The notes below the pieces were generated by a model. It was not told where the DNA came from. It was given only the letters and a program-made list of their open reading frames with translations, and did no database searches. A stretch of 64,000 bases of DNA, from positions 221,551 to 285,550 of the forward strand of contig CALDSR010000013.1 in NCBI GenBank assembly GCA_937924505.1, written 5' to 3'. Position 1 is the first letter of the stretch, and every line of letters begins with the position of its first letter. This document shows, piece by piece, positions 1 through 64,000 of this stretch. Source of the stretch: an uncultured Granulosicoccus sp. (GTDB taxonomy: Bacteria > Pseudomonadota > Gammaproteobacteria > Granulosicoccales > Granulosicoccaceae). The position numbers and the translations under genes are program-made.

Positions 1-735
1 AAAGCTGGGACGCTATACGATCCATTGACTGGAGATATCACCGGAACGACAGACAGGAAAGCGGATATCTTTGCTGCGATAAATACATCACTGAAAAACC
101 TAGATACGGGCTACCTCGACCTGGTGAAGTTCCACGTCAATCGCTACTCGGTCCAACAATCGTATGGCGTGTTCGAGGCGTTGGCAGAGGCGCACCAAGT
201 GGGCAAAATTGGGGCTTTCGGGTGGAGCAACGACGATGCCGATGGCGTGATGGCCTTCGCAGACCTCGAAGGGTTTAAAGCTGTTCAGCATGATCTTAAT
301 CTATTCTCCCCTGCGGATAAAATGCTTAACGCAATCGAGGCGAACCATCTATGGTCTTTCAATCGCCAACCCCTCGCCATGGGACTTCTCACTGGCAAAT
401 ACCGTGGAAAGACACCAAATGTGGGCGATAACGATATGCGAAGCAGCGGCCTCCAGTGGATGCGGTACTACGATAGAGATGGCGCCCCGACGAAAGAGCT
501 TGTCGAAGCCGTCGAAATCGTCAGAGACTGCCTCACTTCCAATGGACGAACAGTTGCCCAGGGCGCTCTTTGTTGGTGCTTAGCGCAGTCTGAAAGAGCG
601 ATTCCACTACCAGGCTGCCGGACACCAAAGCAGGCTACCGACAACTTCGGCACCCTTTCGCTCGAACCAATGAACGCAGAGGCTGTTGATGAAATAAGAA
701 AAGCATTGGTAGGTTTGCAAAGGCCTGCCTGTTAG
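1..735 (+). CDS. Aldo/keto reductase, 5' truncated by window edge
   Basis: The reading frame is open from base 1 to the TAG at 733-735, so the visible 244 residues are the C-terminal part of a longer protein. The sequence matches the second half of an aldo/keto reductase TIM barrel: a strand containing YLDLVKFH, then KIGAFGWSN, then AVQHDLNLFSP (the usual 'Q..ynl..r' strand), PLAMGLLTGKY, and AIPLPGCRTPKQATDN, which is the NADP-binding 'ipipG.r...q..en' motif. The catalytic Asp and Tyr would lie upstream of the window. Family members reduce aldehydes or ketones with NADPH in the cytoplasm; the substrate cannot be told from this fragment. A TTG at 25 is only an internal codon, not a start. Confidence 0.85.
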   Translation, partial: KAGTLYDPLTGDITGTTDRKADIFAAINTSLKNLDTGYLDLVKFHVNRYSVQQSYGVFEALAEAHQVGKIGAFGWSNDDADGVMAFADLEGFKAVQHDLNLFSPADKMLNAIEANHLWSFNRQPLAMGLLTGKYRGKTPNVGDNDMRSSGLQWMRYYDRDGAPTKELVEAVEIVRDCLTSNGRTVAQGALCWCLAQSERAIPLPGCRTPKQATDNFGTLSLEPMNAEAVDEIRKALVGLQRPAC

Positions 736-1117
736 TTTTTTTTTGGATCGTAAGATCTACTTAATTCGCTGACTAGCGAGAATGTGCACGGCAGACATGA
801 TCTAGCTTTTCTTGTGTCCATGTTTATATGTTCAAGCCTTTCAAGACACGCAGTATAAAACCCAACTATTTTTTACTTTTTTTAGTTGGTTTTCTTCGAT
901 CGATCAAACCTAAGACTCTTTCAGTCATGAAATAACGAAAACTGGAAGCAATGTGGTCGATATGAATATGAAAAATCCCCTGTCTGCTTTGGGGACCATG
1001 CTGCCTATCACCTATACTTAATGGGACGGCAAGAACCGGCCCTAAGCCGGTCGTTGCTTTGTTGGAAGCGGCGTGTGATAAATTCTTCTGATCAGATGCT
1101 CGTATGAGAAGCGAGAA
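736..1117. other. Gene-free stretch carrying repeat copy 1
   Basis: No convincing ORF is present. The only structured element is the first copy of a 57-bp repeat (986-1042), followed by a short GC hairpin (CCGGC/GCCGG, about 1036-1050) that the second copy lacks. The rest is AT-rich and unremarkable. Confidence 0.5.
986..1042 (+). repeat. Direct repeat, copy 1 (57 bp)
   Basis: Starts GCTTTGGGGACCATGCTGCC and ends AAGAACCGGCCC. It matches 1611-1667 at 54 of 57 positions, and all three differences are transitions. The copies are exactly 625 bp apart and enclose one acetyltransferase gene. Confidence 0.9.
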
Positions 1118-1600
1118 ATGAATACACTGAAAATTCGCGTAGCGGAGCCAGCGGATTATGGCGAAATTTATACACTCCAACTCGCAGCGTTTGTTGATGA
1201 AGCCCAGCTTTACGGTACACCAGATGTGCCGTCGCTGAATGACACCGTTGAGGAATTCAATGCCAAGCTTTCGACATGTGATTCTTGGGTTGCAACTGAT
1301 CACGGTCGAATCGTTGGTGCTGTTAGTCTCAGTAGCAGCGGCGCTCCTGAAGTGGAGCGGCTTATGGTTGCACCGGATCGACGCGGCGAAGGCATCGGTT
1401 CCAAGTTACTAAAAGTGCTCGAATTAGCGGCGATCGAAGCAGGACATAAATCTCTGCAGCTTACCGTTGGCGATCTTGCTGTCGATAATCAGCTAATTTA
1501 TGAACATCTAGGATGGCAAAAAACAGACTCTTTTGATTTAGCTGGATTTGAAGGGGTTGTTCTGCACAACATGACAAAGAAATTGGCAGTGTCAAAGTAA
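1118..1600 (+). CDS. GNAT-family N-acetyltransferase
   Basis: A 160-residue single-domain GCN5-related N-acetyltransferase. The acetyl-CoA binding motif A is visible as VERLMVAPDRRGEGIGSKLL at about residues 86-105 (the R/Q-x-x-G-x-G/A loop is RRGEGIG). The C-terminal NQLIYEHLGWQKTDSFDL gives the usual Y..lGF-type motif B. It transfers an acetyl group from acetyl-CoA to an unknown amine in the cytoplasm. The ATG at 1118 is preceded by a purine-rich GAGAAGCGAGAA. The gene stands alone between two copies of a 57-bp repeat, which gives it a cassette-like setting. Confidence 0.88.
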   Translation: MNTLKIRVAEPADYGEIYTLQLAAFVDEAQLYGTPDVPSLNDTVEEFNAKLSTCDSWVATDHGRIVGAVSLSSSGAPEVERLMVAPDRRGEGIGSKLLKVLELAAIEAGHKSLQLTVGDLAVDNQLIYEHLGWQKTDSFDLAGFEGVVLHNMTKKLAVSK

Positions 1601-1610
1601 TTGAACGACA

Positions 1611-1667
1611 GCTTTGGGGACCATGCTGCCCATCACCTATACCTAGTGGGACGGCAAGAACCGGCCC
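1611..1667 (+). repeat. Direct repeat, copy 2 (57 bp)
   Basis: Second copy of the element at 986-1042 with 54/57 identity. It begins 11 bp after the acetyltransferase stop codon. The flank downstream diverges (ATTGCGGACGTTCCC here), so the shared unit ends near 1667. Confidence 0.9.
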
Positions 1668-1723
1668 ATTGCGGACGTTCCCACTGCTTTAAAAAAGCAC
1701 AATCTCGAAAATTCCGGATTTGA

Positions 1724-2041
1724 ATGAAGACTTATGAGAATCATAATGCAGATGGAGTTCTTCAGTCGTTCGAAGTGCCCAATTCTGCGCTGAGCCGTAG
1801 AGCTGTTGTTAGAATTTTAAAGTCTGTTCCAGATCTTAAAATTCTCCGCGAGCCTAAGATTATATTGTCATGGTTCCGAGAAGATGTATTTTGTGAATTT
1901 GAATTTGCTGGAGTTAGATATCAGGTTGAAGAACCTTTTGGCGATAACAGTAGATTTTGGGTCGGCGGATCAGAAACTACAGAAGAATTTGAAATTGTCG
2001 CTAATGCATTCAGAAAAGCAAAATGGCCTTTCAAATATTGA
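1724..2041 (+). CDS. Small hypothetical protein
   Basis: A 105-residue ORF with ATG at 1724. No family is recognised. It is predicted soluble with alternating charged and hydrophobic segments, an aromatic stretch WFREDVFCEFEFAG at about residues 50-63, and FWVGG near residue 80; there is no signal peptide or membrane helix. Its codons are clearly more AT-rich than those of the flanking long genes. It sits directly after the second 57-bp repeat, which together with its composition hints at acquired DNA. A real gene is likely, but the function is unknown. Confidence 0.55.
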   Translation: MKTYENHNADGVLQSFEVPNSALSRRAVVRILKSVPDLKILREPKIILSWFREDVFCEFEFAGVRYQVEEPFGDNSRFWVGGSETTEEFEIVANAFRKAKWPFKY

Positions 2042-2201
2042 TTTAAAAAATACGCGAGGCGACTGAATGTCTGGATTGGGGACATAGCTGTCGGTGGGGA
2101 TCTTGTAAATAGCAGCAAATAGAACAGTACGTTGAACCCGTCATTTGACTTTTCATCCCCTGCGCTGCCGCTCCGGTCACGAAAAGTAAAACGCGGGTTA
2201 A

Positions 2202-2450
2202 CGCGTTGTTATAACTGGTGAAACAGCGATAGCTAATAACGATATTGAACCTGTTGAGATGATCCAACAACGGCAACGCGAATCTCTGGAACATATAAAC
2301 CCTGAAAGACTCATAGCCGCTCCCGGCTGCAGACTGGGTTCGTTGACGCGAAAACTCGCTATCGCGAAACTGCTAGTCTCTGCAAGGCTGCAACTTCTAC
2401 TGATCAAACAAAATGATCAACAATTTTTCTTTCTTTTTTACTGCACATGA
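2202..2450 (+). pseudogene. Remnant of MetE-like methionine synthase C-terminus
   Basis: The frame entered just after a TAA at 2199-2201 encodes residues matching the last segment of cobalamin-independent methionine synthase-like proteins: EPVEMIQQRQRESLEHI, then NPERLIAAPGCRLG, then LTRKLAIAKL. In the family this region reads roughly 'E..eei..ri..al..i..eRLi.aPDCGLg.l.re.A..KL'. Here the zinc-ligand motif DCG is changed to GCR, and everything N-terminal to it is missing. Only about 60 codons of homology survive, so this is a decayed fragment and not a working gene. The internal ATG at 2259 is not a credible start. Confidence 0.6.
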
Positions 2451-2598
2451 TCAGCACGGTTAACGTCAGATGACTGGAATATTGGTTGCGCCTCCTGATG
2501 AAAAGTAGTAAAACACTACCCGTATTCGGATGCTCTAATTTCTAGCGTCAACCACCTTAGTGTTGATCAACCCATTTCTGACAACCAATCACCATCGA

Positions 2599-3291
2599 AT
2601 GTCCATCCAAACTTGTAAACTCCTTCTGTGTTGGGCAGCTTTAGTCGTCAGTTATAGCACTGGAAATGCCTGGGCAAACGAGGCGACCCCGACTCCAAAG
2701 AAAGTCAATTCAGCGCCGGATGGCTCATGGATAATTCAATATCAATATGGATTTGCATCGGATGCAGACTTCCTCCCAAGCCTGCTTTTCCTGCTCGATC
2801 AAGCCGAAGAACGCTCTAAACTCCATTCCTTTAGCATTGGAAAAAAAATATCGGATACCTTTTATGGGCGTGACCTAGATGTATCGCTACACCTTGGCAT
2901 ACAGTATTTTGATGAACGCGGTATTCAGGGCGATATTGTTGGTACCACTGGATACTGGAGACTTGCCAAAGAGACTTACCTGCCCTTTACCCGTATCCCT
3001 ATTAAATTAAGCCTCGCCCAAGGGCTCAGCTATGTAGACGATTTGCCTGCCGCGGAAGTCAGAGATTTCGAACCAGACGAGTCCGCAGAGCTTATGCACT
3101 ATCTTGAATACAGCCTGCATTATTCCTTTAGAAACCAGCTTGCCAGAAATAATTCAGTATTTTCCCAATGGTTCCATGAGATCAATGTGGGATACAGCAT
3201 ATTTCATCGATCAAGTGTGTTTGGCTTGTTCGCGGAAACAGGTGGTGGCATTAATTTTCCCGGCATTGCCGTTGAGTTTGTTCTCAAGTAA
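2599..3291 (+). CDS. Outer-membrane beta-barrel, PagL/acyloxyacyl hydrolase-like
   Basis: A 230-residue protein from ATG 2599. An in-frame GTG at 2560 would place 13 extra polar residues before the signal peptide, so 2599 is preferred. The signal peptide ends near GNAWA-NE. The mature part alternates like a small beta-barrel (SWIIQYQYG, VSLHLGIQYF, INVGYSIFHRSS). Near the C-terminus IFHRSSVFGL places His and Ser in an H-x-S arrangement, as in PagL-type lipid A 3-O-deacylases. A Glu lies 10 residues after the His, whereas PagL has it at +14, so the catalytic assignment is tentative. If correct, it removes an acyl chain from lipid A in the outer membrane. It stands alone, with a convergent ABC transporter gene downstream. 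Confidence 0.6.
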   Translation: MSIQTCKLLLCWAALVVSYSTGNAWANEATPTPKKVNSAPDGSWIIQYQYGFASDADFLPSLLFLLDQAEERSKLHSFSIGKKISDTFYGRDLDVSLHLGIQYFDERGIQGDIVGTTGYWRLAKETYLPFTRIPIKLSLAQGLSYVDDLPAAEVRDFEPDESAELMHYLEYSLHYSFRNQLARNNSVFSQWFHEINVGYSIFHRSSVFGLFAETGGGINFPGIAVEFVLK

Positions 3292-3339
3292 ATAAAGAAC
3301 GGCTATGAAAATGCTATCAGCTATCTTTTACCTGCCTAC

Positions 3340-5964
3340 TTAGCCAACCTCGCGGAGTAACTGCGCAGGCGATACCGACAACGATCGGGCGACCCATATC
3401 GCGCCAGCACCCAGGCATAGAACTGCTATGCCAAACCCAACACCGGACCCGACCATCCAGGCAATCGGCCCGACCGGTAACTCAAGCCAGCCAACAGCAA
3501 CCAATGTTCCGAGCACACTGCCCACCAGACTGGCAAACAAGGCAACGACAACACCCAGCAGAATGTACTCAATACCCAGGGCTTTCATCAAGCTACCGTG
3601 ACGACTACCGATAGCGTGCAGGACAGCGGCCTCCTGCAATTGGCGCTGTCGATTGGCAGCAACTACGCTAGCGAGAACCAATAAACTGGCAATCAAACTG
3701 GTAACTGCAACCAACGATACGGCAAGTGCCGCAGCATTCAGGATGCGCCGCGCTGAAGCCAGGCCACGTGCCGTACGAATGGTCACAACTGCAGGAAATT
3801 CCAACGCAATGGCATTGGCCGCGGCAATATCGATTGGAATTTGCGCGTTATTCTGGCTCACATTTGTGCCATCAAGCTCGCTGTTATTCAAACTACTGGC
3901 ATTTGCGCCTGCCGTATTGAAGACTCCGTCCTGCCATGCGACTCCGACATGGCGAGTAATAAACGGATCCAGTACACCGGGGCTAAACAGCGCTTCAAAC
4001 CAAAAACGCGTTTCGAAATTACCCTGTGCATAGATCGCAACAAGTTCGGCATCAATCGTTTCACCAAAAACTGTGAACGTCAGCATGTCACCGACTTTGA
4101 CACCGATCTGTCCCGCTTCTCGATCTTCCATCGCAACTAATGGTGGCCCCTGATAACCGGACGCCCACAAGGCACCAGAGGTAGCTCGAATATTGTCTAC
4201 TTGATCTACACGGTAGCCAAGCTTATGTTCGTCATTCGCCTCCAGTGCTTCAGCGGCATCATCACGAGTTGACAAAGACCTACCGTTCACATGTGTCAGC
4301 CGCCCAAGCACAAGGGGCACGGTCTGCACATTGGTAACACCGGGTGCCTTGGCGACTGTTTCCTGAAATGCCTTGATGTCGTAATCCTGAATATCATAGA
4401 AAGCCAGTGCGGGAGCGCGGGCTGGTACCGTGCTGTCAAGAAGACGAACCATGGATACGATAACAATGGTGGCAGCTACCAACAGGGTTGATGCGATACC
4501 CAGTGACAATAGCAACGGGCGCAATGGAGAACCGGGTTGGTCAAGACCTGCGATAGCACGACGCGTCGCAAAATGCAGATCCAGTCGCCCGGAGTGCACC
4601 GTTCGTCGTGCAAGCTTACGCATGATTACAACCAATCCCGAAAGCGCCAGGTACAGCAACACCATCGAAATGACAAAGCCAATGCCGATAATACGGTCTG
4701 GCACCAGCGCAATAAGCGCAATCGCCGCCGCTACGGCTAGCGCCGCGCAGACGATCCGCGCGCGAGTTGACAACGGTGTTCGCACGTCGTGATCGGTATC
4801 GCCGCGCAGTAGTTTTGCAGGTTCAGTCGATAGGCTTCTGGCGAGATTGGGTGCCGCAAATGCAAGCGCCGCAAGTGTGCCAAATGCCATGGATATCAAC
4901 GTTGGTTCAACTAACAAGAATGGTGAAGTTGCAACAGGCAGCCCACCGGCAAGGCTGCGAGATAAAGCAAACGCAATCGATGCGCCTAAAAGCGATGCAA
5001 CTCCACTGGTTATTGCCGAAACCAGCAGCACTTCAATAACCATAAAACGCGCACGCCAATCATCACGCGCACCGATGGCCGATAAGGTAGCGAGATCCTC
5101 CCGCCGGGAATGTAGCCACGCAGCAACGCCATTGGCTACACCGAGCCCCCCAACGAGCAGCGTGGCAACCGCAATTAACAACAATACAGCTGCAACTTCA
5201 TTTAACCGTTCCGACACCCGATCATTACGATCCTCGACAGTATTGACCTCTGCGGTGCTTGTAGAGAATGCGTCTCGCCAGGCACGACGAAATGCGTCGG
5301 TGTCGCCATACACCCCCCGGTCATGGTCAACGTCTGTGCCTTCAAGGCGAACACGATATTCGTAGTCCACCAGACTCGTCGGTGTCACGAGACCAGTCGC
5401 CTCCAGCGTCGCTTGCGAAACCAGTACCGGTGGCCCGCGAACATCTGCAGTCAACGCGCGATCCGGTTGACCTTGTATCAGGGCACGCACGGTAAGCATC
5501 GTGTCTGCAACGCTTACCGTGTCACCAACCTCAAGCCCCAGATCGATGGCCAGCACAGGGTCTATCGCAGCACCCAGTCCATCTGTGGCTTCGAGCAAGG
5601 ACATCGTCGGTTCAAACTGCACCGAGCCATACAAGGGGTAGTTTTCGTCAACGCTTTGCAGCTCGATAACGGTAAATCCCCCTTCGGCACTACCAAGCAT
5701 GGTGCGTAGCTCAGTCAGTCGGGAAACCGTTCCACGATTGCCAATCCATTCAAGCGCTTCACTACTCAGTGGCTCGCGTACATCGAGCTCGACATCGCCG
5801 CCGAACAACTGCCGCTCCTCGCTGGCAATCCCATCACGGATCAAAGCTAATAATCCGGTACAAGCCGCTATCAGCAAAACGCCGAGAAACAAACTACTTG
5901 CCAGCAAATGAAGCGGGCGTGATCCTCTATTGCCAACAAGATCACGCCATAGAAAATTCAACAC
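3340..5964 (-). CDS. ABC transporter permease, FtsX/YbbP-like
   Basis: An 874-residue membrane protein with the duplicated FtsX/MacB-type layout: one N-terminal helix (LASSLFLGVLLIAACTGLLAL), a large periplasmic domain, three helices at about 255-385, two more near 405-450, a second helix-plus-periplasmic-domain unit, then three C-terminal helices. Length and order match E. coli YbbP-type permeases (about 800 aa). It starts 12 nt after the stop of its ATPase partner, so the two form one operon. Such systems usually extract lipids or lipophilic compounds from the inner membrane, or act mechanically, rather than importing solutes. The substrate is unknown. Confidence 0.87.
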   Translation of the reverse strand: MLNFLWRDLVGNRGSRPLHLLASSLFLGVLLIAACTGLLALIRDGIASEERQLFGGDVELDVREPLSSEALEWIGNRGTVSRLTELRTMLGSAEGGFTVIELQSVDENYPLYGSVQFEPTMSLLEATDGLGAAIDPVLAIDLGLEVGDTVSVADTMLTVRALIQGQPDRALTADVRGPPVLVSQATLEATGLVTPTSLVDYEYRVRLEGTDVDHDRGVYGDTDAFRRAWRDAFSTSTAEVNTVEDRNDRVSERLNEVAAVLLLIAVATLLVGGLGVANGVAAWLHSRREDLATLSAIGARDDWRARFMVIEVLLVSAITSGVASLLGASIAFALSRSLAGGLPVATSPFLLVEPTLISMAFGTLAALAFAAPNLARSLSTEPAKLLRGDTDHDVRTPLSTRARIVCAALAVAAAIALIALVPDRIIGIGFVISMVLLYLALSGLVVIMRKLARRTVHSGRLDLHFATRRAIAGLDQPGSPLRPLLLSLGIASTLLVAATIVIVSMVRLLDSTVPARAPALAFYDIQDYDIKAFQETVAKAPGVTNVQTVPLVLGRLTHVNGRSLSTRDDAAEALEANDEHKLGYRVDQVDNIRATSGALWASGYQGPPLVAMEDREAGQIGVKVGDMLTFTVFGETIDAELVAIYAQGNFETRFWFEALFSPGVLDPFITRHVGVAWQDGVFNTAGANASSLNNSELDGTNVSQNNAQIPIDIAAANAIALEFPAVVTIRTARGLASARRILNAAALAVSLVAVTSLIASLLVLASVVAANRQRQLQEAAVLHAIGSRHGSLMKALGIEYILLGVVVALFASLVGSVLGTLVAVGWLELPVGPIAWMVGSGVGFGIAVLCLGAGAIWVARSLSVSPAQLLREVG

Positions 5965-5976
5965 CGCTAACGCTCC

Positions 5977-6681
5977 TCAACCAACGCCGGGTATTGAGCG
6001 CTGATCAGTATCTTGGCGCTCGACTGGATGTAAACCGCCCTCATGCAGACGTACTTGCCGTTGGCAACGCGCTGCCAGTGCTGGATCATGTGTCACCAAC
6101 ACCAACGTGGCGTCGCTTTCTTCGTTCAGGGCGAACAACATGTCAGCCACCGCAGCACCCGTCTGATTATCAAGATTGCCGGTGGGCTCATCAGCAACGA
6201 CCAGGGCGGGACGGTGTATCAAGGCACGTGCAATAGCGACCCTCTGGCGTTCGCCGCCAGACAGAGCGTTGGGATAGTGATCCATACGATGACCAAGACC
6301 AACGCGTTCCAGCAACTGCTCGGCCATCGCGCGGGCACCTGTTTTACCGGCAATATCCAGAGGCAAAGCCACATTTTCGCGAGCCGTCAAACTGGGAACA
6401 AGATGAAAGTTCTGAAAAACAATGCCAATTCGGTCGCGCCGAAGATCAGCCCGAGCGTCACTCGACAAGGTATGTAGCGGCTCGCCATCGAATACCACCG
6501 AGCCACTATTCGGGGTTTCCAACCCAGTCAGAATCAGAAGCAATGACGTTTTTCCAGATCCTGACGGGCCGATGATGGCGACACTCTGCCCTTGTTCAAT
6601 ATCAAGCGAGGCGCCAGCGAGCACGGGAACCGACCGATTGCCCGCCGTATAGGCAAGGTGAACTTTATCAAGTGAAATCAT
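5977..6681 (-). CDS. ABC transporter ATP-binding protein, LolD/YbbA-like
   Basis: A 234-residue nucleotide-binding subunit. Walker A is GPSGSGKTSL, the Q-loop lies in FQNFHLVPSLTA, the signature is LSGGERQRVAIARAL, Walker B is LVVADEPTGNLD, and the switch His is in LVLVTHDPALA. The tight match to the MacB/LolD/YbbA class and the adjoining FtsX-type permease indicate an exporter or lipid-extraction pump at the inner membrane. First gene of a two-gene operon, divergent from the FKBP gene across a 166-bp intergenic region that must hold both promoters. Confidence 0.92.
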   Translation of the reverse strand: MISLDKVHLAYTAGNRSVPVLAGASLDIEQGQSVAIIGPSGSGKTSLLLILTGLETPNSGSVVFDGEPLHTLSSDARADLRRDRIGIVFQNFHLVPSLTARENVALPLDIAGKTGARAMAEQLLERVGLGHRMDHYPNALSGGERQRVAIARALIHRPALVVADEPTGNLDNQTGAAVADMLFALNEESDATLVLVTHDPALAARCQRQVRLHEGGLHPVERQDTDQRSIPGVG

Positions 6682-6847
6682 GGGCAGTAAGACTGGGTTG
6701 TATAACGGTGGTTCCGTAGCATAGAGAGCACCATCACTTCTAATACGAGCGTTACAATGAACGATGGCGGGGTTGCCATTCTAGCTCGCCTGTCAGATTA
6801 TTATTACGCATCCCTCGAAGTTTTGATACCTGCTTAAAAATCCAACT

Positions 6848-7321
6848 ATGAAATACGTTCTTATCGTAATCGCCGTCATGGCACTCTGGTATGTCGCTCA
6901 GCAATTCATGAATAGCGGAAAAGCCAGGGAAAATATTCAGCTAGGCCAGGAATTTCTGGACAAGAACAGCCTGACTGACGGAGTGCTAAGCACGAGTAGT
7001 GGTTTGCAATACAAGGTATTACAAAAAGGAAGCGGAAGCACTCACCCCGCTGCCACCGACAGAGTCAAGGTTCACTATCATGGCACGCTGATTGACGGCA
7101 CTGTATTCGACAGTTCGGTTGACCGGGGAGAACCGATCACTTTTGGATTAAATCAAGTGATTCCAGGCTGGACGGAAGGCTTGCAGCTTATGGTTGAAGG
7201 TGAAAAAACACGGCTATTCATTCCCAGCAAGCTGGCGTATGGCAATCGAGCCACTGGCAAAATAAAACCGGGTTCAACACTGATATTCGATGTTGAGTTG
7301 ATCGGTATAAATGTTGATTGA
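6848..7321 (+). CDS. FKBP-type peptidyl-prolyl cis-trans isomerase, membrane-anchored
   Basis: 157 residues. The N-terminal hydrophobic segment YVLIVIAVMALWYVA acts as a signal anchor, followed by a short linker and a C-terminal FKBP domain from about residue 50. Diagnostic strings are VKVHYHGTLIDGTVFDSS, GLNQVIPGWTEGLQLM, IPSKLAYGNRATG and STLIFDVELIGI, which include the usual Tyr, Phe, Asp, Val-Ile-Pro-Gly-Trp pocket. It catalyses prolyl isomerisation during protein folding, probably in the periplasm facing outward from the membrane. It lacks the long dimerisation helix of Mip/FkpA. It is transcribed alone. Confidence 0.92.
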   Translation: MKYVLIVIAVMALWYVAQQFMNSGKARENIQLGQEFLDKNSLTDGVLSTSSGLQYKVLQKGSGSTHPAATDRVKVHYHGTLIDGTVFDSSVDRGEPITFGLNQVIPGWTEGLQLMVEGEKTRLFIPSKLAYGNRATGKIKPGSTLIFDVELIGINVD

Positions 7322-7531
7322 CAATCACTCAAAGCCACAATGCAGTCGCCTTGGACGTATACAACTACATCCGCAGTGGCTTGCCACTGTTTTAGCCACT
7401 TTCCCATTATCTCAATGATTGTATCGTACCTTCCAACAACAGGTATAATCGACAAAATTCATGCTTTTTATCTCTGGCGCTCGCCTTCTTCTTGACCACT
7501 ACCTATGACATAACCTTTTCCGGGACTTGAT

Positions 7532-9313
7532 GTGACGATCGAGAATATTGACCAACGCGTACGTTTTGAACAGGTATCGCTTCTACGCAAACAGCTTCCG
7601 ATCGTTATAGTCAGCAATTTACTGACAACTGCTGTCGTTGCAATTGCATTGCATGGCTACCTCAATGCACAAGCTTTGTTAACTTGGATTTCTGTTGTTT
7701 TTATTCTCGCCTTGTTCCGCGCGTTTCATTTGCGACATTGGAAATCCATACCAATTACCGACGAGAACATCGGTAAACAAACTTTACATTTTAATTTTTT
7801 CTTTATACTCTCCGGGTCGCTCTGGGGTGTGTTCGGCGTTCTCACAGTGTTGCAAGATATCCCTCAAGTGAGCTTGGTCACCGTGATGGTATTAAGCGGA
7901 CTCGTTGCCAGTGCAACTGCTTCACTGGCTCACATCAGAAGCGCCTACTTAGGCTTCATTATTCCTTTTATAGTACCCACTGCAATAGCATTAGCGACGT
8001 TGAACGACACTTTGTATCATTGGATCGCGTCTTTGATATTTCTGCATCTGATTGTCAGTGTCTTGTTTGCCAGTGGATTTCGGACAACCGTTATACAATC
8101 CATCAAGTTACGTTTTGAGAATCAAGGGCTGGTCGATCGATTGACCAAAGAAAAAGGATTGGCCGTTCAATCGATGAATATGGCGGAGCGTGCGAATAAA
8201 TCAAAAACTCAGTTTCTGGCAGCAGCCAGTCACGATCTTCGCCAACCATTATGCGCTCTGCGACTTTACTCAGCCACGTTGCAGATGATGAATAATGATG
8301 AAAAACAAAAGGATCTCGCACACAATATCGACGCTTCAGTGACCGCCCTGGAGCAATTGTTTGACAGCCTGCTCGATGTATCGAAACTGGATGCCGGCAC
8401 CTTGCAGGTACGACGAGAAAGCTTCTACCTGCATACCATTATCGACAGATTGAAAGTTGAGTTTGGCGTTGTCGCCGAGGATAAGGGTTTGAACTTCGAC
8501 GTAAAAATCGATGATTATATCGTTAATTCAGACCAACAACTTCTAGAAACTCTATTGCGCAATCTGATAAGTAACGCTATTCGATATACCGCTCAAGGCC
8601 ACGTCACTGTTCACGCCAGCCCCGTCAACGATTCAGTTAAGATCGACGTTAGAGACACTGGAATTGGCATTGCGATTGAAGATCAAGAACACATTTTTGA
8701 AGAGTTCGTCCAACTGAACAACCCAGAACGCGATCGCACAAAAGGCATCGGTCTTGGCTTGTCAATTGTCAAACGTTTATCCACCTTACTGGACATCGAT
8801 TTGAAAATAAAATCGGAGCCTGGGAATGGCTCTGTTTTCAGCCTGATTGTTCCTCAAGGCAGTCAGGTCAGCGAAACTCCGAAACCCGCCAATCATAATT
8901 CGGATAACAATGAACTCTCGGCGCTTCTCGTTCTGGTGATTGATGATGAAATCGCCATTCAAGAAGCGATGAGCAATATCCTTGAGGAATGGGGATGCCA
9001 GACAATTACGGCAGGCTCAGCAGATGAGGCATTTGAAATCATGTCTGACATTGACGAGCAGCCAGATGTCGTCATCGTCGACCTTCGTTTGCGTGGTGGC
9101 GAGAGTGGGCTGGATGTGATTGATGCTTTTTGCCAGGCGTTTAGCAGCCCGTTTTCCAGTCTGATATTAACCGGTGACATCGAAGCAAGCAGGCTGCAGG
9201 AAGTTCACGCGAGCGGCTTGCCAATCATGCACAAACCTTGCGATACACAGGCTCTCTATCACTTTCTGAACGATGTCTCCCGAAACAAAACCCCTGTAAA
9301 TCAGACTGAATAA
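7532..9313 (+). CDS. Hybrid sensor histidine kinase with C-terminal receiver
   Basis: 593 residues, GTG start at 7532. Residues about 20-190 form six hydrophobic helices (no periplasmic sensor domain), then a short coiled region leads to HisKA with the phosphoacceptor in AASHDLRQPLCALRL. The ATPase domain shows LLRNLISNAIRYT (N box), DTGIGI (G1) and GIGLGLSIVKRL (G2). A receiver follows with the acidic pair in VLVIDDE, the phosphorylatable Asp in VIVDLRLRGG, Thr in LTGD and Lys in MHKPCD. It should autophosphorylate and pass phosphate to its own receiver. No DNA-binding response regulator lies nearby. The H-box sequence SHDLRQPL is typical of the PAS-less NahK-like group. Confidence 0.93.
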   Translation: MTIENIDQRVRFEQVSLLRKQLPIVIVSNLLTTAVVAIALHGYLNAQALLTWISVVFILALFRAFHLRHWKSIPITDENIGKQTLHFNFFFILSGSLWGVFGVLTVLQDIPQVSLVTVMVLSGLVASATASLAHIRSAYLGFIIPFIVPTAIALATLNDTLYHWIASLIFLHLIVSVLFASGFRTTVIQSIKLRFENQGLVDRLTKEKGLAVQSMNMAERANKSKTQFLAAASHDLRQPLCALRLYSATLQMMNNDEKQKDLAHNIDASVTALEQLFDSLLDVSKLDAGTLQVRRESFYLHTIIDRLKVEFGVVAEDKGLNFDVKIDDYIVNSDQQLLETLLRNLISNAIRYTAQGHVTVHASPVNDSVKIDVRDTGIGIAIEDQEHIFEEFVQLNNPERDRTKGIGLGLSIVKRLSTLLDIDLKIKSEPGNGSVFSLIVPQGSQVSETPKPANHNSDNNELSALLVLVIDDEIAIQEAMSNILEEWGCQTITAGSADEAFEIMSDIDEQPDVVIVDLRLRGGESGLDVIDAFCQAFSSPFSSLILTGDIEASRLQEVHASGLPIMHKPCDTQALYHFLNDVSRNKTPVNQTE

Positions 9314-9790
9314 CTACGATAGCAACAGAGATTTTTCGATAGGGATAAACTCACTGGCAGCATTTTTCAGCGAATTCGCTGTCAGTGCGGCCACACCATA
9401 GACCTCTACCCGCTTACCTTTTTCGTCGCGCGCTTTGTGTGCAAGCAGATCAAAGTCGCCATCGCCAGACACCAGGACAATAACATCACATTTGTCAACA
9501 CATTCCATGATGTCAATAGTTATGCCCACATCCCAGTCGCCTTTCGCAGAACCGTCTGAGCGTTGTATATACGGCTTTAGTTTCACTTCGAAGCCAATAG
9601 CTCTCAGTATATTCTGAAATTCCTGTTGCTTCGGATCACCTCTGTCTATTGCGTAGGCAACAGCCTTGACGACGTGCCTGTCACAGGTCGCCATCTGCCA
9701 GAATTTGTTGTAATCACAATTTTTACCAAAGGCTTGTCGCGCTGTGTAATAAACATTTTGCACGTCAACAAAAATCGCCACTTTCTTCAT
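9314..9790 (-). CDS. NYN domain protein, LabA/DUF88 family
   Basis: A 158-residue cytoplasmic protein comprising one NYN (PIN-like nuclease) domain. Acidic metal-binding positions are visible: Asp in FVDVQNVYY, the pair in GDWDVGITIDIME, and VLVSGDGDFDLLAHKAR, the classical SGDGDF motif. Such proteins are predicted metal-dependent ribonucleases; LabA of cyanobacteria works in clock output, but orthology at that level is not claimed. Its stop codon (complement of 9314-9316) directly abuts the histidine kinase stop, with no spacer, so the two convergent transcripts must overlap. Confidence 0.88.
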   Translation of the reverse strand: MKKVAIFVDVQNVYYTARQAFGKNCDYNKFWQMATCDRHVVKAVAYAIDRGDPKQQEFQNILRAIGFEVKLKPYIQRSDGSAKGDWDVGITIDIMECVDKCDVIVLVSGDGDFDLLAHKARDEKGKRVEVYGVAALTANSLKNAASEFIPIEKSLLLS

Positions 9791-9902
9791 GGGCAGAGTG
9801 TCTTGTTTTATCTTAAGCTGAAAACACTGCTGCTAATGTAAACGGTAGATTCGGATTCAACAGATCTGTCGAGCGTCAAATAGTGTATCCGACGGCCTAA
9901 CA

Positions 9903-9930
9903 ACAGACGCTCCCAAGGGAGCGCCTCTGT
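9903..9930 (-). terminator. Hairpin downstream of the MBL-fold hydrolase gene
   Basis: CGCTCCC and GGGAGCG pair around a two-base loop, and the outer ACAGA/TCTGT arms pair with a small bulge. It lies about 15 nt beyond the stop of the minus-strand hydrolase gene. No clear U-tract follows, so it is a probable but weak terminator. Confidence 0.5.
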
Positions 9931-9944
9931 TCAGCCTAGCAGTG

Positions 9945-10787
9945 TCAGTTAACCTGACCACTGGCCTGCAGAAAGTTCGCCATGCCTTCCACATTCAGCG
10001 GACGCCACTCTTCGTATTGCTGCCATTGCGCGTAATCTTCCATCAAAACTTCAGCTACCAGATCATCGGTTGATTTGCCAGCTTTCAGCCCGGTCAACAC
10101 AGCGCTCTTGAGCTCTTCCATATAGATTCGTGCTTCTGCTGCGTCAGCCTTTACACCGATACTGCCGTGCGCTGGGGCAAATATATCGAAATCCAATGAC
10201 TCGATCATTTTGATCTGGTTGATCCAGCCGTCAATATTAGCCCCACCCATATTGCGCCAAGGTAATCGTTTTGGTGAAGCCGCATCGGTTATGAACGCAA
10301 CATTCTCCGGTCGGACCACAACAGCAATAAGATCATTGCCATGACCTTCACCCAACCAAGTCAGCTCCAGCGTTTTATCGCCGACCTGCATCGTTTCGCT
10401 CTGTTCAAATCGAATATCAGGCACGACACCATCTATTGCTGCTGGCGCGTTGGCATGAGCGATAACCGTGGCCGTACCGGTGTACGCCAAACCACCCGAT
10501 GCATGATCGAGGTGACTGTGACTATATATCAAATGGCTAACAGGTTTGTCAGTTATTGTTTTCAATTCGTCTCTCAACCAACTCGCCGCCTCACTATTGA
10601 TGGGATCGACAACAACAACACCTTCGCTCGTCATAACAACCAGTGAATAATGAAAATTGTTTTGAAAGCGATAGACATCGCCAGCAACCTTCTCGATAGA
10701 GCGCTTGGGACTATCCTGCGCTATTGCAACGCTAGTGAATCCAAGTGTTATCGAGACAAGCAAACATTTTATAAAACTTTTACGCAT
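9945..10787 (-). CDS. Periplasmic MBL-fold metallo-hydrolase
   Basis: 280 residues from the ATG at 10787; the ATG six codons upstream would put charged residues ahead of the signal peptide, which runs KSFIKCLLVSITLGFTSVAIA-Q. The metallo-beta-lactamase zinc motif is SHSHLDHASGG, followed by GHGND (His), AFITDAASP (Asp) and FAPAHG (His), so a complete binuclear metal site is present. The fold hydrolyses esters, lactones or thioesters. The exported location and the SxHxDHxGG-like context resemble SoxH/quinoprotein-relay-type periplasmic MBL proteins. The substrate is unknown. Single gene with a hairpin behind it. Confidence 0.88.
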   Translation of the reverse strand: MRKSFIKCLLVSITLGFTSVAIAQDSPKRSIEKVAGDVYRFQNNFHYSLVVMTSEGVVVVDPINSEAASWLRDELKTITDKPVSHLIYSHSHLDHASGGLAYTGTATVIAHANAPAAIDGVVPDIRFEQSETMQVGDKTLELTWLGEGHGNDLIAVVVRPENVAFITDAASPKRLPWRNMGGANIDGWINQIKMIESLDFDIFAPAHGSIGVKADAAEARIYMEELKSAVLTGLKAGKSTDDLVAEVLMEDYAQWQQYEEWRPLNVEGMANFLQASGQVN

Positions 10788-10805
10788 GACGCGATCTCCA
10801 AACAT

Positions 10806-11117
10806 TTATCAGGGCGGATCAAGCTGTGATCCTTACAAAAGATTAAAGTTACAAGTAGCAAGCTAGACCGTAATTGCGCCTCTACACCGGCATAGCATAT
10901 GAAATATCACCCGTATATGCGACGGCGCGTCGTTGTGCAGCTTTAGTTTTAAAACTCTCAGACAACTGTATTGAATCTTCGGCTCGTTGTCCACGACCAT
11001 CTCCACGATGGCGCCTCGAGTACCCTCGACTCGGATTCAAAACCCGACTACCGATCAAGTGTGTTAAGACTGCCTCCCCGGTACAATTTGTAATCCACCT
11101 ACCTGCCTTGCTTCGGA
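10806..11117. other. Gene-free stretch
   Basis: Divergent intergenic region between the MBL-fold gene and hrpB. It must carry promoters for both, but I see no clear operator, dyad or ORF in it. Confidence 0.4.
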
Positions 11118-13586
11118 ATGCAGCTCATTCACACTCTACCTGACACCGTGCTGGCGCTGCCTGCGATGACGCTCGCAGATGGTATCGCCAAAGCGCTATC
11201 GACGGGCAATGTCTTGTTACGTGCGGAACCGGGCGCCGGCAAAAGTACCGGATTACCATTGGCCTTGCTATTGAGCGGCAAGATACCCGGCAATATCATT
11301 TTACTGGAACCGCGCCGACTCGCAGCTCGCTCAGTCGCCCAACGCCTGGCATCTCACCTCGGCGAAAAAGTGGGACAACGCGTTGGTTTGCGAATGCGCG
11401 CCGACACCCGCGTATCTGCTCAGACGAAACTGACGGTAGTCACCGAAGGCGTACTCACCCGCCTGCTGCAAGATGACCCGACCCTGGATGGTGTTGGCTT
11501 GGTGATATTCGATGAATTCCATGAACGAAGCCTGCACGCTGATGTGGGCTTGGCTCTATGCCGGGAGGTACAACAGGCCTTGCGTGACGACCTCAGGCTG
11601 CTATTGATGTCTGCAACATTGGATGCTGATGCTATTCATACGCAGTTGCGTGATGTGCAAGCCTTTCATTGCTCTGTCCGACAGCATCCTGTTGAAACCA
11701 TATGGCTGGGTGAAAATTCCGAACCACTTGCACAACGTATCGCCCGTTGTGTGCTCAACGCGATAGAAAATCATAAAGGTGATGTGCTCGTATTCTTGCC
11801 AGGTGTTGCAGAGATCAACCGCGCTGCAAAATTCTTACAAGCCAGATTAGGCCAAACCGCCGATCTCCATCAACTACACAGTGGCATAAGCTCGGATGCT
11901 CAATTCAAAGCCACAATACCTGCACGTGATGGGCGTCGGCGCGTTATTCTGTCCACGAGTCTCGCCGAGACCTCGATTACTATAGACGGTGTGCGCGTAG
12001 TGATCGATTCAGGTCTGGAGAGACGCGGACGTATTGACCCCACGACTGGTGCACAGCGCCTTGAGACTGTTATGGCTAGTCAAGCTAGTGCAACGCAGCG
12101 CGCGGGACGCGCAGGACGCACAACGGCCGGTGTTTGTTATCGCCTGTGGAGTGAGGCCGGACACAGCAGACGATCGGCTCACTGGCAGCCCGAGATCTAT
12201 CGTGCCGACCTTGCACCTTTACTACTGGAACTCGGCTTGTGGGGAGCATCTGGACACGATGAACTGCCGTGGTTGGATTCTCCGCCATCAGCCAGTATTG
12301 CAAGAGCCGATGCGCTGCTAACAAGACTGGGCTTGTGGAAAGACCACAAACCTACACAATACGGTCGGGAAGTTGCCGCATTACCCACACATCCTCGCTT
12401 GGGCAATATGCTTTGTTGGGCAGGTGCCGCCGGTGATGTCAGCGTTGCCGCTCACTTGGCGGTGCTGTTGGAAGAACACATTCGTGGGGCAAACTCGATC
12501 GACCTGGAGTCGTCGTTAAACACACCATTGCCACCGTCATTGCAACGCCGTGTCGTTCAGTTAGAACGTTCAGTAAAAATTGGCCTAACGAGAGGCGGGG
12601 CACCGACAGCCGCAGTGCTACTCGCACAGGCGTATCCCGATTGGATTGCGCAGCGTCGTCCGGGGAAAGCGGGTAATTTTCACTTAGCCTGCGGAGCGGG
12701 TGTTGTCATAGACAGTGAGGATGCCTTAGCCCACCACCCGTGGTTAAGCGTTGCCCAACTCGGTGGTAGCGGGCCACAACTGCGCATCTTCAAGGCACTG
12801 GCGCTCGATATTGAAGAACTTCAGCGTGCCTCACCTGAGATGTTCGATACCATAAATCATGTGGATTGGGATAGTAAACAACAACGCGTGCTTGCAGAGC
12901 ATCGGCTAATGATAGGTAACCTTATTGTCAGCTCCAAGCAAATGCAACACATCAGCAATGAGGACAAAGCAACGGCTCTGCTAGAAGGTATTCGGAAACT
13001 CGGCATAAACTGCTTACCCTGGAATGATGATTGTCGAGAATGGCAGGCGCGCGTGAAGCGCATGCGAAATCTCTCACCATCAGGACAGAGCAAGGAATGG
13101 CCTGATGTGGATGACGAAGCACTACTGAACAATTTGGACGAATGGCTGACAACCTGGTTAAACGGCATCGGCTCGATAAAGGCGCTCAAACAATTGGACT
13201 TGTACAAAACTCTTGACGCCATGCTGGATTATCACCAACAGAGATTAATGAATGATTGGCTGCCATTACGATACACCGTACCCAGCGGTTCAAAAATTCG
13301 GCTTCGTTATGTACAAGCCGGTGAGCCTGTATTATCGGTAAAGCTACAAGAACTACTAGGGTGCGCCCAGAACCCCTCGATAGCGAATGGCCAAATAGTA
13401 CTCAAGATCGAATTATTGTCCCCTGCTCGGCGCCCTATACAAGTGACAACAGATTTGGTTACTTTCTGGAACAATAGCTACGCGGCAGTCAAAAAAGACA
13501 TGAAGGGGCGATACCCAAAACACGATTGGCCAGATGACCCACTATCGGCAACGCCCACCGCTTTTGCGAAACGACGTAAGAAATGA
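11118..13586 (+). CDS. hrpB: ATP-dependent RNA helicase HrpB
   Basis: 822 residues, the usual HrpB length. DEAH/RHA helicase motifs appear in order: AEPGAGKST (motif I), LEPRRLAARS (Ia), TEGVLTRLLQDDPTL (Ib), DEFHERS (II; DEFH is the HrpB variant of DEAH), SATLD (III), STSLAETSITIDGVRVVIDSG (V) and QRAGRAGRT (VI). The C-terminal HrpB domain ends with RYPKHDWPDDPL, a strongly conserved tail. It is an ATP-driven RNA unwinding enzyme of the cytoplasm whose physiological substrate is poorly defined across bacteria. A small conserved-looking ORF follows 16 nt downstream, probably in the same transcript. Confidence 0.97.
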   Translation: MQLIHTLPDTVLALPAMTLADGIAKALSTGNVLLRAEPGAGKSTGLPLALLLSGKIPGNIILLEPRRLAARSVAQRLASHLGEKVGQRVGLRMRADTRVSAQTKLTVVTEGVLTRLLQDDPTLDGVGLVIFDEFHERSLHADVGLALCREVQQALRDDLRLLLMSATLDADAIHTQLRDVQAFHCSVRQHPVETIWLGENSEPLAQRIARCVLNAIENHKGDVLVFLPGVAEINRAAKFLQARLGQTADLHQLHSGISSDAQFKATIPARDGRRRVILSTSLAETSITIDGVRVVIDSGLERRGRIDPTTGAQRLETVMASQASATQRAGRAGRTTAGVCYRLWSEAGHSRRSAHWQPEIYRADLAPLLLELGLWGASGHDELPWLDSPPSASIARADALLTRLGLWKDHKPTQYGREVAALPTHPRLGNMLCWAGAAGDVSVAAHLAVLLEEHIRGANSIDLESSLNTPLPPSLQRRVVQLERSVKIGLTRGGAPTAAVLLAQAYPDWIAQRRPGKAGNFHLACGAGVVIDSEDALAHHPWLSVAQLGGSGPQLRIFKALALDIEELQRASPEMFDTINHVDWDSKQQRVLAEHRLMIGNLIVSSKQMQHISNEDKATALLEGIRKLGINCLPWNDDCREWQARVKRMRNLSPSGQSKEWPDVDDEALLNNLDEWLTTWLNGIGSIKALKQLDLYKTLDAMLDYHQQRLMNDWLPLRYTVPSGSKIRLRYVQAGEPVLSVKLQELLGCAQNPSIANGQIVLKIELLSPARRPIQVTTDLVTFWNNSYAAVKKDMKGRYPKHDWPDDPLSATPTAFAKRRKK

Positions 13587-13602
13587 GGATAAAACCAAGT
13601 AC

Positions 13603-13878
13603 ATGAAATCTGACGTCGACAAGCTCTTGAAGAAGAACGCCCAACTCAATCATTTGGATGCCGTGAAAGTACTCAGCCACGTACAACGCGAAAGCGGCGA
13701 TTGGGTAAAAAATACCCTGATGCTGGAAGGCTACGATGTGCCGTTCAAGTATTCCAGAAAAGAAAAATACCGTAGCCTGAAAGACGGGTTGGTAAATCTC
13801 ACCTATTACGCACAAACCGAAGAAGTCGCTGGCATTGAATTCGAGAGTATGAAGGTTGTGCGGATTCGCAGAAGCTAG
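13603..13878 (+). CDS. Small conserved-type hypothetical protein
   Basis: 91 residues from ATG 13603, with AATGAGGAT about 12 nt upstream as a ribosome site. The frame is open further upstream but overlaps the hrpB end, so the later start is preferred. The protein is soluble and basic. Notable strings are LDAVKVLSHVQRESGDWVKN, MLEGYDVPFKYSRKEKYRSL and VNLTYYAQ, ending in IEFESMKVVRIRRS. I do not assign a named family. Its position 16 nt after hrpB suggests cotranscription; its stop lies 14 bp from the end of the convergent deacylase gene. Confidence 0.75.
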   Translation: MKSDVDKLLKKNAQLNHLDAVKVLSHVQRESGDWVKNTLMLEGYDVPFKYSRKEKYRSLKDGLVNLTYYAQTEEVAGIEFESMKVVRIRRS

Positions 13879-13892
13879 CCAAGGCGCTGTTA

Positions 13893-14465
13893 CTACATTG
13901 GCGAAGAAATTTCCGAATCAAAATCAAGTGACGTCACTGGGTGTTGCCAGGCTTGCAGCAGCCGTAACAAATCGCTGGTTCGCATTCGAGTACTGTGGGT
14001 GTTTCGGCAAGGATGCAAATAGATCCACTGATGCGTCAACAAGGTATTTTGCATAAATACATCGACCTTGTTCTCATGATCATTAAACACCGCCAAAGGG
14101 GAAACTGATCCGGGCACAACTCCCAGGTACTTTCCCAGTCTTTCCGTACTGGCGAACGCAAATTGCCCGCCTGGAAATCTCAGCCTTTCTTTGAGCGCTC
14201 GCAGATCTACTCGGTGGTCTTGCTCGACGACCAGTAGAAACATTCGCCCCTTCTTGTTGCGTAAAAACAGATTCTTGGTATGCACACCAGGCAATTCAAA
14301 TATAACCCGCTGTGATTGCTCCACGGTGTACAGCGGCTCATGTGTAATCGTGGTGTGTTCGACCTCATGCTCATTGAGCGCCGCGAGTATTTGATCTACT
14401 GTTGCAGCGGGATTACCACTGTTCAGAACAATAGAATCCGGGTTCGGTCGATCCGCATGGCTCAT
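13893..14465 (-). CDS. Prolyl-tRNA deacylase-like protein (YbaK/ProX superfamily)
   Basis: 190 residues. The INS/YbaK editing fold is recognised from VEHTTITHEPLYTVEQSQ near the N-terminus, TKNLFLRNKKGRMFLLVV, VDLRALKERLRFPGGQFAFAS, LGVVPGSVSPLAVFND and the C-terminal VDVFMQNTLL. The conserved K in TKNLFLRNKK and the GxxPGSVSPL loop are the substrate-pocket signature of the free-standing ProXp-ala/PrdX group. It would hydrolyse alanine mischarged on tRNA-Pro in the cytoplasm. The last 20 or so residues after HPCRNTHSTRMRTSDLL are the usual variable tail. Monocistronic, convergent with the hrpB unit. Confidence 0.87.
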   Translation of the reverse strand: MSHADRPNPDSIVLNSGNPAATVDQILAALNEHEVEHTTITHEPLYTVEQSQRVIFELPGVHTKNLFLRNKKGRMFLLVVEQDHRVDLRALKERLRFPGGQFAFASTERLGKYLGVVPGSVSPLAVFNDHENKVDVFMQNTLLTHQWIYLHPCRNTHSTRMRTSDLLRLLQAWQHPVTSLDFDSEISSPM

Positions 14466-14605
14466 GCACTAATCTTAGCATCGCTAGCATGAAAGCGTGT
14501 CCGGCGTGACTACCGCCCCAAGATACCGATGCGACTCCGGCAGCAGTAAAACGGGGCGATCACGGCAGTAAGCTGAACGCGACTTGGTACAGAGAAAAAG
14601 GTTGA

Positions 14606-15088
14606 CTAGTTTTGGGAAGCGAGCAGCCCGCTGAATTTCGCATCAGCGGTATTTATGTAACCAGGGATATCAGTGCGCCATTTTTTCTGTAATTTTTTAT
14701 TGAAATTCAGATACAGCTTATCGTCGACGATATCCCATAAATTGCCTTCGATTTTTACCAGGCTATCGACCGCTACGCCATAGGCACAATATCCGCCATA
14801 CTGAGGCGCGTATGCTTCAGGGTCCGCGGTGAAAAGCTCCAGATGCTCCTGCTTGGAAAAATGCCAGGTAGCGCCATTCCACTCAGTGGCGATAGAGGCT
14901 TTACCTTTTACCGCTTTACCTTCTGTGAAATACGCGACGGTGTCAAAACCACGAATCGCAATACCGTTCGGCTTGTAACCAAACAAGCCGGATTTTTCCA
15001 GAGTGTTAATCGGTTCGGCAGCGTAGGCGGACGTGGCCGCAGCCAGAAACAATGTGAATGCAACTATAATGTTTGAAATCAATTTCAT
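14606..15088 (-). CDS. Exported YHS domain protein
   Basis: 160 residues. The signal peptide is ISNIIVAFTLFLAAATSAYA-A. The mature part carries a YHS domain: IAIRGFDTVAYFTEGKAVKG, WNGATWHFSKQEHLELF, and YAPQYGGYCAYGVA. YHS domains bind metal or accompany metal-handling proteins; a Cys is present in YGGYCAYG. The same stand-alone periplasmic form ('YHS domain-containing protein', about 150 aa) is common in Proteobacteria. Its role is unproven. It appears to be monocistronic. Confidence 0.9.
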   Translation of the reverse strand: MKLISNIIVAFTLFLAAATSAYAAEPINTLEKSGLFGYKPNGIAIRGFDTVAYFTEGKAVKGKASIATEWNGATWHFSKQEHLELFTADPEAYAPQYGGYCAYGVAVDSLVKIEGNLWDIVDDKLYLNFNKKLQKKWRTDIPGYINTADAKFSGLLASQN

Positions 15089-15392
15089 GGTTAGTCACCC
15101 GATGATGGCTGAGTTTTAGTCGTCGAATTTGGTCAGGCATTGTCGCGGCGCTCAGTGTGATAACGCCAAGCCAATGCGTGTACAGATATATGATACCCCT
15201 GTGAGCCTGGAAGTTCGCGCTAGCTATTTTACCGAAAAATCGAGAACGAGTCCGCAGTATACCCTCGCTCACAGTGATCAACCCGTATCAGTCCTGGCGC
15301 CCACCCAAATGGACGAGATCGGCACAAACACGATCCGCTCAATCCAGTGTGATGATTTTCTGACATGAGGGAAAAGTGGGGGTCAAAAGGGA
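15089..15392. other. Gene-free stretch
   Basis: Between the YHS gene start and the prepilin stop. A plus-strand 79-codon frame exists (15129-15368), but it has no ribosome site and no recognisable content. Nothing else stands out. Confidence 0.4.
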
Positions 15393-15956
15393 CTATTCAT
15401 TGATGACGACTTCTTCCGCATAATTTTCTGCGTTCACGGCCTCAATGCCTGTCCCTATCCCATTGCCACGACACTGCCGAGGTAAATATTGGTTATCAAC
15501 ATTAGTGCGGTTGCGGCCAAAAACAAACAAGCGAGTATCTGCGTCCTGATTACCACAAACCCAGGTGATGTATGGGCCACGCGGCTCGGCTTTAAGCACC
15601 GCGGGTCGAACACTTAGCACTTTATTTGGAGATTCGGGGCCACCTTTTTTCAAGGTGATATGGATTGCGCCGTATTGGACCTCGATGCTTTCAGTTTCGA
15701 TGCCAGCCAGAACCTCAGAAGCGGGCAAATCGGCGTCCTGATTGTCGATCGGGAATTCTCCCTCATACATAAAATGCTCTGTCACTGCGATTTTAGGCCG
15801 CTGTAACATGACAAATGCAGCCATCACTTTTTCTGTATGCATTTGCTTCACACGGCGCGCGGTCAGTTGCTTGGCCCAGATACCAGCCAGAATGGCAGAG
15901 ATCGCAACCACCACCATCAACTCCACCAAGGTCACTCCGCGCACGGTTCGGTTCAT
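15393..15956 (-). CDS. Type IV prepilin-like protein (FimT/GspH type)
   Basis: 187 residues from ATG 15956, chosen because GGAG lies about 10 nt upstream and because this start gives a normal short leader. Earlier in-frame ATGs give an overlong leader. The leader-peptidase site is RTVRG-VTLVELMVVVAIS with Glu at position +5 after the cleaved Gly, followed by the hydrophobic helix ISAILAGIWA. The globular part contains two Cys (WVCGNQ and PRQCRG) that could form a disulfide. It would be a pilin or pseudopilin inserted in the inner membrane before assembly. No other pilus gene is in the window, so this is an orphan or minor pilin. Confidence 0.82.
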   Translation of the reverse strand: MNRTVRGVTLVELMVVVAISAILAGIWAKQLTARRVKQMHTEKVMAAFVMLQRPKIAVTEHFMYEGEFPIDNQDADLPASEVLAGIETESIEVQYGAIHITLKKGGPESPNKVLSVRPAVLKAEPRGPYITWVCGNQDADTRLFVFGRNRTNVDNQYLPRQCRGNGIGTGIEAVNAENYAEEVVINE

Positions 15957-16542
15957 GGTAAGGTTTACTCCACGTTGATTCATCACATAGAGCCAGAGCG
16001 GCTGCATGACAGCTCCATGCAAGGTTTGGGTCGGCTATGCGAGATCGGTAGACGTCTGTGGTGACAAAGTGTGATGAGCAGCTGATGTTATGGTTACAGC
16101 CCTGGCCGCAAACGTATCGCATCAGTAAAAAGGTACGTCAGGTAAATGTGCGTATCCATTCTGGTTTCTCGTCAGGATTTTTCGCTTCCATACCGTATCG
16201 AGCATCTGCAATTACCAGGAACGTATTGTCAGGAGATCAACCTCTGAACAGCAACACCGCTGGCATCCGGAGCGCTGAGATTCAGGCATTGTTCAGCCAT
16301 GATCATCGAAGATGAGTGCGCTACACGACAGGCACCATTGACTCTGGAACCGCGATACATCGGCATATCAGCCGAATGAATCCTTGTACAGCAAATAAAA
16401 AGACAATATGACCATATTTTTATCAAAAAAAGGATCTTCTGACCATACTGACTTGTAATTACCAGTCACATTGCCTATTTCCAGAAACAGACGTACTTCC
16501 TTGACCGAACAAAAGCACCTTTAACAGGTCATAGTCCACCAC
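15957..16542. other. Gene-free stretch
   Basis: About 590 bp between the divergent prepilin and phosphoglycerol-transferase-like genes. No supported ORF, repeat or RNA gene. The last 130 bp are AT-rich and probably contain the promoter of the downstream glucan genes, but no clear -35/-10 pair can be named. Confidence 0.4.
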
Positions 16543-18195
16543 ATGCACTCACTCGAACCCCCAGCCGTTCTGCCCATGCGCTCAAAATTCGCGATATTCG
16601 GGCTATTAACATCCCTATGTCTGTTCACCCTACTGCTGCGGTTTCCGGGCAAGCCATCTCAGCTGATTGCTGATCATTGGCTGTACCTCCCTCTGGAAGC
16701 CCCGCTGACTGTGTTGATCTTGTTGATTCTGCGAGGCAAGGCGTTTTCTGCGGCACGTCTTCTCATCATTGGGTTTATATCTCTGTTACTCCTCTTGCGA
16801 GTAGGCGATCTGATATCACGCACCGCTTTTGGGCGCGCCTTCAATCCCGTAGCAGAATGGCATCTGGTTACGCAAGGGTGGTCCTTGACCGCGAAAACAT
16901 TGGGCAAGGGCGAAGCTTTGGCATTGGCAGGTGGCAGTTTGATCTTGCTCCTTCTGGTCGCTGTTTTTTTGTATCGAGGGCTGGGGCAACTAGCTAATCT
17001 GTCCAAACGGTCTTACCGACGTGCGCTTGTAGCATCTGCTGTGGTCACGGTAATTGGAGCAGGCGTGATGGGGTTGGAGACCCTTCACAAAAAGAATTAT
17101 CGGGTTGGCATGGTCAGCTTTGACGAACTCAGCTCTCGCATCGAGTACACCCACAAAAAGATAAAAGACCAAGCAGAGTTCACCAAACTGCTCGCGACGG
17201 ACCCGATCGCAGATTCCGCCCCCCGATTCGCTGCATTACAGGGACGCGATGTCATCATCTTGTTTGTCGAATCCTACGGCCGAACCTTCATCGATAGCGA
17301 ACAATTTGCAGACAAGGCCGATGCTCGCTTGAAATCGGTAGAATCTGAAATCCTGGACGCTGGTCTATCAGTGAAAAGCGCGTGGATTGATTCTCCGATT
17401 CGGGGCGGGCGAAGTTGGCTTGCTCACGCGACTCTATCATCGGGCCTCCCACTAACAGACCATGCACGCTTTGATCGATTGATTACATCCGATCGCAAGT
17501 CCTTACCGGTTTTGTTTAGTGAAGCGGGCTGGGAAACTTCTGTGCTTCTACCGGTTGTCAAAGGGGTCAAGTGGGTTGAAGGTGAATGGTACAAGGTGGA
17601 TCGTTTTTACGATCGCGATGCACTGCAATATCAAGGAAAAGGATTCGGGTATGTCACGATGCCTGATCAGTACACATTGACCGCGTTTGAAAATAAGGTT
17701 CGCGCGACGGCAGATCGCCCTCTAATGGCGCATATCGGCTTGATGGATTCCCATGCACCCTGGGGACCGCTGCCTATTCATCAACCATGGGATATTATCG
17801 GTGATGGCAGTGTGTTTGATGGCACGCAACGACACGGGGAAACCCACAGCTGGGCAAAACCCGCACCTGTGCGCATTGCTTACGGAAAATCACTCGATCA
17901 AAATTTGAAACTCATTGGTGAATACCTTGCCCGGTTTGCCGACGATGCGCTGTTTATTGTGGTGGGTGATCATCAACCCGCCAGTGTCATTGATGGCTGG
18001 GCGCCTTCATCCGAAGTGCCCATGCATGTGATCTCGGCCGACCCGGCACTTTTGGAAAGACTGCCTGCTCTGAATTTCAATGATGGTATGCGTCCATTAG
18101 CGAATGCAGAAGCCCTGCCCATGCAATCGGTGCGTGGCATGCTATCAACTGTATATGAAGATCCACTGACCTCGTTTGAAACTTCTCTTAGATAA
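16543..18195 (+). CDS. Membrane phosphoglycerol transferase-like protein (alkaline phosphatase fold)
   Basis: 550 residues; four or five hydrophobic helices occupy about residues 15-180, followed by an extracytoplasmic sulfatase/LtaS-type domain. Metal and catalytic motifs are visible: ILFVESYGRTF (Glu ligand), IRGGRSWLAHATLSSGLP (candidate Ser/Thr nucleophile segment), MAHIGLMDSHAPWGP, and VVGDHQP (Asp-His ligands). This architecture is shared by lipoteichoic acid synthases and OpgB/MdoB-type enzymes that move phosphoglycerol from phosphatidylglycerol to periplasmic glucans. The gene immediately downstream is an NdvB-type glucan synthase, which supports the glucan-modifying role. That role is inference from context; a sulfatase or phosphoethanolamine transferase is a less likely alternative. 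Confidence 0.8.
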   Translation: MHSLEPPAVLPMRSKFAIFGLLTSLCLFTLLLRFPGKPSQLIADHWLYLPLEAPLTVLILLILRGKAFSAARLLIIGFISLLLLLRVGDLISRTAFGRAFNPVAEWHLVTQGWSLTAKTLGKGEALALAGGSLILLLLVAVFLYRGLGQLANLSKRSYRRALVASAVVTVIGAGVMGLETLHKKNYRVGMVSFDELSSRIEYTHKKIKDQAEFTKLLATDPIADSAPRFAALQGRDVIILFVESYGRTFIDSEQFADKADARLKSVESEILDAGLSVKSAWIDSPIRGGRSWLAHATLSSGLPLTDHARFDRLITSDRKSLPVLFSEAGWETSVLLPVVKGVKWVEGEWYKVDRFYDRDALQYQGKGFGYVTMPDQYTLTAFENKVRATADRPLMAHIGLMDSHAPWGPLPIHQPWDIIGDGSVFDGTQRHGETHSWAKPAPVRIAYGKSLDQNLKLIGEYLARFADDALFIVVGDHQPASVIDGWAPSSEVPMHVISADPALLERLPALNFNDGMRPLANAEALPMQSVRGMLSTVYEDPLTSFETSLR

Positions 18196-18277
18196 TCGAA
18201 TCTGATAACCCTGTCAGGCCGTAATTATCATTAGAACAACAAGCAAAGCAAAAAAACAACAAGTTACGTTTCAAACC

Positions 18278-21043
18278 GTGTTCAAACTCGACAAAACAGC
18301 AGCGATAATATACGTCGTCATTGGCGTTGTTATGGTGTTATTCGTCTCCTTGTTGAATCGACCAATCACTGTGCCTTCGTGGCCTGATACCTTAAACGGG
18401 GTATCCTTCTCACCTTTCCGAATCAATCAAACGCCCGAAGACATTACAAGTTTTCCCAGCGAGGAAGAAGTTCTGGAAGACTTGAAGCTCGTCGACAAGC
18501 ATGCCAATGCTATACGTACCTATTCAGTTGAAGGTGTCTTGGGAGATATACCACGTCTGGCCACTCAAACTGACCTCGAGATTGTTGTCGGCGTTTGGTT
18601 AAGTTCTGACCCAAGACGCAATCAGCAAGAGTTAAAACGCTTGGCAAAGATCGCCCCTGATTTCAATTCTCAGGTGAAAAGTATTGTGGTGGGCAATGAG
18701 GTGCTACTGCGAAAGGAGCTCACAGCGTTTGAAATAGTCAACTTCATCCAACGAGTGCGGCGCATTGTGGGGGATGTCCCCATTACGGTGGCCGAAACCT
18801 GGGACATCTGGCTGGAGAACCCGGCATTGTCTCGACACGTGGATTTTATAACCGCCCATGTACTGCCCTACTGGGAAGGTATTTCGGCTGAGGCCGCACC
18901 AGATTATGTGATCAGCAGATACCAACAATTGCAGCAGACCTTCCCTGACAAACCAATATTACTTGGGGAAGTTGGCTGGCCGAGCGCGGGGCGACAGTTA
19001 CGCGATGCGGTTCCATCGCAATTCAACCAAACGCGGTTCATGCGTCATTTCCTCGAATTGGCACACGCAGAAAAAGCCCAATACTTTGCCATGGAGGCCT
19101 TTGACCAGCCTTGGAAAGTCCACGAAGGCGAAGTTGGTCGTTACTGGGGCATTTACGACGCCTCGCGTCAACCGAAACAAACTTTCGAAAACCTTTCCAT
19201 CAGCCCGGTAAATGCGTGGCTACCCATGGCAATCGCCACCTTCTTCACAGCAGGATTATTAACAATAGTCATGCTACGTGATGGCCGCGCTCTGCGCGTC
19301 CGTGGCAAAGCGTTTCTGGTAGCAGTCTCGTTCGGTATATCAGGATTCTTTGTCTGGCATTTACATAGCTACCTCAGTCAATATTTAGTTGGTTCGGAGA
19401 TAGTCATAGCCTTGCTATTGTTAATCTGTGTATGCGCAGTCGCAACGGCGCTCGCCGTAGAGGCCCACGAATGGGCTGAAACCTTATGGCAAAAAAAGCG
19501 CATCACGACAGCTCCTTGCGAACCACTTCGCTCATTAGGGATGGAAGTATTTGAAAAATCCAAACCTGGACCCACGCCTAAAGTTTCCATCCATGTACCC
19601 ATTCACAACGAACCGCCTTCATTGGTTATAAAAACGTTGCAAGCCTTACAACGCCTGGACTATCCAAACTATGAAGTACTGGTCATTGATAACAACACGG
19701 ACAGTGAAGACACCTGGATGCCCGTGTATCGGTGGTGCGAAGAACAGGGCTCTCTCTATCATTTCCATCACGTTAAATCATTGGCAGGTTTCAAGGCCGG
19801 AGCTCTGAACTACGCCCTCGAACACACCGCAGAAGATGCACAAGTGATCGCAGTGATTGATAGCGATTATATGGTCAGATCCGATTGGCTTTCTGATTGC
19901 ATACCGTTGTTTGACGATAAAGACATCGCTGTCGTACAAGCTCCACAAGACTACCGCGACGCGGATGAGAACTTGTTCAAGTCCATGCTCTATTGCGAAT
20001 ACGCGGGCTTTTTTGGCATCGGCATGATCAACCGGAATGTGCGCAACGCTATTATTCAGCACGGCACCATGACATTGGTTCGTCGCAGCGCGTTACAAGA
20101 AGTCGACGGCTGGTCACAATGGTGCATTACAGAAGATGCAGAGCTGGGCTTGAAGATTCTGGAGGCTGGGCATCGAGCAGTTTACGTTCCCACATCTTAT
20201 GGACGTGGGCTGATGCCAGATACATTTCACGACTATCGAATGCAGCGCTTTCGCTGGGCATACGGCTCAATGCGAATATTACGCAAGCATGCGAGTCAAC
20301 TTGGTGTTTTTACCCAATCGAATCTCACAGCGGGCCAACGTTTTCATTTTCTGGCAGGTTGGTTACCCTGGCTGTCAGACGCGCTGAGCTTGATGTTCAA
20401 CTTGTTTGCCATTGGCTTTTCCATTGCGCTCATCTTTGTACCGCACCTGATAACGCCACCCGCAGCACTGTTTAGCGCACTGCCACTAGCATTCTTCGGC
20501 TTCAAAGTATGCAAGATGTTGATGTTGTACCGCTACCGATTAAAGGCTGGGTTAAGACAAAGCTTTGCGGCAGCAATAGCGGGATTGGCAGTTTCCCACA
20601 CGATTGCTCGAGCCATGTTCGCAGGGATGTTTGATAACAATATAGGATTCTTCCGAACGCCAAAGCAAGCTGATGCTCACTCTGTTTTTAGAGCGTTTCA
20701 AGCGGCAAGAGAGGAGTGTTTACTTGCCGTAGCTCTGCTTCTCTCTGCAAGTGCCATCAGCTTTCGCGACGACACCTATCTCGCTGACACACGGCTTTGG
20801 ATTGCACTTCTGTGTGTGCAAAGCGTGCCATATGTGTCATCGGTGTTGTTATCGATGGTCAGTTCAATGCAGAACGCATCAGCTTCTTTGATACTTAACA
20901 ATGACCAGCCATTGGCCGAGAAAGGCCAAGCCTTTCAGACGGGACTAAATGCCGGTCAAACGGCTCACCCAAGCAGCATACCGGCTACAACTCGTGTTGC
21001 TGGTCACGTACACGGCTCAATTGTCGCGGACCAGGAACCGTAG
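18278..21043 (+). CDS. ndvB: NdvB-type cyclic beta-glucan synthase (GH17 + GT2 fusion)
   Basis: 921 residues, GTG start. An N-terminal helix (IIYVVIGVVMVLFVSLL) is followed by a periplasmic GH17-like domain (about 40-310) with the acid/base Glu in IVVGNEVLLR and the nucleophile Glu in LLGEVGWPSAG. Three helices follow (about 315-400). The cytoplasmic GT2 domain has VSIHVPIHNEP, VIDNNTDSED, VIDSDY (DxD), CITEDAELG (TED) and MQRFRWAYG (QxxRW), and more helices end the protein. The same GH17-GT2 fusion occurs in Pseudomonas aeruginosa NdvB, which makes cyclic beta-1,3-glucans. The GT2 part polymerises glucose from UDP-glucose and the GH17 part probably cyclises or branches the chain. It lies 82 bp after the phosphoglycerol-transferase-like gene. 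Confidence 0.9.
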   Translation: MFKLDKTAAIIYVVIGVVMVLFVSLLNRPITVPSWPDTLNGVSFSPFRINQTPEDITSFPSEEEVLEDLKLVDKHANAIRTYSVEGVLGDIPRLATQTDLEIVVGVWLSSDPRRNQQELKRLAKIAPDFNSQVKSIVVGNEVLLRKELTAFEIVNFIQRVRRIVGDVPITVAETWDIWLENPALSRHVDFITAHVLPYWEGISAEAAPDYVISRYQQLQQTFPDKPILLGEVGWPSAGRQLRDAVPSQFNQTRFMRHFLELAHAEKAQYFAMEAFDQPWKVHEGEVGRYWGIYDASRQPKQTFENLSISPVNAWLPMAIATFFTAGLLTIVMLRDGRALRVRGKAFLVAVSFGISGFFVWHLHSYLSQYLVGSEIVIALLLLICVCAVATALAVEAHEWAETLWQKKRITTAPCEPLRSLGMEVFEKSKPGPTPKVSIHVPIHNEPPSLVIKTLQALQRLDYPNYEVLVIDNNTDSEDTWMPVYRWCEEQGSLYHFHHVKSLAGFKAGALNYALEHTAEDAQVIAVIDSDYMVRSDWLSDCIPLFDDKDIAVVQAPQDYRDADENLFKSMLYCEYAGFFGIGMINRNVRNAIIQHGTMTLVRRSALQEVDGWSQWCITEDAELGLKILEAGHRAVYVPTSYGRGLMPDTFHDYRMQRFRWAYGSMRILRKHASQLGVFTQSNLTAGQRFHFLAGWLPWLSDALSLMFNLFAIGFSIALIFVPHLITPPAALFSALPLAFFGFKVCKMLMLYRYRLKAGLRQSFAAAIAGLAVSHTIARAMFAGMFDNNIGFFRTPKQADAHSVFRAFQAAREECLLAVALLLSASAISFRDDTYLADTRLWIALLCVQSVPYVSSVLLSMVSSMQNASASLILNNDQPLAEKGQAFQTGLNAGQTAHPSSIPATTRVAGHVHGSIVADQEP

Positions 21044-21526
21044 CTCACCTGCAAGTTTATTCCATTCCGAGTGCTCCAAGAGACTTTTCAACGAATCGAT
21101 AGCAGCGCTACGCGGCATACGCTTTTGCTCACGTCGCGCAGCGTCCCACCTGGTTCATCCAGCTACCAGCAAATTTCTATGCGGGTGGCACACGGATAGC
21201 GACATGAGCGCAACATGTAATATAATGCAGTTTAAATTCTCTGCCTTAAACGACATATTTCCGCGATCGATTGTGATGAATTTGTGAATATTTCGTGACA
21301 ACTTATTCACGGAAGATTGACACTAAGTCCGACGGTTGTGTGATTGAACGAACTCTTACCACGATACACCGAGTCATCGGTCTACACGGGTGCGATTCAG
21401 CGATCTCTCACCGCAATAAACTTGCTAGATGGTGTACGGAAGAGTAATCAAATCACTACTCATATGCTATATACCACTGCCAGCAATTAACTCCTTAATC
21501 AACCCTTTTCCAGGAGCAATAACACC
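21044..21526. other. Gene-free stretch with a small inverted repeat
   Basis: No supported gene. A 7-bp inverted repeat, GTGAATA (21284-21290) and TATTCAC (21304-21310), lies about 220 bp upstream of the next start, followed by TTGACA at 21317. This could be a regulated promoter, but no convincing -10 box is spaced correctly. Confidence 0.4.
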
Positions 21527-23278
21527 ATGCTAAGAAACGCCACCGCCGTGCTGTTTGCCTGCAGTGCCATGACGATCGTCGGTTGTTCATCAAGCGATGA
21601 CGACGACACCTCTGCCGGAGGCGGCACCGAAGCCGGAATTTTCAGAGTCTCGGTTACAAACCTCACTACGGGTCAACCAATGACACCGCCTGTGGTTGCT
21701 CTTCATGATGCTTCCGTCAGTCTTTTCACAATTGGTCAAGCCGCGAGCCCTGAGTTACAGGCTATCGCGGAAGATGGCAACAACGATCCGATGGTTGCAT
21801 TGGCAGCGTCGTTATCAGAAGTGAGCGCTTCCGGCGTAGCCCCCGGACCATTCGGCCCAGGTGAGACAACGTCGATCGTCTTAGAGACAGAGGCTGCTGA
21901 CCAGGTACTCAGCGTGGTCAATATGGTCGTTTGTACCAACGATGGCTTCTCCGGTACTGACTCGATGGCCTTACCAACAGGCTCTGATACGCTCAGCTTT
22001 GAGGCGGTGGCTTACGATGCAGGTACCGAACTCAATGAACTGGATCCTGATTACTGGGTGGCGCCTTGTGGTGGTAGCGGTGATAACTTGCATGAAGACG
22101 AAGGCGGTATCACGACCCCTCATTTAGGTCAGACAGGTACGGGCGATTTTGACTTCGTCGGTACAGAATCTGTAATTCGCATAGATGTCGAGCGCCTCGA
22201 ATCAACAGAAGGCACTTACGAAATTGCGTTCACGAACTTGAGTGTCGGCCAACCGATGACACCTCCCGTGGCTGCAATTCATGATCCTTCCGTGAGTCTT
22301 TTCACGATTGGTGACGCCGCTAGCCCTCAGTTACAGGCAATTGCCGAAGACGGCAACAACGCTCCAATGGTTGCATTGGCGCAGTCCTTAGATGAAGTAT
22401 CCGCCGCTGGTGTGGCATTTGTTGATCCTGCCAACCCAGGACCAATTCAACCGAGTCAGACGGCCAACCTCACACTGGTCACTGACGGGGTTGCTCAGGT
22501 TTTCAGTGCGGTCAATATGGTTGTATGTACCAACGATGGTTTCACTGGATTCGACTCGATTGAGTTACCAACCGGTTCTGATACGCTCACTCTGACTGCC
22601 GTACCATATGATGCAGGTACAGAGACCAACGTTCTGGACCCGGACTACTGGGTACAGCCTTGTGGTGGCAACGGTACAAACATGCATGAAGACGAGAACG
22701 GTGTCACCGGTCCTCACCCGGGTCAGACTGGCACAGGCAACTTTGACTTCGTAGGAACCGATGCAATTTTGGAAGTCACAATTGCTCGTGTAGTCGAGAC
22801 TGGCGGAGAAGTTGACGGTGGTGAAGTTGATGGCGGAGAAACTGGTGGTGAAGTTGACGGCGGAGAAGTTGATGGCGGAGAAACTGGTGGTGAAACAACT
22901 GGTGGTACACCGGGTGGAAGCTTTGGTCCAGTAGTTACTGCTCTCCAAGCTACTGGACACGGCAATTTTGTCGACTTCCTCGACACTTCTATCGGTAGCC
23001 CTTCTCTGGAAGACAATACCTGGACTGTATTCGCACCAACTGACGCTGCACTAGCTGCAGCTACGGGTACCGTTAGCGAGCAGGATCACATCTTTGTAGG
23101 TGGCAATCTGGATCCGGATGCCTTGGCAGCGTTGGCTGAAATCGTCACGAATGGCAGCAATGCTTTCGCAATCGGCGGCGATGCTTCATCACTGACAGTT
23201 GGTGGGTTCGCAGCCACACTGATTGACACAGGTGATGCTGGTGCCACGGTTTACAGCATCGACGGTGTTCTGCAGTAA
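21527..23278 (+). CDS. Lipoprotein with two spondin-like domains and a fasciclin (FAS1) domain
   Basis: 583 residues. A lipoprotein signal peptide ends at the lipobox MTIVG-C, followed by an acidic SSSDDDD spacer. Two tandem copies of a roughly 190-residue spondin_N-like unit follow: VSVTNLTTGQPMTPPVVALH and ITNLSVGQPMTPP-type starts, VSLFTIG, LQAIAEDGNN, SEVSASGVA and VVNMVVCTNDGFSG. A Gly/Glu/Asp linker then leads to a C-terminal FAS1 domain (WTVFAPTDAALAA, YSIDGVLQ). Spondin and FAS1 domains are extracellular adhesion modules. The protein should sit in the outer membrane or on the surface, anchored by lipid. Linker DNA is a 42-bp tandem repeat. A strong terminator follows. Confidence 0.88.
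   Translation: MLRNATAVLFACSAMTIVGCSSSDDDDTSAGGGTEAGIFRVSVTNLTTGQPMTPPVVALHDASVSLFTIGQAASPELQAIAEDGNNDPMVALAASLSEVSASGVAPGPFGPGETTSIVLETEAADQVLSVVNMVVCTNDGFSGTDSMALPTGSDTLSFEAVAYDAGTELNELDPDYWVAPCGGSGDNLHEDEGGITTPHLGQTGTGDFDFVGTESVIRIDVERLESTEGTYEIAFTNLSVGQPMTPPVAAIHDPSVSLFTIGDAASPQLQAIAEDGNNAPMVALAQSLDEVSAAGVAFVDPANPGPIQPSQTANLTLVTDGVAQVFSAVNMVVCTNDGFTGFDSIELPTGSDTLTLTAVPYDAGTETNVLDPDYWVQPCGGNGTNMHEDENGVTGPHPGQTGTGNFDFVGTDAILEVTIARVVETGGEVDGGEVDGGETGGEVDGGEVDGGETGGETTGGTPGGSFGPVVTALQATGHGNFVDFLDTSIGSPSLEDNTWTVFAPTDAALAAATGTVSEQDHIFVGGNLDPDALAALAEIVTNGSNAFAIGGDASSLTVGGFAATLIDTGDAGATVYSIDGVLQ
22811..22894 (+). repeat. 42-bp tandem repeat, 2 units, inside linker
   Basis: 22811-22852 and 22853-22894 are two near-identical units, each coding VDGGEVDGGETGGE. 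They sit between the second spondin-like domain and the fasciclin domain. The in-frame unit length means copy-number change would lengthen the linker without breaking the gene. Confidence 0.9.
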
Positions 23279-23301
23279 AGTCGTCGTCAAGTGACGATAC
23301 G

Positions 23302-23337
23302 AAAAACCGGCTGTTCGTCTGATCAGCCGGTTTTTTT
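23302..23337 (+). terminator. Rho-independent terminator
   Basis: AAAAACCGGCTG pairs with CAGCCGGTTTTT around a 10-nt loop, followed by a T-run, about 24 nt after the lipoprotein stop. The A-tract on the other side makes it effective in both directions, so it may also stop transcripts of the minus-strand eboC group. Confidence 0.93.
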
Positions 23338-23392
23338 ATGCCTGAAGGAAAATCTGCCTGATGCCTCGTATCAGCAATCCAAACCCCGGATC

Positions 23393-24268
23393 TTAAGTAC
23401 CTGGAATATAACGCTGCAGGTACAGCGTCAAGCAAAATGCCAGTAAAGCCACCACGACCCATAAAATGGAACCTGTGGCTGCGATCAACATGGCATCAAC
23501 GATCGATATTCCGGCGATCATGCTGACTACCGCACGTGGAATGTCTCCCGGATGACGGCGCAACACAAATCGCAAAGAGTAGATCAGCCAAAAGATAAAG
23601 ATCAACACTGTAAGCCACGCTACAAGACTTCCAGTGTGGGTGGCAGCAGTATAAATCAACGGTATAGCCAGAAACGCTAGCGGCCACATGTTTTTGACCT
23701 CTCCCAGGTTCTCCTGCTTGGCGGTGTAAGTCAGTCCGATCAGATAGCACAACAATGCCACCGCACCAACATACAAAACACTTGATGGTTCGTTTGTTAA
23801 CGTCCAGCCTGCGGTGATATAGACCAACATTCGGCACAGCCCCATGACGAAAGGACTCAATGGATTATTCTTGTGCCAGGCGTTGTACAGAACAACAGCA
23901 ACTGCCAACGATATAGCGGCGCCAAATGCAGGCCAACCGCCGCCACCGGTAGTCATCGCACACCAAGCGATCAGCAGCATGGCAGAGCCCAACATGGCAA
24001 ACCCTGAACAATAGACACTCCGGGCACTTACCATTCCTGACGGTATAGGACGTTCAGGGCGCTCGATTGCATCGATATCCTTGTCAAACGCATCATTGAG
24101 GAACATGCCTCCGGTATAGACAAGTGTCATGGCAAGCAGCAGAGCCAGTATTCGCCAATCATCTAGTGATGCGCCAGCTAACACGACACCTGCTATCGTA
24201 TTACTCCATACCGTTGGTAGGTTGGACACACGGCCAAGGCGCAAAAAAATAGCGGTGTTCCAGCTCAC
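23393..24268 (-). CDS. eboC: EboC, UbiA-family prenyltransferase
   Basis: 291 residues using the GTG at 24268, whose GTGA overlaps the eboE stop by 4 nt. An ATG at 24289 is possible and would add seven residues with a 25-nt overlap. The protein has about eight hydrophobic helices and the UbiA aspartate motif in LNDAFDKDIDAIERPERPIPSG (NDxxDxxxD), which binds prenyl diphosphate through magnesium. The start FLRLGRVSNLPTVWSNTIAG is typical of EboC. The second Asp-rich motif is weak (LTYTAKQENLGEV region). It would attach an isoprenoid chain to an acceptor in the inner membrane. Adjacent eboE, eboF and the nearby eboA/B/D identify the cluster. Confidence 0.87.
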   Translation of the reverse strand: MSWNTAIFLRLGRVSNLPTVWSNTIAGVVLAGASLDDWRILALLLAMTLVYTGGMFLNDAFDKDIDAIERPERPIPSGMVSARSVYCSGFAMLGSAMLLIAWCAMTTGGGGWPAFGAAISLAVAVVLYNAWHKNNPLSPFVMGLCRMLVYITAGWTLTNEPSSVLYVGAVALLCYLIGLTYTAKQENLGEVKNMWPLAFLAIPLIYTAATHTGSLVAWLTVLIFIFWLIYSLRFVLRRHPGDIPRAVVSMIAGISIVDAMLIAATGSILWVVVALLAFCLTLYLQRYIPGT

Positions 24269-25542
24269 GTGAGTATGTCGCGGACCCATTGCAATTCACG
24301 CACAATCGCCGCATCCATACTTTGCGTTCGGTATTGCTCCGGCAATACATTCCAGGTGTATGTTTCAACCTCGAGATGATTGCTTATCGGGTCGATTTTT
24401 TGTTTCTCCAAGGCCTCCCGCACGAAAAACTGCGTGGAAGAAAATTCCCCCAGGTCATCAAGAAAAACAGGCACATGAAAATGCACACGCCATTCGCGCG
24501 CTGCATTGTCATCTTTCAGTGCAGCGAAGGCATCAGCAAGATCCGTATACCGATTCAATACCCCATTGTGCTGCTCGACCACCTGGTGCAGGTACACGTT
24601 GTCTTCGAAGGGTCGCAGGATTTCGATAGTATCTCGTGTAACATTTTCAAGACGAAGCCCGGCACTGATCTGCACTTTTCCGATGCCAATACCCGCAGCG
24701 CGCAGGTCGGCAACACAAGCATCATAAGACTCGAACTCGACAGCTGCATGACACAAGTCCAGACACAAAGTCAGATGCTTGCGTAGCAATGTTTCCGCGT
24801 CACCCTGATCCAGCCCAAGCAAGCTTGCCAGTTGTGCCTGTGATTCCGAGCTGAACAGATGATCACTGAAAAAATTAACCGACTCCTCGATCGTTTCCAG
24901 AAAACAACAGGGTTCCGGTTCCAATGCCAACACAATGCATTTTCCCACACGCTGTTCAAGCTTAACCAGATGAGCAATGTGCTGAACCATCTTGCGCGCC
25001 ATGGAGCAAATATCATCCTCACCGCTGACGCGAGCCTTGAACGCGCCGGGCACTGTGCTGATACTGCCGGTTTGACCTGCTGGCAGAAACTCGGCGAACA
25101 CATCAGCAACCTGATTGGTGTAGCGCAGGCGTTCATCGTCTTGCCAATCTGGCAAATACACATCCTCCTTGACTCGTGCGCCATGAAACGGGCCGTAGGG
25201 AAAGGCATTGATCGTGAACACATAAAGCTTGTTGTCAGCCAGGAAAGTTTTGAACTCAGCCAACGCAGCAGGTGCTGCAAGATCATTAACAGCATCGGCT
25301 GACAGCCGCAGACCAATACCGAATTTGTCGTCAGGACTCAGGGCCTGACGGATTTGTGGCATGAAGCGCGCAAGATTGCCGCGAACCTCAGCCCAGGATT
25401 CACCCGGATGTATGTTCGAGCAATAGCTGAGGTGGCTTATTGCACCATTGGCAAGTGAGACTTTCACCGATTCTGTCCAGGTAGTGACAAGGAAATCAGA
25501 ACAACAGCAGCCGCCAGCTGCCGCATCTGATCTTGATGCCAT
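24265..25542 (-). CDS. eboE: EboE, metabolite traffic protein (xylose isomerase-like TIM barrel)
   Basis: 425 residues. The EboE signature ISHLSYCSNIHPGESWAEV starts near residue 35, followed by YVFTINAFPYGPFHG, VYLPDWQDDERLRYTNQVA, LALEPEPCCFLET, LCLDLCHAAVEFE and the C-terminal EVETYTWNVLPEQYR. Conserved Glu, Asp and His residues on successive strands match a metal-binding AP-endonuclease-2/xylose-isomerase barrel. In cyanobacterial scytonemin producers Ebo proteins are needed to move a metabolite to the periplasm. The biochemical reaction is not known. The first 30 residues include an unusual GGCCCSD cluster and may be non-native if a later start is used. It is divergent from eboF over a 52-bp gap and overlaps eboC. 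Confidence 0.87.
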   Translation of the reverse strand: MASRSDAAAGGCCCSDFLVTTWTESVKVSLANGAISHLSYCSNIHPGESWAEVRGNLARFMPQIRQALSPDDKFGIGLRLSADAVNDLAAPAALAEFKTFLADNKLYVFTINAFPYGPFHGARVKEDVYLPDWQDDERLRYTNQVADVFAEFLPAGQTGSISTVPGAFKARVSGEDDICSMARKMVQHIAHLVKLEQRVGKCIVLALEPEPCCFLETIEESVNFFSDHLFSSESQAQLASLLGLDQGDAETLLRKHLTLCLDLCHAAVEFESYDACVADLRAAGIGIGKVQISAGLRLENVTRDTIEILRPFEDNVYLHQVVEQHNGVLNRYTDLADAFAALKDDNAAREWRVHFHVPVFLDDLGEFSSTQFFVREALEKQKIDPISNHLEVETYTWNVLPEQYRTQSMDAAIVRELQWVRDILT

Positions 25543-25594
25543 TAGTTAAACACGAATTGTGTTGCCATGAAACCACTGTGCTCAGTATCATCGA

Positions 25595-26980
25595 ATGATG
25601 AAACAGACATTGGTAATTCTGGTGGTCGGCTTAAGCCCGGCTCTGGTTGGCGAACACACGCCGCATCTGCAAAAACTTAGCCGCCGTGGTGGTATCCGCC
25701 CACTGAAAGCCGTAACCCCAGCGGTCACATGTTCAGCCCAGTCAACTTTGTTGACCGGCCTGATGCCTTCTGAGCACGGCATAGTCGCCAATGGCTGGTA
25801 CTTTCGAGATTTATCTGAAGTTTGGCTATGGCGTCAATCGAACCGCCTTGTCGCGGGCGAGAAAATTTGGGAAGCAGGCAAGGCGCGTGATGCGACGTTC
25901 ACTTGCGCCAAAATGTTCTGGTGGTACAACATGTACTCGACCGCCGACTGGAGCGCTACGCCCAGGCCCATGTACCCCGCAGACGGACGAAAAATTCCCG
26001 ACCACTATAGCTATCCCGCTGGATTGCACGACGAACTCGATGAAAAATTCGGGCAGTTCCCCCTGTTCAAATTCTGGGGCCCCATGGCGGATATCACCTC
26101 CAGTCGCTGGATCAGTGACGCCACACGGCATGTCATGGACACCCGTAACCCAACCCTGACGCTAACTTATCTGCCACATCTTGACTACAACCTGCAACGC
26201 CTGGGTCCTGATCTGGAACATCCGAAAATCCAGAGCGATCTGCGCGAGGTGGATGAACTATGCGGTGAATTGATTGATGCCGCCAACAAGCAAAAGCAAA
26301 ACATCATTATCGTATCCGAGTACGGAATCACACAAGTGAGCGATGCCATACACATTAATCGTGCACTGCGAGAGGCCGGGCTCATTCAAGTTCGTAATGA
26401 GCAAGGCCGGGAACAATTTGATGCAGGGGCTTCTGATGCCTTCGCGGTAGCTGATCATCAAATCGCACATGTGTACGTCAACAACCTCGAGAAGCTCGCG
26501 CAAACACGAGCTCTACTCGAAAAGCTTGATGGCGTTGAGCATGTGCTAGACGATGCAGGCAAGAAGTCCTGGGGATTGGATCATGAGAGATCCGGTGAAC
26601 TGGTGGCTATAGCCAAAGCAGACCGCTGGTTCAGCTACTACTATTGGTTGAATGATAAGCGTGCGCCCGATTACGCGCGTACCGTTGATATCCATCGCAA
26701 ACCAGGTTACGACCCGGTTGAGCTCTTTATTGACCCCGAAATCAAGCACCCGATGCTGGCCGTTGGCTCACGGCTGGCGCGGAGAAAACTCGGCTTGCGT
26801 AATTTGCTTGATGTCATTTCCCTGAAAGACACCAAACAAGTTAAAGGCTCGCACGGTCGCCCAACCGATGATCCAGATCACGGACCCTTGGTGATCAGTT
26901 CCGAAGCCGGCTTGTTGCCGGATGGAGAAATTGAATCCACCGCATTCAAGGAGTTGGTGCTACGGCACGTGTTCGAGTAA
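25595..26980 (+). CDS. eboF: EboF-like, alkaline phosphatase/nucleotide pyrophosphatase superfamily
   Basis: 461 residues, no signal peptide. Family landmarks are VILVVGLSPALVGEHTPHL, the nucleophile region AVTPAVTCSAQSTLLTG with Thr in VTC, SEHGIVANGWYFRD, EVWLWRQSN, KMFWWYNMYSTADWS, YLPHLDYNLQRLGPD, IIVSEYGIT and FAVADHQIAHVYV; the late GSHGRPTDDPDHGP gives further His/Asp ligands. It is predicted to cleave a phosphodiester or pyrophosphate. The N-terminal metal Asp usual in the superfamily (iDGl) is replaced, reading VVGLSP. Plus strand, divergent from eboE and convergent with idi, so transcribed separately from the other ebo genes here. Confidence 0.85.
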   Translation: MMKQTLVILVVGLSPALVGEHTPHLQKLSRRGGIRPLKAVTPAVTCSAQSTLLTGLMPSEHGIVANGWYFRDLSEVWLWRQSNRLVAGEKIWEAGKARDATFTCAKMFWWYNMYSTADWSATPRPMYPADGRKIPDHYSYPAGLHDELDEKFGQFPLFKFWGPMADITSSRWISDATRHVMDTRNPTLTLTYLPHLDYNLQRLGPDLEHPKIQSDLREVDELCGELIDAANKQKQNIIIVSEYGITQVSDAIHINRALREAGLIQVRNEQGREQFDAGASDAFAVADHQIAHVYVNNLEKLAQTRALLEKLDGVEHVLDDAGKKSWGLDHERSGELVAIAKADRWFSYYYWLNDKRAPDYARTVDIHRKPGYDPVELFIDPEIKHPMLAVGSRLARRKLGLRNLLDVISLKDTKQVKGSHGRPTDDPDHGPLVISSEAGLLPDGEIESTAFKELVLRHVFE

Positions 26981-27014
26981 ATACTCAATCAGATTACAAA
27001 AAAATTCTCATGAG

Positions 27015-27587
27015 TCATTGGTAGATAAGCGCATCAAACATCGATCGATGTTTGGCCATGTATATCTTGAACCAGACTGAAAACAGCTCTGGTTGACTGG
27101 ATATTTTTTCCAGTATTTCAGGAATGGTCAACCATTGGGTAGCGGAGACCTCATCAGGATTAAATTCCGCTGGTAATACAGCTGCTTCAAGGTTGCCGTA
27201 AAAGCAATGTACATGTTCGTTTTCGTACAGTGTGCCAACGCGTGCAGCGTAGTCGATACGACCAAATTCTCTCAGGGGCACTTCCCAGCCCAACTCTTCT
27301 TGCAAGCGTCTACCAGCACATATCTGTGCATCCTCATTCCAGCGCGGGTGGGAGCAGACAGTGTTAGCCCACAGGCCACCCGAATGGTATTTTGTGTCAG
27401 CACGTTTTTGAAGTAATAAACGCTGGCCATGGAATACGAAAATGGAAATTGCCACATGCGGTACATTGCGCACGTGGGCATCAAGTTTTTCTATGGGATA
27501 ACGCTCGCGAGATTTATCGTCACCGATGCCAGTGATCAGCTCCCGCAAGTTGTTATCTATGACAGCCGTACTCGTACGAGTCCTCAT
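27015..27587 (-). CDS. idi: Isopentenyl-diphosphate delta-isomerase, type I
   Basis: 190 residues. A Nudix-fold IDI with the catalytic Cys in LWANTVCSHPRWNEDA, the Glu-containing active-site motif in YENEHVHCFYG, RRLQEELGWEVP in the Nudix helix position, LLLQKRADTKYHSGG and the C-terminal PELFSVWFKIYM. It interconverts isopentenyl and dimethylallyl diphosphate in the cytoplasm. It starts 7 nt after eboB and is thus the last gene of the eboD-eboA-eboB-idi unit. Bacteria using only the MEP pathway do not strictly need this enzyme, so its place inside an ebo operon suggests that it tunes prenyl diphosphate supply for EboC; this link is inference. Confidence 0.93.
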   Translation of the reverse strand: MRTRTSTAVIDNNLRELITGIGDDKSRERYPIEKLDAHVRNVPHVAISIFVFHGQRLLLQKRADTKYHSGGLWANTVCSHPRWNEDAQICAGRRLQEELGWEVPLREFGRIDYAARVGTLYENEHVHCFYGNLEAAVLPAEFNPDEVSATQWLTIPEILEKISSQPELFSVWFKIYMAKHRSMFDALIYQ

Positions 27588-27594
27588 TCCGTCA

Positions 27595-28521
27595 TTACTC
27601 GATGATCAGATTGTTTACATTACGTTTGTTGGCTGGCTCTTCCACCAATGGCTCACGACCGCCACGTAAGATAGAATTACCCTCATATACATTTCGCTGG
27701 TCGACAGCAGGCGGATCCAGCCAGTCGTTCTCGTGCATCTGACCACTCTGCCCATAGGCGTCAAGAGCATTCTGATAGCAGACCAACCTGACATGCTCTT
27801 CGGGAATACCCCGTTGCAATGCAAGCGCTGCTGTTTTTGCGACACCTAGTGGTTCAGAAATTCCCCAGTCACAGGCGGAATCGACCATTATTTTCTGCGC
27901 ACCATATTCAGCCAGAATATCCACCATCCGTTCATTACCCATCTTGGTTGATGGATAGATGGAGAATGCGGCCCAATAGCCACGATCGAGCACTTCTCGC
28001 ACCGTTTCTTCATTGTTGTGATCGACAATGATTTTCCCTGGATCCATACCGTGTTCTTCGCACACATCCATTGATCGGCTTGTGCCACGTTTCTTGTCTC
28101 GATGCGGTGTATGAATCATGACGGGTAAATCGAGCTCTTTCGCCAGTTCCAACTGTTGCCGAAAATAACGATCCTCCAATTCCGTTTGTTCGTCGTAGCC
28201 AATTTCGCCAATCGCGACAACCCCCTCCTTGAGTGCAAATCGCGGCAGAATTTCCATAACGGCCTCTGCCAATTCTTCATTGTTTGCCTCCTTTGAATTG
28301 AGGCCGATTGTGCAATAGTGTCGAATGCCGAATTGACCGGCTCGGAACCGCTCAAACCCCAGAATCGCTGATAAATAATCGGTATAGGTAGCCACATGCG
28401 TGCGGGGTTGACCGATCCAGAAGGCCGGTTCTATCACCGCCACTACACCTGACTTGGCCATGGCCTCGTAGTCGTCGGTTGTGCGCGAAATCATGTGCGC
28501 ATGAGGATCAATAAACATCAT
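27595..28521 (-). CDS. eboB: EboB, TatD-like metal-dependent hydrolase
   Basis: 308 residues, TIM-barrel amidohydrolase of the TatD type. Metal ligands: IDPHAHM (HxH), AIGEIGYDEQT (Glu), MIHTPHRDK (His), IVDHNNEETV (His) and KIMVDSACDWG (Asp). The set is complete, so an active two-metal hydrolase is expected. The tail after NALDAYGQSGQM (DWLDPPAVDQRNVYEGNSIL) is characteristic of the Ebo branch rather than TatD itself. Its start codon overlaps the eboA stop by 4 nt (ATGA), so it is translationally coupled to eboA. The reaction is unknown. Confidence 0.88.
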   Translation of the reverse strand: MMFIDPHAHMISRTTDDYEAMAKSGVVAVIEPAFWIGQPRTHVATYTDYLSAILGFERFRAGQFGIRHYCTIGLNSKEANNEELAEAVMEILPRFALKEGVVAIGEIGYDEQTELEDRYFRQQLELAKELDLPVMIHTPHRDKKRGTSRSMDVCEEHGMDPGKIIVDHNNEETVREVLDRGYWAAFSIYPSTKMGNERMVDILAEYGAQKIMVDSACDWGISEPLGVAKTAALALQRGIPEEHVRLVCYQNALDAYGQSGQMHENDWLDPPAVDQRNVYEGNSILRGGREPLVEEPANKRNVNNLIIE

Positions 28522-29435
28522 GTGGTTTCTCCATTCGTTCGGGTTCTGTCTGCAGAACCGCCGACGGAATCACCGAGCATGTCCCACGTCAGCTCACCCT
28601 TTGCGATGGCAGCTGATTCATCTGGAAAACGACTGAGTAAGTCAGACGCTATGGGATCGGAACATTGTGACAAGGCCAGCAGCGCCGCCAGACGCTCAAT
28701 CTCGCTAGAAGATTCGGTAACACGGCGTAAATCGTCAATCATCTCCGTTGTAGCGAACGGTCCCACACACCGCCAGAGTTCTGGTGTAACCGCCCGATTA
28801 GCCGCCCAGCGCTCATGCGCGTAGTCACAGAGTATGCGGGCCAGTTCTGCATTGGCACGTTCGTCCAAGCCTTGAATAGGCGCCAGAGTACTGTCGATGA
28901 ACAGCGCCTTCAAAACCATATGATTCCAACGGTTTTGATCAAAATGGTCACGCGGATACGAATTGTGGTGGGCAATAGCTTCAAACACTGCTCGTATATT
29001 GGTGCGCAAGCCTTCACCTATCTGAGCATCCAATTCGGCACTGTGCGGGTAAAACGCGATACCGCGATAGAACGTTATCGATTCATTCAAATCAGCAGTT
29101 CGACACAGATCTTTGAACAGGCAAGCAAATGCTTTCTCATCTTGCTCGGCAACTATGTTTAACATGAGAATGCGTGCAGCGGTTTCAACCGTCCATTCCC
29201 GAGTGTCCCAAACGCGATTGCTGTCACGACGTGCAGCGTCTATTTCGGCTTCAGATAAATTCAAATCAGCTCGACCGAGCTTACGCGGAACCAAACCCAG
29301 CGATATATGCAGATCGCGAACAGCGCCAGATTCTCGGAGCAGGGTCAGACGTGATTGCAACCACCGCCAATTGTCATTGGACAGGCGAGCTTGCAGCCAA
29401 AGTTCCAGAATTTTTGTTACGTTTTGAGACATCAC
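28518..29435 (-). CDS. eboA: EboA
   Basis: 305 residues, no signal peptide, mostly alpha-helical. It matches EboA domain proteins by its helical start (ILELWLQARLSNDNWRWL), ISLGLVPRKLGRADL, the segment WTVETAARILML, and the RGIAFYPHSAELDAQIGEGLRTN region with the conserved YP, followed by VFEAIAHHNSYPRDHFD, WNHMVLKALFI and LARILCDYAHERWAA. The repeated short helices look HEAT-like. No enzymatic motif is seen, and the function of EboA is not established in any organism. It lies 61 bp after eboD and overlaps eboB by 4 nt. Confidence 0.85.
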   Translation of the reverse strand: MMSQNVTKILELWLQARLSNDNWRWLQSRLTLLRESGAVRDLHISLGLVPRKLGRADLNLSEAEIDAARRDSNRVWDTREWTVETAARILMLNIVAEQDEKAFACLFKDLCRTADLNESITFYRGIAFYPHSAELDAQIGEGLRTNIRAVFEAIAHHNSYPRDHFDQNRWNHMVLKALFIDSTLAPIQGLDERANAELARILCDYAHERWAANRAVTPELWRCVGPFATTEMIDDLRRVTESSSEIERLAALLALSQCSDPIASDLLSRFPDESAAIAKGELTWDMLGDSVGGSADRTRTNGETT

Positions 29436-29496
29436 GCTCTGTCAAAAAATGACTGAATTACCAACAATAAGCCCGCCAGCATAGCGCGGATGGGCG

Positions 29497-30702
29497 TCAG
29501 GATCTATTACGCCGTTTCATCCATTCAATCGCTTGCCGGACATGGGACTCTTCCATGGCATGCACTTCAACCCCTTGCCCAAGACCTGCAAGCAGGGTAA
29601 TGGTCATTTCGCCACCGAGATGTTCGCGAAAATCACTGAGACCCTGCAACACTTCGAATCGGGCATGTGTGTTTTTGCTCTCCAGACTCGGATGCCAAAG
29701 CTTAAAACCGAGATGCTCGAGCAAAAAGCAGATACGCTCATCTGCCCCTGGCTCGAGAAGGCCACAAAGTACTGAATAACGTGCATCCAGTGCAATACCA
29801 ATCGCCACGGCTTCACCGTGCCGAAGGTGATAACGCGTGATGGTCTCCAAGCGATGCGCCGCCCAGTGGCCAAAGTCCAGCGGACGGGCGCTGCCCGTCT
29901 CGAAGGGATCTCCACCCTGCCCAATCTGTCGCATGTGCAACTCCGCACACCGCTTGATCATGTAGCTCATTGCAGAGCGCTCGAACAGAGCCAGTTCATC
30001 AGCATGATGCTCAAGCCAGGCATAGAAATCAGCGTCTCGGATCAAGGCGACCTTGACCGCTTCCGCCATGCCTGCAATTTTGTCTCGCTCAGGCAAGCAT
30101 TCAATAAAATCGTAATCATTGAGCACAGCGAAAGGTGGCGCGAATGTACCTACATAATTCTTTTGCCCAAAGAGGTTCACGCTATTCTTGACCCCTACGC
30201 CAGAGTCGTTTTGCGATAGCACCGTCGTCGGTATTCGCACATGCCGAATACCTCGATGCGAGGTTGCAGCCACCAGCCCAACCGCATCGAGCAATGCGCC
30301 ACCACCAATACCCACAACATAGGAGTGGCGATCGATATGTTCGTCTGACAGAGCCTTTTGCATTTGCTCGATGAAATGCAGATCGGATTTTATTTGTTCA
30401 CCAGATGGCATGCATATCGGTGGCACAACCAGCTCGATTTGTCGCGAATAGGCTTGTGCATACTGATCAATGGCATCGAGCAAACCCGGCATGGCTTTGA
30501 CAACCCCATCATCCACGAAAACTATCATGCGATGGCGCTTGTCAGCCTCCAGATGGCAAAGCGTATCGCGCAGTACCGGATTGTCGGATTTGAACAGGCC
30601 ATTGGTAAAACAAACCGGAAAAGCGTAGCTGACTGTAAATTGCTGCCAACTGGTTTCGGTTTCGACGTGGGCGGGATCCTGAATCGGGTCCATTGAAATC
30701 AT
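29497..30702 (-). CDS. eboD: EboD, dehydroquinate synthase-like sugar phosphate cyclase
   Basis: 401 residues. NAD-binding VVGIGGGALLDAVGLVA, substrate and metal loop RIPTTVLSQNDSGVGVKNSVN, VLNDYDFIECLPERDKIAGMAE, and the zinc ligands in RPLDFGHWAAHRLE and LRHGEAVAIGIALD match the 3-dehydroquinate synthase/sugar phosphate cyclase superfamily. The asparagine-rich VKNSVN loop and long N-terminal extension (about 40 residues before the fold) set it apart from housekeeping AroB and match EboD. It would cyclise a sugar phosphate, but the product is unknown. Alternative start at the second ATG three codons in. First gene of the eboD-A-B-idi unit, with an inverted repeat 27 bp upstream. Confidence 0.88.
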   Translation of the reverse strand: MISMDPIQDPAHVETETSWQQFTVSYAFPVCFTNGLFKSDNPVLRDTLCHLEADKRHRMIVFVDDGVVKAMPGLLDAIDQYAQAYSRQIELVVPPICMPSGEQIKSDLHFIEQMQKALSDEHIDRHSYVVGIGGGALLDAVGLVAATSHRGIRHVRIPTTVLSQNDSGVGVKNSVNLFGQKNYVGTFAPPFAVLNDYDFIECLPERDKIAGMAEAVKVALIRDADFYAWLEHHADELALFERSAMSYMIKRCAELHMRQIGQGGDPFETGSARPLDFGHWAAHRLETITRYHLRHGEAVAIGIALDARYSVLCGLLEPGADERICFLLEHLGFKLWHPSLESKNTHARFEVLQGLSDFREHLGGEMTITLLAGLGQGVEVHAMEESHVRQAIEWMKRRNRS

Positions 30703-30728
30703 TGCAGTTTTAGGTTCGAATCGCTCAT

Positions 30729-30756
30729 CGCTGACTTATATTTGTTTAAGTCAGCG
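30729..30756. promoter_or_regulatory. Perfect 10-bp inverted repeat upstream of eboD
   Basis: CGCTGACTTA (30729-30738) and TAAGTCAGCG (30747-30756) are perfect reverse complements separated by 8 nt. The dyad ends 27 bp before the eboD start codon. It could be a repressor operator or a hairpin in the 5' leader; there is no U-tract, so a terminator is unlikely. Confidence 0.6.
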
Positions 30757-31021
30757 TAGTCATTCTGATTTTATAAAATTCTCTGAGGATCAATATTTAC
30801 TACATGCCGATCCCGCAAGCAATAGGCAGCGTCCTCAATTGAGACAATGATAGTACTCTGACAGCCGCTTCTGTCAAAGTCAGTTCGCCATGCGTATTCA
30901 TGGATGGGGTGGCGTTCTATGTGTTCGAGGATACATATACAGAACAACACAAATGCCAAGATCTGGCGCAGGTTAAAAAAGAGACGTAGAGCTAAGGCCC
31001 AGGTTTGTATGGCGCCTGCGT
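30757..31021. other. Gene-free stretch between the ebo operon and the CDGSH gene
   Basis: An 84-codon minus-strand frame with a TTG start overlaps the CDGSH stop but has no recognisable content. Apart from the eboD dyad next to it, I see nothing. Confidence 0.4.
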
Positions 31022-31264
31022 TCAAGCACCCAATTTCTTATGAGTCCCATCGCAATAGGGAAGCTTAGCGCTTTGCTTACATTGACACAGATACGCATCT
31101 CCACTTTTCTCAGCGGTAAATACCGTTGGCGAAAAAGTACTGCCCTTATGCGAACCATCACAGAACGGTTGTTTAGCTGACTTTCCGCAGCTGCAGAAAA
31201 AATACTTCTCCCCTTCAACGAGCTCGACTACTGCAGGCTTTTTATCTGCAATTTCTGCTTTCAT
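31022..31264 (-). CDS. CDGSH iron-sulfur protein, double domain
   Basis: 80 residues with two tandem CDGSH-type [2Fe-2S] motifs: FCSCGKSAKQPFCDGSH and LCQCKQSAKLPYCDGTH, each with the 3Cys-1His ligand set. Both are complete. This matches the Miner2-like bacterial tandem form. The small cytoplasmic redox protein has no assigned partner; no iron-sulfur assembly gene is nearby. Its start is the ATG at 31264. Confidence 0.93.
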   Translation of the reverse strand: MKAEIADKKPAVVELVEGEKYFFCSCGKSAKQPFCDGSHKGSTFSPTVFTAEKSGDAYLCQCKQSAKLPYCDGTHKKLGA

Positions 31265-31559
31265 GGTGTTTGGTTCCGGTTAGTGAATACCCCTCACAAT
31301 AACCTGTCACAGACAATACGACAACCAAAGGCGTGATGAAACAGGGAGAAACCGCAACGTTTGAAAATTCAAGCTATCGAACTTGTTTGTTCGAAATACG
31401 GAACAAACCATAAATAGAGATGCACCCCTTGTAATGCCAGCTTCCATCGTTACTTAGCGTGAGACCACTCGACCCGACCGGCGCCGATTTGAACCGGCAA
31501 CGGCCGGAATTGTCATAGTATCGATGTGTTCGAGAATATCCGGCTCACGAGAAGACCCA

Positions 31560-32954
31560 ATGACGTTTCGTATTATCGCGAGATTACCACGACCACTTGC
31601 TGCTTACCTACTCGCCTTGTCGATACTATCTGGCTTTGGCCACGCCACTGACAACTCAAATGAGAAGATTGCTGATCTAAGCCTGCAACTCTTTGCAACC
31701 CAAGGACTCGCGAAAGCGTCAATCGCTGCAGAGCTTGCCGCTTTCAATGACAAGAGCCTGATCCCGACCCTGGTACTTGCCATGCGCTGGACGGGATCAA
31801 ATATTCATGTCGCTCGCGCCTTGACCGAGCTCACTGGAGAAGAAATAACCACCTGGCACGATGCCTACGAATGGCAAGAGCGCCATCCAGAGATTATCCC
31901 CCATGCAAGCTATAAAACCCTGAAGCTCAGATTTTTAGGCAATACTGATGCACGATTCAAAACCCTGTTTGCCGACCCGCATGGTTTACCTGAGAATATG
32001 CGCATCAGGCTTGAGGAAATCGTCTGGGGTGGTGTGCAGTTTGATGGTATTCCATCATTGGATTACGCCACCATGGTAAAGGCCCCTGAGGCTGATTACC
32101 TGCTCGAAACGGATCTCGTATTCGGTATCGAAATCAACGGCGATGCACGCGCTTATCCATTGCGAATAATGGGTTGGCACGAGATGGCCAACGATGTGAT
32201 TGGTGGCGTACCAGTTGCTCTGGCTTATTGTACGTTGTGCGGCAGTGGTATCTTGTACGAGACTTTGCTTGAAGGCTTTGATGAGCCCCTGGCATTCGGT
32301 TCATCCGGCCTGCTCTACCGCTCCAACAAATTGATGTTTGACCGTGCGACCAATAGTTTGTGGAATCAGTTCAGTGGTGAACCTGTGGTAGGTTCACTAG
32401 CCAGCAGCGATATAAAACTGAAGGTCAGGCCCATAGCAATCACCACCTGGGAATCCTGGCGCAAACTACATGAAAGCACCACAGTGCTGTCATTGCAGAC
32501 CGGCTATATTCGTAATTACAGCTCAGGGTTTGTCTACCAGGATTATTTTTCCAGCCCCGACTTGATGTTTCCTGCCATCATTAAAGATGAAAATCAGGCA
32601 TTGCGAAAAGACTATATTTTCGGTGTCAGGAGTGTTGCATCCAGTAAAGCATGGCCTTTGTCTGCCTTCTCAAATGAGCCACTTATTAATGACAAGGTAG
32701 GGAACCTGTCTATCGTACTAATAGGAGACGCGACGACGCGTACTGTTCGTGCCTATGAACGTGAAGAAGGTGAGGTATTTTCCGTGTCAGCCACCGGGGA
32801 AATCACCACGCATAACTTGCAATGGAAATTAGATGAGCAATTTCTCGTCTCAAGCGATGGCCGACAAAAACGCGCAAGACTCCCTGGACATATATCCTAC
32901 TGGTTCGCTTGGGAGAATTTTATGGGTGTGAAAAGCGAGCTGTACCAACCTTGA
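31560..32954 (+). CDS. DUF3179 domain protein, exported
   Basis: 464 residues from ATG 31560, preceded by GAGAAGAC; an upstream GTG would add 12 residues before the signal peptide. Signal peptide AAYLLALSILSGFGHA-T. The DUF3179 core is plain: VFGIEINGDARAYPLRIMGWHEMANDVIGG, VALAYCTLCGSGILYE with its CxxC-like Cys pair, LAFGSSGLLYRSNKLMFDR, SLWNQFSGEPV, and LLSLQTGYIRNY-type tail. The first 150 residues are a helical HEAT-like region found in a subset of the family. Function unknown; periplasmic or surface-exposed. Stands alone, convergent with the LpxR gene. Confidence 0.87.
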   Translation: MTFRIIARLPRPLAAYLLALSILSGFGHATDNSNEKIADLSLQLFATQGLAKASIAAELAAFNDKSLIPTLVLAMRWTGSNIHVARALTELTGEEITTWHDAYEWQERHPEIIPHASYKTLKLRFLGNTDARFKTLFADPHGLPENMRIRLEEIVWGGVQFDGIPSLDYATMVKAPEADYLLETDLVFGIEINGDARAYPLRIMGWHEMANDVIGGVPVALAYCTLCGSGILYETLLEGFDEPLAFGSSGLLYRSNKLMFDRATNSLWNQFSGEPVVGSLASSDIKLKVRPIAITTWESWRKLHESTTVLSLQTGYIRNYSSGFVYQDYFSSPDLMFPAIIKDENQALRKDYIFGVRSVASSKAWPLSAFSNEPLINDKVGNLSIVLIGDATTRTVRAYEREEGEVFSVSATGEITTHNLQWKLDEQFLVSSDGRQKRARLPGHISYWFAWENFMGVKSELYQP

Positions 32955-33041
32955 TTTGCCAAGATCGAGGCACAGTACAGCGCGAGCGATTCACGGGGAA
33001 TTATGCCACGCTTCGACCGTTGCGCTTTATGACGTTGCGCC

Positions 33042-34217
33042 CTATAGAGAACGACTTATCACGAAGCCACCCCAGACAGGATTACGAGCCTGACCAACAT
33101 CGATCTCGGCAGAACGGGCTCTAATGAACATACCGAAACGGTAACCGCCACTGAGCTCGGTAAGAAAACCGGCCCAACCCTCAGCAACAATCGGATTTAG
33201 TTCGTCAAAATCGAAGGTAACTTCACTGTCGCGGAACTGGCCTTGCAATATGGCGTTATACAATCGGGCCTTGACGTTAAGACCCGCATACAAATAGGCC
33301 TCACGGTTGGAAGTCTTGGTGCTGCCATCAGGTGGGTTACCAATACTGATGTATTCAGCTGGGTGCGGATTGAAGGTATGCCATGGGCGTTCGAGACGAC
33401 CCCAGCGCATGCCAAAGCCTACGCTTGCATCAGTGGTAAAACCTACGCTCGCTTCCGAGTTAACAGTGAACTGCGTGCTTAGGCCTGGGCCACCGCCTTC
33501 AATCAACGTCTTTGCTACCGAAAATGAATAGCGCGCTGTTGGCTCACCACCGTCAGATATCTGGTTATCCCAACCTTCGGGTTCATCGCTACCGATGACC
33601 GTGTGAATTCCACTTTGCACCGAGTCCGCCAACCCTAATCCAATAAGCCCGAAGGTCAACACGGATTGGTACGAGATTTTTCGATCAGGCAACACGTGTT
33701 GGGCGGCGTTGGCCACAAAGAACAGACTGGCGTAAGGGTGATCATTCGGAATGGGTTCAGAGATAGTGATATCACTAGGGGTGAACAAAGTAAATCCGAA
33801 CTCGATGGTGTGCCGGGTCACATGATTTTGATTGATAAACAATCGCTCCAGACCTGTTAAACGAGTGACAGCACCTCTTGCGCGGTCCAGACCAAATAAC
33901 CAGTCACGGGTTCCGCCGCCAGTTATTGCCAGGGCAAGGCCACCGGTGTAATCCTGATCACGCCCACCGCCGGTGAGTAAGTCATTATCAACATTAAGCG
34001 ACCAGGCACCAATGCGGCGCGGCTGTTCCCCTGGCGCGGTTATCGCTGGTCGTGTTAGATCAAACTCGTTAGCGGATGTAATCTCCGCAGCCTGTACAAC
34101 ACTCGTTGACAGACAAACTGCAGCGGCTATGCCCAAAGCGCGGAGCGCCTTAGGATCAGTTAAAAAAATGCTTGAGCCGCGACGTGTTACCGATGGAGTA
34201 CGGATCATAGAGCTCAT
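33042..34217 (-). CDS. lpxR: LpxR-type lipid A deacylase (DUF2219)
   Basis: 391 residues from ATG 34217; the longer frame begins with TTG at 34250, and another ATG is at 34208. The signal peptide ends TSVVQA-AE. The LpxR core is visible: WSLNVDNDLLTGGGRDQDYTGG, with the Asn-Asp and calcium-binding Asp residues, HTIEFGFTLFTPSD, NDHPYASLFFVANA, and later IGNPPDGSTKTSN and GLNVKARLYNAILQG; it ends in an aromatic-containing beta-strand. Such calcium-dependent outer-membrane enzymes remove the 3'-acyloxyacyl group of lipid A. The window has a second, unrelated candidate deacylase at 2599-3291. Confidence 0.87.
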   Translation of the reverse strand: MSSMIRTPSVTRRGSSIFLTDPKALRALGIAAAVCLSTSVVQAAEITSANEFDLTRPAITAPGEQPRRIGAWSLNVDNDLLTGGGRDQDYTGGLALAITGGGTRDWLFGLDRARGAVTRLTGLERLFINQNHVTRHTIEFGFTLFTPSDITISEPIPNDHPYASLFFVANAAQHVLPDRKISYQSVLTFGLIGLGLADSVQSGIHTVIGSDEPEGWDNQISDGGEPTARYSFSVAKTLIEGGGPGLSTQFTVNSEASVGFTTDASVGFGMRWGRLERPWHTFNPHPAEYISIGNPPDGSTKTSNREAYLYAGLNVKARLYNAILQGQFRDSEVTFDFDELNPIVAEGWAGFLTELSGGYRFGMFIRARSAEIDVGQARNPVWGGFVISRSL

Positions 34218-34618
34218 TCTCAAAAACAAGGACCTTGTGACTGTACACAAAAGTTTAACAATTTATTACAAATTTCATACAGATAATTAAGACGGAAAAA
34301 TTGCCATCTATGGGCGGCCCGCCTTGAGTGCTAGGGAATATGCACTGCCAGGAGCGAGATCGTGTATGGCTCTCTATCACGCCATAGCCACTGACTATAC
34401 CGGCAGTATTTCACATAGCGATAATGTAGAAGTAGCCGTCACCATCCTTTTTCCAACAGCGCCAATTAATTGATCCTGCGGAAAGCCCGTTCAAATAGCC
34501 AATTTTGACAGGGAGTCTACATAGGCTGGTCACCACTGAAACTTAAAAGTGTTTCGAGGTCCTACCCTGTAATGAGACAGAAAATCCAGATGTGTACGAC
34601 CTTATGCTAACTTTGATC
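34218..34618. other. Gene-free stretch
   Basis: Divergent region between lpxR and the DUF4344 lipoprotein gene. No ORF or clear repeat is seen; promoters for both genes must lie here. Confidence 0.4.
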
Positions 34619-35578
34619 ATGAAAAAATTTTCGCACCCCGCAATAGTGATAATGACTTTGGGATTGCTGAGCGCTTGTGGTGGCTCGGGTAGCGGTTCGA
34701 ACCCTGAAGATGCTGATTCGGAAAGCCTCATTGATACCAGCATTCCACCTACGGAGAGCATCCCGCCTACGGCCGATGACGGCATTGACCCGAGCGACCT
34801 TGTGAGTGGAGGAAGCTTGATACCTGCGTTGTTTGGTACCCGAACTGATTTGGACCTCGATTACGCCCAATCAGGCGTCGATGTAATTGAACGACTAAGC
34901 GATAGCTTTATTTTGCCCGAAGACATAGACGTGTTCTTTGTCGACTGTGGTATCGCAAACGCCTTCTACATCCCACCATCCATATCATTAGTCGGCGAAC
35001 AAGCACCTGAAGATAATGACACGCAGGATCTACCACCAACAGAATCCGAAGTGACTCAACAACCACGAAGTGCCGGCGGGTCCATTGTCATGTGTCACGA
35101 GCTAACCCAACTGTTCGCAAATTTCTACAACGAAAAAGACCAGGCAGTTAGTGCGAGCATTTTTGTTCTGATGCATGAGCTAGGGCACGCCCTGGTCAAT
35201 CAACTGTCTCTACCGGTACTGGGTATCGAGGAATCCTACGTCGATGGTTTTGCCGCGGTATTTCTTGGTGAAGCGGGACTGAGTGAAGGGTCAGTACTGG
35301 CCGGTTGGTTTTTCGGCAGCCAGCCTGAAACACCTTTTTTCGATTCACATCGTGCCGGCCCACAACGATTGGGGGATCTAGCTTGCTGGGGCGTCGGTTC
35401 TGACCCAGCTCTGCTTGATGACCCCACTATCAGCAGTATCGCACTGCAACTGATGACAGGTGGACGAAATTGCCCAGCAGAATATGCACAACAACTGGCA
35501 GGACTGACTGCCGTGCTGGAACCACATACACCGAACGGCTTTCAGGATATTTTCGCTGGCGAAGAAAGCTTGTTTTAA
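34619..35578 (+). CDS. Lipoprotein with zinc metallopeptidase motif (DUF4344)
   Basis: 319 residues from ATG 34619; an upstream GTG at 34592 would add nine residues. Lipobox LGLLSA-C, then a Gly/Ser and acidic low-complexity spacer of about 45 residues. The metallopeptidase centre is LMHELGHALVNQL (HExxH), with a third ligand probably in the ESYVDGFAAVF segment. IVMCHELTQLFANFY and LGDLACWGVGSDP follow the DUF4344 pattern, and the Cys residues (C in DCGI, MCHEL, ACWG, RNCPAEY) may form disulfides. Predicted to be a membrane-anchored periplasmic peptidase of unknown target. Confidence 0.87.
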   Translation: MKKFSHPAIVIMTLGLLSACGGSGSGSNPEDADSESLIDTSIPPTESIPPTADDGIDPSDLVSGGSLIPALFGTRTDLDLDYAQSGVDVIERLSDSFILPEDIDVFFVDCGIANAFYIPPSISLVGEQAPEDNDTQDLPPTESEVTQQPRSAGGSIVMCHELTQLFANFYNEKDQAVSASIFVLMHELGHALVNQLSLPVLGIEESYVDGFAAVFLGEAGLSEGSVLAGWFFGSQPETPFFDSHRAGPQRLGDLACWGVGSDPALLDDPTISSIALQLMTGGRNCPAEYAQQLAGLTAVLEPHTPNGFQDIFAGEESLF

Positions 35579-35888
35579 GTGTTAACCAGCCTTGGAACCT
35601 GATGACTGTATCCGAGCCTGCGCGAGCAAAGTAACCGATGTGATCGAGAAAAATGCCTAGGCGGCCGAGCGATTACGTTATCTAAGGCGCGTGCTTAAAG
35701 GCGTCGTTGGTAAGTTCAAACTCGGTGGCGAGCATACGGCTGGTTCGACGAGCGCGATTCCGAATGGGCACAATAGCGCGAATGAAGAACTGAGGACTGA
35801 CGCTGGATTCAACGGATACGAGAAATCAAACAGGAATGCGACATGAGCTTTAACTATACGGTCTAAGCCTACCGCGAGAACCAGCAGG
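35579..35888. other. Gene-free stretch
   Basis: Convergent gap between the DUF4344 gene and msrA. A broken plus-strand frame with internal stops runs through part of it, but I cannot match it to a family. Confidence 0.35.
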
Positions 35889-36374
35889 TCATCGCAATTT
35901 ATATTTGTTCATTAACTCCTTCGGTATATGACAGTAATCGCCCGGGCGCCGTAGTAGTCTGTTTTGATGTTCCGGATCACTACTGACAAAGTTGAAAAGT
36001 GGCAATACTTCAACCACTATCTGGTCACGGTCAGCTTTCGAGTCTATAAACGCTCGGGCCACATCAAGGTGTTTCTGATGTTTGCTGTATACACCGGTTC
36101 GATATTTCTTACCGATATCATTCCCCTGCTGATCGAGGCTATAGGGGTCAATAATTTCGAAGAACTCATGCATAAGCTGAGCCATCGATTGTTCGGCGAT
36201 ACAAAACTCGATACGAACACATTCGGCATAGCCATCGTATGCGCCTGCAGTTGAATCACTTGAACCATTGGCTCGGCCAGCCTCGGTTTCCTTCACACCC
36301 GGGATATGACGGAAGAACTCCTGAACTCCCCAAAGACAGCCACCGGCAAAATATACTTCTTCGATTTTTATCAT
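35889..36374 (-). CDS. msrA: Peptide-methionine (S)-S-oxide reductase, MsrA family (GCLWG type)
   Basis: 161 residues, cytoplasmic. The catalytic Cys is in YFAGGCLWGVQEFF, where most MsrA have GCFWG or GCFWC. GVKETEAGRANG, GAYDGYAECVRIEF, FFEIIDPYSLDQQGNDIGKKYRTGVY and the late LLRRPGDYCHIP complete the fold. The C-terminal Cys in DYCHIP could be the resolving residue. It reduces methionine-S-sulfoxide in proteins. The L for F change next to the nucleophile and the RANG instead of YxGG loop mark a distinct MsrA subgroup. A second, exported MsrA lies 2.2 kb away. Confidence 0.85.
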   Translation of the reverse strand: MIKIEEVYFAGGCLWGVQEFFRHIPGVKETEAGRANGSSDSTAGAYDGYAECVRIEFCIAEQSMAQLMHEFFEIIDPYSLDQQGNDIGKKYRTGVYSKHQKHLDVARAFIDSKADRDQIVVEVLPLFNFVSSDPEHQNRLLRRPGDYCHIPKELMNKYKLR

Positions 36375-36490
36375 GGAACTGCAGCCTGAGTTATTCAGTT
36401 ATCTTGCGCAAACTATCAAGGTTTGGCGGCAGTATTTTTAACTATGGTGTTTATACGAAAGGAATTGCATGCTGTTCCAGACATACAGCT

Positions 36491-37111
36491 TTAAAAGCGA
36501 ACACCTAGCAACGCGCCGATCAAAAAGATAAAACCTTCACCGACATCTTCCCCATCGGTATCAACATTAATTTCAAATCCAGCCGCCGCAGACGGCGTGA
36601 AAAAATATTTTTTGCCAAACGAGCGGTGCCAGGAGACTTCAACGGTTGGCTGCAGCACGGTGACATTGGTTCGCCCGCTGACTTCTGAAGGGGTATCGAT
36701 ATTATCTCGCCAATCCAGTGAATTAAACCACACGTCTGTTCTGAAGCTAAAAGAAAGCCCGGTTAACCCTGGATGAAGATACCGTTTATAGCCTAACGTA
36801 AATCCAGCTCCATCGCCGCGCTCATCTTCATGCACCCCGAAGTCTTCATGTCTTATCTCTTGAATACCAAGACGAAGATGTACCGCTTGCCGATCGTCAA
36901 ATGCGTATTCAAATCTGACTCCCGGGATAATACCCGTTCGATAAACTTGTAGCTCGAAACTGATATCGCGGGCCGACTTGTCAGCGCCATACACAGTAGG
37001 CGGCACCATAGCCAGGATGATAAAGCCAAGACATACCCATCGTCGCACTGAAAAATAATTTTTAAAGTAATACAAAGCAGCCCTACCTTTAGTATTCGTT
37101 CGCCACAGCAT
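36491..37111 (-). CDS. Predicted outer-membrane beta-barrel protein
   Basis: 206 residues. A positively charged N-terminus is followed by a signal segment WVCLGFIILAMVPPTVYG-A. The mature part alternates polar and hydrophobic residues in about eight short strands (ISFELQVYRTG, GVRFEYAFD, AVHLRLGIQEI, GAGFTLGYKRYL, LSFSFRTDVWF, VTVLQPTVEVSWH, YFFTPSAAAGFEI) and ends FLIGALLGVRF with a C-terminal Phe, as in barrel proteins recognised by the BAM machinery. No named family is recognised. It could be a small porin-like or acyltransferase-like barrel, but no catalytic motif is seen. Confidence 0.7.
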   Translation of the reverse strand: MLWRTNTKGRAALYYFKNYFSVRRWVCLGFIILAMVPPTVYGADKSARDISFELQVYRTGIIPGVRFEYAFDDRQAVHLRLGIQEIRHEDFGVHEDERGDGAGFTLGYKRYLHPGLTGLSFSFRTDVWFNSLDWRDNIDTPSEVSGRTNVTVLQPTVEVSWHRSFGKKYFFTPSAAAGFEINVDTDGEDVGEGFIFLIGALLGVRF

Positions 37112-37313
37112 TGTTTACGCCTACCAAGAGTAGGTACAACGACTGCACCTTATCAGCTAAAAATGTTGCTGACTATAATTCGATCAATCCCGATAGATGT
37201 TTTCTTCTAGTCGACGGAAAACAGGCAATATTTAACCTTTACAACCACTTGCCACTCAGCTCTAGGCGTAATCTAATCCAGCTAATAGTTTTCAGGCAAA
37301 GCCAGTAGAGTCA

Positions 37314-38351
37314 TCACAAGCTGTCGGCGCTCAACAAATCATTCTCAACCAATGAATGTAATGTTGTCATGTAGCCACCGCTACGTGCGGGTCGCGAGGT
37401 ATCGGACGTTATGGCTACGACGACACCAGCTTCCGGGATCACGTGAATGAGTTGCCCTCCGTATCCACGAGCATAAGCGATGTGATGATCGCCGAACGGG
37501 CGCAGGAACCAACCATACCCATAGGCATCATTCGACCAGGGCGATACGGTACGTGGTATGAAACTCTGGGTGACCCATTGCTTGGCCATAACTTGCTTCT
37601 CGCTCCAGCGACCAGCCAAACGATACAGCTCACCAAAACGTAGCATTTCCAGCGGTGACATAGACATCTCATTGCCGCCAAGGAATCGACCTTGAGGATC
37701 ACGTGTCCAAGGGGCGAACTCAATTCGCAAAGGCTCTCCAAGCCATTCACGAGTCAGCGTCAATAAATTCTTTCCAGTTACTTCAGACAACAACGCTCCA
37801 AGTACATGCCAACCTGCTGTCGAATACAACATCCTGCTACCAGGTTCCGCCGTGAAAGGTCGCGACAAGGCATAGCGCACCCAATCATCACTAGCTGCCC
37901 AACGCCCATAATTAGGCCCGGATTGACGCTCAAGTCCAATGCGCATCGTCAGGAAATCCTGCACGCTCAGTGCGGCCACGCGCGGATCGACATTGGCAGG
38001 TAAAAGCTTGGGAGCGACCTCACCAAGTGTGGCATCCACGTTGACAAGCACGCCACGTTCGAGTGCACAACCAACCAGCGCTGCCACAACCGACTTCGAC
38101 ACGGATTTTACATTGACAGCCTGTGCCACCGGAGGACCACGAAAGGCTTCTGCGAAGACAACTTCTCCGTGTTGCATGACCACGATGGCGTGCAAGCGAT
38201 CCACTCTTTTTGCTGCATTCGCCAGCCTATCGATACTGTTTTTTGAGACTTCAAAATTCGATTCAGTGTTGTCACCGGCCACAGCTATGCCTGGCAGGCT
38301 AGCTGCCGACAGATATGCAACAGCGCTTTTTAGCAAAGTACGTCTATTCAT
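37314..38351 (-). CDS. Exported serine hydrolase, class C beta-lactamase family
   Basis: 345 residues. The N-terminus RRTLLKSAVAYLSAASLPGIAVA-G resembles a Tat-type leader with RR. The catalytic motifs of the AmpC/EstB/NylB' group are present: SVSKSVVAAL (S-x-x-K), YSTAGWHVLG in place of the YxN motif, and YARGYGGQLIHVIP in place of the KTG/HxG box. VSPWSNDAYGYGWFLRPFG is characteristic of 6-aminohexanoate-dimer-hydrolase-like enzymes. It probably hydrolyses small esters or amides in the periplasm. The YST substitution makes true beta-lactamase activity unlikely. Divergent from msrA at 38530. Confidence 0.87.
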   Translation of the reverse strand: MNRRTLLKSAVAYLSAASLPGIAVAGDNTESNFEVSKNSIDRLANAAKRVDRLHAIVVMQHGEVVFAEAFRGPPVAQAVNVKSVSKSVVAALVGCALERGVLVNVDATLGEVAPKLLPANVDPRVAALSVQDFLTMRIGLERQSGPNYGRWAASDDWVRYALSRPFTAEPGSRMLYSTAGWHVLGALLSEVTGKNLLTLTREWLGEPLRIEFAPWTRDPQGRFLGGNEMSMSPLEMLRFGELYRLAGRWSEKQVMAKQWVTQSFIPRTVSPWSNDAYGYGWFLRPFGDHHIAYARGYGGQLIHVIPEAGVVVAITSDTSRPARSGGYMTTLHSLVENDLLSADSL

Positions 38352-38529
38352 CGTTACAAAAGTGGTAGTTTGGCTGAAGTGGAATTAGCTATATGCATGT
38401 ACCAGTACGAATAATCTGATACACCTTGATGACATATGACTATAAATACAGACTTCACCATAGAACTTTATTTATTAAACGCAGTCCTAGGCTACATCTC
38501 GCATACGTGCCATATCACGGGCAAATTTG

Positions 38530-39120
38530 ATGAAAATAACCATAGTTAGTTTCTTGCTGAGCAGCACACTATTTGTCACATCTTTCGCCAATGCAGCCAC
38601 AGCCGTCTTCGCTGGCGGCTGTTTTTGGTGTGTTGAGAAAGATTTTGAAGCACTAAGCGGCGTTAGCGCAGCCGTATCTGGCTTCACAGGCGGAACTGCC
38701 GAGAATCCGACGTACAGTGGCGATCATACCGGCCACTATGAAGCTGTCAAAATTACCTACGACCCTAATGTAATCACGTATCAACAACTGCTCGACCATT
38801 TTTGGGTAAATCATGATCCGTTTGACAGCATTGGCCAATTTTGCGACAAGGGCCCAAGCTACCTGAGCGCCATCTTCGTTGAAAATCAGGAACAGTTGGA
38901 TTTGGCACAACAGTCAAAGCAGGCCGTTGTCGAACAATTCCCTGACAAGACAGTGGTAACACCAATTTTACCACTAAGCATTTTCTACCCAATTAAAGGG
39001 AACGAAATCCATCACCAGGATTTTTACAAGAAGAGCCCCGTTCGTTATAAGGCTTATCGATATGCTTGTGGAAGAGATAGGCGCTTAAGAGAAATCTGGG
39101 GCGAAGATGCGACGGTTTGA
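38530..39120 (+). CDS. msrA: Peptide-methionine (S)-S-oxide reductase, exported
   Basis: 196 residues from ATG 38530 (a TTG just upstream is not needed). Signal peptide ITIVSFLLSSTLFVTSFANA-A. The catalytic centre is AVFAGGCFWCVEKDFEAL, followed by GVSAAVSGFTGGTAENPTYS, GHYEAVKITYDP, LLDHFWVNHDPFDSIGQFCDKGPSYLSAIF and the C-terminal HHQDFYKKSPVRYKAYRYACGRD with a late Cys. It would repair oxidised methionine in periplasmic proteins. No msrB or electron-donor gene is adjacent. Divergently transcribed from the serine hydrolase. Confidence 0.94.
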   Translation: MKITIVSFLLSSTLFVTSFANAATAVFAGGCFWCVEKDFEALSGVSAAVSGFTGGTAENPTYSGDHTGHYEAVKITYDPNVITYQQLLDHFWVNHDPFDSIGQFCDKGPSYLSAIFVENQEQLDLAQQSKQAVVEQFPDKTVVTPILPLSIFYPIKGNEIHHQDFYKKSPVRYKAYRYACGRDRRLREIWGEDATV

Positions 39121-39619
39121 CAATTATTGTTGGCATCGAGATCAATCTCACCCGTGCACTGTAGATGACCAACTGATTTTTTAAAAAAGCCAGCGCAGAA
39201 TTATATATGTATTTGAACACCTTGCGCGAAATAAACCAACACACCCGATAGTTACGGCTCCGGATAACAGGTTGCCTGGACTAAAAAATAAAGCATGGTC
39301 GATGCGTAGAGACCCCGTTACACGGCGACAGAACGGAAATCCGATTTTTACCGTCCCGATGGGTAGCGTGGTTGGCACAAGAGGCGGAACTGATATCATA
39401 TTAGACTTAACAATATAGGTCTAAGTAAAACTACCGTTACCGCGAAGCCGCTACCCAGAAGTACCTACTACCACGATACGTAATCAGTAGAGTCAGCTAG
39501 CTATTTTCTGTTCACCGACTCTTTGACGCAGCGCCTGTACCTTCTGCTGTGGTGATATCCTTGTGAACGAATCGATCTACCTGCTATTGCGCAGGGACAA
39601 GCCACTTTAGGAGAATCCA
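39121..39619. other. Gene-free stretch
   Basis: About 500 bp without a supported ORF. TTAGAC (39401-39406) and GTCTAA (39419-39424) form a small inverted repeat 200 bp upstream of the aminotransferase start. Nothing else stands out. Confidence 0.4.
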
Positions 39620-40753
39620 ATGCGAGCCCTCTACGACAATGTTGATCCGGACGGTCTGCGAGAGTACTCGGTGGTATACACCGACCGTTCCTTGAATCAC
39701 ATGTCGAAGTCGTTTCAGTCGGTGATGACAGACATCTCTGCAATGCTTAAAGAGGCCTATAACGCGCACCGTGCCGTGATTGTTCCAGGAAGCGGAACCT
39801 TCGGCATGGAGGCAGTGGCACGACAATTCGCTCGCGATAAAAAATGCCTGGTCATCCGCAATGGCTGGTTTAGTTATCGCTGGTCGCAGATTTTCGAGAC
39901 GGGCAATATCCCCTCGGACACCATCGTGCTTAAAGCGCGACGCGAAAAGGTTGGCAGCACAGAGCCTTTTTCTCCTGTCCCCATTGACGAAGCGGTCGCC
40001 ACGATCAAGCGCGAGAAACCCGCGCTGGTATTTGCCCCACACGTGGAAACATCAGCAGGAATGATTCTGCCGGATGACTACATCTCAGCGCTTGCAGACG
40101 CGGTTCATTCAGTCGGCGGCCTCATGGTGCTGGATTGCATTGCCTCCGGTACGATCTGGATCGATATGCAAAAAACCGGCGTGGACCTTTTAGTCAGCGC
40201 ACCTCAAAAAGGCTGGAGCGGCCCGCCGTGTGCCGGACTGGTGATGATGAGCGAACACGCAAGAGCTTCAATCGAACGAACAACAAGCGACAGCTTTTCC
40301 GCTGATCTAAAAAAGTGGTTACAGATAATGGAAACCTACGAGTCTGGCGCACACGCCTACCACGCCACCATGCCGACCGAATCTTTACGTGTATTCAGAG
40401 ACGTCATGCAAGAGACTCAAGCCTTTGGATTTCAAAAAGCCAAGGATCGTCAGCAAGAGCTGGGCGACAAGGTTCGTGCAGCACTGACCGATAAAGGCGT
40501 AACAAGTGTAGCGGCCAGTGGTTTTCAGGCACCTGGGGTCGTTGTCAGCTACACCAGTGAACCCACCATTCAAAATGGCCAATCATTCGCAGCCCTGGGC
40601 ACACAGATCGCAGCCGGCGTGCCATTGATGTGCGATGAGGGAGACGACTATTCCACCTTTAGACTCGGTTTGTTTGGGCTGGATAAATTGCAAAACGTTG
40701 ACCGAACTGTGGATGTGTTGAAAACAGTGCTGGATCAGGTGATTATTGCGTGA
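39620..40753 (+). CDS. Class V aminotransferase (PLP-dependent)
   Basis: 377 residues, ATG 39620 with a strong AGGAG 8 nt upstream. Fold-type I class V features: AVIVPGSGTFGMEAVARQF for phosphate binding, LVFAPHVETSAGMILPDDY, MVLDCIASG (Asp contacting the PLP ring nitrogen), and LLVSAPQKGWSGPP with the PLP Lys. The sequence resembles alanine-glyoxylate/serine-pyruvate aminotransferases, but the substrate cannot be fixed. It is a cytoplasmic amino-group transfer enzyme, monocistronic by spacing. Confidence 0.88.
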   Translation: MRALYDNVDPDGLREYSVVYTDRSLNHMSKSFQSVMTDISAMLKEAYNAHRAVIVPGSGTFGMEAVARQFARDKKCLVIRNGWFSYRWSQIFETGNIPSDTIVLKARREKVGSTEPFSPVPIDEAVATIKREKPALVFAPHVETSAGMILPDDYISALADAVHSVGGLMVLDCIASGTIWIDMQKTGVDLLVSAPQKGWSGPPCAGLVMMSEHARASIERTTSDSFSADLKKWLQIMETYESGAHAYHATMPTESLRVFRDVMQETQAFGFQKAKDRQQELGDKVRAALTDKGVTSVAASGFQAPGVVVSYTSEPTIQNGQSFAALGTQIAAGVPLMCDEGDDYSTFRLGLFGLDKLQNVDRTVDVLKTVLDQVIIA

Positions 40754-41008
40754 ACGAGGAATGCTCTAGACTGCTGATAATCGGCCAGCTGGTATAACAA
40801 TGGGGATGGGTTCAGCAATCCGGATAAATTGCTCACTGGAAAGCATCAGCTAAGGCGCATTTTACTATGTGCATCATAAATCCTGATTGTATCGATGCTT
40901 GATGCCTCAGAAGCCGGGCTACGGCCAAGGCAGCGAATGCAGGCGTCCATGGATGATAATCCGGTTGCTCCAGTTGCGGAATGAACCGGTATTCCCAGTG
41001 TCTTTTTT

Positions 41009-41998
41009 TCACTCAGGCGTGTAGAGATCGTCTCGCGTCATTTCATTGATCAAAGGCTGATCGTTACGGTAACGCTTAACATTTTCACAGATCAGATCAA
41101 CTGCTCGCTGTTCACGATCAGGTTCTCTTGGAGAAGTGTGTGGGGTGATCAGAACATTCGGAAGTGCCCAGAGCGGGCTATCCGCTGGTAGTGGCTCTTC
41201 ACAGAATACATCCAGACCCGCGCCAGCAATCGCACCTGTTTGAATGCTATCGATCAGAGCGACTTCATCGACAACACCACCTCTTGCTATGTTGATCAAA
41301 AAGGCGCTTTGTTTCATTACCCCGAGCGTTTGTTTGTTTATAATATGATGGCTGTCGTTGGTGAGCGGCAAGGCGAGAACAACGTAGTCTGATTCCCTTA
41401 GCAGGCTGTCTAGCCCCCTTTTGTCAAAGCTGGTATACAGATGGTCAACGTATGGTAGATGGCCGCGTTTACGCCGATAGCCGATCACTCGCATGCCCAT
41501 TGCAGAGCAACGCACAGCCAGTGCCTGACCGATGTGCCCCATACCGATAATGCCGACGGTGGACCTATAAAGTGATCGAAGATGTTCACGCCCTTGCTTT
41601 TCCCAGCGACAGTGGCGCTGCGAGTCAAGTAAATCAGCCGACCGATAGGCCAGCGACAGCATAAAAAAAAGCGCATGTTCAGCGAGAGTTTCCACCGAGT
41701 AACCTGCTGATCCCGACACGCGAATTCCACGAGTAAACAGCTCTGGGCGAGCTATCCGATCAATGCCGGCATGGGTCACGTGAATCCAACGTAAATGTTC
41801 ACCCCGAATCTCTTCTACTGGCAGCAGGTTTTGCATCAATGCACCATCTGCGTCCCTCAGGCCATCGCGCAGACCTTCAAGATCATCGCCCGCTACGCGC
41901 AACAACTGGGCAGGAGCGTAGGCGTCGTTTAGCCGCTCCCATAGCGAACCCGTGTACTGTACGTTTGTGACAACCTTCTTTAACACCATGTTGGACAA
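41009..41998 (-). CDS. D-2-hydroxyacid dehydrogenase family protein
   Basis: 329 residues. The NAD-binding Rossmann motif is TVGIIGMGHIGQALAVRC, followed by MRVIGYRRK, VVLALPLTNDSHHIINK, AFLINIARGGVVDEVALIDSI (catalytic Arg), AGAGLDVFCEEPLP (Glu) and NVLITPHTSPREP (catalytic His). The N-terminal domain is divergent, so this is likely a GhrA/hydroxypyruvate-reductase-like member. It reduces 2-keto acids or oxidises D-2-hydroxy acids in the cytoplasm. It is near a class V aminotransferase whose products could be its substrates, but they are on opposite strands and the link is speculative. Confidence 0.88.
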   Translation of the reverse strand: MSNMVLKKVVTNVQYTGSLWERLNDAYAPAQLLRVAGDDLEGLRDGLRDADGALMQNLLPVEEIRGEHLRWIHVTHAGIDRIARPELFTRGIRVSGSAGYSVETLAEHALFFMLSLAYRSADLLDSQRHCRWEKQGREHLRSLYRSTVGIIGMGHIGQALAVRCSAMGMRVIGYRRKRGHLPYVDHLYTSFDKRGLDSLLRESDYVVLALPLTNDSHHIINKQTLGVMKQSAFLINIARGGVVDEVALIDSIQTGAIAGAGLDVFCEEPLPADSPLWALPNVLITPHTSPREPDREQRAVDLICENVKRYRNDQPLINEMTRDDLYTPE

Positions 41999-42121
41999 GA
42001 CTCCAGAGCGAAAGGTAATTAAAGATTTGCAATTAAAAATTACAATCGTGACCTTACCATGATCGCCAAAGAGTATTACTCCCGCAAGAACACGGGAGTA
42101 ACTTCAAACAACTGTAACCAA

Positions 42122-43888
42122 TCAGTTTTCCAATGCGCCGGTAAGCATCCAGGCCCGTAGCAATTGCGGAAATGTTGATCGATTGTTTTCTCCACCATGA
42201 TTAAAGGAGGCCTCTAATCGTCGAATCAACCGGCTCATCTCGGGATAAAACGGACTTACATAAGGGACGCCACTACGGCTTTCCAATTCCAGCAGGCGAT
42301 CATAGGCGATACCACCTCTGTATTGCGAATGGCAATCGGCACAGCGCCCACCTAATCTTCTCTGTATGGACGTGAATGTCACCGGCACAGGAGGTTCGCT
42401 CACTAAGGGGTCAGTTCCATTACTCAGCTCCCGAAAGTTGCTTCGACCATCCAAATCCCAATCAAAACGATTTGTGTTCATTTGACGGGATTCAAACTGA
42501 ATATATTCAGACTCGTTGGTTCCAGTGCGGTAGCTGGTCTCGTAACTTCCCAATTCAATTTCACCGTTTCTGTCAAAGAAAAGGACAGACAGAGGCTGTT
42601 CCACATCACTGGGTAAGTCATCGAATGCCGTCCAGAATTCATCACCAACCCAACTGGCATCAATCACTCTTTCGCCCCAGACCAGCTGAAGTTTGAGCTC
42701 ATCAGACATATAGGCGGGCACGTTGATTCCAAAATTTACACGAACCGTGCTTTCGCCAAGCGCACCTGCAGCAAGAGGATCAGATCCAATCAGTGATTCG
42801 GCGAGGTTACTTACACCATCACTATCATCGTCCCAACGGGCTGTATTAAATTGATTGGAGCTAACCTGAATGGACTCCGCCGCACTTGTGCCGGTTCTGT
42901 AGCGGGTTTCATAGGTGCCAAGAACGATCTCACCATTTCTATCGAAGAATGTGACCACAAGACTGTCTTCCGTATCAGCCGGCAGATCACCTGATACTAC
43001 CCATGTTTCATCAACAACCCATCCTGCTGACAATGCTACATCGCCAAACCTGATACGTACCTGCAAGGAATCGGAAACATATACAGGCACTGTTATATCG
43101 AAATCAACCCGGGTAAAAGTGGTACCAGCCCCTCCAACCCCGCCGCTACCTTCGCCAGACACACTCACAGACTCACGCACTCCACTCGTGTGATTAATAA
43201 CCACATAATCCCCTGGCGACACTTCGCACCCACTGCCACCTTCACAAACTGCTGAGTAAGTCCGTGCATCCTGCACCTGATACCAACCATCATCAGGCCA
43301 TGAAATCATCCGCCCACTAATGGTAATTTCTGTTACTGAAGGGGCATCAGGATCTGGCGTTGGCGTGTCAGTAGCAGGAGTACCGCCGACACGGCGATCC
43401 TCAAACCGCTGACCCGTTGTGTGATTGATAATCACATAGTTGCCAGCCGCGACATCACAAGAGTTTCCTCCTTCACACACCGTCGTAAAGGTATCGCTGT
43501 TTTGAACTTGATACCAACCATCATCTGGCCAACTAATTGTAGAGCCGCTGATCGTGACCGCGCTCACTGTAGGCACAGGGCTTGAATCCAGCGTGCTATT
43601 CGCTCGGATGTTTTCAAAACGCTCACCAGTGGAATGATTAATCACGATATGGTTATTCGTATCAATCGTGCAGGGGCCATTTGTTTGGCTTGAAGTCTCG
43701 GATACACTGCCCTCACAAACAGTTTCAAAAGTATCCGCACGTTGTACCTGATACCAACCGTCAGCAGGCCATGTCAATATATTACCTGCCACTGATGGCA
43801 TCGCCAGCCCCACTACTGGAAACGCGGACACCATAGTAATGACGGATATAAACTTCGTGGTTAACAAGTTTGGTCGTCTGCTGCTCAT
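42122..43888 (-). CDS. Exported repeat protein ending in a CxxCH module
   Basis: 588 residues with a signal peptide ending near FPVVGLA. Three repeats of an unnamed roughly 60-residue domain lie at about 30-92, 108-163 and 186-239, each with a WxxDGWYQVQ start, a VCEG and a second Cys, then VINHxTGxRFE. Two tandem modules of about 110 residues follow (VYVSDSLQVRIRFGD and AYMSDELKLQLVWGE types), each with FFDRNGEI and YRTGT and each ended by an Asp-rich, calcium-like stretch (DDDSDGVSNLAE and DWDLDGRSNFRE). The C-terminus has GRCADCHSQYRGG, a candidate heme c site, with a Met in FYPEMSRLIRRL as possible second ligand. Periplasmic or surface protein of unknown role. Confidence 0.75.
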   Translation of the reverse strand: MSSRRPNLLTTKFISVITMVSAFPVVGLAMPSVAGNILTWPADGWYQVQRADTFETVCEGSVSETSSQTNGPCTIDTNNHIVINHSTGERFENIRANSTLDSSPVPTVSAVTISGSTISWPDDGWYQVQNSDTFTTVCEGGNSCDVAAGNYVIINHTTGQRFEDRRVGGTPATDTPTPDPDAPSVTEITISGRMISWPDDGWYQVQDARTYSAVCEGGSGCEVSPGDYVVINHTSGVRESVSVSGEGSGGVGGAGTTFTRVDFDITVPVYVSDSLQVRIRFGDVALSAGWVVDETWVVSGDLPADTEDSLVVTFFDRNGEIVLGTYETRYRTGTSAAESIQVSSNQFNTARWDDDSDGVSNLAESLIGSDPLAAGALGESTVRVNFGINVPAYMSDELKLQLVWGERVIDASWVGDEFWTAFDDLPSDVEQPLSVLFFDRNGEIELGSYETSYRTGTNESEYIQFESRQMNTNRFDWDLDGRSNFRELSNGTDPLVSEPPVPVTFTSIQRRLGGRCADCHSQYRGGIAYDRLLELESRSGVPYVSPFYPEMSRLIRRLEASFNHGGENNRSTFPQLLRAWMLTGALEN

Positions 43889-44138
43889 AAGATTATATTT
43901 TGACTATGTACTGAATGAACGAAAGATTAGCAGAGACCTACAGGCCCAGTGCGTAAAACCCTGTAAATGGTTAAATTACCCCACGAAACAAGAGTTGGCA
44001 TACGCATTACTCTTACTGTGAAGTTGTGTAACGTTATTAAACCAATCGATTTCCTTACGTTAAACTGACTCCTGGGTGAACAACTCACATGAGCGAAAAA
44101 CTCACAGTTTCATCATTAACAATTCACACTCCACTAAA
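43889..44138. promoter_or_regulatory. Divergent intergenic region between two paralogs
   Basis: This 250-bp AT-rich region separates the large repeat protein gene (minus) and its small paralog (plus). It must contain both promoters. No operator dyad is evident. Confidence 0.4.
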
Positions 44139-44546
44139 ATGAAGCAATTATCTCCCGAATCGCTTTGCGCAATCGTTACGCTACTGGTACTGCCATCATA
44201 CGGCGTTGCCATGCCGACTGTTTCGGGTGATCGGCTCACCTGGACAGACGACGGTTGGCATCAGGTACAGCATGCCGATACCTACGAGACCATATGTGCA
44301 GGTAATGCAAGTGAAATGTCCAGTCTTTCGGGCGGCCCTTGTATTATTGATTCAGGCAAGTACATCGTGATCAATCACGCAACCGGCGAGCGTTTTGAAA
44401 ACATTTCAGTTAGTAACTCTACTTCATCGACCGGTGATGAGGGTAGGCTCGAATGCACCAACAGTGATCGCTGGCACACAGATATCTATGATAGATACAC
44501 TTTCGGATCGGTGATACTCCCAGAGCGAAGCATCATCATTCCCTGA
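44139..44546 (+). CDS. Small exported paralog with one WYQVQ/CEG-type repeat
   Basis: 135 residues from ATG 44139; the longer frame adds 21 polar residues ahead of the signal peptide. The signal is LCAIVTLLVLPSYGVA-M. The mature part is a single copy of the repeat in the neighbouring 588-residue protein: LTWTDDGWHQVQHADTYETICAG, two Cys, YIVINHATGERFENIS. The closest match is the first repeat of the divergent neighbour. After residue 90 the sequence (TNSDRWHTDIYDRY) does not match it. It is either a truncated duplicate or a secreted single-domain relative. Confidence 0.65.
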   Translation: MKQLSPESLCAIVTLLVLPSYGVAMPTVSGDRLTWTDDGWHQVQHADTYETICAGNASEMSSLSGGPCIIDSGKYIVINHATGERFENISVSNSTSSTGDEGRLECTNSDRWHTDIYDRYTFGSVILPERSIIIP

Positions 44547-44618
44547 ACGTCAGTAGAAAACAGGAAACATAGGCGGCAATAGTGCTGCCTTGCTACGCGT
44601 GTCAGTTCGTCACCAGTC

Positions 44619-45782
44619 TCAAAATGCCTGAGTTATATCAGCAATCAGGTCATTCAGATCTTCGATACCAACCGACAGCCTTATCAGCCCATCATCAATA
44701 CCGAGCGCTTTGCGCTGTTCGGGAGGTATCGATGCATGAGTCATTATGGCCGGATGTTCGATCAGGCTCTCCACCCCGCCAAGACTCTCCGCCAGTGCAA
44801 AAAGCTCAACCTTCTCTAGAAAACTGGTGGCCGCAGGTAGCCCACCTTTTAGAACGACAGTCACCATGCCACCGAAACCATTCATTTGGCGTCGAGCCAA
44901 CTCGTGCTGCGGGTGTGATTTCAAACCCGGATAGTAAACACGTTCGACAGCTGCATGCGATTCAAGAAATTCAGCGATCTGTATAGCGCTTTCACAGTGG
45001 CGCTGCATGCGCAAAGACAGAGTTTTCAAACCACGCAGAGCGAGGAAACTGTCAAACGGGCCCTGTATCGCACCGACCGCGTTATGCAAATATTCCAGCT
45101 TTTCAGCAAGCTCAGGGTTGTCACGCACAACCAAAACCCCACCAATCATATCGCTGTGCCCATTGAGATATTTGGTCGCCGAATGCATGACCAGATCAAA
45201 TCCAAGTTCCAGTGGACGTTGTACCCAGGGGCTTGCAAACGTGTTATCACAACAGCACAGGATGCCATGCTTTTTAGCGATCGCCGCGATCGCTTCGAGA
45301 TCAGCAAGCTTCAATAGCGGATTGGTGGGAGTCTCGACCCAGATCAAACGGGTGTTGTCTTTGATCGCGCTTTCAAGCACTGTTAAGTCGGACAGGTCAA
45401 CCATGCTGAAGTCCAACCCCTGAGATCCACGCCTGACGTTTTCAAAAAGCCGGTAGGAGCCGCCGTACAAATCATCCATGGTGATAACGTGATCACCGGG
45501 ACTCAATGTGTCCAGCAGTGTAGCGATGGAGGCAAGTCCCGACGCAAATGCATAACCCTGATCCCCACTCTCCAGATCGGCAATACAGCGTTCATAGGCC
45601 ATACGAGTCGGATTCTGTGAGCGACTGTATTCATAACCTTTATGGACACCAGGGCTGTCCTGTACATAGGTAGAGGTCGCATAGATAGGCGGCATGATAG
45701 CGCCAGTCGACGGGTCGGGTTGCTGACCAGCATGAATGGTACGCGTGGTAAAGCCGTGTCTGTTTTTAAAATTGCTTGCCAT
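44619..45782 (-). CDS. Cystathionine gamma-lyase/synthase (PLP, Cys/Met metabolism)
   Basis: 387 residues. Landmarks: TRTIHAGQQPDPSTGAIMPP, YEYSRSQNPTR, YAFASGLASIATLL, MDDLYGGSYRLF, WVETPTNPLLKLAD, CDNTFASPW, DLVMHSATKYLNGHSD with the PLP Lys, and the late LAESLGGVESLIEHPAIMTHAS. The CDNTFASP and ESLGGVESL motifs are shared by gamma-lyases and gamma-synthases. The cystathionine beta-synthase gene just upstream indicates reverse transsulfuration (cystathionine to cysteine) as its job. It starts 114 nt downstream of that gene. Confidence 0.93.
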   Translation of the reverse strand: MASNFKNRHGFTTRTIHAGQQPDPSTGAIMPPIYATSTYVQDSPGVHKGYEYSRSQNPTRMAYERCIADLESGDQGYAFASGLASIATLLDTLSPGDHVITMDDLYGGSYRLFENVRRGSQGLDFSMVDLSDLTVLESAIKDNTRLIWVETPTNPLLKLADLEAIAAIAKKHGILCCCDNTFASPWVQRPLELGFDLVMHSATKYLNGHSDMIGGVLVVRDNPELAEKLEYLHNAVGAIQGPFDSFLALRGLKTLSLRMQRHCESAIQIAEFLESHAAVERVYYPGLKSHPQHELARRQMNGFGGMVTVVLKGGLPAATSFLEKVELFALAESLGGVESLIEHPAIMTHASIPPEQRKALGIDDGLIRLSVGIEDLNDLIADITQAF

Positions 45783-45866
45783 AACTAGTGTGTTTTATTT
45801 ATCGGTTAAAAAACAACTGCTAAAGATTATTGAGTCATTGCTTTCGCTTACACGTATTTCTTGCCT

Positions 45867-45891
45867 ACACATATGTCTCGCTTATATGTGT
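45867..45891. promoter_or_regulatory. 8-bp inverted repeat between the two transsulfuration genes
   Basis: ACACATAT (45867-45874) and ATATGTGT (45884-45891) flank a 9-nt loop, 6 bp beyond the cbs stop. No U-tract follows on the minus strand. It may be an operator or an mRNA hairpin that separates the two genes. Confidence 0.4.
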
Positions 45892-45896
45892 TTAAG

Positions 45897-47297
45897 TTAA
45901 CGCACAGTTCGTCGCAGAAAATTCAACAAATCTATGCGGGTTATCAAACCACGAAATACCTTGTCCTTGACAATCATCGGCACCAGATTTTTCTGGAAGA
46001 GTGGCAGCAATGATTCCATGGGTTGATCCGCTTCGACAGTTTCCAGTTGTGTAGACATTACAGAGCTGACTTTCTCCTGAAAACGGTCCTGGTTTTTAAA
46101 CACCGCAAGCAATATATCGGATTCATCAACGATACCCACAACTTTACCCTTCGCGTCGAGCACCGGCAGCTGGGAGATATCATAAAGTTTCATCCGGTTC
46201 AGCGCTATGAGCAGGCTGTCGTCAGGATTAGCCGTTACCGTGTCCCGCTGCAAATGCCTGTAGGGAATCAGATCACGCAGATCACCTTTTGCTTCGCGAC
46301 TGATAAACCCCTGATCCTCCATCCATACATCGTTGTACATTTTTGACAGGTATTTGTTACCACTATCGCATACGAAGGTGACTACACGTTTGGGCTCGGT
46401 TTGTTCACGACAGTACCGCAACGCTGCCGCCAACAGCGTCCCACTGGAAGAACCCCCAATAATTCCTTCCCTTAGCAACAATTCACGCGCAGCCAGAAAC
46501 GCATCAACATCGCTGACTGTATAAGCATGCCGAGTCATGGAAAGATCAGAGACCGGTGGTATGAAGTCTTCGCCGATACCCTCCACCAACCAAGAGCCAA
46601 CCTCATCACTGAGATTTCCGGTAGTCACATACTCTGCGAGAATCGAACCTTCTGGATCAGCCAGTACCATCTCAATTGATGAGTCCACTGTGCGAAAGTA
46701 ACGACCCAGCCCGGTTATGGTGCCACCGGATCCCACACCACAAACCATCGCATCCATTTTACCGCCCATCTGTCCCCATATTTCAGGCCCGGTAGTGTCA
46801 AAATGCGCTTTTGGATTGGCAGGGTTTTCAAACTGATTGATATAAAATGAATCCGGCGTTTCCTTATGTATGGCAAGCGCAAGATCCTGGTAATACTCAG
46901 GGTGGCCCTTGCCAACATCTGAACGAGTCAGCCTGACATCTGCGCCGAGCGCTTTGAGGTGCGATATTTTTTCCTGCGCCATTTTATCGGGCACGACGAG
47001 TATCAACTTGAAACCCATTTGTGCCGCAACCAGCGCGAGACCCAAGCCAGTATTTCCTGCGGTCGCTTCAATCAGTGTCCCACCAGGTTTTACCTTGCCG
47101 TCGGCAACAGCGGCTTCTATCATGGATTTGCCAATGCGGTCCTTGATCGACCCGCCAGGATTCTGATTTTCAAGTTTCAGATAAAGCTCGCAACAGCCCG
47201 TGTCGAGACGTGTCACTTTCAGCATCGGCGTGTTTCCAATGCTATCTAGCGCCCGATCGAACACCGGTGCAATGAGATTATTGTCGGATTTCTGCAT
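45897..47297 (-). CDS. cbs: Cystathionine beta-synthase with C-terminal CBS-domain pair
   Basis: 466 residues. The catalytic PLP domain (about 1-330) has LDSIGNTPMLKVTRL, NPGGSIKDRIGKSM with the PLP Lys, EATAGNTGLGLALVA, VGSGGTITGLGRYF, and GIIGGSSSGTLLAAAL. The last 130 residues carry two CBS motifs (DDSLLIALNRMKLYDISQLPVLD and VSSVMSTQLETVEADQPM) that often bind adenosyl ligands. There is no heme-binding N-terminal region. It condenses serine and homocysteine to cystathionine in the cytoplasm, feeding the lyase encoded downstream. Confidence 0.93.
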   Translation of the reverse strand: MQKSDNNLIAPVFDRALDSIGNTPMLKVTRLDTGCCELYLKLENQNPGGSIKDRIGKSMIEAAVADGKVKPGGTLIEATAGNTGLGLALVAAQMGFKLILVVPDKMAQEKISHLKALGADVRLTRSDVGKGHPEYYQDLALAIHKETPDSFYINQFENPANPKAHFDTTGPEIWGQMGGKMDAMVCGVGSGGTITGLGRYFRTVDSSIEMVLADPEGSILAEYVTTGNLSDEVGSWLVEGIGEDFIPPVSDLSMTRHAYTVSDVDAFLAARELLLREGIIGGSSSGTLLAAALRYCREQTEPKRVVTFVCDSGNKYLSKMYNDVWMEDQGFISREAKGDLRDLIPYRHLQRDTVTANPDDSLLIALNRMKLYDISQLPVLDAKGKVVGIVDESDILLAVFKNQDRFQEKVSSVMSTQLETVEADQPMESLLPLFQKNLVPMIVKDKVFRGLITRIDLLNFLRRTVR

Positions 47298-47711
47298 ACA
47301 TCAGGCTCCTGATACAACTTTCCGTCGCCAGAAGCCTGCGGCGGAAGACATGATGGCCAATTCTTGTTGCTATTCAAAGCGAGCTGGCCGATGAACGATT
47401 CTGGCGTAACGCAAGCGCGGCCACAAGTGTACAGAGACCGGCGGCTGACACGATCAATGCATGCCAACCAGTTTATGGATAGAAAATACCCGCACTCAGT
47501 GTCGCCAGACTCGTACACAGGCAAGAAACGCCGTTACCAGTCCGAGAATATTATCACCTCGCTCCGCATCCTCGGTGCTCAGAGCTCCAATCAGCACATT
47601 AACTCCGTGATAATTGAATAAGTCCCATAACTGTATAAACGCACTTGTTTAAAGCCCGTCAATCCGGACTGGAGAACACCTCAGCGGGAATTAATTTATC
47701 AAGATTTTTTA
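47298..47711. other. Gene-free stretch
   Basis: No supported ORF, and no repeat or RNA gene is seen. The DUF4197 end is AT-rich. The opposite-strand frames here lack any family match. Confidence 0.4.
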
Positions 47712-48371
47712 TTATTTTATTCCCAAAACACCACCTAACGCTTTAAGCGGGTTTTTACGCACCTTCCTCTCTTCCGCTTCCATGTATTTAAAAATACCAT
47801 CAAGCGTTTTACCAGTGACGTGATCAGTCATACCGTCACTGCTTATGCCCAGCTTACCAAGTGATTTTATACTACTTATCTCATCTAACTGATCAAAAGC
47901 ACCCGTATCGCTCATCGCTTTTTCAACTAGCGGGCGTATTTTTTCCCGTAATGTATCTTCGCTACTCTTGCGAAAGTGCTGGGTAGCGCCGTCACTTTCT
48001 GAAGCAATGTCAACGCCGTCTTTCAAGTTTATGCCCTCCGCCGCATCACGAAATATAGGTTTAGCTTCTTTAGCAGCCAGACCAGCCACATCATTTAAAC
48101 TTTTAGTGAGATCTTTGCCAAGTCCAGATTTGCCGGCTAAACGCAACAACCCACTCGCTTTTTCCAAAGGACCAGGTAGTGATAAGCGTACCGCCTTATC
48201 AGCAAAAAAAGCGCCCGGTTTTCCCAATTTATCAAGCGCATTGTCAGATGCACTGGCTAGTAAACCGCTTATGCTCGCGTTTTGTGCAACCGCAGGAGTG
48301 CTGACAATAGCGATTAAAGAGACCGCGAACAAAGCCGCAGTAAGCGCAATACGACGGGTTGAACGGTACAT
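47712..48371 (-). CDS. DUF4197 domain protein, exported
   Basis: 219 residues. Signal peptide ALTAALFAVSLIAIVSTPAVA-Q. DUF4197 landmarks: ISGLLASASDNALDKLGKPGAFFAD, AVRLSLPGPLEKASGLLRLAG, DLTKSLNDVAGLAAKEAKPIFRDA, ATQHFRKSSEDTLREKIRPLVEKAM, VTGKTLDGIFKYMEAEERKVRKNP. The family is helical and periplasmic, and its function is unknown. The gene is alone. Confidence 0.92.
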   Translation of the reverse strand: MYRSTRRIALTAALFAVSLIAIVSTPAVAQNASISGLLASASDNALDKLGKPGAFFADKAVRLSLPGPLEKASGLLRLAGKSGLGKDLTKSLNDVAGLAAKEAKPIFRDAAEGINLKDGVDIASESDGATQHFRKSSEDTLREKIRPLVEKAMSDTGAFDQLDEISSIKSLGKLGISSDGMTDHVTGKTLDGIFKYMEAEERKVRKNPLKALGGVLGIK

Positions 48372-48858
48372 AATACTCTCCAGAGATTAAATCCAAATTT
48401 TGGTTTTCGATACACTATGCAGACAACATCTTCAGAAAAGTGTTCATGCATCCACTGAAGAATTATTTGCCGACGACGTTCTCGCACCGGGTTACCACCG
48501 GATTATCCCACCTTTCTCATCCAACTCAAACGAGATTCCATAGTTTTTAACAGTTGAGAAAGGGGTATTTTGCCTCTGAAATCAAGGCAAATCGCTCGCG
48601 ACAAGGCCCGAATCAGCCACTGTGCTGGTCGATATCAAAGAAACTGCAGATAACCACGCAGACAATGATTCAGTCAGAGTTTCAATGTGTTGCGATGACG
48701 TGAGCAACAATCGTCAGAGCTACTTCTAATGATGCGCCTGTATGTCCTTCTACGAGAATAAATGTAAGCTTACAGCGCGTTATCAAAGATATTATCGTGA
48801 CCACTATACAGCTTTACCAGAACTGCCTCCTCAACAGCAACGATTCTTCCTCGAGGAC
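48372..48858. other. Gene-free stretch with a long inverted repeat
   Basis: CCTTTCTCA (48511-48519) and TGAGAAAGG (48555-48563) are perfect reverse complements with a 35-nt spacer. There is no U-tract. A 78-codon plus-strand frame at the end overlaps the carbamoyltransferase gene and is not believed. Confidence 0.4.
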
Positions 48859-50721
48859 TTACAGAACAATTCGCTCTTTGACCAGTTTTTTGAGGTTGGG
48901 ATGTGGGACCAAATAACGACCAATTGCCAGATAGTCGATGTTGCCCAGCAGGAATGCCCTGACCGCGTCTTTCGGTGAACAGACTATCGGTTCCTCGTGC
49001 ATGTTGAAGCTGGTGTTGATCACAGCAGGTATGCCCGTAATTTTGTGGTACGCACTGATTATTTTATAAAAACTCTCGTTCGTGCGCTCGCTTACAAACT
49101 GCGGCCGTGCGGTTTTGTCTACGTGAACGGCGGCAGGGCATTTGTCCGCCATATCGTCGGTACAATCAAAAGTGATTGTCATAAACTCTGACGCCTTCTC
49201 ACAGCCCTCGAAATTTAAAAACAGATTGTACTTTTCGCTGTCCAGTACTGCTGGCGCGAAAGGCATGAACTCGGTTCGTCCAAGCTGATGATTTAACCAG
49301 AGGTTTACTCCGGGATCATGCGCCGAGAATAACACCGAGCGATTGCCAAGTGCTCTCGGACCGTACTCCATCCGACCATTGAATCTTGCAACAATGTGAT
49401 TTTTGGCTAGCAGATCGCCTGCAGCTTCCTCAAGGCTGTCGGGCTTTTCATATTTCAGGTTGTTCGATAGTAATTCTTTTTTGATTTCATCGTTAGTGTA
49501 TGAAGGTCCATGGTAAACAGTACTTACCGGCTTTGGCCGTCCAACTTTATCGAAAGCAAGCATAGCTGCACCGGTAGCACAGCCTCCGTCTCCCATATTG
49601 GGGTACACAAAAACGCTATCTACGCCCGCTATCTCATGAATTCGCTGATTGAGTTTCACATTAGCATTCACGCCACCAGACACTGCCACATTGCGCAGGC
49701 CAGTTTTATTCACCCAGTACTCGCACACTTCTTTGGTGACCTGCTCCAGTACATGCTGATACGCCGCTGCGACATCACGTTTTGCATACTTTTGTGCAAG
49801 TGCTCGGGCAAAATAGTAATTCATGCTTGCTTTGAGGCGTATATCACCATCTCTGGTATCAAAACGCTTGTGCAGTATCGGCCCAAGTATTTCAGGGTTA
49901 CCGTAGGCTGCCAGACCGACTATTTTCCCTTCATGTCTACCGGGTTTAAAACCCAACGCACTGGTGACCATTTCATAGAACTGGCCGAGCGAATTAGGAA
50001 ACGAGAATTTTATCAATGGCGTAAGGCCATCTACACCACCTGTATAAACGCCACCACAATTACCGGACCCGTATCCATCAAGAGTGACTAACAGCGCTTT
50101 GTCGTAGCCGCTTGAATAGAACGCATTGGCCGCATGAGTATCGTGGTGGTTGAAACGTTTTAATTTTCCTTCAAGGTCAAATTCCTTTAGACCTTGCATG
50201 AGCTCACAGCCGATCCTTTGGTGATCTGCGATCGCTTGTTCTAGCCACATGTCATAGAATTTTCTATGCAAAGCCCAGTCAATCTTCGCGATGTTTGTAG
50301 AAAATCTGTATATCCAGTTTTTCAGAAAGCTCTTTGACGGCATGAATTCTTCTTTTTCTGCGTCAAGACCGGGAATCTGTGTGCTCAGATCGGGCTTGTA
50401 TCCGTTTTCATCCAGCTGCCTGAGCGCCCGAAGTGATTCCCGAGTGCAATCACTGCTGTAATAGTTTTTATCGATGGCAACGGACTCACGCATTAACCGC
50501 ACTTCTTCATCAACATCAAGAAATGCATAGGCAACAGCATAAATATCTGCAGCAGTCCAGCCGGTTTTTTCAAAACCCATTTTCATGGCAAGGCTCGGGA
50601 AGCCGCCCTGAAGTTTGGTGCGGGTTAATCTTTCTTCAGCACAGGCAAACAGAACCTTGCCGTCTTCCATGAATGAAACAGTGGAGTCCTTATCTAACGG
50701 ACTGATACCAATTACTTTCAC
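48859..50721 (-). CDS. Carbamoyltransferase, NodU/CmcH/TobZ family
   Basis: 620 residues, GTG start overlapping the upstream small ORF stop as GTGA. The N-terminal domain has the HSP70/actin-like start VIGISPLDKDSTVSFMEDG, FACAEERLTRTK, FNHHDTHAANAFYSSGYD and VTLDGYGSGNCGGVY; then GRHEGKIVGLAAYGNP and VAVSGGVNANVKLNQRI. The C-terminal domain has RMEYGPRALGNRSVLFSA and TSFNMHEEPIVCSP. These are the metal/ATP and carbamoyl-adenylate motifs. Family enzymes transfer carbamoyl from carbamoyl phosphate onto hydroxyls of sugars, antibiotics or toxins. No sugar-biosynthesis cluster is adjacent, so the acceptor is unknown. Confidence 0.93.
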   Translation of the reverse strand: MKVIGISPLDKDSTVSFMEDGKVLFACAEERLTRTKLQGGFPSLAMKMGFEKTGWTAADIYAVAYAFLDVDEEVRLMRESVAIDKNYYSSDCTRESLRALRQLDENGYKPDLSTQIPGLDAEKEEFMPSKSFLKNWIYRFSTNIAKIDWALHRKFYDMWLEQAIADHQRIGCELMQGLKEFDLEGKLKRFNHHDTHAANAFYSSGYDKALLVTLDGYGSGNCGGVYTGGVDGLTPLIKFSFPNSLGQFYEMVTSALGFKPGRHEGKIVGLAAYGNPEILGPILHKRFDTRDGDIRLKASMNYYFARALAQKYAKRDVAAAYQHVLEQVTKEVCEYWVNKTGLRNVAVSGGVNANVKLNQRIHEIAGVDSVFVYPNMGDGGCATGAAMLAFDKVGRPKPVSTVYHGPSYTNDEIKKELLSNNLKYEKPDSLEEAAGDLLAKNHIVARFNGRMEYGPRALGNRSVLFSAHDPGVNLWLNHQLGRTEFMPFAPAVLDSEKYNLFLNFEGCEKASEFMTITFDCTDDMADKCPAAVHVDKTARPQFVSERTNESFYKIISAYHKITGIPAVINTSFNMHEEPIVCSPKDAVRAFLLGNIDYLAIGRYLVPHPNLKKLVKERIVL

Positions 50722-50963
50722 GCGTGTCCTCTTCTCGCAGTGTTGGTAGTTGTATGGGTGGAAGTAGTAGCTCGCTCTTTAAGGGTGAGATATTCACGCT
50801 TCAAACATTGCACAATCTGTACAACGGCGGCAGGTGAAAATAAATTGTTATCCGCAAGCCGGACTAGAACCTGTTCGGCACAGAGAAAAATAACGTCGTC
50901 GCCCTTGGAATTTGCAGCGTAGGGGTTAACAACTTTCATCAATGAACAATTTTGCATGACCAT
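50718..50963 (-). CDS. Small unknown protein coupled to the carbamoyltransferase
   Basis: 81 residues from ATG 50963, or 73 from the ATG at 50939. The stop (TGA, complement of 50718-50720) overlaps the GTG of the carbamoyltransferase by 4 nt, a translational coupling arrangement that argues for a real gene. Content: MKVVNPYAANSKGDDVIFLCAEQVLVRLADNN, then FSPAAVVQIVQCLKREYLTLKE, then a Thr/Arg-rich tail. There is no signal peptide and no known family. It could be an accessory to the transferase. Confidence 0.55.
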   Translation of the reverse strand: MVMQNCSLMKVVNPYAANSKGDDVIFLCAEQVLVRLADNNLFSPAAVVQIVQCLKREYLTLKERATTSTHTTTNTARRGHA

Positions 50964-51455
50964 CGTGACGCAGGGACTTCAATTATTTCCTGGAAACTCT
51001 ATAAGGCAATCTTTTCGATAAAGTGATTGAATTCACAGTTAAGTCAGGTACTACGTCCGATGCCGCAAGAGACCGACAGAACCGTTCCATGATTGACCAT
51101 TTACGTCATTTTTTAGCACCTGGATTTCATCGTCTGGCTCGCGAATTTAGTACCAAAGCTCCGTATTAACCTGATTCGTTTCCATGGCGTTTTCGCGTGG
51201 AGTACGTCTAAATCGTGTGTTTAAAGGGGACGCCCAGCTATCAGTATCAAGACTTGTACAGAACGTAGCGAAAACGTGAGCTAATACGCAAAAGTCGTTA
51301 CAACGCACATAACCTGGCGTTGATCGACCCCAAATACCCAAGCGGCTTCAACCATATCGGCTCATACCTGACGCATACCGAGATTGCTTAACTGAACACT
51401 CCAGAAAATGAGTACAGCACAACAGCCTGGCCCGGAGCACTACAGTTCTTTATCA
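50964..51455. other. Gene-free stretch with an IS91-like relic
   Basis: Between the small coupled ORF and the end of the FAD oxidoreductase gene. The only recognisable content is the transposase fragment at 51117-51197. The remainder shows no ORF or repeat. Confidence 0.45.
51117..51197 (+). pseudogene. Fragment of an IS91-family transposase
   Basis: The plus strand encodes DFIVWLANLVP followed by KLRINLIRFHGVFA. IS91/IS801-type transposases carry a closely similar segment near their catalytic Tyr domain (roughly 'rLaaLVP.PR.hl.rfHGVfAP'). The frame stops soon after and no other part of the gene is found, so this is a short relic. Confidence 0.5.
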
Positions 51456-52790
51456 CTACAGCTCTTTGCCAGCGCGCCACTCCCCCCAACGCAACACCGC
51501 ACTACCACCCAAAGCTGCAATAGGGGCTGGTGGCAGCCGCCTTGGCTGCTCATCAGCTTGTATGTCATCGAGCAAGCTGCTGCGCTCACCACTGGCAAGC
51601 TCGGCGGCAAGCTTGCCCGCAATCGTACCTTTAGCCGTACCCAGACCATTCTGGCAACAGGCAGCATATAGGCCCTGGTCAATCTCACCAAAGGCCGGTA
51701 CGTTATTTCGACTCAGGCACAGGCGCCCTCCCCAGGAAAAAGCCATCTTCACATCATCAAGCATGGGAAAGCGATAACGGAATGATTGATCATGCGTACG
51801 TGCAACCTTCTCAATACGCGAATCAGAGACTTCCAGAGAGGGATCGAACGTCGCACGGTTACGAATGATCAATCGATGCCCGCCAGTATCGGCAATACGA
51901 CGTACGGTGGTACCCATAGGATCAGCGGGAGTCAATGCCCAACGTGGCACGCCGCCTAGACGATTCAGTTGCGCTTTGGTTAATGGATCGGTCATCGATG
52001 CGTATGTAAAGATGTGCATCAGCTGCCGTCGGTAAAACCCAAAACTCTGCAGATGCCCATTGACAGCCAGTATCACTTTGGGTGCCAAGACACTCCCATC
52101 ACGTGTTGTCGCCTTCCAGATCGCATCGACATGCTCAAGTTTGACGACAGGTGTGCGCTCGTAAACACGCACGTGATCCAATTCGATACCACGCGCAAGT
52201 TCTCGAATATACAAGGCCGGTTGCAGTATGGCGGTTCCCGGGCTAAACAAGCCATCAATGTAGGCAGGTGAGCCTGTCAGTGATTGCATGGCTTTCGCAT
52301 CGAGCCGTTCATACGGTTCAGACAAGCTATCGAGATGTGCCGCGTAGGTGTTGTTGTGTGTCACTCCCCGAGCGCTTACCGCGCCATTGATCTTGCCACT
52401 CAAAACGATGGCTTCATCCGACATGCCATAGGTCGCCTTGGCATTCAACGCATAGTTGATGCCCGCCCTACTCAAACGGGTATCACGTTGATCCTTGTCT
52501 GCATTGCCACGGTAATCACTGGACGTCAGATCATGCGGCAAATCAATCATGAAGCCTGAGTTTCTACCTGCCGGCCCATCTGCGATAGTGGTTGCATCAA
52601 GGATGACAGTGCGATCCCCGGGGTGAAGTTCAGCCAGCCGCCGCGCCGCTGACAAGCCAGTAAACCCGGCACCGATTACCAACCAGTCTGCCGTCGTGTG
52701 TTCCTTTAAAGCGGTTCGAGAGGCTGCACCAGGTAACAGTGCATTCCATGCTGCAGGGCCGGGATCTTTCGGCAGACTGTGGACATCCAT
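51456..52790 (-). CDS. FAD-dependent oxidoreductase, DAO family
   Basis: 444 residues. FAD-binding Rossmann motif DWLVIGAGFTGLSAARRL, RNSGFMIDLPHDL for the FAD/substrate loop (the GRNsGf pattern of glycine-oxidase/PuuB-like enzymes), VILAVNGHLQSFGF and the C-terminal YAACCQNGLGTAKGTIAGKLAAEL. It oxidises an amine or N-methylated amino acid using FAD. Last gene of a five-gene minus-strand operon, 7 nt after the MttB-family gene. In that setting a role as a demethylating or D-amino-acid-like oxidase is likely; the substrate is not seen directly. Confidence 0.88.
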   Translation of the reverse strand: MDVHSLPKDPGPAAWNALLPGAASRTALKEHTTADWLVIGAGFTGLSAARRLAELHPGDRTVILDATTIADGPAGRNSGFMIDLPHDLTSSDYRGNADKDQRDTRLSRAGINYALNAKATYGMSDEAIVLSGKINGAVSARGVTHNNTYAAHLDSLSEPYERLDAKAMQSLTGSPAYIDGLFSPGTAILQPALYIRELARGIELDHVRVYERTPVVKLEHVDAIWKATTRDGSVLAPKVILAVNGHLQSFGFYRRQLMHIFTYASMTDPLTKAQLNRLGGVPRWALTPADPMGTTVRRIADTGGHRLIIRNRATFDPSLEVSDSRIEKVARTHDQSFRYRFPMLDDVKMAFSWGGRLCLSRNNVPAFGEIDQGLYAACCQNGLGTAKGTIAGKLAAELASGERSSLLDDIQADEQPRRLPPAPIAALGGSAVLRWGEWRAGKEL

Positions 52791-52797
52791 GCCTTGA

Positions 52798-54372
52798 TCA
52801 GTAATCCGTGTTCAAGGCTTCAACCGCAGGGATTTCGCGCTCGCGTCTGGCGATAAAATCTCGCAAGGCTTCGTCTATACCAGCATCGAGCCTGGGTTCT
52901 TCGTAGGTGTCAAGCATGGATCGCGCACGCTTCAATGCGCGCTCGGTGATCTCGGTACTGCCCTCTGCAACCCACTGTTCAAAGGAGTTGTTATCAAACA
53001 TTTCCGGCATGAAAAACGCGTCCTTGAAATTTTCAAGTGTGTGCGCATGACCGAGATAATGCCCGCCGGGGCCTATATCTCGCACCGCCGACAGGGCTTC
53101 ATCGAAGTCATCCCAACGTATGCCTTCGGCCATTCGGTAGGCCATCGCACATTGTTCGGCGTCGACAATAAACTTGGCTGTCGAGCAATGCATACCCGCC
53201 TCGTTCCAACCCGCTGAATGCCAGAGGTAATTAGCCCCGGACAGCATAACGGCCATCAAGGTTGATGCACTTTCATAGCCGGCCTGCGCATCGAAGGTCT
53301 TGGCACCGCCCAGTGTATTTGAAGTACGCCACGGTACGTCATAGTAACGCGCCATCTGTCCGATCATGTAATTCATCAGGCTGATCTCAGGCGTTCCGGC
53401 CATTGGCGCACCCGATGCCATCGACACTGTAGACAGATAATGACCATAGATTGCAGGGCAACCCTTACGTACGACTTGTGTATAGGCAAGCGCCGACAAG
53501 GCCTCTGCATTCAATTGCGCGACCGCCGGAGCAGTTGACGCAGGCGTATTAGCACCACCGAGTACAAACGGCGAACACAACACCGGTTGATTACGCTTGT
53601 TGAATGCACGCATCGCTGACAGCATGGTTTCATCCCATACCAGCGGCGAATTTCCATTGCAATTGCCCGTCACCACAGAATGCGTTTCAAGAAACTCATC
53701 GCCGAAGAGAAGCGCACACATGTCGAGAACATCTTCAGCATTCTTGCCCGAGGTCGTCATTCCCATGAACGTCTTGTCGGAATACTTCATTGATGAATAG
53801 GTGATGCGTAAATGCCGATGCGAAATGACATGATCCATCGGTTCAACGATATGGTGCGCACTTGAATGAATGACCGGTAGCATCTGTGAGAGCTTGTGAA
53901 AATTGGCCAGATCATCAAGCGTTGGTCCGCGACGCTTGTCATCAAGATCCCGCAGGTATGGCGCGCCTGTCATGGGGATGAAAATCGAATGATCATTGCC
54001 GAACGGCAAATTGTTGGCCGAGTTTCTTGCATGATAAGTGAAGCTTGAGGGAATTGATTTGATCAATTCGCGCACCATCTCGCGATCAAGATGCACCCGA
54101 TCCCCATCACGCACCTCAGCACCAGCAGCTTTCCAGTCTCTGATGGCCTGATCATCACGAAACACAACGCCGACCTCTTCGAGAATCGACATGGACGCGT
54201 TATCGATCTTTTCTACCTGCTCCGAAGTCATCGGCTCGGTCAACGGTAGTTTGCGCTGGAGCGCCGGTAGCATTGTCGTATCACGCTGCTGACGCTTTTT
54301 CCGCAAAGCTGCTCTACCGCCTCGCCGTGTGCGACCTTTCATCATTGTGGGTGAAGCGGGTTTATCCGTCAT
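52798..54372 (-). CDS. MttB-family (trimethylamine methyltransferase-like) protein, non-pyrrolysine
   Basis: 524 residues, uninterrupted, with no in-frame TAG, so it is the pyrrolysine-lacking branch that includes glycine, proline and carnitine betaine methyltransferases. Landmarks: SMSILEEVGVVFRDD, FTYHARNSANNLPFGND, PYLRDLDDKRRGPTLDDLANF, VISHRHLRITYSSMKYSDKTF, VTGNCNGNSPLVWDE, CSPFVLGGANTPASTAPAVAQLNAE, GAPMAGTPE and GGHYLGHAHTLENF. A basic N-terminal tail (RTRRGGRAALRKKRQQR) precedes the fold, as is usual in Proteobacteria. It would demethylate a quaternary amine in the cytoplasm. No corrinoid protein gene is next to it. Overlaps the dehydrogenase gene by 4 nt. Confidence 0.92.
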   Translation of the reverse strand: MTDKPASPTMMKGRTRRGGRAALRKKRQQRDTTMLPALQRKLPLTEPMTSEQVEKIDNASMSILEEVGVVFRDDQAIRDWKAAGAEVRDGDRVHLDREMVRELIKSIPSSFTYHARNSANNLPFGNDHSIFIPMTGAPYLRDLDDKRRGPTLDDLANFHKLSQMLPVIHSSAHHIVEPMDHVISHRHLRITYSSMKYSDKTFMGMTTSGKNAEDVLDMCALLFGDEFLETHSVVTGNCNGNSPLVWDETMLSAMRAFNKRNQPVLCSPFVLGGANTPASTAPAVAQLNAEALSALAYTQVVRKGCPAIYGHYLSTVSMASGAPMAGTPEISLMNYMIGQMARYYDVPWRTSNTLGGAKTFDAQAGYESASTLMAVMLSGANYLWHSAGWNEAGMHCSTAKFIVDAEQCAMAYRMAEGIRWDDFDEALSAVRDIGPGGHYLGHAHTLENFKDAFFMPEMFDNNSFEQWVAEGSTEITERALKRARSMLDTYEEPRLDAGIDEALRDFIARREREIPAVEALNTDY

Positions 54373-55874
54373 TCGACCTTGTCTCTGGACGCCGCATCCG
54401 ATAGATCGATCCAGATTGTTTTCAGTTCGGTGTACTGATCGTGGGCATGCAAGCTATTGTCGCGCCCGCCAAAGCCTGATTGCTTGTATCCACCAAATGG
54501 CGTCGATATATCTCCCTCGCCGAAGCAGTTGATGGTGACCGTGCCCGCCTTGATTTCACGCGCCGCGCGTATCGCCTGCTTGCCGTTTGCGCTAAAGACA
54601 CTCGCGGTCAATCCGAAATCCGTGGCATTGGCCAATGCTATTGCTTCCTCAGTTGAGGACACAGTCATGACGGACAATAACGGGCCAAATATTTCCTCAT
54701 TTGCCAGCACATGATCGGGCGGTACATCATCAAACACTGTGGGTTCGACATAACAACCATTCGAACTACCACCGGTTAAAGATCGGATACCGTCGGACAT
54801 AGCGAGATAGCCATTGACCTTGTCGGAGTGTTCTCGATCAATCAAGGCCCCAAGATGATTAGCCGGATCAAGCGGGTCACCTGTTTTCCAGTCTCTGACA
54901 CGTGCAACGATCGCATCAAGCAAAGGCGTCTTAACAGTATGGTGCACAATAAGACGCGAACAGGCAGAACAATTTTCACCCATGTTCCAGAACGCACCGT
55001 TGACGATGTGTTCGGCAACGAGATCAATATCTTCTGCATCTTCAAGTACAACGGCGGGATTCTTGCCACCACATTCCAGAACGACCTTCTTCAGATTACT
55101 GTCGGCTGCATAGTGTAAGAATCGGCGGCCCGTATCTGTTGAACCGGTAAAGCTCACCATGTCGACATCTGCATGTCGCCCCAGTGGCTCACCGACTGCC
55201 TCACCCGTACCTGGCAACACTTGAAAGACACCACGCGGCACACCCGCCTCCAGGATAAGTTCCGCCATACGAAGTGCTGTCAGACTGGTTTGCTCCGCCG
55301 GCTTGATGATGACGCTATTGCCGGCGGCAAGTGCCGGCGCCATTTTCCAGGCCAACATCAATAACGGAAAATTCCAGGGTAAAACGGCGGCAACCACACC
55401 AACAGGCTCGCGCACGATCAGCGCAATGGCGTCATCACCGACAGGCGCGCTTTGATCGTAGAGCTTGTCAATCGCTTCAGCATGCCACTTGATTGAGTGC
55501 ACGACCTCCGGGATATCTATCAATTCACAATCGCGAATCGGCTTGCCGCTATCGAGCGATTCCATCACCGCGAGCTCACGTCTGTTTCGGGTGATCAGTT
55601 TGCAAAGCCGTATCAGGGTGTCCTTTCTGTGTGAAGGATGCGACTTTGCCCACCCGCCCTGATCAAAGGCTTCACGCGCCTTGTTAACCGCTATGTCAAC
55701 ATCGTCGACATTGCAGGCCGCGATTTCGCACAAGTTATCACCCGTGGCCGGGTTGGTTGTGGTCAGACTTGCCCCATGACCTTTTTGGTATTTACCATCG
55801 ATGAAAGCGGCGCGCGGAAAATCTAGACTTGCAGCAATGGCTGCGTATTCTTCGTGTGTCAGCAACTCACTCAT
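54369..55874 (-). CDS. NAD-dependent aldehyde dehydrogenase
   Basis: 501 residues. Complete ALDH motifs: PWNFPLLMLAWKMAPALAAGNSVIIKPAE, VSFTGSTDTGRRFL (coenzyme loop), VVLECGGKNPAVVLEDAE (catalytic Glu), NMGENCSACSRLIV (catalytic Cys in ENCSACSR), EEIFGPLLSVMT and PFGGYKQSGFGGRDNS. It fits the betaine-aldehyde/gamma-glutamyl-aminobutyraldehyde/ketoglutarate-semialdehyde group and oxidises an aldehyde intermediate to an acid. Its stop overlaps the MttB start, and its start overlaps the DapA-family stop, each by 4 nt, indicating one coupled operon. Confidence 0.93.
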   Translation of the reverse strand: MSELLTHEEYAAIAASLDFPRAAFIDGKYQKGHGASLTTTNPATGDNLCEIAACNVDDVDIAVNKAREAFDQGGWAKSHPSHRKDTLIRLCKLITRNRRELAVMESLDSGKPIRDCELIDIPEVVHSIKWHAEAIDKLYDQSAPVGDDAIALIVREPVGVVAAVLPWNFPLLMLAWKMAPALAAGNSVIIKPAEQTSLTALRMAELILEAGVPRGVFQVLPGTGEAVGEPLGRHADVDMVSFTGSTDTGRRFLHYAADSNLKKVVLECGGKNPAVVLEDAEDIDLVAEHIVNGAFWNMGENCSACSRLIVHHTVKTPLLDAIVARVRDWKTGDPLDPANHLGALIDREHSDKVNGYLAMSDGIRSLTGGSSNGCYVEPTVFDDVPPDHVLANEEIFGPLLSVMTVSSTEEAIALANATDFGLTASVFSANGKQAIRAAREIKAGTVTINCFGEGDISTPFGGYKQSGFGGRDNSLHAHDQYTELKTIWIDLSDAASRDKVE

Positions 55875-56782
55875 GCCATTGCCTCCTTCTCGATGCGGTC
55901 GATGGTCAGATTCATGGTGCGTATGACTTCCGCAAGTTCTCGTTTATCGTCCTTGCTTAATGGTTGCAGCGGTTTACGCGGCGGACCCGCATCAATACCT
56001 CTTAGTGTTAAACCATGCTTGATGCATTGCACGAACTTTCCACCCTGCTCCAGTACGCGCATCAACGGCAACATCGCAGACATGATTTTCCGTCCTTTGG
56101 TGAAATCACCTTCAACAGCACAGGCTCTATACAAAGCGATATGTGCCTCTGGCGCGAAGTTCGAGCCAGCACACACCCAAGAACGCGCACCCCAGGCAAA
56201 AAATTCCAGGGCCTGATCATCCATACCGCAAGACAATTGGATATGCGGGTAATCGCGGGCAAGCATATGCAAGCGATTGGGATCACCAGAACTCTCCTTG
56301 ATGGCACAAAAATTCCGGCTGCGACCGAGGCGATCGAGTGTCTCTTCATCCATATTGACGCACATTCGACCGGGATAGTTGTAGAGCATTACCGGCAAGT
56401 TCGCTGCTCGATCAATCGCCAATGCATGCAAAGCGATTTCACGCCCCGTAGGATAAGCATAAGGCGGGGTTGCAACCAGTAAAGCATCGGCACCTGCCTG
56501 TCTCGCAGCTTCGGCAAACTGTATACTGTCTTCGGTTCTGATGGCACCGGTGCCAACAATCAGTGGCACTCGATCCTTGATGACCAAACGGGCGAGATTC
56601 ATCAATTGGATACGTTCTTCTGCCGTTTGTGCATAGTACTCACCGGTCGTACCCGCGACGATCAAACCCGACACACCTGCACCAATCAGTAGCTCGATGG
56701 TTTCGGTAAACTTGTCCTGATCGATATCGAATGTACTCGTATGCGGTGTAACTACTGGCGTATAAATACCTTCAAATTGCAT
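55871..56782 (-). CDS. DapA-family lyase/aldolase
   Basis: 303 residues of the dihydrodipicolinate synthase/N-acetylneuraminate lyase family. Features: IYTPVVTPHT, GVSGLIVAGTTGEYYAQTAEER, IVGTGAIRTEDSIQFAEAARQAGADALLV, MLYNYPGRMCVNM with the proton-relay Tyr, and FCAIKESSGDPNR with the Schiff-base Lys. Such enzymes cleave or deaminate keto acids. In the operon with an oxidase, an ALDH and a methyltransferase, a catabolic deaminase or lyase is more likely than lysine synthesis. Six nt after the GntR gene. Confidence 0.9.
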   Translation of the reverse strand: MQFEGIYTPVVTPHTSTFDIDQDKFTETIELLIGAGVSGLIVAGTTGEYYAQTAEERIQLMNLARLVIKDRVPLIVGTGAIRTEDSIQFAEAARQAGADALLVATPPYAYPTGREIALHALAIDRAANLPVMLYNYPGRMCVNMDEETLDRLGRSRNFCAIKESSGDPNRLHMLARDYPHIQLSCGMDDQALEFFAWGARSWVCAGSNFAPEAHIALYRACAVEGDFTKGRKIMSAMLPLMRVLEQGGKFVQCIKHGLTLRGIDAGPPRKPLQPLSKDDKRELAEVIRTMNLTIDRIEKEAMA

Positions 56783-56788
56783 GACGAT

Positions 56789-57487
56789 TCATCCCGCCAG
56801 ATCAGTGGTGATGTCAATGGGAAGCGGGTCGGGCAAGACATACTTATCCATCTCGCGGCGCGATAGTTCCCAATGCTGCATGGTGAGATCAACACACATT
56901 GCGGGGCTGTGTTGCTCGATTGCCTCTATCATTGCATCGTGTTGTTCTGAAGCCTTGGCGATACGTTGACGTGATGACGTGTCATGTAAACGATAGAAAC
57001 GTTGACTCATGCGTGCATGGTCGATTAACAAACGACCAAGGCTAGGGGTCAGATACGGTGATGCGGCCATTTCACCTAACTGTTCATGCAGGCGGTGGTT
57101 GTGCACAACCATATCCTGCGCTTTAGACGCCTGCATCGCCTTGTGAAAACGCGCTTGTGTTTTCTTTATCGCATTGATCTGTGCAGTGCTGGCCTGTTCG
57201 CAAGCGAGACGCGCGATAGCCGCATAAATCATCGGGGCACTTTGAAAGAAACTACGCATCCTGGCAAGATCCATCGATGACACTGACGCCCCCTTGTTCG
57301 ATGCAAGCGACAAATATCCTTCACCCGCGAGACGATGGAAAACCTCTCGAAGCGGAGTCCTCGACAGACCATACTCAGCCGACAAGGCAACCTCATCAAG
57401 GGCACTTCCGGGACTGAGTTCGAGAGTCAGCACCCGTTGCTTCAGATCATGGTAGCTATCGAGTTTCCTGGAGTCCTTCAACTGCAC
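56789..57487 (-). CDS. GntR-family regulator with FCD domain
   Basis: 232 residues. The N-terminal winged helix-turn-helix is LDEVALSAEYGLSRTPLREVFHRLAGEGYLSL, and the C-terminal FCD ligand domain has metal-binding His/Asp residues in VVHNHRLHEQLGEMA, RMSQRFYR and EQHDAMIEAIEQ. First gene of the operon, so probably an autoregulated repressor relieved by a pathway metabolite. A palindromic TTGTATACA-type sequence lies about 53 bp upstream of its start and fits FadR-class operators. Confidence 0.93.
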   Translation of the reverse strand: MQLKDSRKLDSYHDLKQRVLTLELSPGSALDEVALSAEYGLSRTPLREVFHRLAGEGYLSLASNKGASVSSMDLARMRSFFQSAPMIYAAIARLACEQASTAQINAIKKTQARFHKAMQASKAQDMVVHNHRLHEQLGEMAASPYLTPSLGRLLIDHARMSQRFYRLHDTSSRQRIAKASEQHDAMIEAIEQHSPAMCVDLTMQHWELSRREMDKYVLPDPLPIDITTDLAG

Positions 57488-57539
57488 TTCCTAACGGTGA
57501 AACACGCTGTTTTTTAACACAGAAACAATATAAATACAA

Positions 57540-57550
57540 TATGTATACAA
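57540..57550 (-). promoter_or_regulatory. Candidate GntR/FCD operator
   Basis: On the minus strand this reads TTGTATACATA, matching the TNGT-N-ACNA pattern bound by FadR-subfamily GntR proteins. It lies about 53 bp upstream of the GntR start codon in an AT-rich region with further TTGTAT-like words. A working operator is inference. Confidence 0.45.
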
Positions 57551-57677
57551 CCCGTACGACCGCTTCGCTCAGTGAGTAGCACATAGATATCTAATTGACT
57601 TTCTGTTTCCGCATGCTGTTGGACTTAACACTCCAAAAACCGATAGCCTGCGAGATAACGACATCAGGACCTGATTC

Positions 57678-58481
57678 ATGAAAACCGTTTGTCGCAGAAC
57701 ATTTGCAATCGCTGTATCAGTGACATTGCTTGCTGGCTGCTCTTTGTTTAAAAATCACAGAGACGATAAGTTCACGCAAATCAAGATCCCTCCGCAACTA
57801 TTACTTCTTCTGGTCGGAGGTAATTCAGAGTGCAGGGCTAATAAAGGTCTCTGGCCTATAAAAGACGACATAACATCAGACCTGTCAGCCGCTCTCGGCC
57901 TGGACGAAGGTGTAATATCGACTGACTACATCGCGTGGACAGGCGACCCAGCTGATGACCCCGGTTGTCTGCCCGGAAACGCACAGTATCTTAATGGCCA
58001 TATTGCCATCACGAGACAACTGAAATCCTACGCTGCGTTAGAACATACCACTCAGCTTGTTGTCGTTGGCTGGAGTAATGGAGGTGCGACGGCCGCTCAG
58101 TTGTCCGAGTACTTATATGACACCACAGGAATACGGCAGATAGATTTGCTAGTTACACTGGACCCAGTCTCCATCCTGACATCCAGAACTGATAGCGCTC
58201 AGGCTAAACTTTGGCTTAACGTCTACACTGAAAGCAGTGGTTTCAACAAGCTTCGATTGACCAACATCATCGCTTTCTTCGGTGGCGCTTGGAATGATTT
58301 TGACGGCCCTGACCTTGTCACCTGCATGAAGGGCAACCACAACGAGGTGTTGCGAATGTGGAGAGGCATAATTTTACCCTCAATGCAATTTCAGGATTGG
58401 GCAAACAATACTCGTAGAATTCTTGATACGGATTTGGCGAATATTGACACGCCTTCAACTGTGAATTCTGAGTCATGTTAA
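57678..58481 (+). CDS. Lipoprotein with alpha/beta-hydrolase (lipase-like) motif
   Basis: 267 residues. Signal peptide with the lipobox VTLLAG-C, so it is lipid-anchored. The nucleophile elbow is VVVGWSNGGATAAQL (G-x-S-x-G) and LDPVS follows at the expected strand, with a possible catalytic Asp. A late His in MKGNHNEVLRMW would complete the triad. LLLLVGGNSECRANKGLW and WTGDPADDPGCLPGN contain Cys residues that may pair. It resembles extracytoplasmic lipases or esterases, but no precise family is assigned. Divergent from the GntR operon. Confidence 0.75.
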   Translation: MKTVCRRTFAIAVSVTLLAGCSLFKNHRDDKFTQIKIPPQLLLLLVGGNSECRANKGLWPIKDDITSDLSAALGLDEGVISTDYIAWTGDPADDPGCLPGNAQYLNGHIAITRQLKSYAALEHTTQLVVVGWSNGGATAAQLSEYLYDTTGIRQIDLLVTLDPVSILTSRTDSAQAKLWLNVYTESSGFNKLRLTNIIAFFGGAWNDFDGPDLVTCMKGNHNEVLRMWRGIILPSMQFQDWANNTRRILDTDLANIDTPSTVNSESC

Positions 58482-58563
58482 TAAGCCGGGGCACTTGCCT
58501 CACAAAATCTATCGCCACCGTTCTCTTTACTCCGACAAAGAAATTGCAAGGTGTAGCTCTACT

Positions 58564-58613
58564 CGGCGACAATGAACCGGGATGAGCGGCCCGGCGGCGA
58601 TGAATCGGGATGA
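58564..58613 (+). repeat. Short imperfect tandem repeat
   Basis: CGGCGACAATGAACCGGGATGA (58564-58585) recurs as CGGCGATGAATCGGGATGA (58595-58613), with a 3-bp deletion and one substitution. It lies in the gene-free stretch before the surface protein. Similar units occur at the ends of some insertion sequences, but no transposase is nearby. Confidence 0.55.
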
Positions 58614-58857
58614 TTGACGGCAGGCATGCATCAGGACTGCATCGGCGGAAGATTTGTCAAATTCGGTCGTTTTGTGAGCCGTAACACCGTAGCTGCCGTT
58701 GCCCAACGGTACTATGCTCCTCATCACACTAATTTTAACGTGCGCGCCCTGTTTCTCTGGCGTATTTGTCATGATTGTTCACCGGAATGCTCATGACAAA
58801 GCCCCTGATCAGCGCGTAGCATCCAAACCCAGCAGTATGCGTGGATCGCCCTTGAAC

Positions 58858-61800
58858 ATGACTGATTTTTTGCGTCGTCAGCCGCTTGGCGCGGCATTTC
58901 TGGTGCCGCTTGTATTACTTGCAGTTTCTCTCGTAGGTAGTACTGCTTTCGCTCAGGACGGCTCACCGCCGACTACCGTCGAGGTAATCGGGGAGAGTAC
59001 GCTTGATGCGGACAGCATGGCTGGTCCGCGTTTCCTTCGCGCCAATTTCGACGGACTATCCACCGCTTCTCATACCGTAACGGTCTCCTGGACGGGTACC
59101 GCCGATGTGCGCTTCAACGTATTTGATGAAATAACAGGCGACCGACTCAACGTAGGCGCGGTGCGGGGCAACAACCCTGGTGTCTGGACAGCTGATCTGA
59201 TCGGTGGACAACCGTATTCGATCAGGGCGTGGGCATTCTCGGGTGTGGCTGATGTCACGATTTCCATCGAGGCCAGTGTGCCCCTTGGCATTCAACAGCA
59301 GCCGATCGATCTGACTGTGACTGAAGGCGATAACGCAACGTTTACGGTAGGAGCCACCGGTAGTGGTGTATTCACTTATCAGTGGTTTGCGAACGGCAAT
59401 CTTTTACCTGGCGAAACGACAGACACGTTAACCCTGACAGGCACTATGCTTGCCGACGATGGCAACACCTATACAGTTGACATCAGCAATGGTATTGAGA
59501 CGCTGACTAGCGATGTAGCTACTCTTATTGTTGAACAGGCACTACCTTCAACCGTCGTGGTGATAGGCGAGAATCTGCTCGATTCCTCTAACAACACAGC
59601 ACCTCGTTTCATGACTATTGATTTCGACGCGCTCTCCACGGCTTCTCACACAGTCTCTGTAGCCTGGAACAGCGACGCTGATGTTCGTTTCAATGTCTTT
59701 GACGAGACTACCGGTAACCGAATCAACTCAAGCCTTGTGCAGGGTGCTAATCCGGGCGAGTGGACAGGTGATCTTATAGGTGGCCAGCCATACTCCATCA
59801 GGATGTGGTCATCCTCTGGTGTTGCTCTTGTCACAACCTCGATCGAGGCCAGTGTTCCGCTTGGCATTGACCAACAGCCCGTCGATCTGACCGTCACGGA
59901 AGGCGATACCGCCAATTTTGCCGTTGTTGCCACCGGTAGTGGCTCATTGACGTATCAGTGGTTTGCTGACGGGATTGCACTGGCTGGTGAAACGACAGAC
60001 ACGCTGATGTTGTTAAATACATCGCTTGCCGATGATAGCAGCGAGTACACAGTCAATGTCAGTAATGGGTTTGAGACAGTGAGCTCCGACACAGCCACTC
60101 TTACTGTTGAGCCTGCACCATCCATAACAATTGCAGAGCAACCCGTAGACCTAACGATTATTGAAGGTGAGGATGCTGTCTTCACTGTTGTTGCCAATGG
60201 TACAGGCACGCTTGTCTATCAATGGTTTGCTGACGGAGTTGCGATCACAGAGGCTACGAGCAGCACCCTTACAATCAGCGCCGCTTTGCTAAGTGCATCA
60301 GGCACGCTCTACTCCGTTTCAATCACCGATGATAACGAAACGCTTTTGTCCGACAGTGCAACGTTAACTGTCGAGCCAGTGCCACTACCTACGTCCATTG
60401 TGGTGATTGGTGACAGTACGATTGATGCTGACAGTAACGCTGGCCCTCGCTTTCTGCGTATCAACTTCAACGCGCTATCAACTGCTTCCCACGATGTATC
60501 AGTCGCCTGGGTTGGTGATGCTGATGTTCGCTTCAGTGTCTTTGATGAAACCACTGGCAACCGACTCAACGCTAGCGTGGTACAAGGCAGCAACCCTGGC
60601 GTCTGGACAGGCGACCTCGTTGGCGGCCAACCTTACTCCGTCCGAATGTGGTCAACCTCTGGTATCGCAGACATCACCGCTTCTATCGAAGCTAATGTAC
60701 CGCTTGGCATTCAGCAGCAGCCGTTTGATGTGACAGTGTTAGAAGGCGAAAGCGCCATCTTTACCGTCGATGCCATCGGTAGTGGCTTAATTTCATATCA
60801 GTGGTTTGCCAACGGCAGTCTGCTCACAGGTGAAATAACGAATACCTTGACGCTAGCGAGCACATCACTTGTCGACAATGGCACTGTGTATTCGGTTGAC
60901 GTCAGTACTGATTTTGAAACCCTGACCAGCAATGCTGCCACGCTTACCGTCGAGCAGATACTTCCGTCGACAGTTGCGGTTATCGGTGAAGGCACGATAG
61001 ATGCGGACAGTATCGCCGGGCCTCGTTTAATGCGGTTAAATTTCGATGCATTAGCCTCTGCGTCCCACACTGTCACAGTTGACTGGGATGGAAACGCCGA
61101 TGTTCGTTTCAATGTTTTTGATGAAACCACAGGCACACAGCTTAATTCAGCCACTGTGCGAGGGAACAATCCGGGTGTCTGGACGGGTGATTTGATAGCT
61201 GGTCAGCCATATTCAGTGAGGATGTGGTCGGTCTCAGGTATCGCAGATGTCAGCGTATCAATTGAAGCCATTGTGCCGATTGATATCGTGAGTCAACCGG
61301 AAAATCGACTTGTGACCGAAGGCAACAGTGCTTCGTTTTTTGTTGAAGCAACTGGCAGCGGCACGCTAACCTACCAATGGTTTGTCAATGATATTCTGAT
61401 AGAAGGCGAAACATCGGATAGCCTGACAGTGCTTGACGCCGCATTGACAGATGATGGATCGATGTACTCGGTTGATATCAGTAATGGTGTAAACGTGTTG
61501 CGCTCGGAAGTTGCCTTCCTGACGGTCAATGCGACGCCGGTACTCGGTGTTTATTCGTCTGAGGCCGACACAACTACATGGTCATTGGCTGGCCCTGCAC
61601 CGACTCTTGATTTTAACGACACCCGACCGGGTGATGCTTGGGGCCGCCGATTATTGCGCATCAACGATCTGTTGTTGGTGGGTGGTGATTTCACAGGGAT
61701 CGTAGAAACCCCATTCAGTGTCAATATCACCAACAGACCTTTCCTTGCTGCATTGGACGCTGTCTCGGGTCAGCCAGTTACGAGTTTTCAGGTGCCGCCG

Positions 61801-62742
61801 GAAATCGACAGTGTTGTACGCGCACTTGTGCTATCGCCAAGTGGCGAGCAAGTTTATGTGGGTGGTGATTTCGGCGTGGCGGTGCTGGATGCAGTGACTG
61901 GGCAACTCGATTATTCAATCGCAGTTACGCAGGGAGCACAGTCGGGGCGTGTATTCGACATTGCAGTAACCGATACCGACCTTTATATTGGCGGCGACTT
62001 CTCTAACGTCAATGGAAGCTTTCGCGCCAACATTGCCCGTCTATCGCTAGATGGGATACTGGACGACTCCTGGGCACCTCAAGTGACCAATGGATTTACC
62101 TCTGGCCGCGCCGCGCCGGTACAGGCGATTACGCTTTCACCGGTTGGTGATGTCGTTTACATCGGTGGCAACTTCGCTCAGATCGAAGGTACAGCTGTTG
62201 CATTGACTGCAGTAGGACGTGATGTATCGCTGTTGCCAGTGTCAGCGCTGGATGGATCAGTTCTGCCAGAGCGCTTTATACCGTTCACCACTATTGATCG
62301 GGAAATCCAGGTGCATGATATCGCGGTCACTGACGAGGTCGTCATCATCACATGGGGTGGACCCAACTTCCTCACCTTCCATTCGTTCGATGGCACACGC
62401 TTGCAGCAATACCGTGGCACAGGAGATATACAAGCCCTTCAGGTAGTTGGCGATGATGTATTGGTGGGTCATCATGGAGAATTCTTCGGCTTCCTGCCAG
62501 ACACGATACCGCTTGAGGCGGTGACCGATGATCCGGAGGTCTTTGTACCGCACAGACTGCATGTGTTTCAACTTGATACACCCGACTTTGCCCCTGGCCA
62601 GGCCTTCACAACAACCAGCCCATTTGGCATCTGGGGTATTGCGGCTGCAGAGGACGCTATTTGGGTCACTGGGCAGATCGAGTCAGCCGGAACCAATGAG
62701 CAAGCTGTAGACGGGCTTGCCAGGTTTCCTGCGGTGGAATAG
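58858..62742 (+). CDS. Large surface protein with alternating Ig-like and pre-peptidase-like repeats and beta-propeller
   Basis: 1294 residues from ATG 58858, chosen to place the signal peptide LGAAFLVPLVLLAVSLVGSTAFA-Q; an ATG at 58837 is an alternative. Architecture by sequence similarity: module A (VIGE..DADS.AGPR, VRFNVFDETTGNR, WTGDLIGGQPYS.RMW) at about residues 41-144, 271-375, 552-657 and 742-846; Ig-like module (QQP.DLTVTEGD, YQWFANG, TLTL, VDISNG) at about 145-230, 376-461, 462-551, 658-741 and 847-932. The rest looks like a beta-propeller with GGDF-type repeats (LLLVGGDFTGI, VYVGGDFG, LYIGGDFSNV, VYIGGNFAQI). Secreted adhesin or sensor-like protein. The stop TAG at 62740-62742 is followed in frame by 68 codons ending in a sorting signal. 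Confidence 0.87.
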   Translation: MTDFLRRQPLGAAFLVPLVLLAVSLVGSTAFAQDGSPPTTVEVIGESTLDADSMAGPRFLRANFDGLSTASHTVTVSWTGTADVRFNVFDEITGDRLNVGAVRGNNPGVWTADLIGGQPYSIRAWAFSGVADVTISIEASVPLGIQQQPIDLTVTEGDNATFTVGATGSGVFTYQWFANGNLLPGETTDTLTLTGTMLADDGNTYTVDISNGIETLTSDVATLIVEQALPSTVVVIGENLLDSSNNTAPRFMTIDFDALSTASHTVSVAWNSDADVRFNVFDETTGNRINSSLVQGANPGEWTGDLIGGQPYSIRMWSSSGVALVTTSIEASVPLGIDQQPVDLTVTEGDTANFAVVATGSGSLTYQWFADGIALAGETTDTLMLLNTSLADDSSEYTVNVSNGFETVSSDTATLTVEPAPSITIAEQPVDLTIIEGEDAVFTVVANGTGTLVYQWFADGVAITEATSSTLTISAALLSASGTLYSVSITDDNETLLSDSATLTVEPVPLPTSIVVIGDSTIDADSNAGPRFLRINFNALSTASHDVSVAWVGDADVRFSVFDETTGNRLNASVVQGSNPGVWTGDLVGGQPYSVRMWSTSGIADITASIEANVPLGIQQQPFDVTVLEGESAIFTVDAIGSGLISYQWFANGSLLTGEITNTLTLASTSLVDNGTVYSVDVSTDFETLTSNAATLTVEQILPSTVAVIGEGTIDADSIAGPRLMRLNFDALASASHTVTVDWDGNADVRFNVFDETTGTQLNSATVRGNNPGVWTGDLIAGQPYSVRMWSVSGIADVSVSIEAIVPIDIVSQPENRLVTEGNSASFFVEATGSGTLTYQWFVNDILIEGETSDSLTVLDAALTDDGSMYSVDISNGVNVLRSEVAFLTVNATPVLGVYSSEADTTTWSLAGPAPTLDFNDTRPGDAWGRRLLRINDLLLVGGDFTGIVETPFSVNITNRPFLAALDAVSGQPVTSFQVPPEIDSVVRALVLSPSGEQVYVGGDFGVAVLDAVTGQLDYSIAVTQGAQSGRVFDIAVTDTDLYIGGDFSNVNGSFRANIARLSLDGILDDSWAPQVTNGFTSGRAAPVQAITLSPVGDVVYIGGNFAQIEGTAVALTAVGRDVSLLPVSALDGSVLPERFIPFTTIDREIQVHDIAVTDEVVIITWGGPNFLTFHSFDGTRLQQYRGTGDIQALQVVGDDVLVGHHGEFFGFLPDTIPLEAVTDDPEVFVPHRLHVFQLDTPDFAPGQAFTTTSPFGIWGIAAAEDAIWVTGQIESAGTNEQAVDGLARFPAVE

Positions 62743-62949
62743 GTTCTACAACCCTGCTACCGGCAGACTGACACAGGCGGTACTACTACAAGCAGCGGTA
62801 ACTTAGCGGATGATGGTAGCAGCAGTGGATCAGGTTCTGGTTCGTTCGGGGGTGTTACGTTGCTGGTGCTAAGTATGTTTGTTATGGCGTTTCGTCGGCG
62901 AGGGAAAAAACCAGACTTAGGTTTGCCTGGCAAATGCACTTACCGCTAG
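62743..62949 (+). pseudogene. In-frame C-terminal sorting tail beyond a TAG stop
   Basis: After the TAG at 62740-62742 the same frame stays open for 68 codons to a TAG at 62947. It encodes a Ser/Gly/Thr linker (TDTGGTTTSSGNLADDGSSS, then GSGSGS), then FGGVTLLVLSMFVMAF and RRRGKK. That is the layout of GlyGly-CTERM-like sorting domains: small linker, Gly-Gly, short helix, basic tail. It appears to be the missing end of the large surface protein, cut off by one stop codon. Confidence 0.65.
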
Positions 62950-63290
62950 CGTTTTCCAGCTCTTACTTGATGCTGCAGGCCTCGGAGTTACCCGTTGTTT
63001 GGAGCTTAGGCAACTTGAACAAGGATGCACTTTACCAGCAGGACGCTGGTTTACTGGAAACGGTCTGAAGTCACCGCTCGCTGCATGGCCAAGACTGGAC
63101 CAGCCTGAGGACCCTTTTTTTGGGGTGAGGCGATCCGGCACATATCGTCTGCGAGCACAATCATTCGCATGCAACTGATTAGCAACTCCGGATTGCGACC
63201 TCTCGCACGCCAATGCCGGGAAAAATACCGAACCACTCTACAACGACCAGCAAAACGATAGGATTGTGCCCAACAAGGTGTTGCATACCG
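62950..63290. other. Gene-free stretch
   Basis: About 340 bp after the sorting tail. The frames here are short and match nothing. It may be part of the decayed region that continues to 63741. Confidence 0.35.
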
Positions 63291-63533
63291 ACTCGTGACG
63301 CTGGTGCCGCTTACGTATTTGAACGCGTCAACGGCAACTGGCGGCAAGAGGCTTACGTCAAGTCGAGCAACCCCGGGATCGAACACCGGTTCGGATCGAG
63401 CATCAGCTTGTCAGGTGACGGGGAGACCCTTGCGATCGGATCGCTCGGGGAATCGAGTCTTTCCGCCACTCAGATGGTCCCGCCACAGGTGACGGGGGTC
63501 GCGCCCGAATCCGGAGCGGTATATCTGTACTGA
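63291..63533 (+). pseudogene. Fragment of an FG-GAP repeat protein
   Basis: The plus-strand frame ending at the TGA of 63531-63533 encodes DAGAAYVFERVNGNWRQEAY, VKSSNPGIEHRFGSSISLSG, DGETLAIGSLGE and ESGAVYLY. This is the 'aGaaYvF..w.q.ayl......FG.svslsgd.l.vGa....sGavyvf' repeat of integrin-like FG-GAP propellers. Only about 1.5 repeats remain, with no start or signal peptide, so it is a remnant. Confidence 0.6.
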
Positions 63534-63549
63534 AACCTGGCCCTTCGCG

Positions 63550-63741
63550 GCAAGCGGGCAAGGAGAATTGAAATGCACGGGGTGGGATCCGTTATTCACC
63601 ATCAACCATGCCTTGGCGATGTTACGGGACAACATCAAGCGACTGACTCGTCGGAAGTGGAGTACCACGAAGCTGTCAAGCGCCTTAGCGGATGTTTTCG
63701 CTATCTATGCTCACTTCCACAACAGCCGACTTGTAAATTGA
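63550..63741 (+). pseudogene. C-terminal fragment of a DDE transposase
   Basis: The plus strand encodes GWDPLFTINHALAMLRDNIK followed by RLTRRKWSTTKLSSALADVF and AIYAHFHNSRLVN before the TGA at 63739-63741. The pattern 'nplF.iNh..amlR....RL.RrtW.ttK....L...l.iYa.yHN' is the usual end of IS1-like or related transposases. The catalytic DDE part is missing. A relic of an insertion sequence. Confidence 0.55.
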
Positions 63742-63944
63742 GCCGACCTTACCGCACGGGCACAAACTAACGCATCAAGTCCATGGGCTATCAATCAACG
63801 CACTAACAACAGCCAAGTGAACCAGTTAGGCGGCAAACAGTGGCAAACGGCGTTGCTCCAAGCAGGAAACTGATCTCATTTCAGGCGAGCCACGCGACTA
63901 GCGAACACTAAATGTCATTGCAATACTGATCCAAATTTCGTATA

Positions 63945-63962
63945 TTTCAGTAATTACTGAAA
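63945..63962. promoter_or_regulatory. 18-bp perfect palindrome before a truncated gene
   Basis: TTTCAGTAATTACTGAAA is its own reverse complement. It ends 17 bp before an ATG at 63980 that has AGGA 9 nt upstream. The size and position are typical of an operator bound by a dimeric regulator such as an ArsR or PadR type. Confidence 0.6.
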
Positions 63963-63979
63963 ATACAGGAATTCTAATA

Positions 63980-64000
63980 ATGCCTGAAATGAATCTTTCC
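63980..64000 (+). CDS. Start of a gene cut by the window end
   Basis: ATG at 63980 with AGGA at about 63967-63970, reading MPEMNLS to the end of the window. Too short to identify. The palindrome directly upstream suggests it may encode an autoregulated transcription factor or be controlled by one. Confidence 0.4.

Follow-up and report, generated by a model that had tools for sequence, protein, structure and literature searches.

Clusters of ebo genes, known from several phyla and from some algal plastids, repeatedly carry a gene for an isopentenyl diphosphate (IPP) isomerase, drawn from two unrelated enzyme families. The case from which we started is a complete ebo cluster from a Granulosicoccaceae bacterium, in a window of 64,000 nucleotides (the whole stretch of DNA analysed), where seven genes lie together at 23393-30702: eboA, B, C, D, E, F and a type I idi. 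Among the 80 nearest ebo loci, 27 contain an isomerase gene, 21 of them type I idi and six the unrelated type II gene; the type II products of L024 and L062 exceed the cut-off of model TIGR02151. The link between idi and ebo is real, is not peculiar to the window and is wider than an earlier note on this DNA had it. We consider it fairly probable (roughly 0.6) that the idi gene supplies dimethylallyl diphosphate (DMAPP) for an EboC-dependent prenylation of a cyclitol-derived product, and that Idi is dedicated to this pathway. This proposal is supported by the co-location of the seven genes with tight spacings and overlaps, by the complete active site of Idi, and by the presence of isomerases of two families at 27 of these loci.

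The earlier note had recognised all six Ebo proteins and a type I idi directly behind eboB from the letters of the sequence; HMM matches together with co-location bear out the former, and the coordinates, with 7 nt between eboB and idi, the latter (Table 1). The cut-offs of the models for EboE (NF035939, 460.7 bits, cut-off 250), the EboA domain (NF035938, 160.3 bits, cut-off 50) and EboD (NF004852/PRK06203, 573.3 bits, cut-off 333) were all exceeded. The genes are packed closely, eboE overlapping eboC by 25 nt and eboA overlapping eboB by 4 nt; eboD and eboA are 61 nt apart. The D-A-B and E-C groups are on the minus strand, and eboF lies between them on the opposite strand. This split layout had been called unusual, which does not hold among near relatives: within the 80 nearest loci, every Granulosicoccaceae cluster that has D, A, B, F and E (13 of 13) shows it. 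Ten further such clusters from this family either retained it (L133, L134) or were arranged differently (L135, L142-L145, L147, L148, L150).

Table 1. Genes of the ebo cluster in the window and the evidence used to name them
Gene	Position	Strand	Evidence
eboC	23393-24289	-	PF01040; EboC as best NCBIfam model (below cut-off); motifs counted in 73 distinct EboC
eboE	24265-25542	-	NF035939 above cut-off; homologue length
eboF	25595-26980	+	PF01663; alignment to Xac NPP; 96 distinct EboF; AF2 model, Foldseek
idi	27015-27587	-	NF002995 and TIGR02150 (both below cut-off); solved IPP isomerases; active-site residues
eboB	27595-28521	-	PF01026; metal ligands in 72 distinct EboB
eboA	28518-29435	-	NF035938 above cut-off; AF2 model
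eboD	29497-30702	-	NF004852 above cut-off; substrate-site residues in 87 distinct EboD

We infer the function of these genes in the following order. EboD would convert a sugar phosphate to a cyclitol, which would be modified by EboE, EboB and possibly EboF, and EboC would attach the prenyl group in the membrane. Idi would serve EboC by converting IPP to DMAPP, which would either act as the donor or start the chain of a longer one.

Several features of the individual proteins bear on these assignments. In EboD, F267 and D276 replace the Lys and Asn that we take to act in the substrate site of 3-dehydroquinate synthase; this was the case in 87 of 87 distinct EboD sequences. EboD is an AroB-like sugar phosphate cyclase but not a standard 3-dehydroquinate synthase. 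Two Streptomyces ebo-like clusters, in which EboD was neither annotated nor detected, contain an inositol-3-phosphate synthase, again a cyclitol maker, which speaks for the proposed route. EboE has a xylose-isomerase-like TIM barrel fold according to the literature. Its annotated ATG is probably too early, with the true start near 25467, because a 400-residue homologue matches 94% of its 425 residues at 100% identity. EboB (PF01026, 67.9 bits, cut-off 27) is a TatD-like metallo-hydrolase with its metal ligands H7, H9, E106, H137, H168 and D218 intact, as in all 72 distinct EboB sequences. EboA scored 218.9 bits against the longer model NF035937, below the cut-off of 320; its AF2 model (pLDDT 93.9) is all-helical and solenoid-like with ARM/HEAT-like rows, and Foldseek returned no significant match to it. 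EboF belongs to the alkaline phosphatase superfamily (PF01663, 224 bits, cut-off 23), and a Foldseek search with its AF2 model matched nucleotide pyrophosphatase/phosphodiesterase folds. Aligned with Xac NPP, EboF has an altered metal site and lacks what we presume to be the two-zinc ligand set of that enzyme: an Asp is replaced by Val10 (90 of 96 distinct EboF sequences), a His by Gln201 and an Asp-His pair by Glu242-Tyr243 (both in 96 of 96), whereas Thr45 and Asp197 are retained.

EboC is a membrane prenyltransferase of the UbiA superfamily (PF01040, 68.9 bits, cut-off 34.2). Its best NCBIfam model is prenyl_rel_EboC (NF035940), yet the score of 132.3 bits is below the cut-off of 250, and the name was given from this model together with the position within the cluster. 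The first Asp-rich motif, NDxxDxxxD, is intact (NDAFDKDID at residues 65-73) and present in all 73 distinct EboC sequences, and E193 is retained in 72 of them. A second motif, DxxxD, is expected of UbiA prenyltransferases and was found in none of the 73. This absence counts against the proposed route; membership in the superfamily rests on PF01040, and the mode of donor binding may differ.

The donor for EboC could also be a long polyprenyl diphosphate that the cell already contains, C40 or C55 in length, with Idi aiding only the overall supply of chains. We regard this as possible, if on balance not probable. Octaprenyl or undecaprenyl diphosphate was proposed as the donor in Phycorickettsia, which has ebo and reportedly depends on the import of IPP and farnesyl diphosphate (Yurchenko 2018, PMC6092422); both points weigh against the proposed route. 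Prenyltransferases of the same UbiA-297/EboC family from three other bacteria transferred a farnesyl group to 8-hydroxyquinoline-2-carboxylic acid in vitro, hence accepted a C15 donor (Amiri Moghaddam 2022, PMC9235831); donor and acceptor of the window's EboC may differ. A polyprenyl synthetase gene follows eboC in L070, but this is the only one of the 80 nearest loci in which tblastn found a polyprenyl synthase, compared with the 27 that have an isomerase, and tblastn found none in the window. At the other extreme, EboC might use DMAPP itself, giving a small redox or carrier compound, derived from a cyclitol and bearing a C5 prenyl group, that acts at the membrane with the GSDH-type dehydrogenase and cytochrome c whose genes often neighbour ebo. 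If so, direct use of DMAPP would leave a surplus of IPP, which would explain the recruitment of isomerases of two families rather than of chain-elongating synthases. This variant is improbable, all the more because Phycorickettsia has ebo and is said to live on imported precursors.

A product with a prenylated cyclitol, as suggested in the earlier note, had already been proposed in 2016 (Yurchenko, PMC5133447). That study described an operon of the same six genes, in a different order, from Bacteroidetes, cyanobacteria and eustigmatophyte plastids, and mentions inserted genes, which it leaves unanalysed; its main text contains neither "isopentenyl" nor "idi". The Phycorickettsia operon likewise has six ebo genes with a UbiA-type EboC, in the order ABCDEF, unlike the window (PMC6092422). 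In Nostoc punctiforme, eboA, B, C, E and F belong to the same families as in the window and eboD lies outside the cluster proper, in contrast to the window (Klicki 2018, PMC6282210), and "isopentenyl" is absent from the main text of that paper, too. We did not find the link between isomerases and ebo in print in the literature searched. Another clue that had been drawn upon, the nematode phenotype of Pseudomonas, says less about the Ebo product than assumed, as the EDB cluster, when present in E. coli, yielded tryptophan-derived indole compounds according to a review (PMC9655573).

A rival view, which we consider doubtful, is that ebo helps small molecules to reach the periplasm, either through a prenyl-cyclitol lipid carrier as its product or without any metabolite of its own. 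In Nostoc, the scytonemin monomer builds up in ebo mutants, which was read as a transport defect and led to the proposal of a lipid carrier (PMC6282210); this reading counts against the proposed route. At 32 of the 80 loci, an ebo gene has within 3 kb a gene from a family that includes a confirmed GSDH, often alongside a cytochrome c gene, which fits a carrier. Transporter-like families, named by eye in the fetched stretches, recur as well (an ABC ATPase family at 14 of the 80 loci, the others at 4 to 6 each), but their membership in ebo is putative. Moreover, a carrier of this kind would need prenylation, too, and differs from DMAPP supply for a cyclitol-derived product mainly in the role of the product.

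The earlier note had proposed a search for idi adjacent to ebo in other genomes, and idi is far from missing in related clusters: type I idi was with the ebo genes in 25 of 28 searched genomes that have it. Of the 45 rows of isomerases at ebo, three of which repeat a cluster, 41 have the isomerase and its nearest ebo gene on one strand, and 23 have it beside eboB; the median gap between match ends was 40 nt. In an even alphaproteobacterial draw, type I idi above the cut-off was found in five of 10 ebo genomes compared with 22 of the 374 genomes that lack ebo (Fisher p=2.3e-4, not corrected for kinship); another three of the 10 carry type II at ebo, which was not counted in the 374. Two unrelated families at ebo imply at least two recruitments. 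Since both act on the same two prenyl diphosphates, this is fresh, independent evidence that ebo consumes isoprenoid; it strengthens the earlier note's hint of isoprenoid chemistry, suggests that the ebo product contains a terpene part, and should make idi-bearing clusters a handle on both product and donor length.

Many clusters show no isomerase, and this counts against the proposed route. Within the fetched stretches, some of them incomplete, 53 of the 80 nearest loci had none, although in L005, L007, L015 and L066 an isomerase lies just beyond the stretch or on another contig with ebo genes. In an even gammaproteobacterial draw, the isomerase was with the ebo genes in only one of 14 ebo genomes (G054, in whose cluster eboE and eboB were not detected); of the other 13, three carry idi at another place, and in 10 no type I match reached 75 bits. 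The centre was left out of both the 10 and the 14. Twelve plasmid-borne clusters had no idi within about 10 kb. Therefore, ebo can work without an isomerase. Idi might be a passenger for general isoprenoid supply (quinones, carotenoids), located at ebo by descent from a few old insertions. In nearly all of the genomes searched that have type I idi, a single copy reaches 75 bits (two do in G069), and this copy must then serve all needs. The MEP pathway is there anyway: where an isomerase gene lies at ebo, IspH was found in 29 of the 30 genomes searched (the miss is G004). With half of the rows at one place beside eboB, many rows are one event, and the isomerase tree, with five label changes of which at least three are forced, may reflect one gain and two losses, which also counts against the proposed route. 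Nevertheless, we judge a passenger unlikely: the positions differ (beside B, F or A), the two enzyme families are unrelated, and alphaproteobacterial type II at ebo is 73% identical to a type II copy away from ebo in the same genome but about 36% identical to the Burkholderiales type II at ebo, which suggests separate arrivals. As DMAPP can be obtained through the MEP pathway without Idi, a cluster-borne Idi fits an extra demand.

The Idi of the window scored below the curated cut-offs of NF002995 (100.5 bits, cut-off 127) and TIGR02150 (89.9 bits, cut-off 105.8), as would most copies of its family, which reach about 84-100 bits; we therefore call it isomerase-like on its active site. Its residues H38, H44, C78, H80, Y113, E122, E124 and W172 were matched against solved isomerases (best match E=8.6e-15), the Tyr being placed by family alignment and reading of the loop, and comprise what we take to be the catalytic Cys and Glu, the His/Glu metal ligands, the Tyr and the Trp of type I enzymes. 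A NUDIX hydrolase acting on prenyl or nucleotide diphosphates would fit the low model scores but is very improbable, as these eight residues are invariant in 47 of 47 aligned copies, the 12 solved relatives among the matches listed are all IPP isomerases, and type II isomerases occupy other ebo clusters. Six of seven same-family type I copies away from ebo are beside carotenoid- or photosynthesis-like genes, judged by eye. In carotenoid/photosynthesis gene clusters, type I idi is found beside an isoprenoid-consuming pathway, as in the window, where its neighbours are ebo genes instead.

The seven reading frames of the ebo cluster were confirmed at the coordinates assigned in the earlier note, and the cluster in the window is complete and real. 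In profile searches EboE, EboD, EboF, EboB and the EboA domain scored over cut-off; for EboC the expected model was the best match, yet below its cut-off. The closest EboE proteins bearing a name came from Granulosicoccus, so an origin of the window in that family is most likely.

Genes of the ebo cluster in the window and their profile matches
Gene	Positions	Strand	Profile match
eboC	23393-24289	-	best NCBIfam match is the EboC model, below cut-off
eboE	24265-25542	-	HMM over cut-off
eboF	25595-26980	+	HMM over cut-off
idi	27015-27587	-	below cut-offs of both IPP isomerase models
eboB	27595-28521	-	HMM over cut-off
eboA	28518-29435	-	EboA domain over HMM cut-off
eboD	29497-30702	-	HMM over cut-off

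The cluster's IPP isomerase is real as well, and it is probably dedicated to the ebo pathway. All 12 solved relatives listed for the window idi are IPP isomerases (best E=8.6e-15, 1r67). Forty-seven different type I copies were aligned, 44 of them taken from fetched loci, one from the window and two from annotated photosynthesis plasmids. H38, H44, C78, H80, Y113, E122, E124 and W172, which we take to be the residues for catalysis and metal binding in type I Idi, were invariant in all 47. The reading of idi as an IPP isomerase gene with putative activity is therefore upheld by solved relatives and kept residues. Because most other idi copies of the Granulosicoccaceae also score only about 84 to 100 bits, likewise under the cut-off, the window gene belongs to a divergent branch rather than being a broken copy.

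A single scan of species genomes, run with the EboE alignment, yielded 134 relatives, the best 80 of which were kept. Type I idi was present in the fetched stretch of 21 of these 80 loci, and the unrelated type II isomerase in six (L021, L022, L024, L025, L054 and L062). The search for neighbouring idi genes proposed in the earlier note thus found an isomerase in 27 of the 80 nearest loci, and the gene is not absent from all related ebo clusters. All six ebo genes were recovered in 51 of the 80 stretches, 19 of them with type I and five with type II. L024 and L062 scored over the cut-off of the type II model TIGR02151, as did the genomes of L021 and L025 (G016 and G019); the calls in L022 and L054 were made by tblastn. 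Being near relatives, L054 and L062 may represent a single event, and the same applies to the four alphaproteobacterial type II loci. The isomerase gene adjoins eboB in most Granulosicoccaceae, adjoins eboF, eboA or eboB in alphaproteobacteria, and lies upstream of genes for a GSDH-type sugar dehydrogenase, cytochrome c and EboF in Burkholderiales.

Forty-six of the 80 source genomes, picked mostly for longer stretches, were searched whole. At a threshold of at least 75 bits, type I idi occurred in 28 of the 46 and, by comparison of positions, together with ebo genes in 25 of the 28, a count that includes four additionally fetched stretches mapped for ebo genes (L081, L084, L086 and L087); the exceptions, with idi away from ebo, were G008, G009 and G022. 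Type II was over cut-off in 4/46 genomes, every one with a copy at ebo, and G018 had a second copy elsewhere. A draw of 40 Granulosicoccaceae genomes contained EboE over cut-off in 32, three of them with a paralogue only (G054, G058 and G062). Type I idi was found in 28 of the 40: with ebo genes in 21 (G059 and G066 solely by lying <2 kb from a partial EboE), only in a carotenoid- or photosynthesis-like context, judged by eye from protein starts, in six, and elsewhere in one (G052).

The EboE-like gene of six genomes in this draw (G005, G012, G054, G058, G062 and G069) has a profile match that breaks after position ~302, and no further ebo gene was found nearby in the four such loci fetched (L155-L158). 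G054 has a cluster of eboD, eboA, idi, eboF and eboC (L122); at E<0.1, tblastn detected neither eboE nor eboB there.

Even draws were also made from two classes. Among alphaproteobacteria, EboE was found in 11/385 genomes (a smaller draw of 190 gave four, all within the 11) and type I idi over cut-off in 28/385. With the centre genome left out, type I idi occurred in 5/10 ebo genomes vs 22/374 others (Fisher p=2.3e-4, uncorrected for kinship). Seven of the ten had an isomerase of either type at ebo (G016, G018, G019, G037, G203, G259 and G750), one had an isomerase elsewhere (G669), and neither type was found in G159 and G719. Among gammaproteobacteria, where several stretches are short contigs, EboE occurred in 15/369 genomes; with the centre left out, idi lay with ebo genes in 1/14 (G054) and elsewhere in G052, G354 and G434 (the last below cut-off), and 10/14 had no type I match of at least 75 bits. 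No idi was found within ~10 kb of 12 plasmid-borne ebo clusters from Rhodobacterales, Azospirillum, Mycetohabitans, Deinococcus, Bacteroidota, Gemmatimonadota and Streptomyces. On account of these draws and plasmids, idi does not belong to the ebo core; it is a repeated accessory whose occurrence centres on Granulosicoccaceae and some alphaproteobacteria.

Since the two enzyme families are unrelated, an isomerase arrived at ebo at least twice. On a maximum-likelihood tree built from the 47 type I copies, five changes of the ebo label are required, at least three of them forced by well-supported branches; they may include losses and not just gains. Copies from alphaproteobacteria group apart from those of Granulosicoccaceae. 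The alphaproteobacterial type II copy at ebo shares 73% identity with a non-ebo copy in the same genome and ~36% with the Burkholderiales copy. The whole cluster may also have been transferred and its isomerase then replaced.

The split layout, with eboF inverted, had been called unusual, which did not hold among near relatives. Of the 80 nearest loci, 13 are Granulosicoccaceae clusters whose stretch contains D, A, B, F and E, and all 13 show it (L011, L014 and eleven with idi); so do two of ten further such clusters of the family (L133 and L134). Since the other eight (L135, L142-L145, L147, L148 and L150) are arranged differently, the layout is common yet not universal; in L142-L145 eboF is likewise inverted, between D-E-C and A-B.

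Of 30 searched genomes in which an isomerase gene sits at ebo, 29 have IspH, so these bacteria can produce DMAPP in the absence of Idi. The simplest explanation for Idi being kept in the cluster is extra demand for DMAPP, more of which it would provide for the ebo pathway. EboC kept the first motif NDxxDxxxD in 73/73 distinct sequences; the second-motif region has DxxxD in 0/73 and instead conserves T187 (73), A190 (70), K or R191 (71) and E193 (72), i.e., T-x-x-A-K/R-x-E. EboD has Phe and Asp in 87/87 where four displayed 3-dehydroquinate synthases have Lys and Asn, and the EboB metal site is kept in 72/72. In its fold, EboF matches phosphonoacetate hydrolase and NPP. At positions aligned with those we assume to be metal ligands of Xac NPP, it carries Val10 (90/96), Gln201, Glu242 and Tyr243 (96/96), which makes a plain two-zinc phosphatase doubtful; its common annotation as a phosphatase may be incorrect. 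D287, H288, H330, H367 and H420 are invariant in the 96 distinct EboF sequences. Two ebo-like Streptomyces clusters (L167 and L168) encode an inositol-3-phosphate synthase, and EboD was neither annotated nor detected there, which again points to a cyclitol. Both also contain an additional gene for a sugar isomerase and one for an SCO3242-type prenyltransferase.

The recurrent link to two unrelated isomerases strengthens the published isoprenoid-cyclitol proposal for ebo (PMC5133447). In the literature, ebo has further been given an export model (PMC6282210), EboC homologues farnesylated quinolines in vitro (PMC9235831), and the EDB cluster, according to a review, gave indoles in E. coli (PMC9655573). 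Phycorickettsia, which has ebo, reportedly depends on external IPP and farnesyl diphosphate, and octaprenyl or undecaprenyl diphosphate was proposed as EboC substrate (PMC6092422), which counts against DMAPP as a universal donor. In the open literature within reach, outside which most subscription papers lie, only PMC6092422 paired ebo with isopentenyl, its accessible parts naming no isomerase; within these searches the ebo-idi link is apparently unreported.

Other neighbouring genes were noted as well. In many clusters of the Granulosicoccaceae, a small TMEM220-family gene (L002:1555-1923 and similar loci) is oriented divergently from eboD; it had no tblastn match in the window. A gene family with a Pfam-confirmed GSDH member is represented no more than 3 kb from an ebo gene in 32/80 loci (including L002, L004, L021, L024, L031 and L058), often alongside a small cytochrome c gene, and tblastn found no member in the window. 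Directly downstream of eboC, L070:6801-7829 encodes a polyprenyl synthetase (PF00348, 268 bits), the sole such tblastn match in the 80 nearest loci; polyprenyl synthases were also found by tblastn, with the L083 and L125 sequences as queries, in L083, L125, L127, L128 and L129. A flavoprotein gene follows eboB in L020, L021, L022, L024, L025, L026 and L032, and that of L024 scored below cut-off for flavocytochrome c and matched FAD_binding_2.
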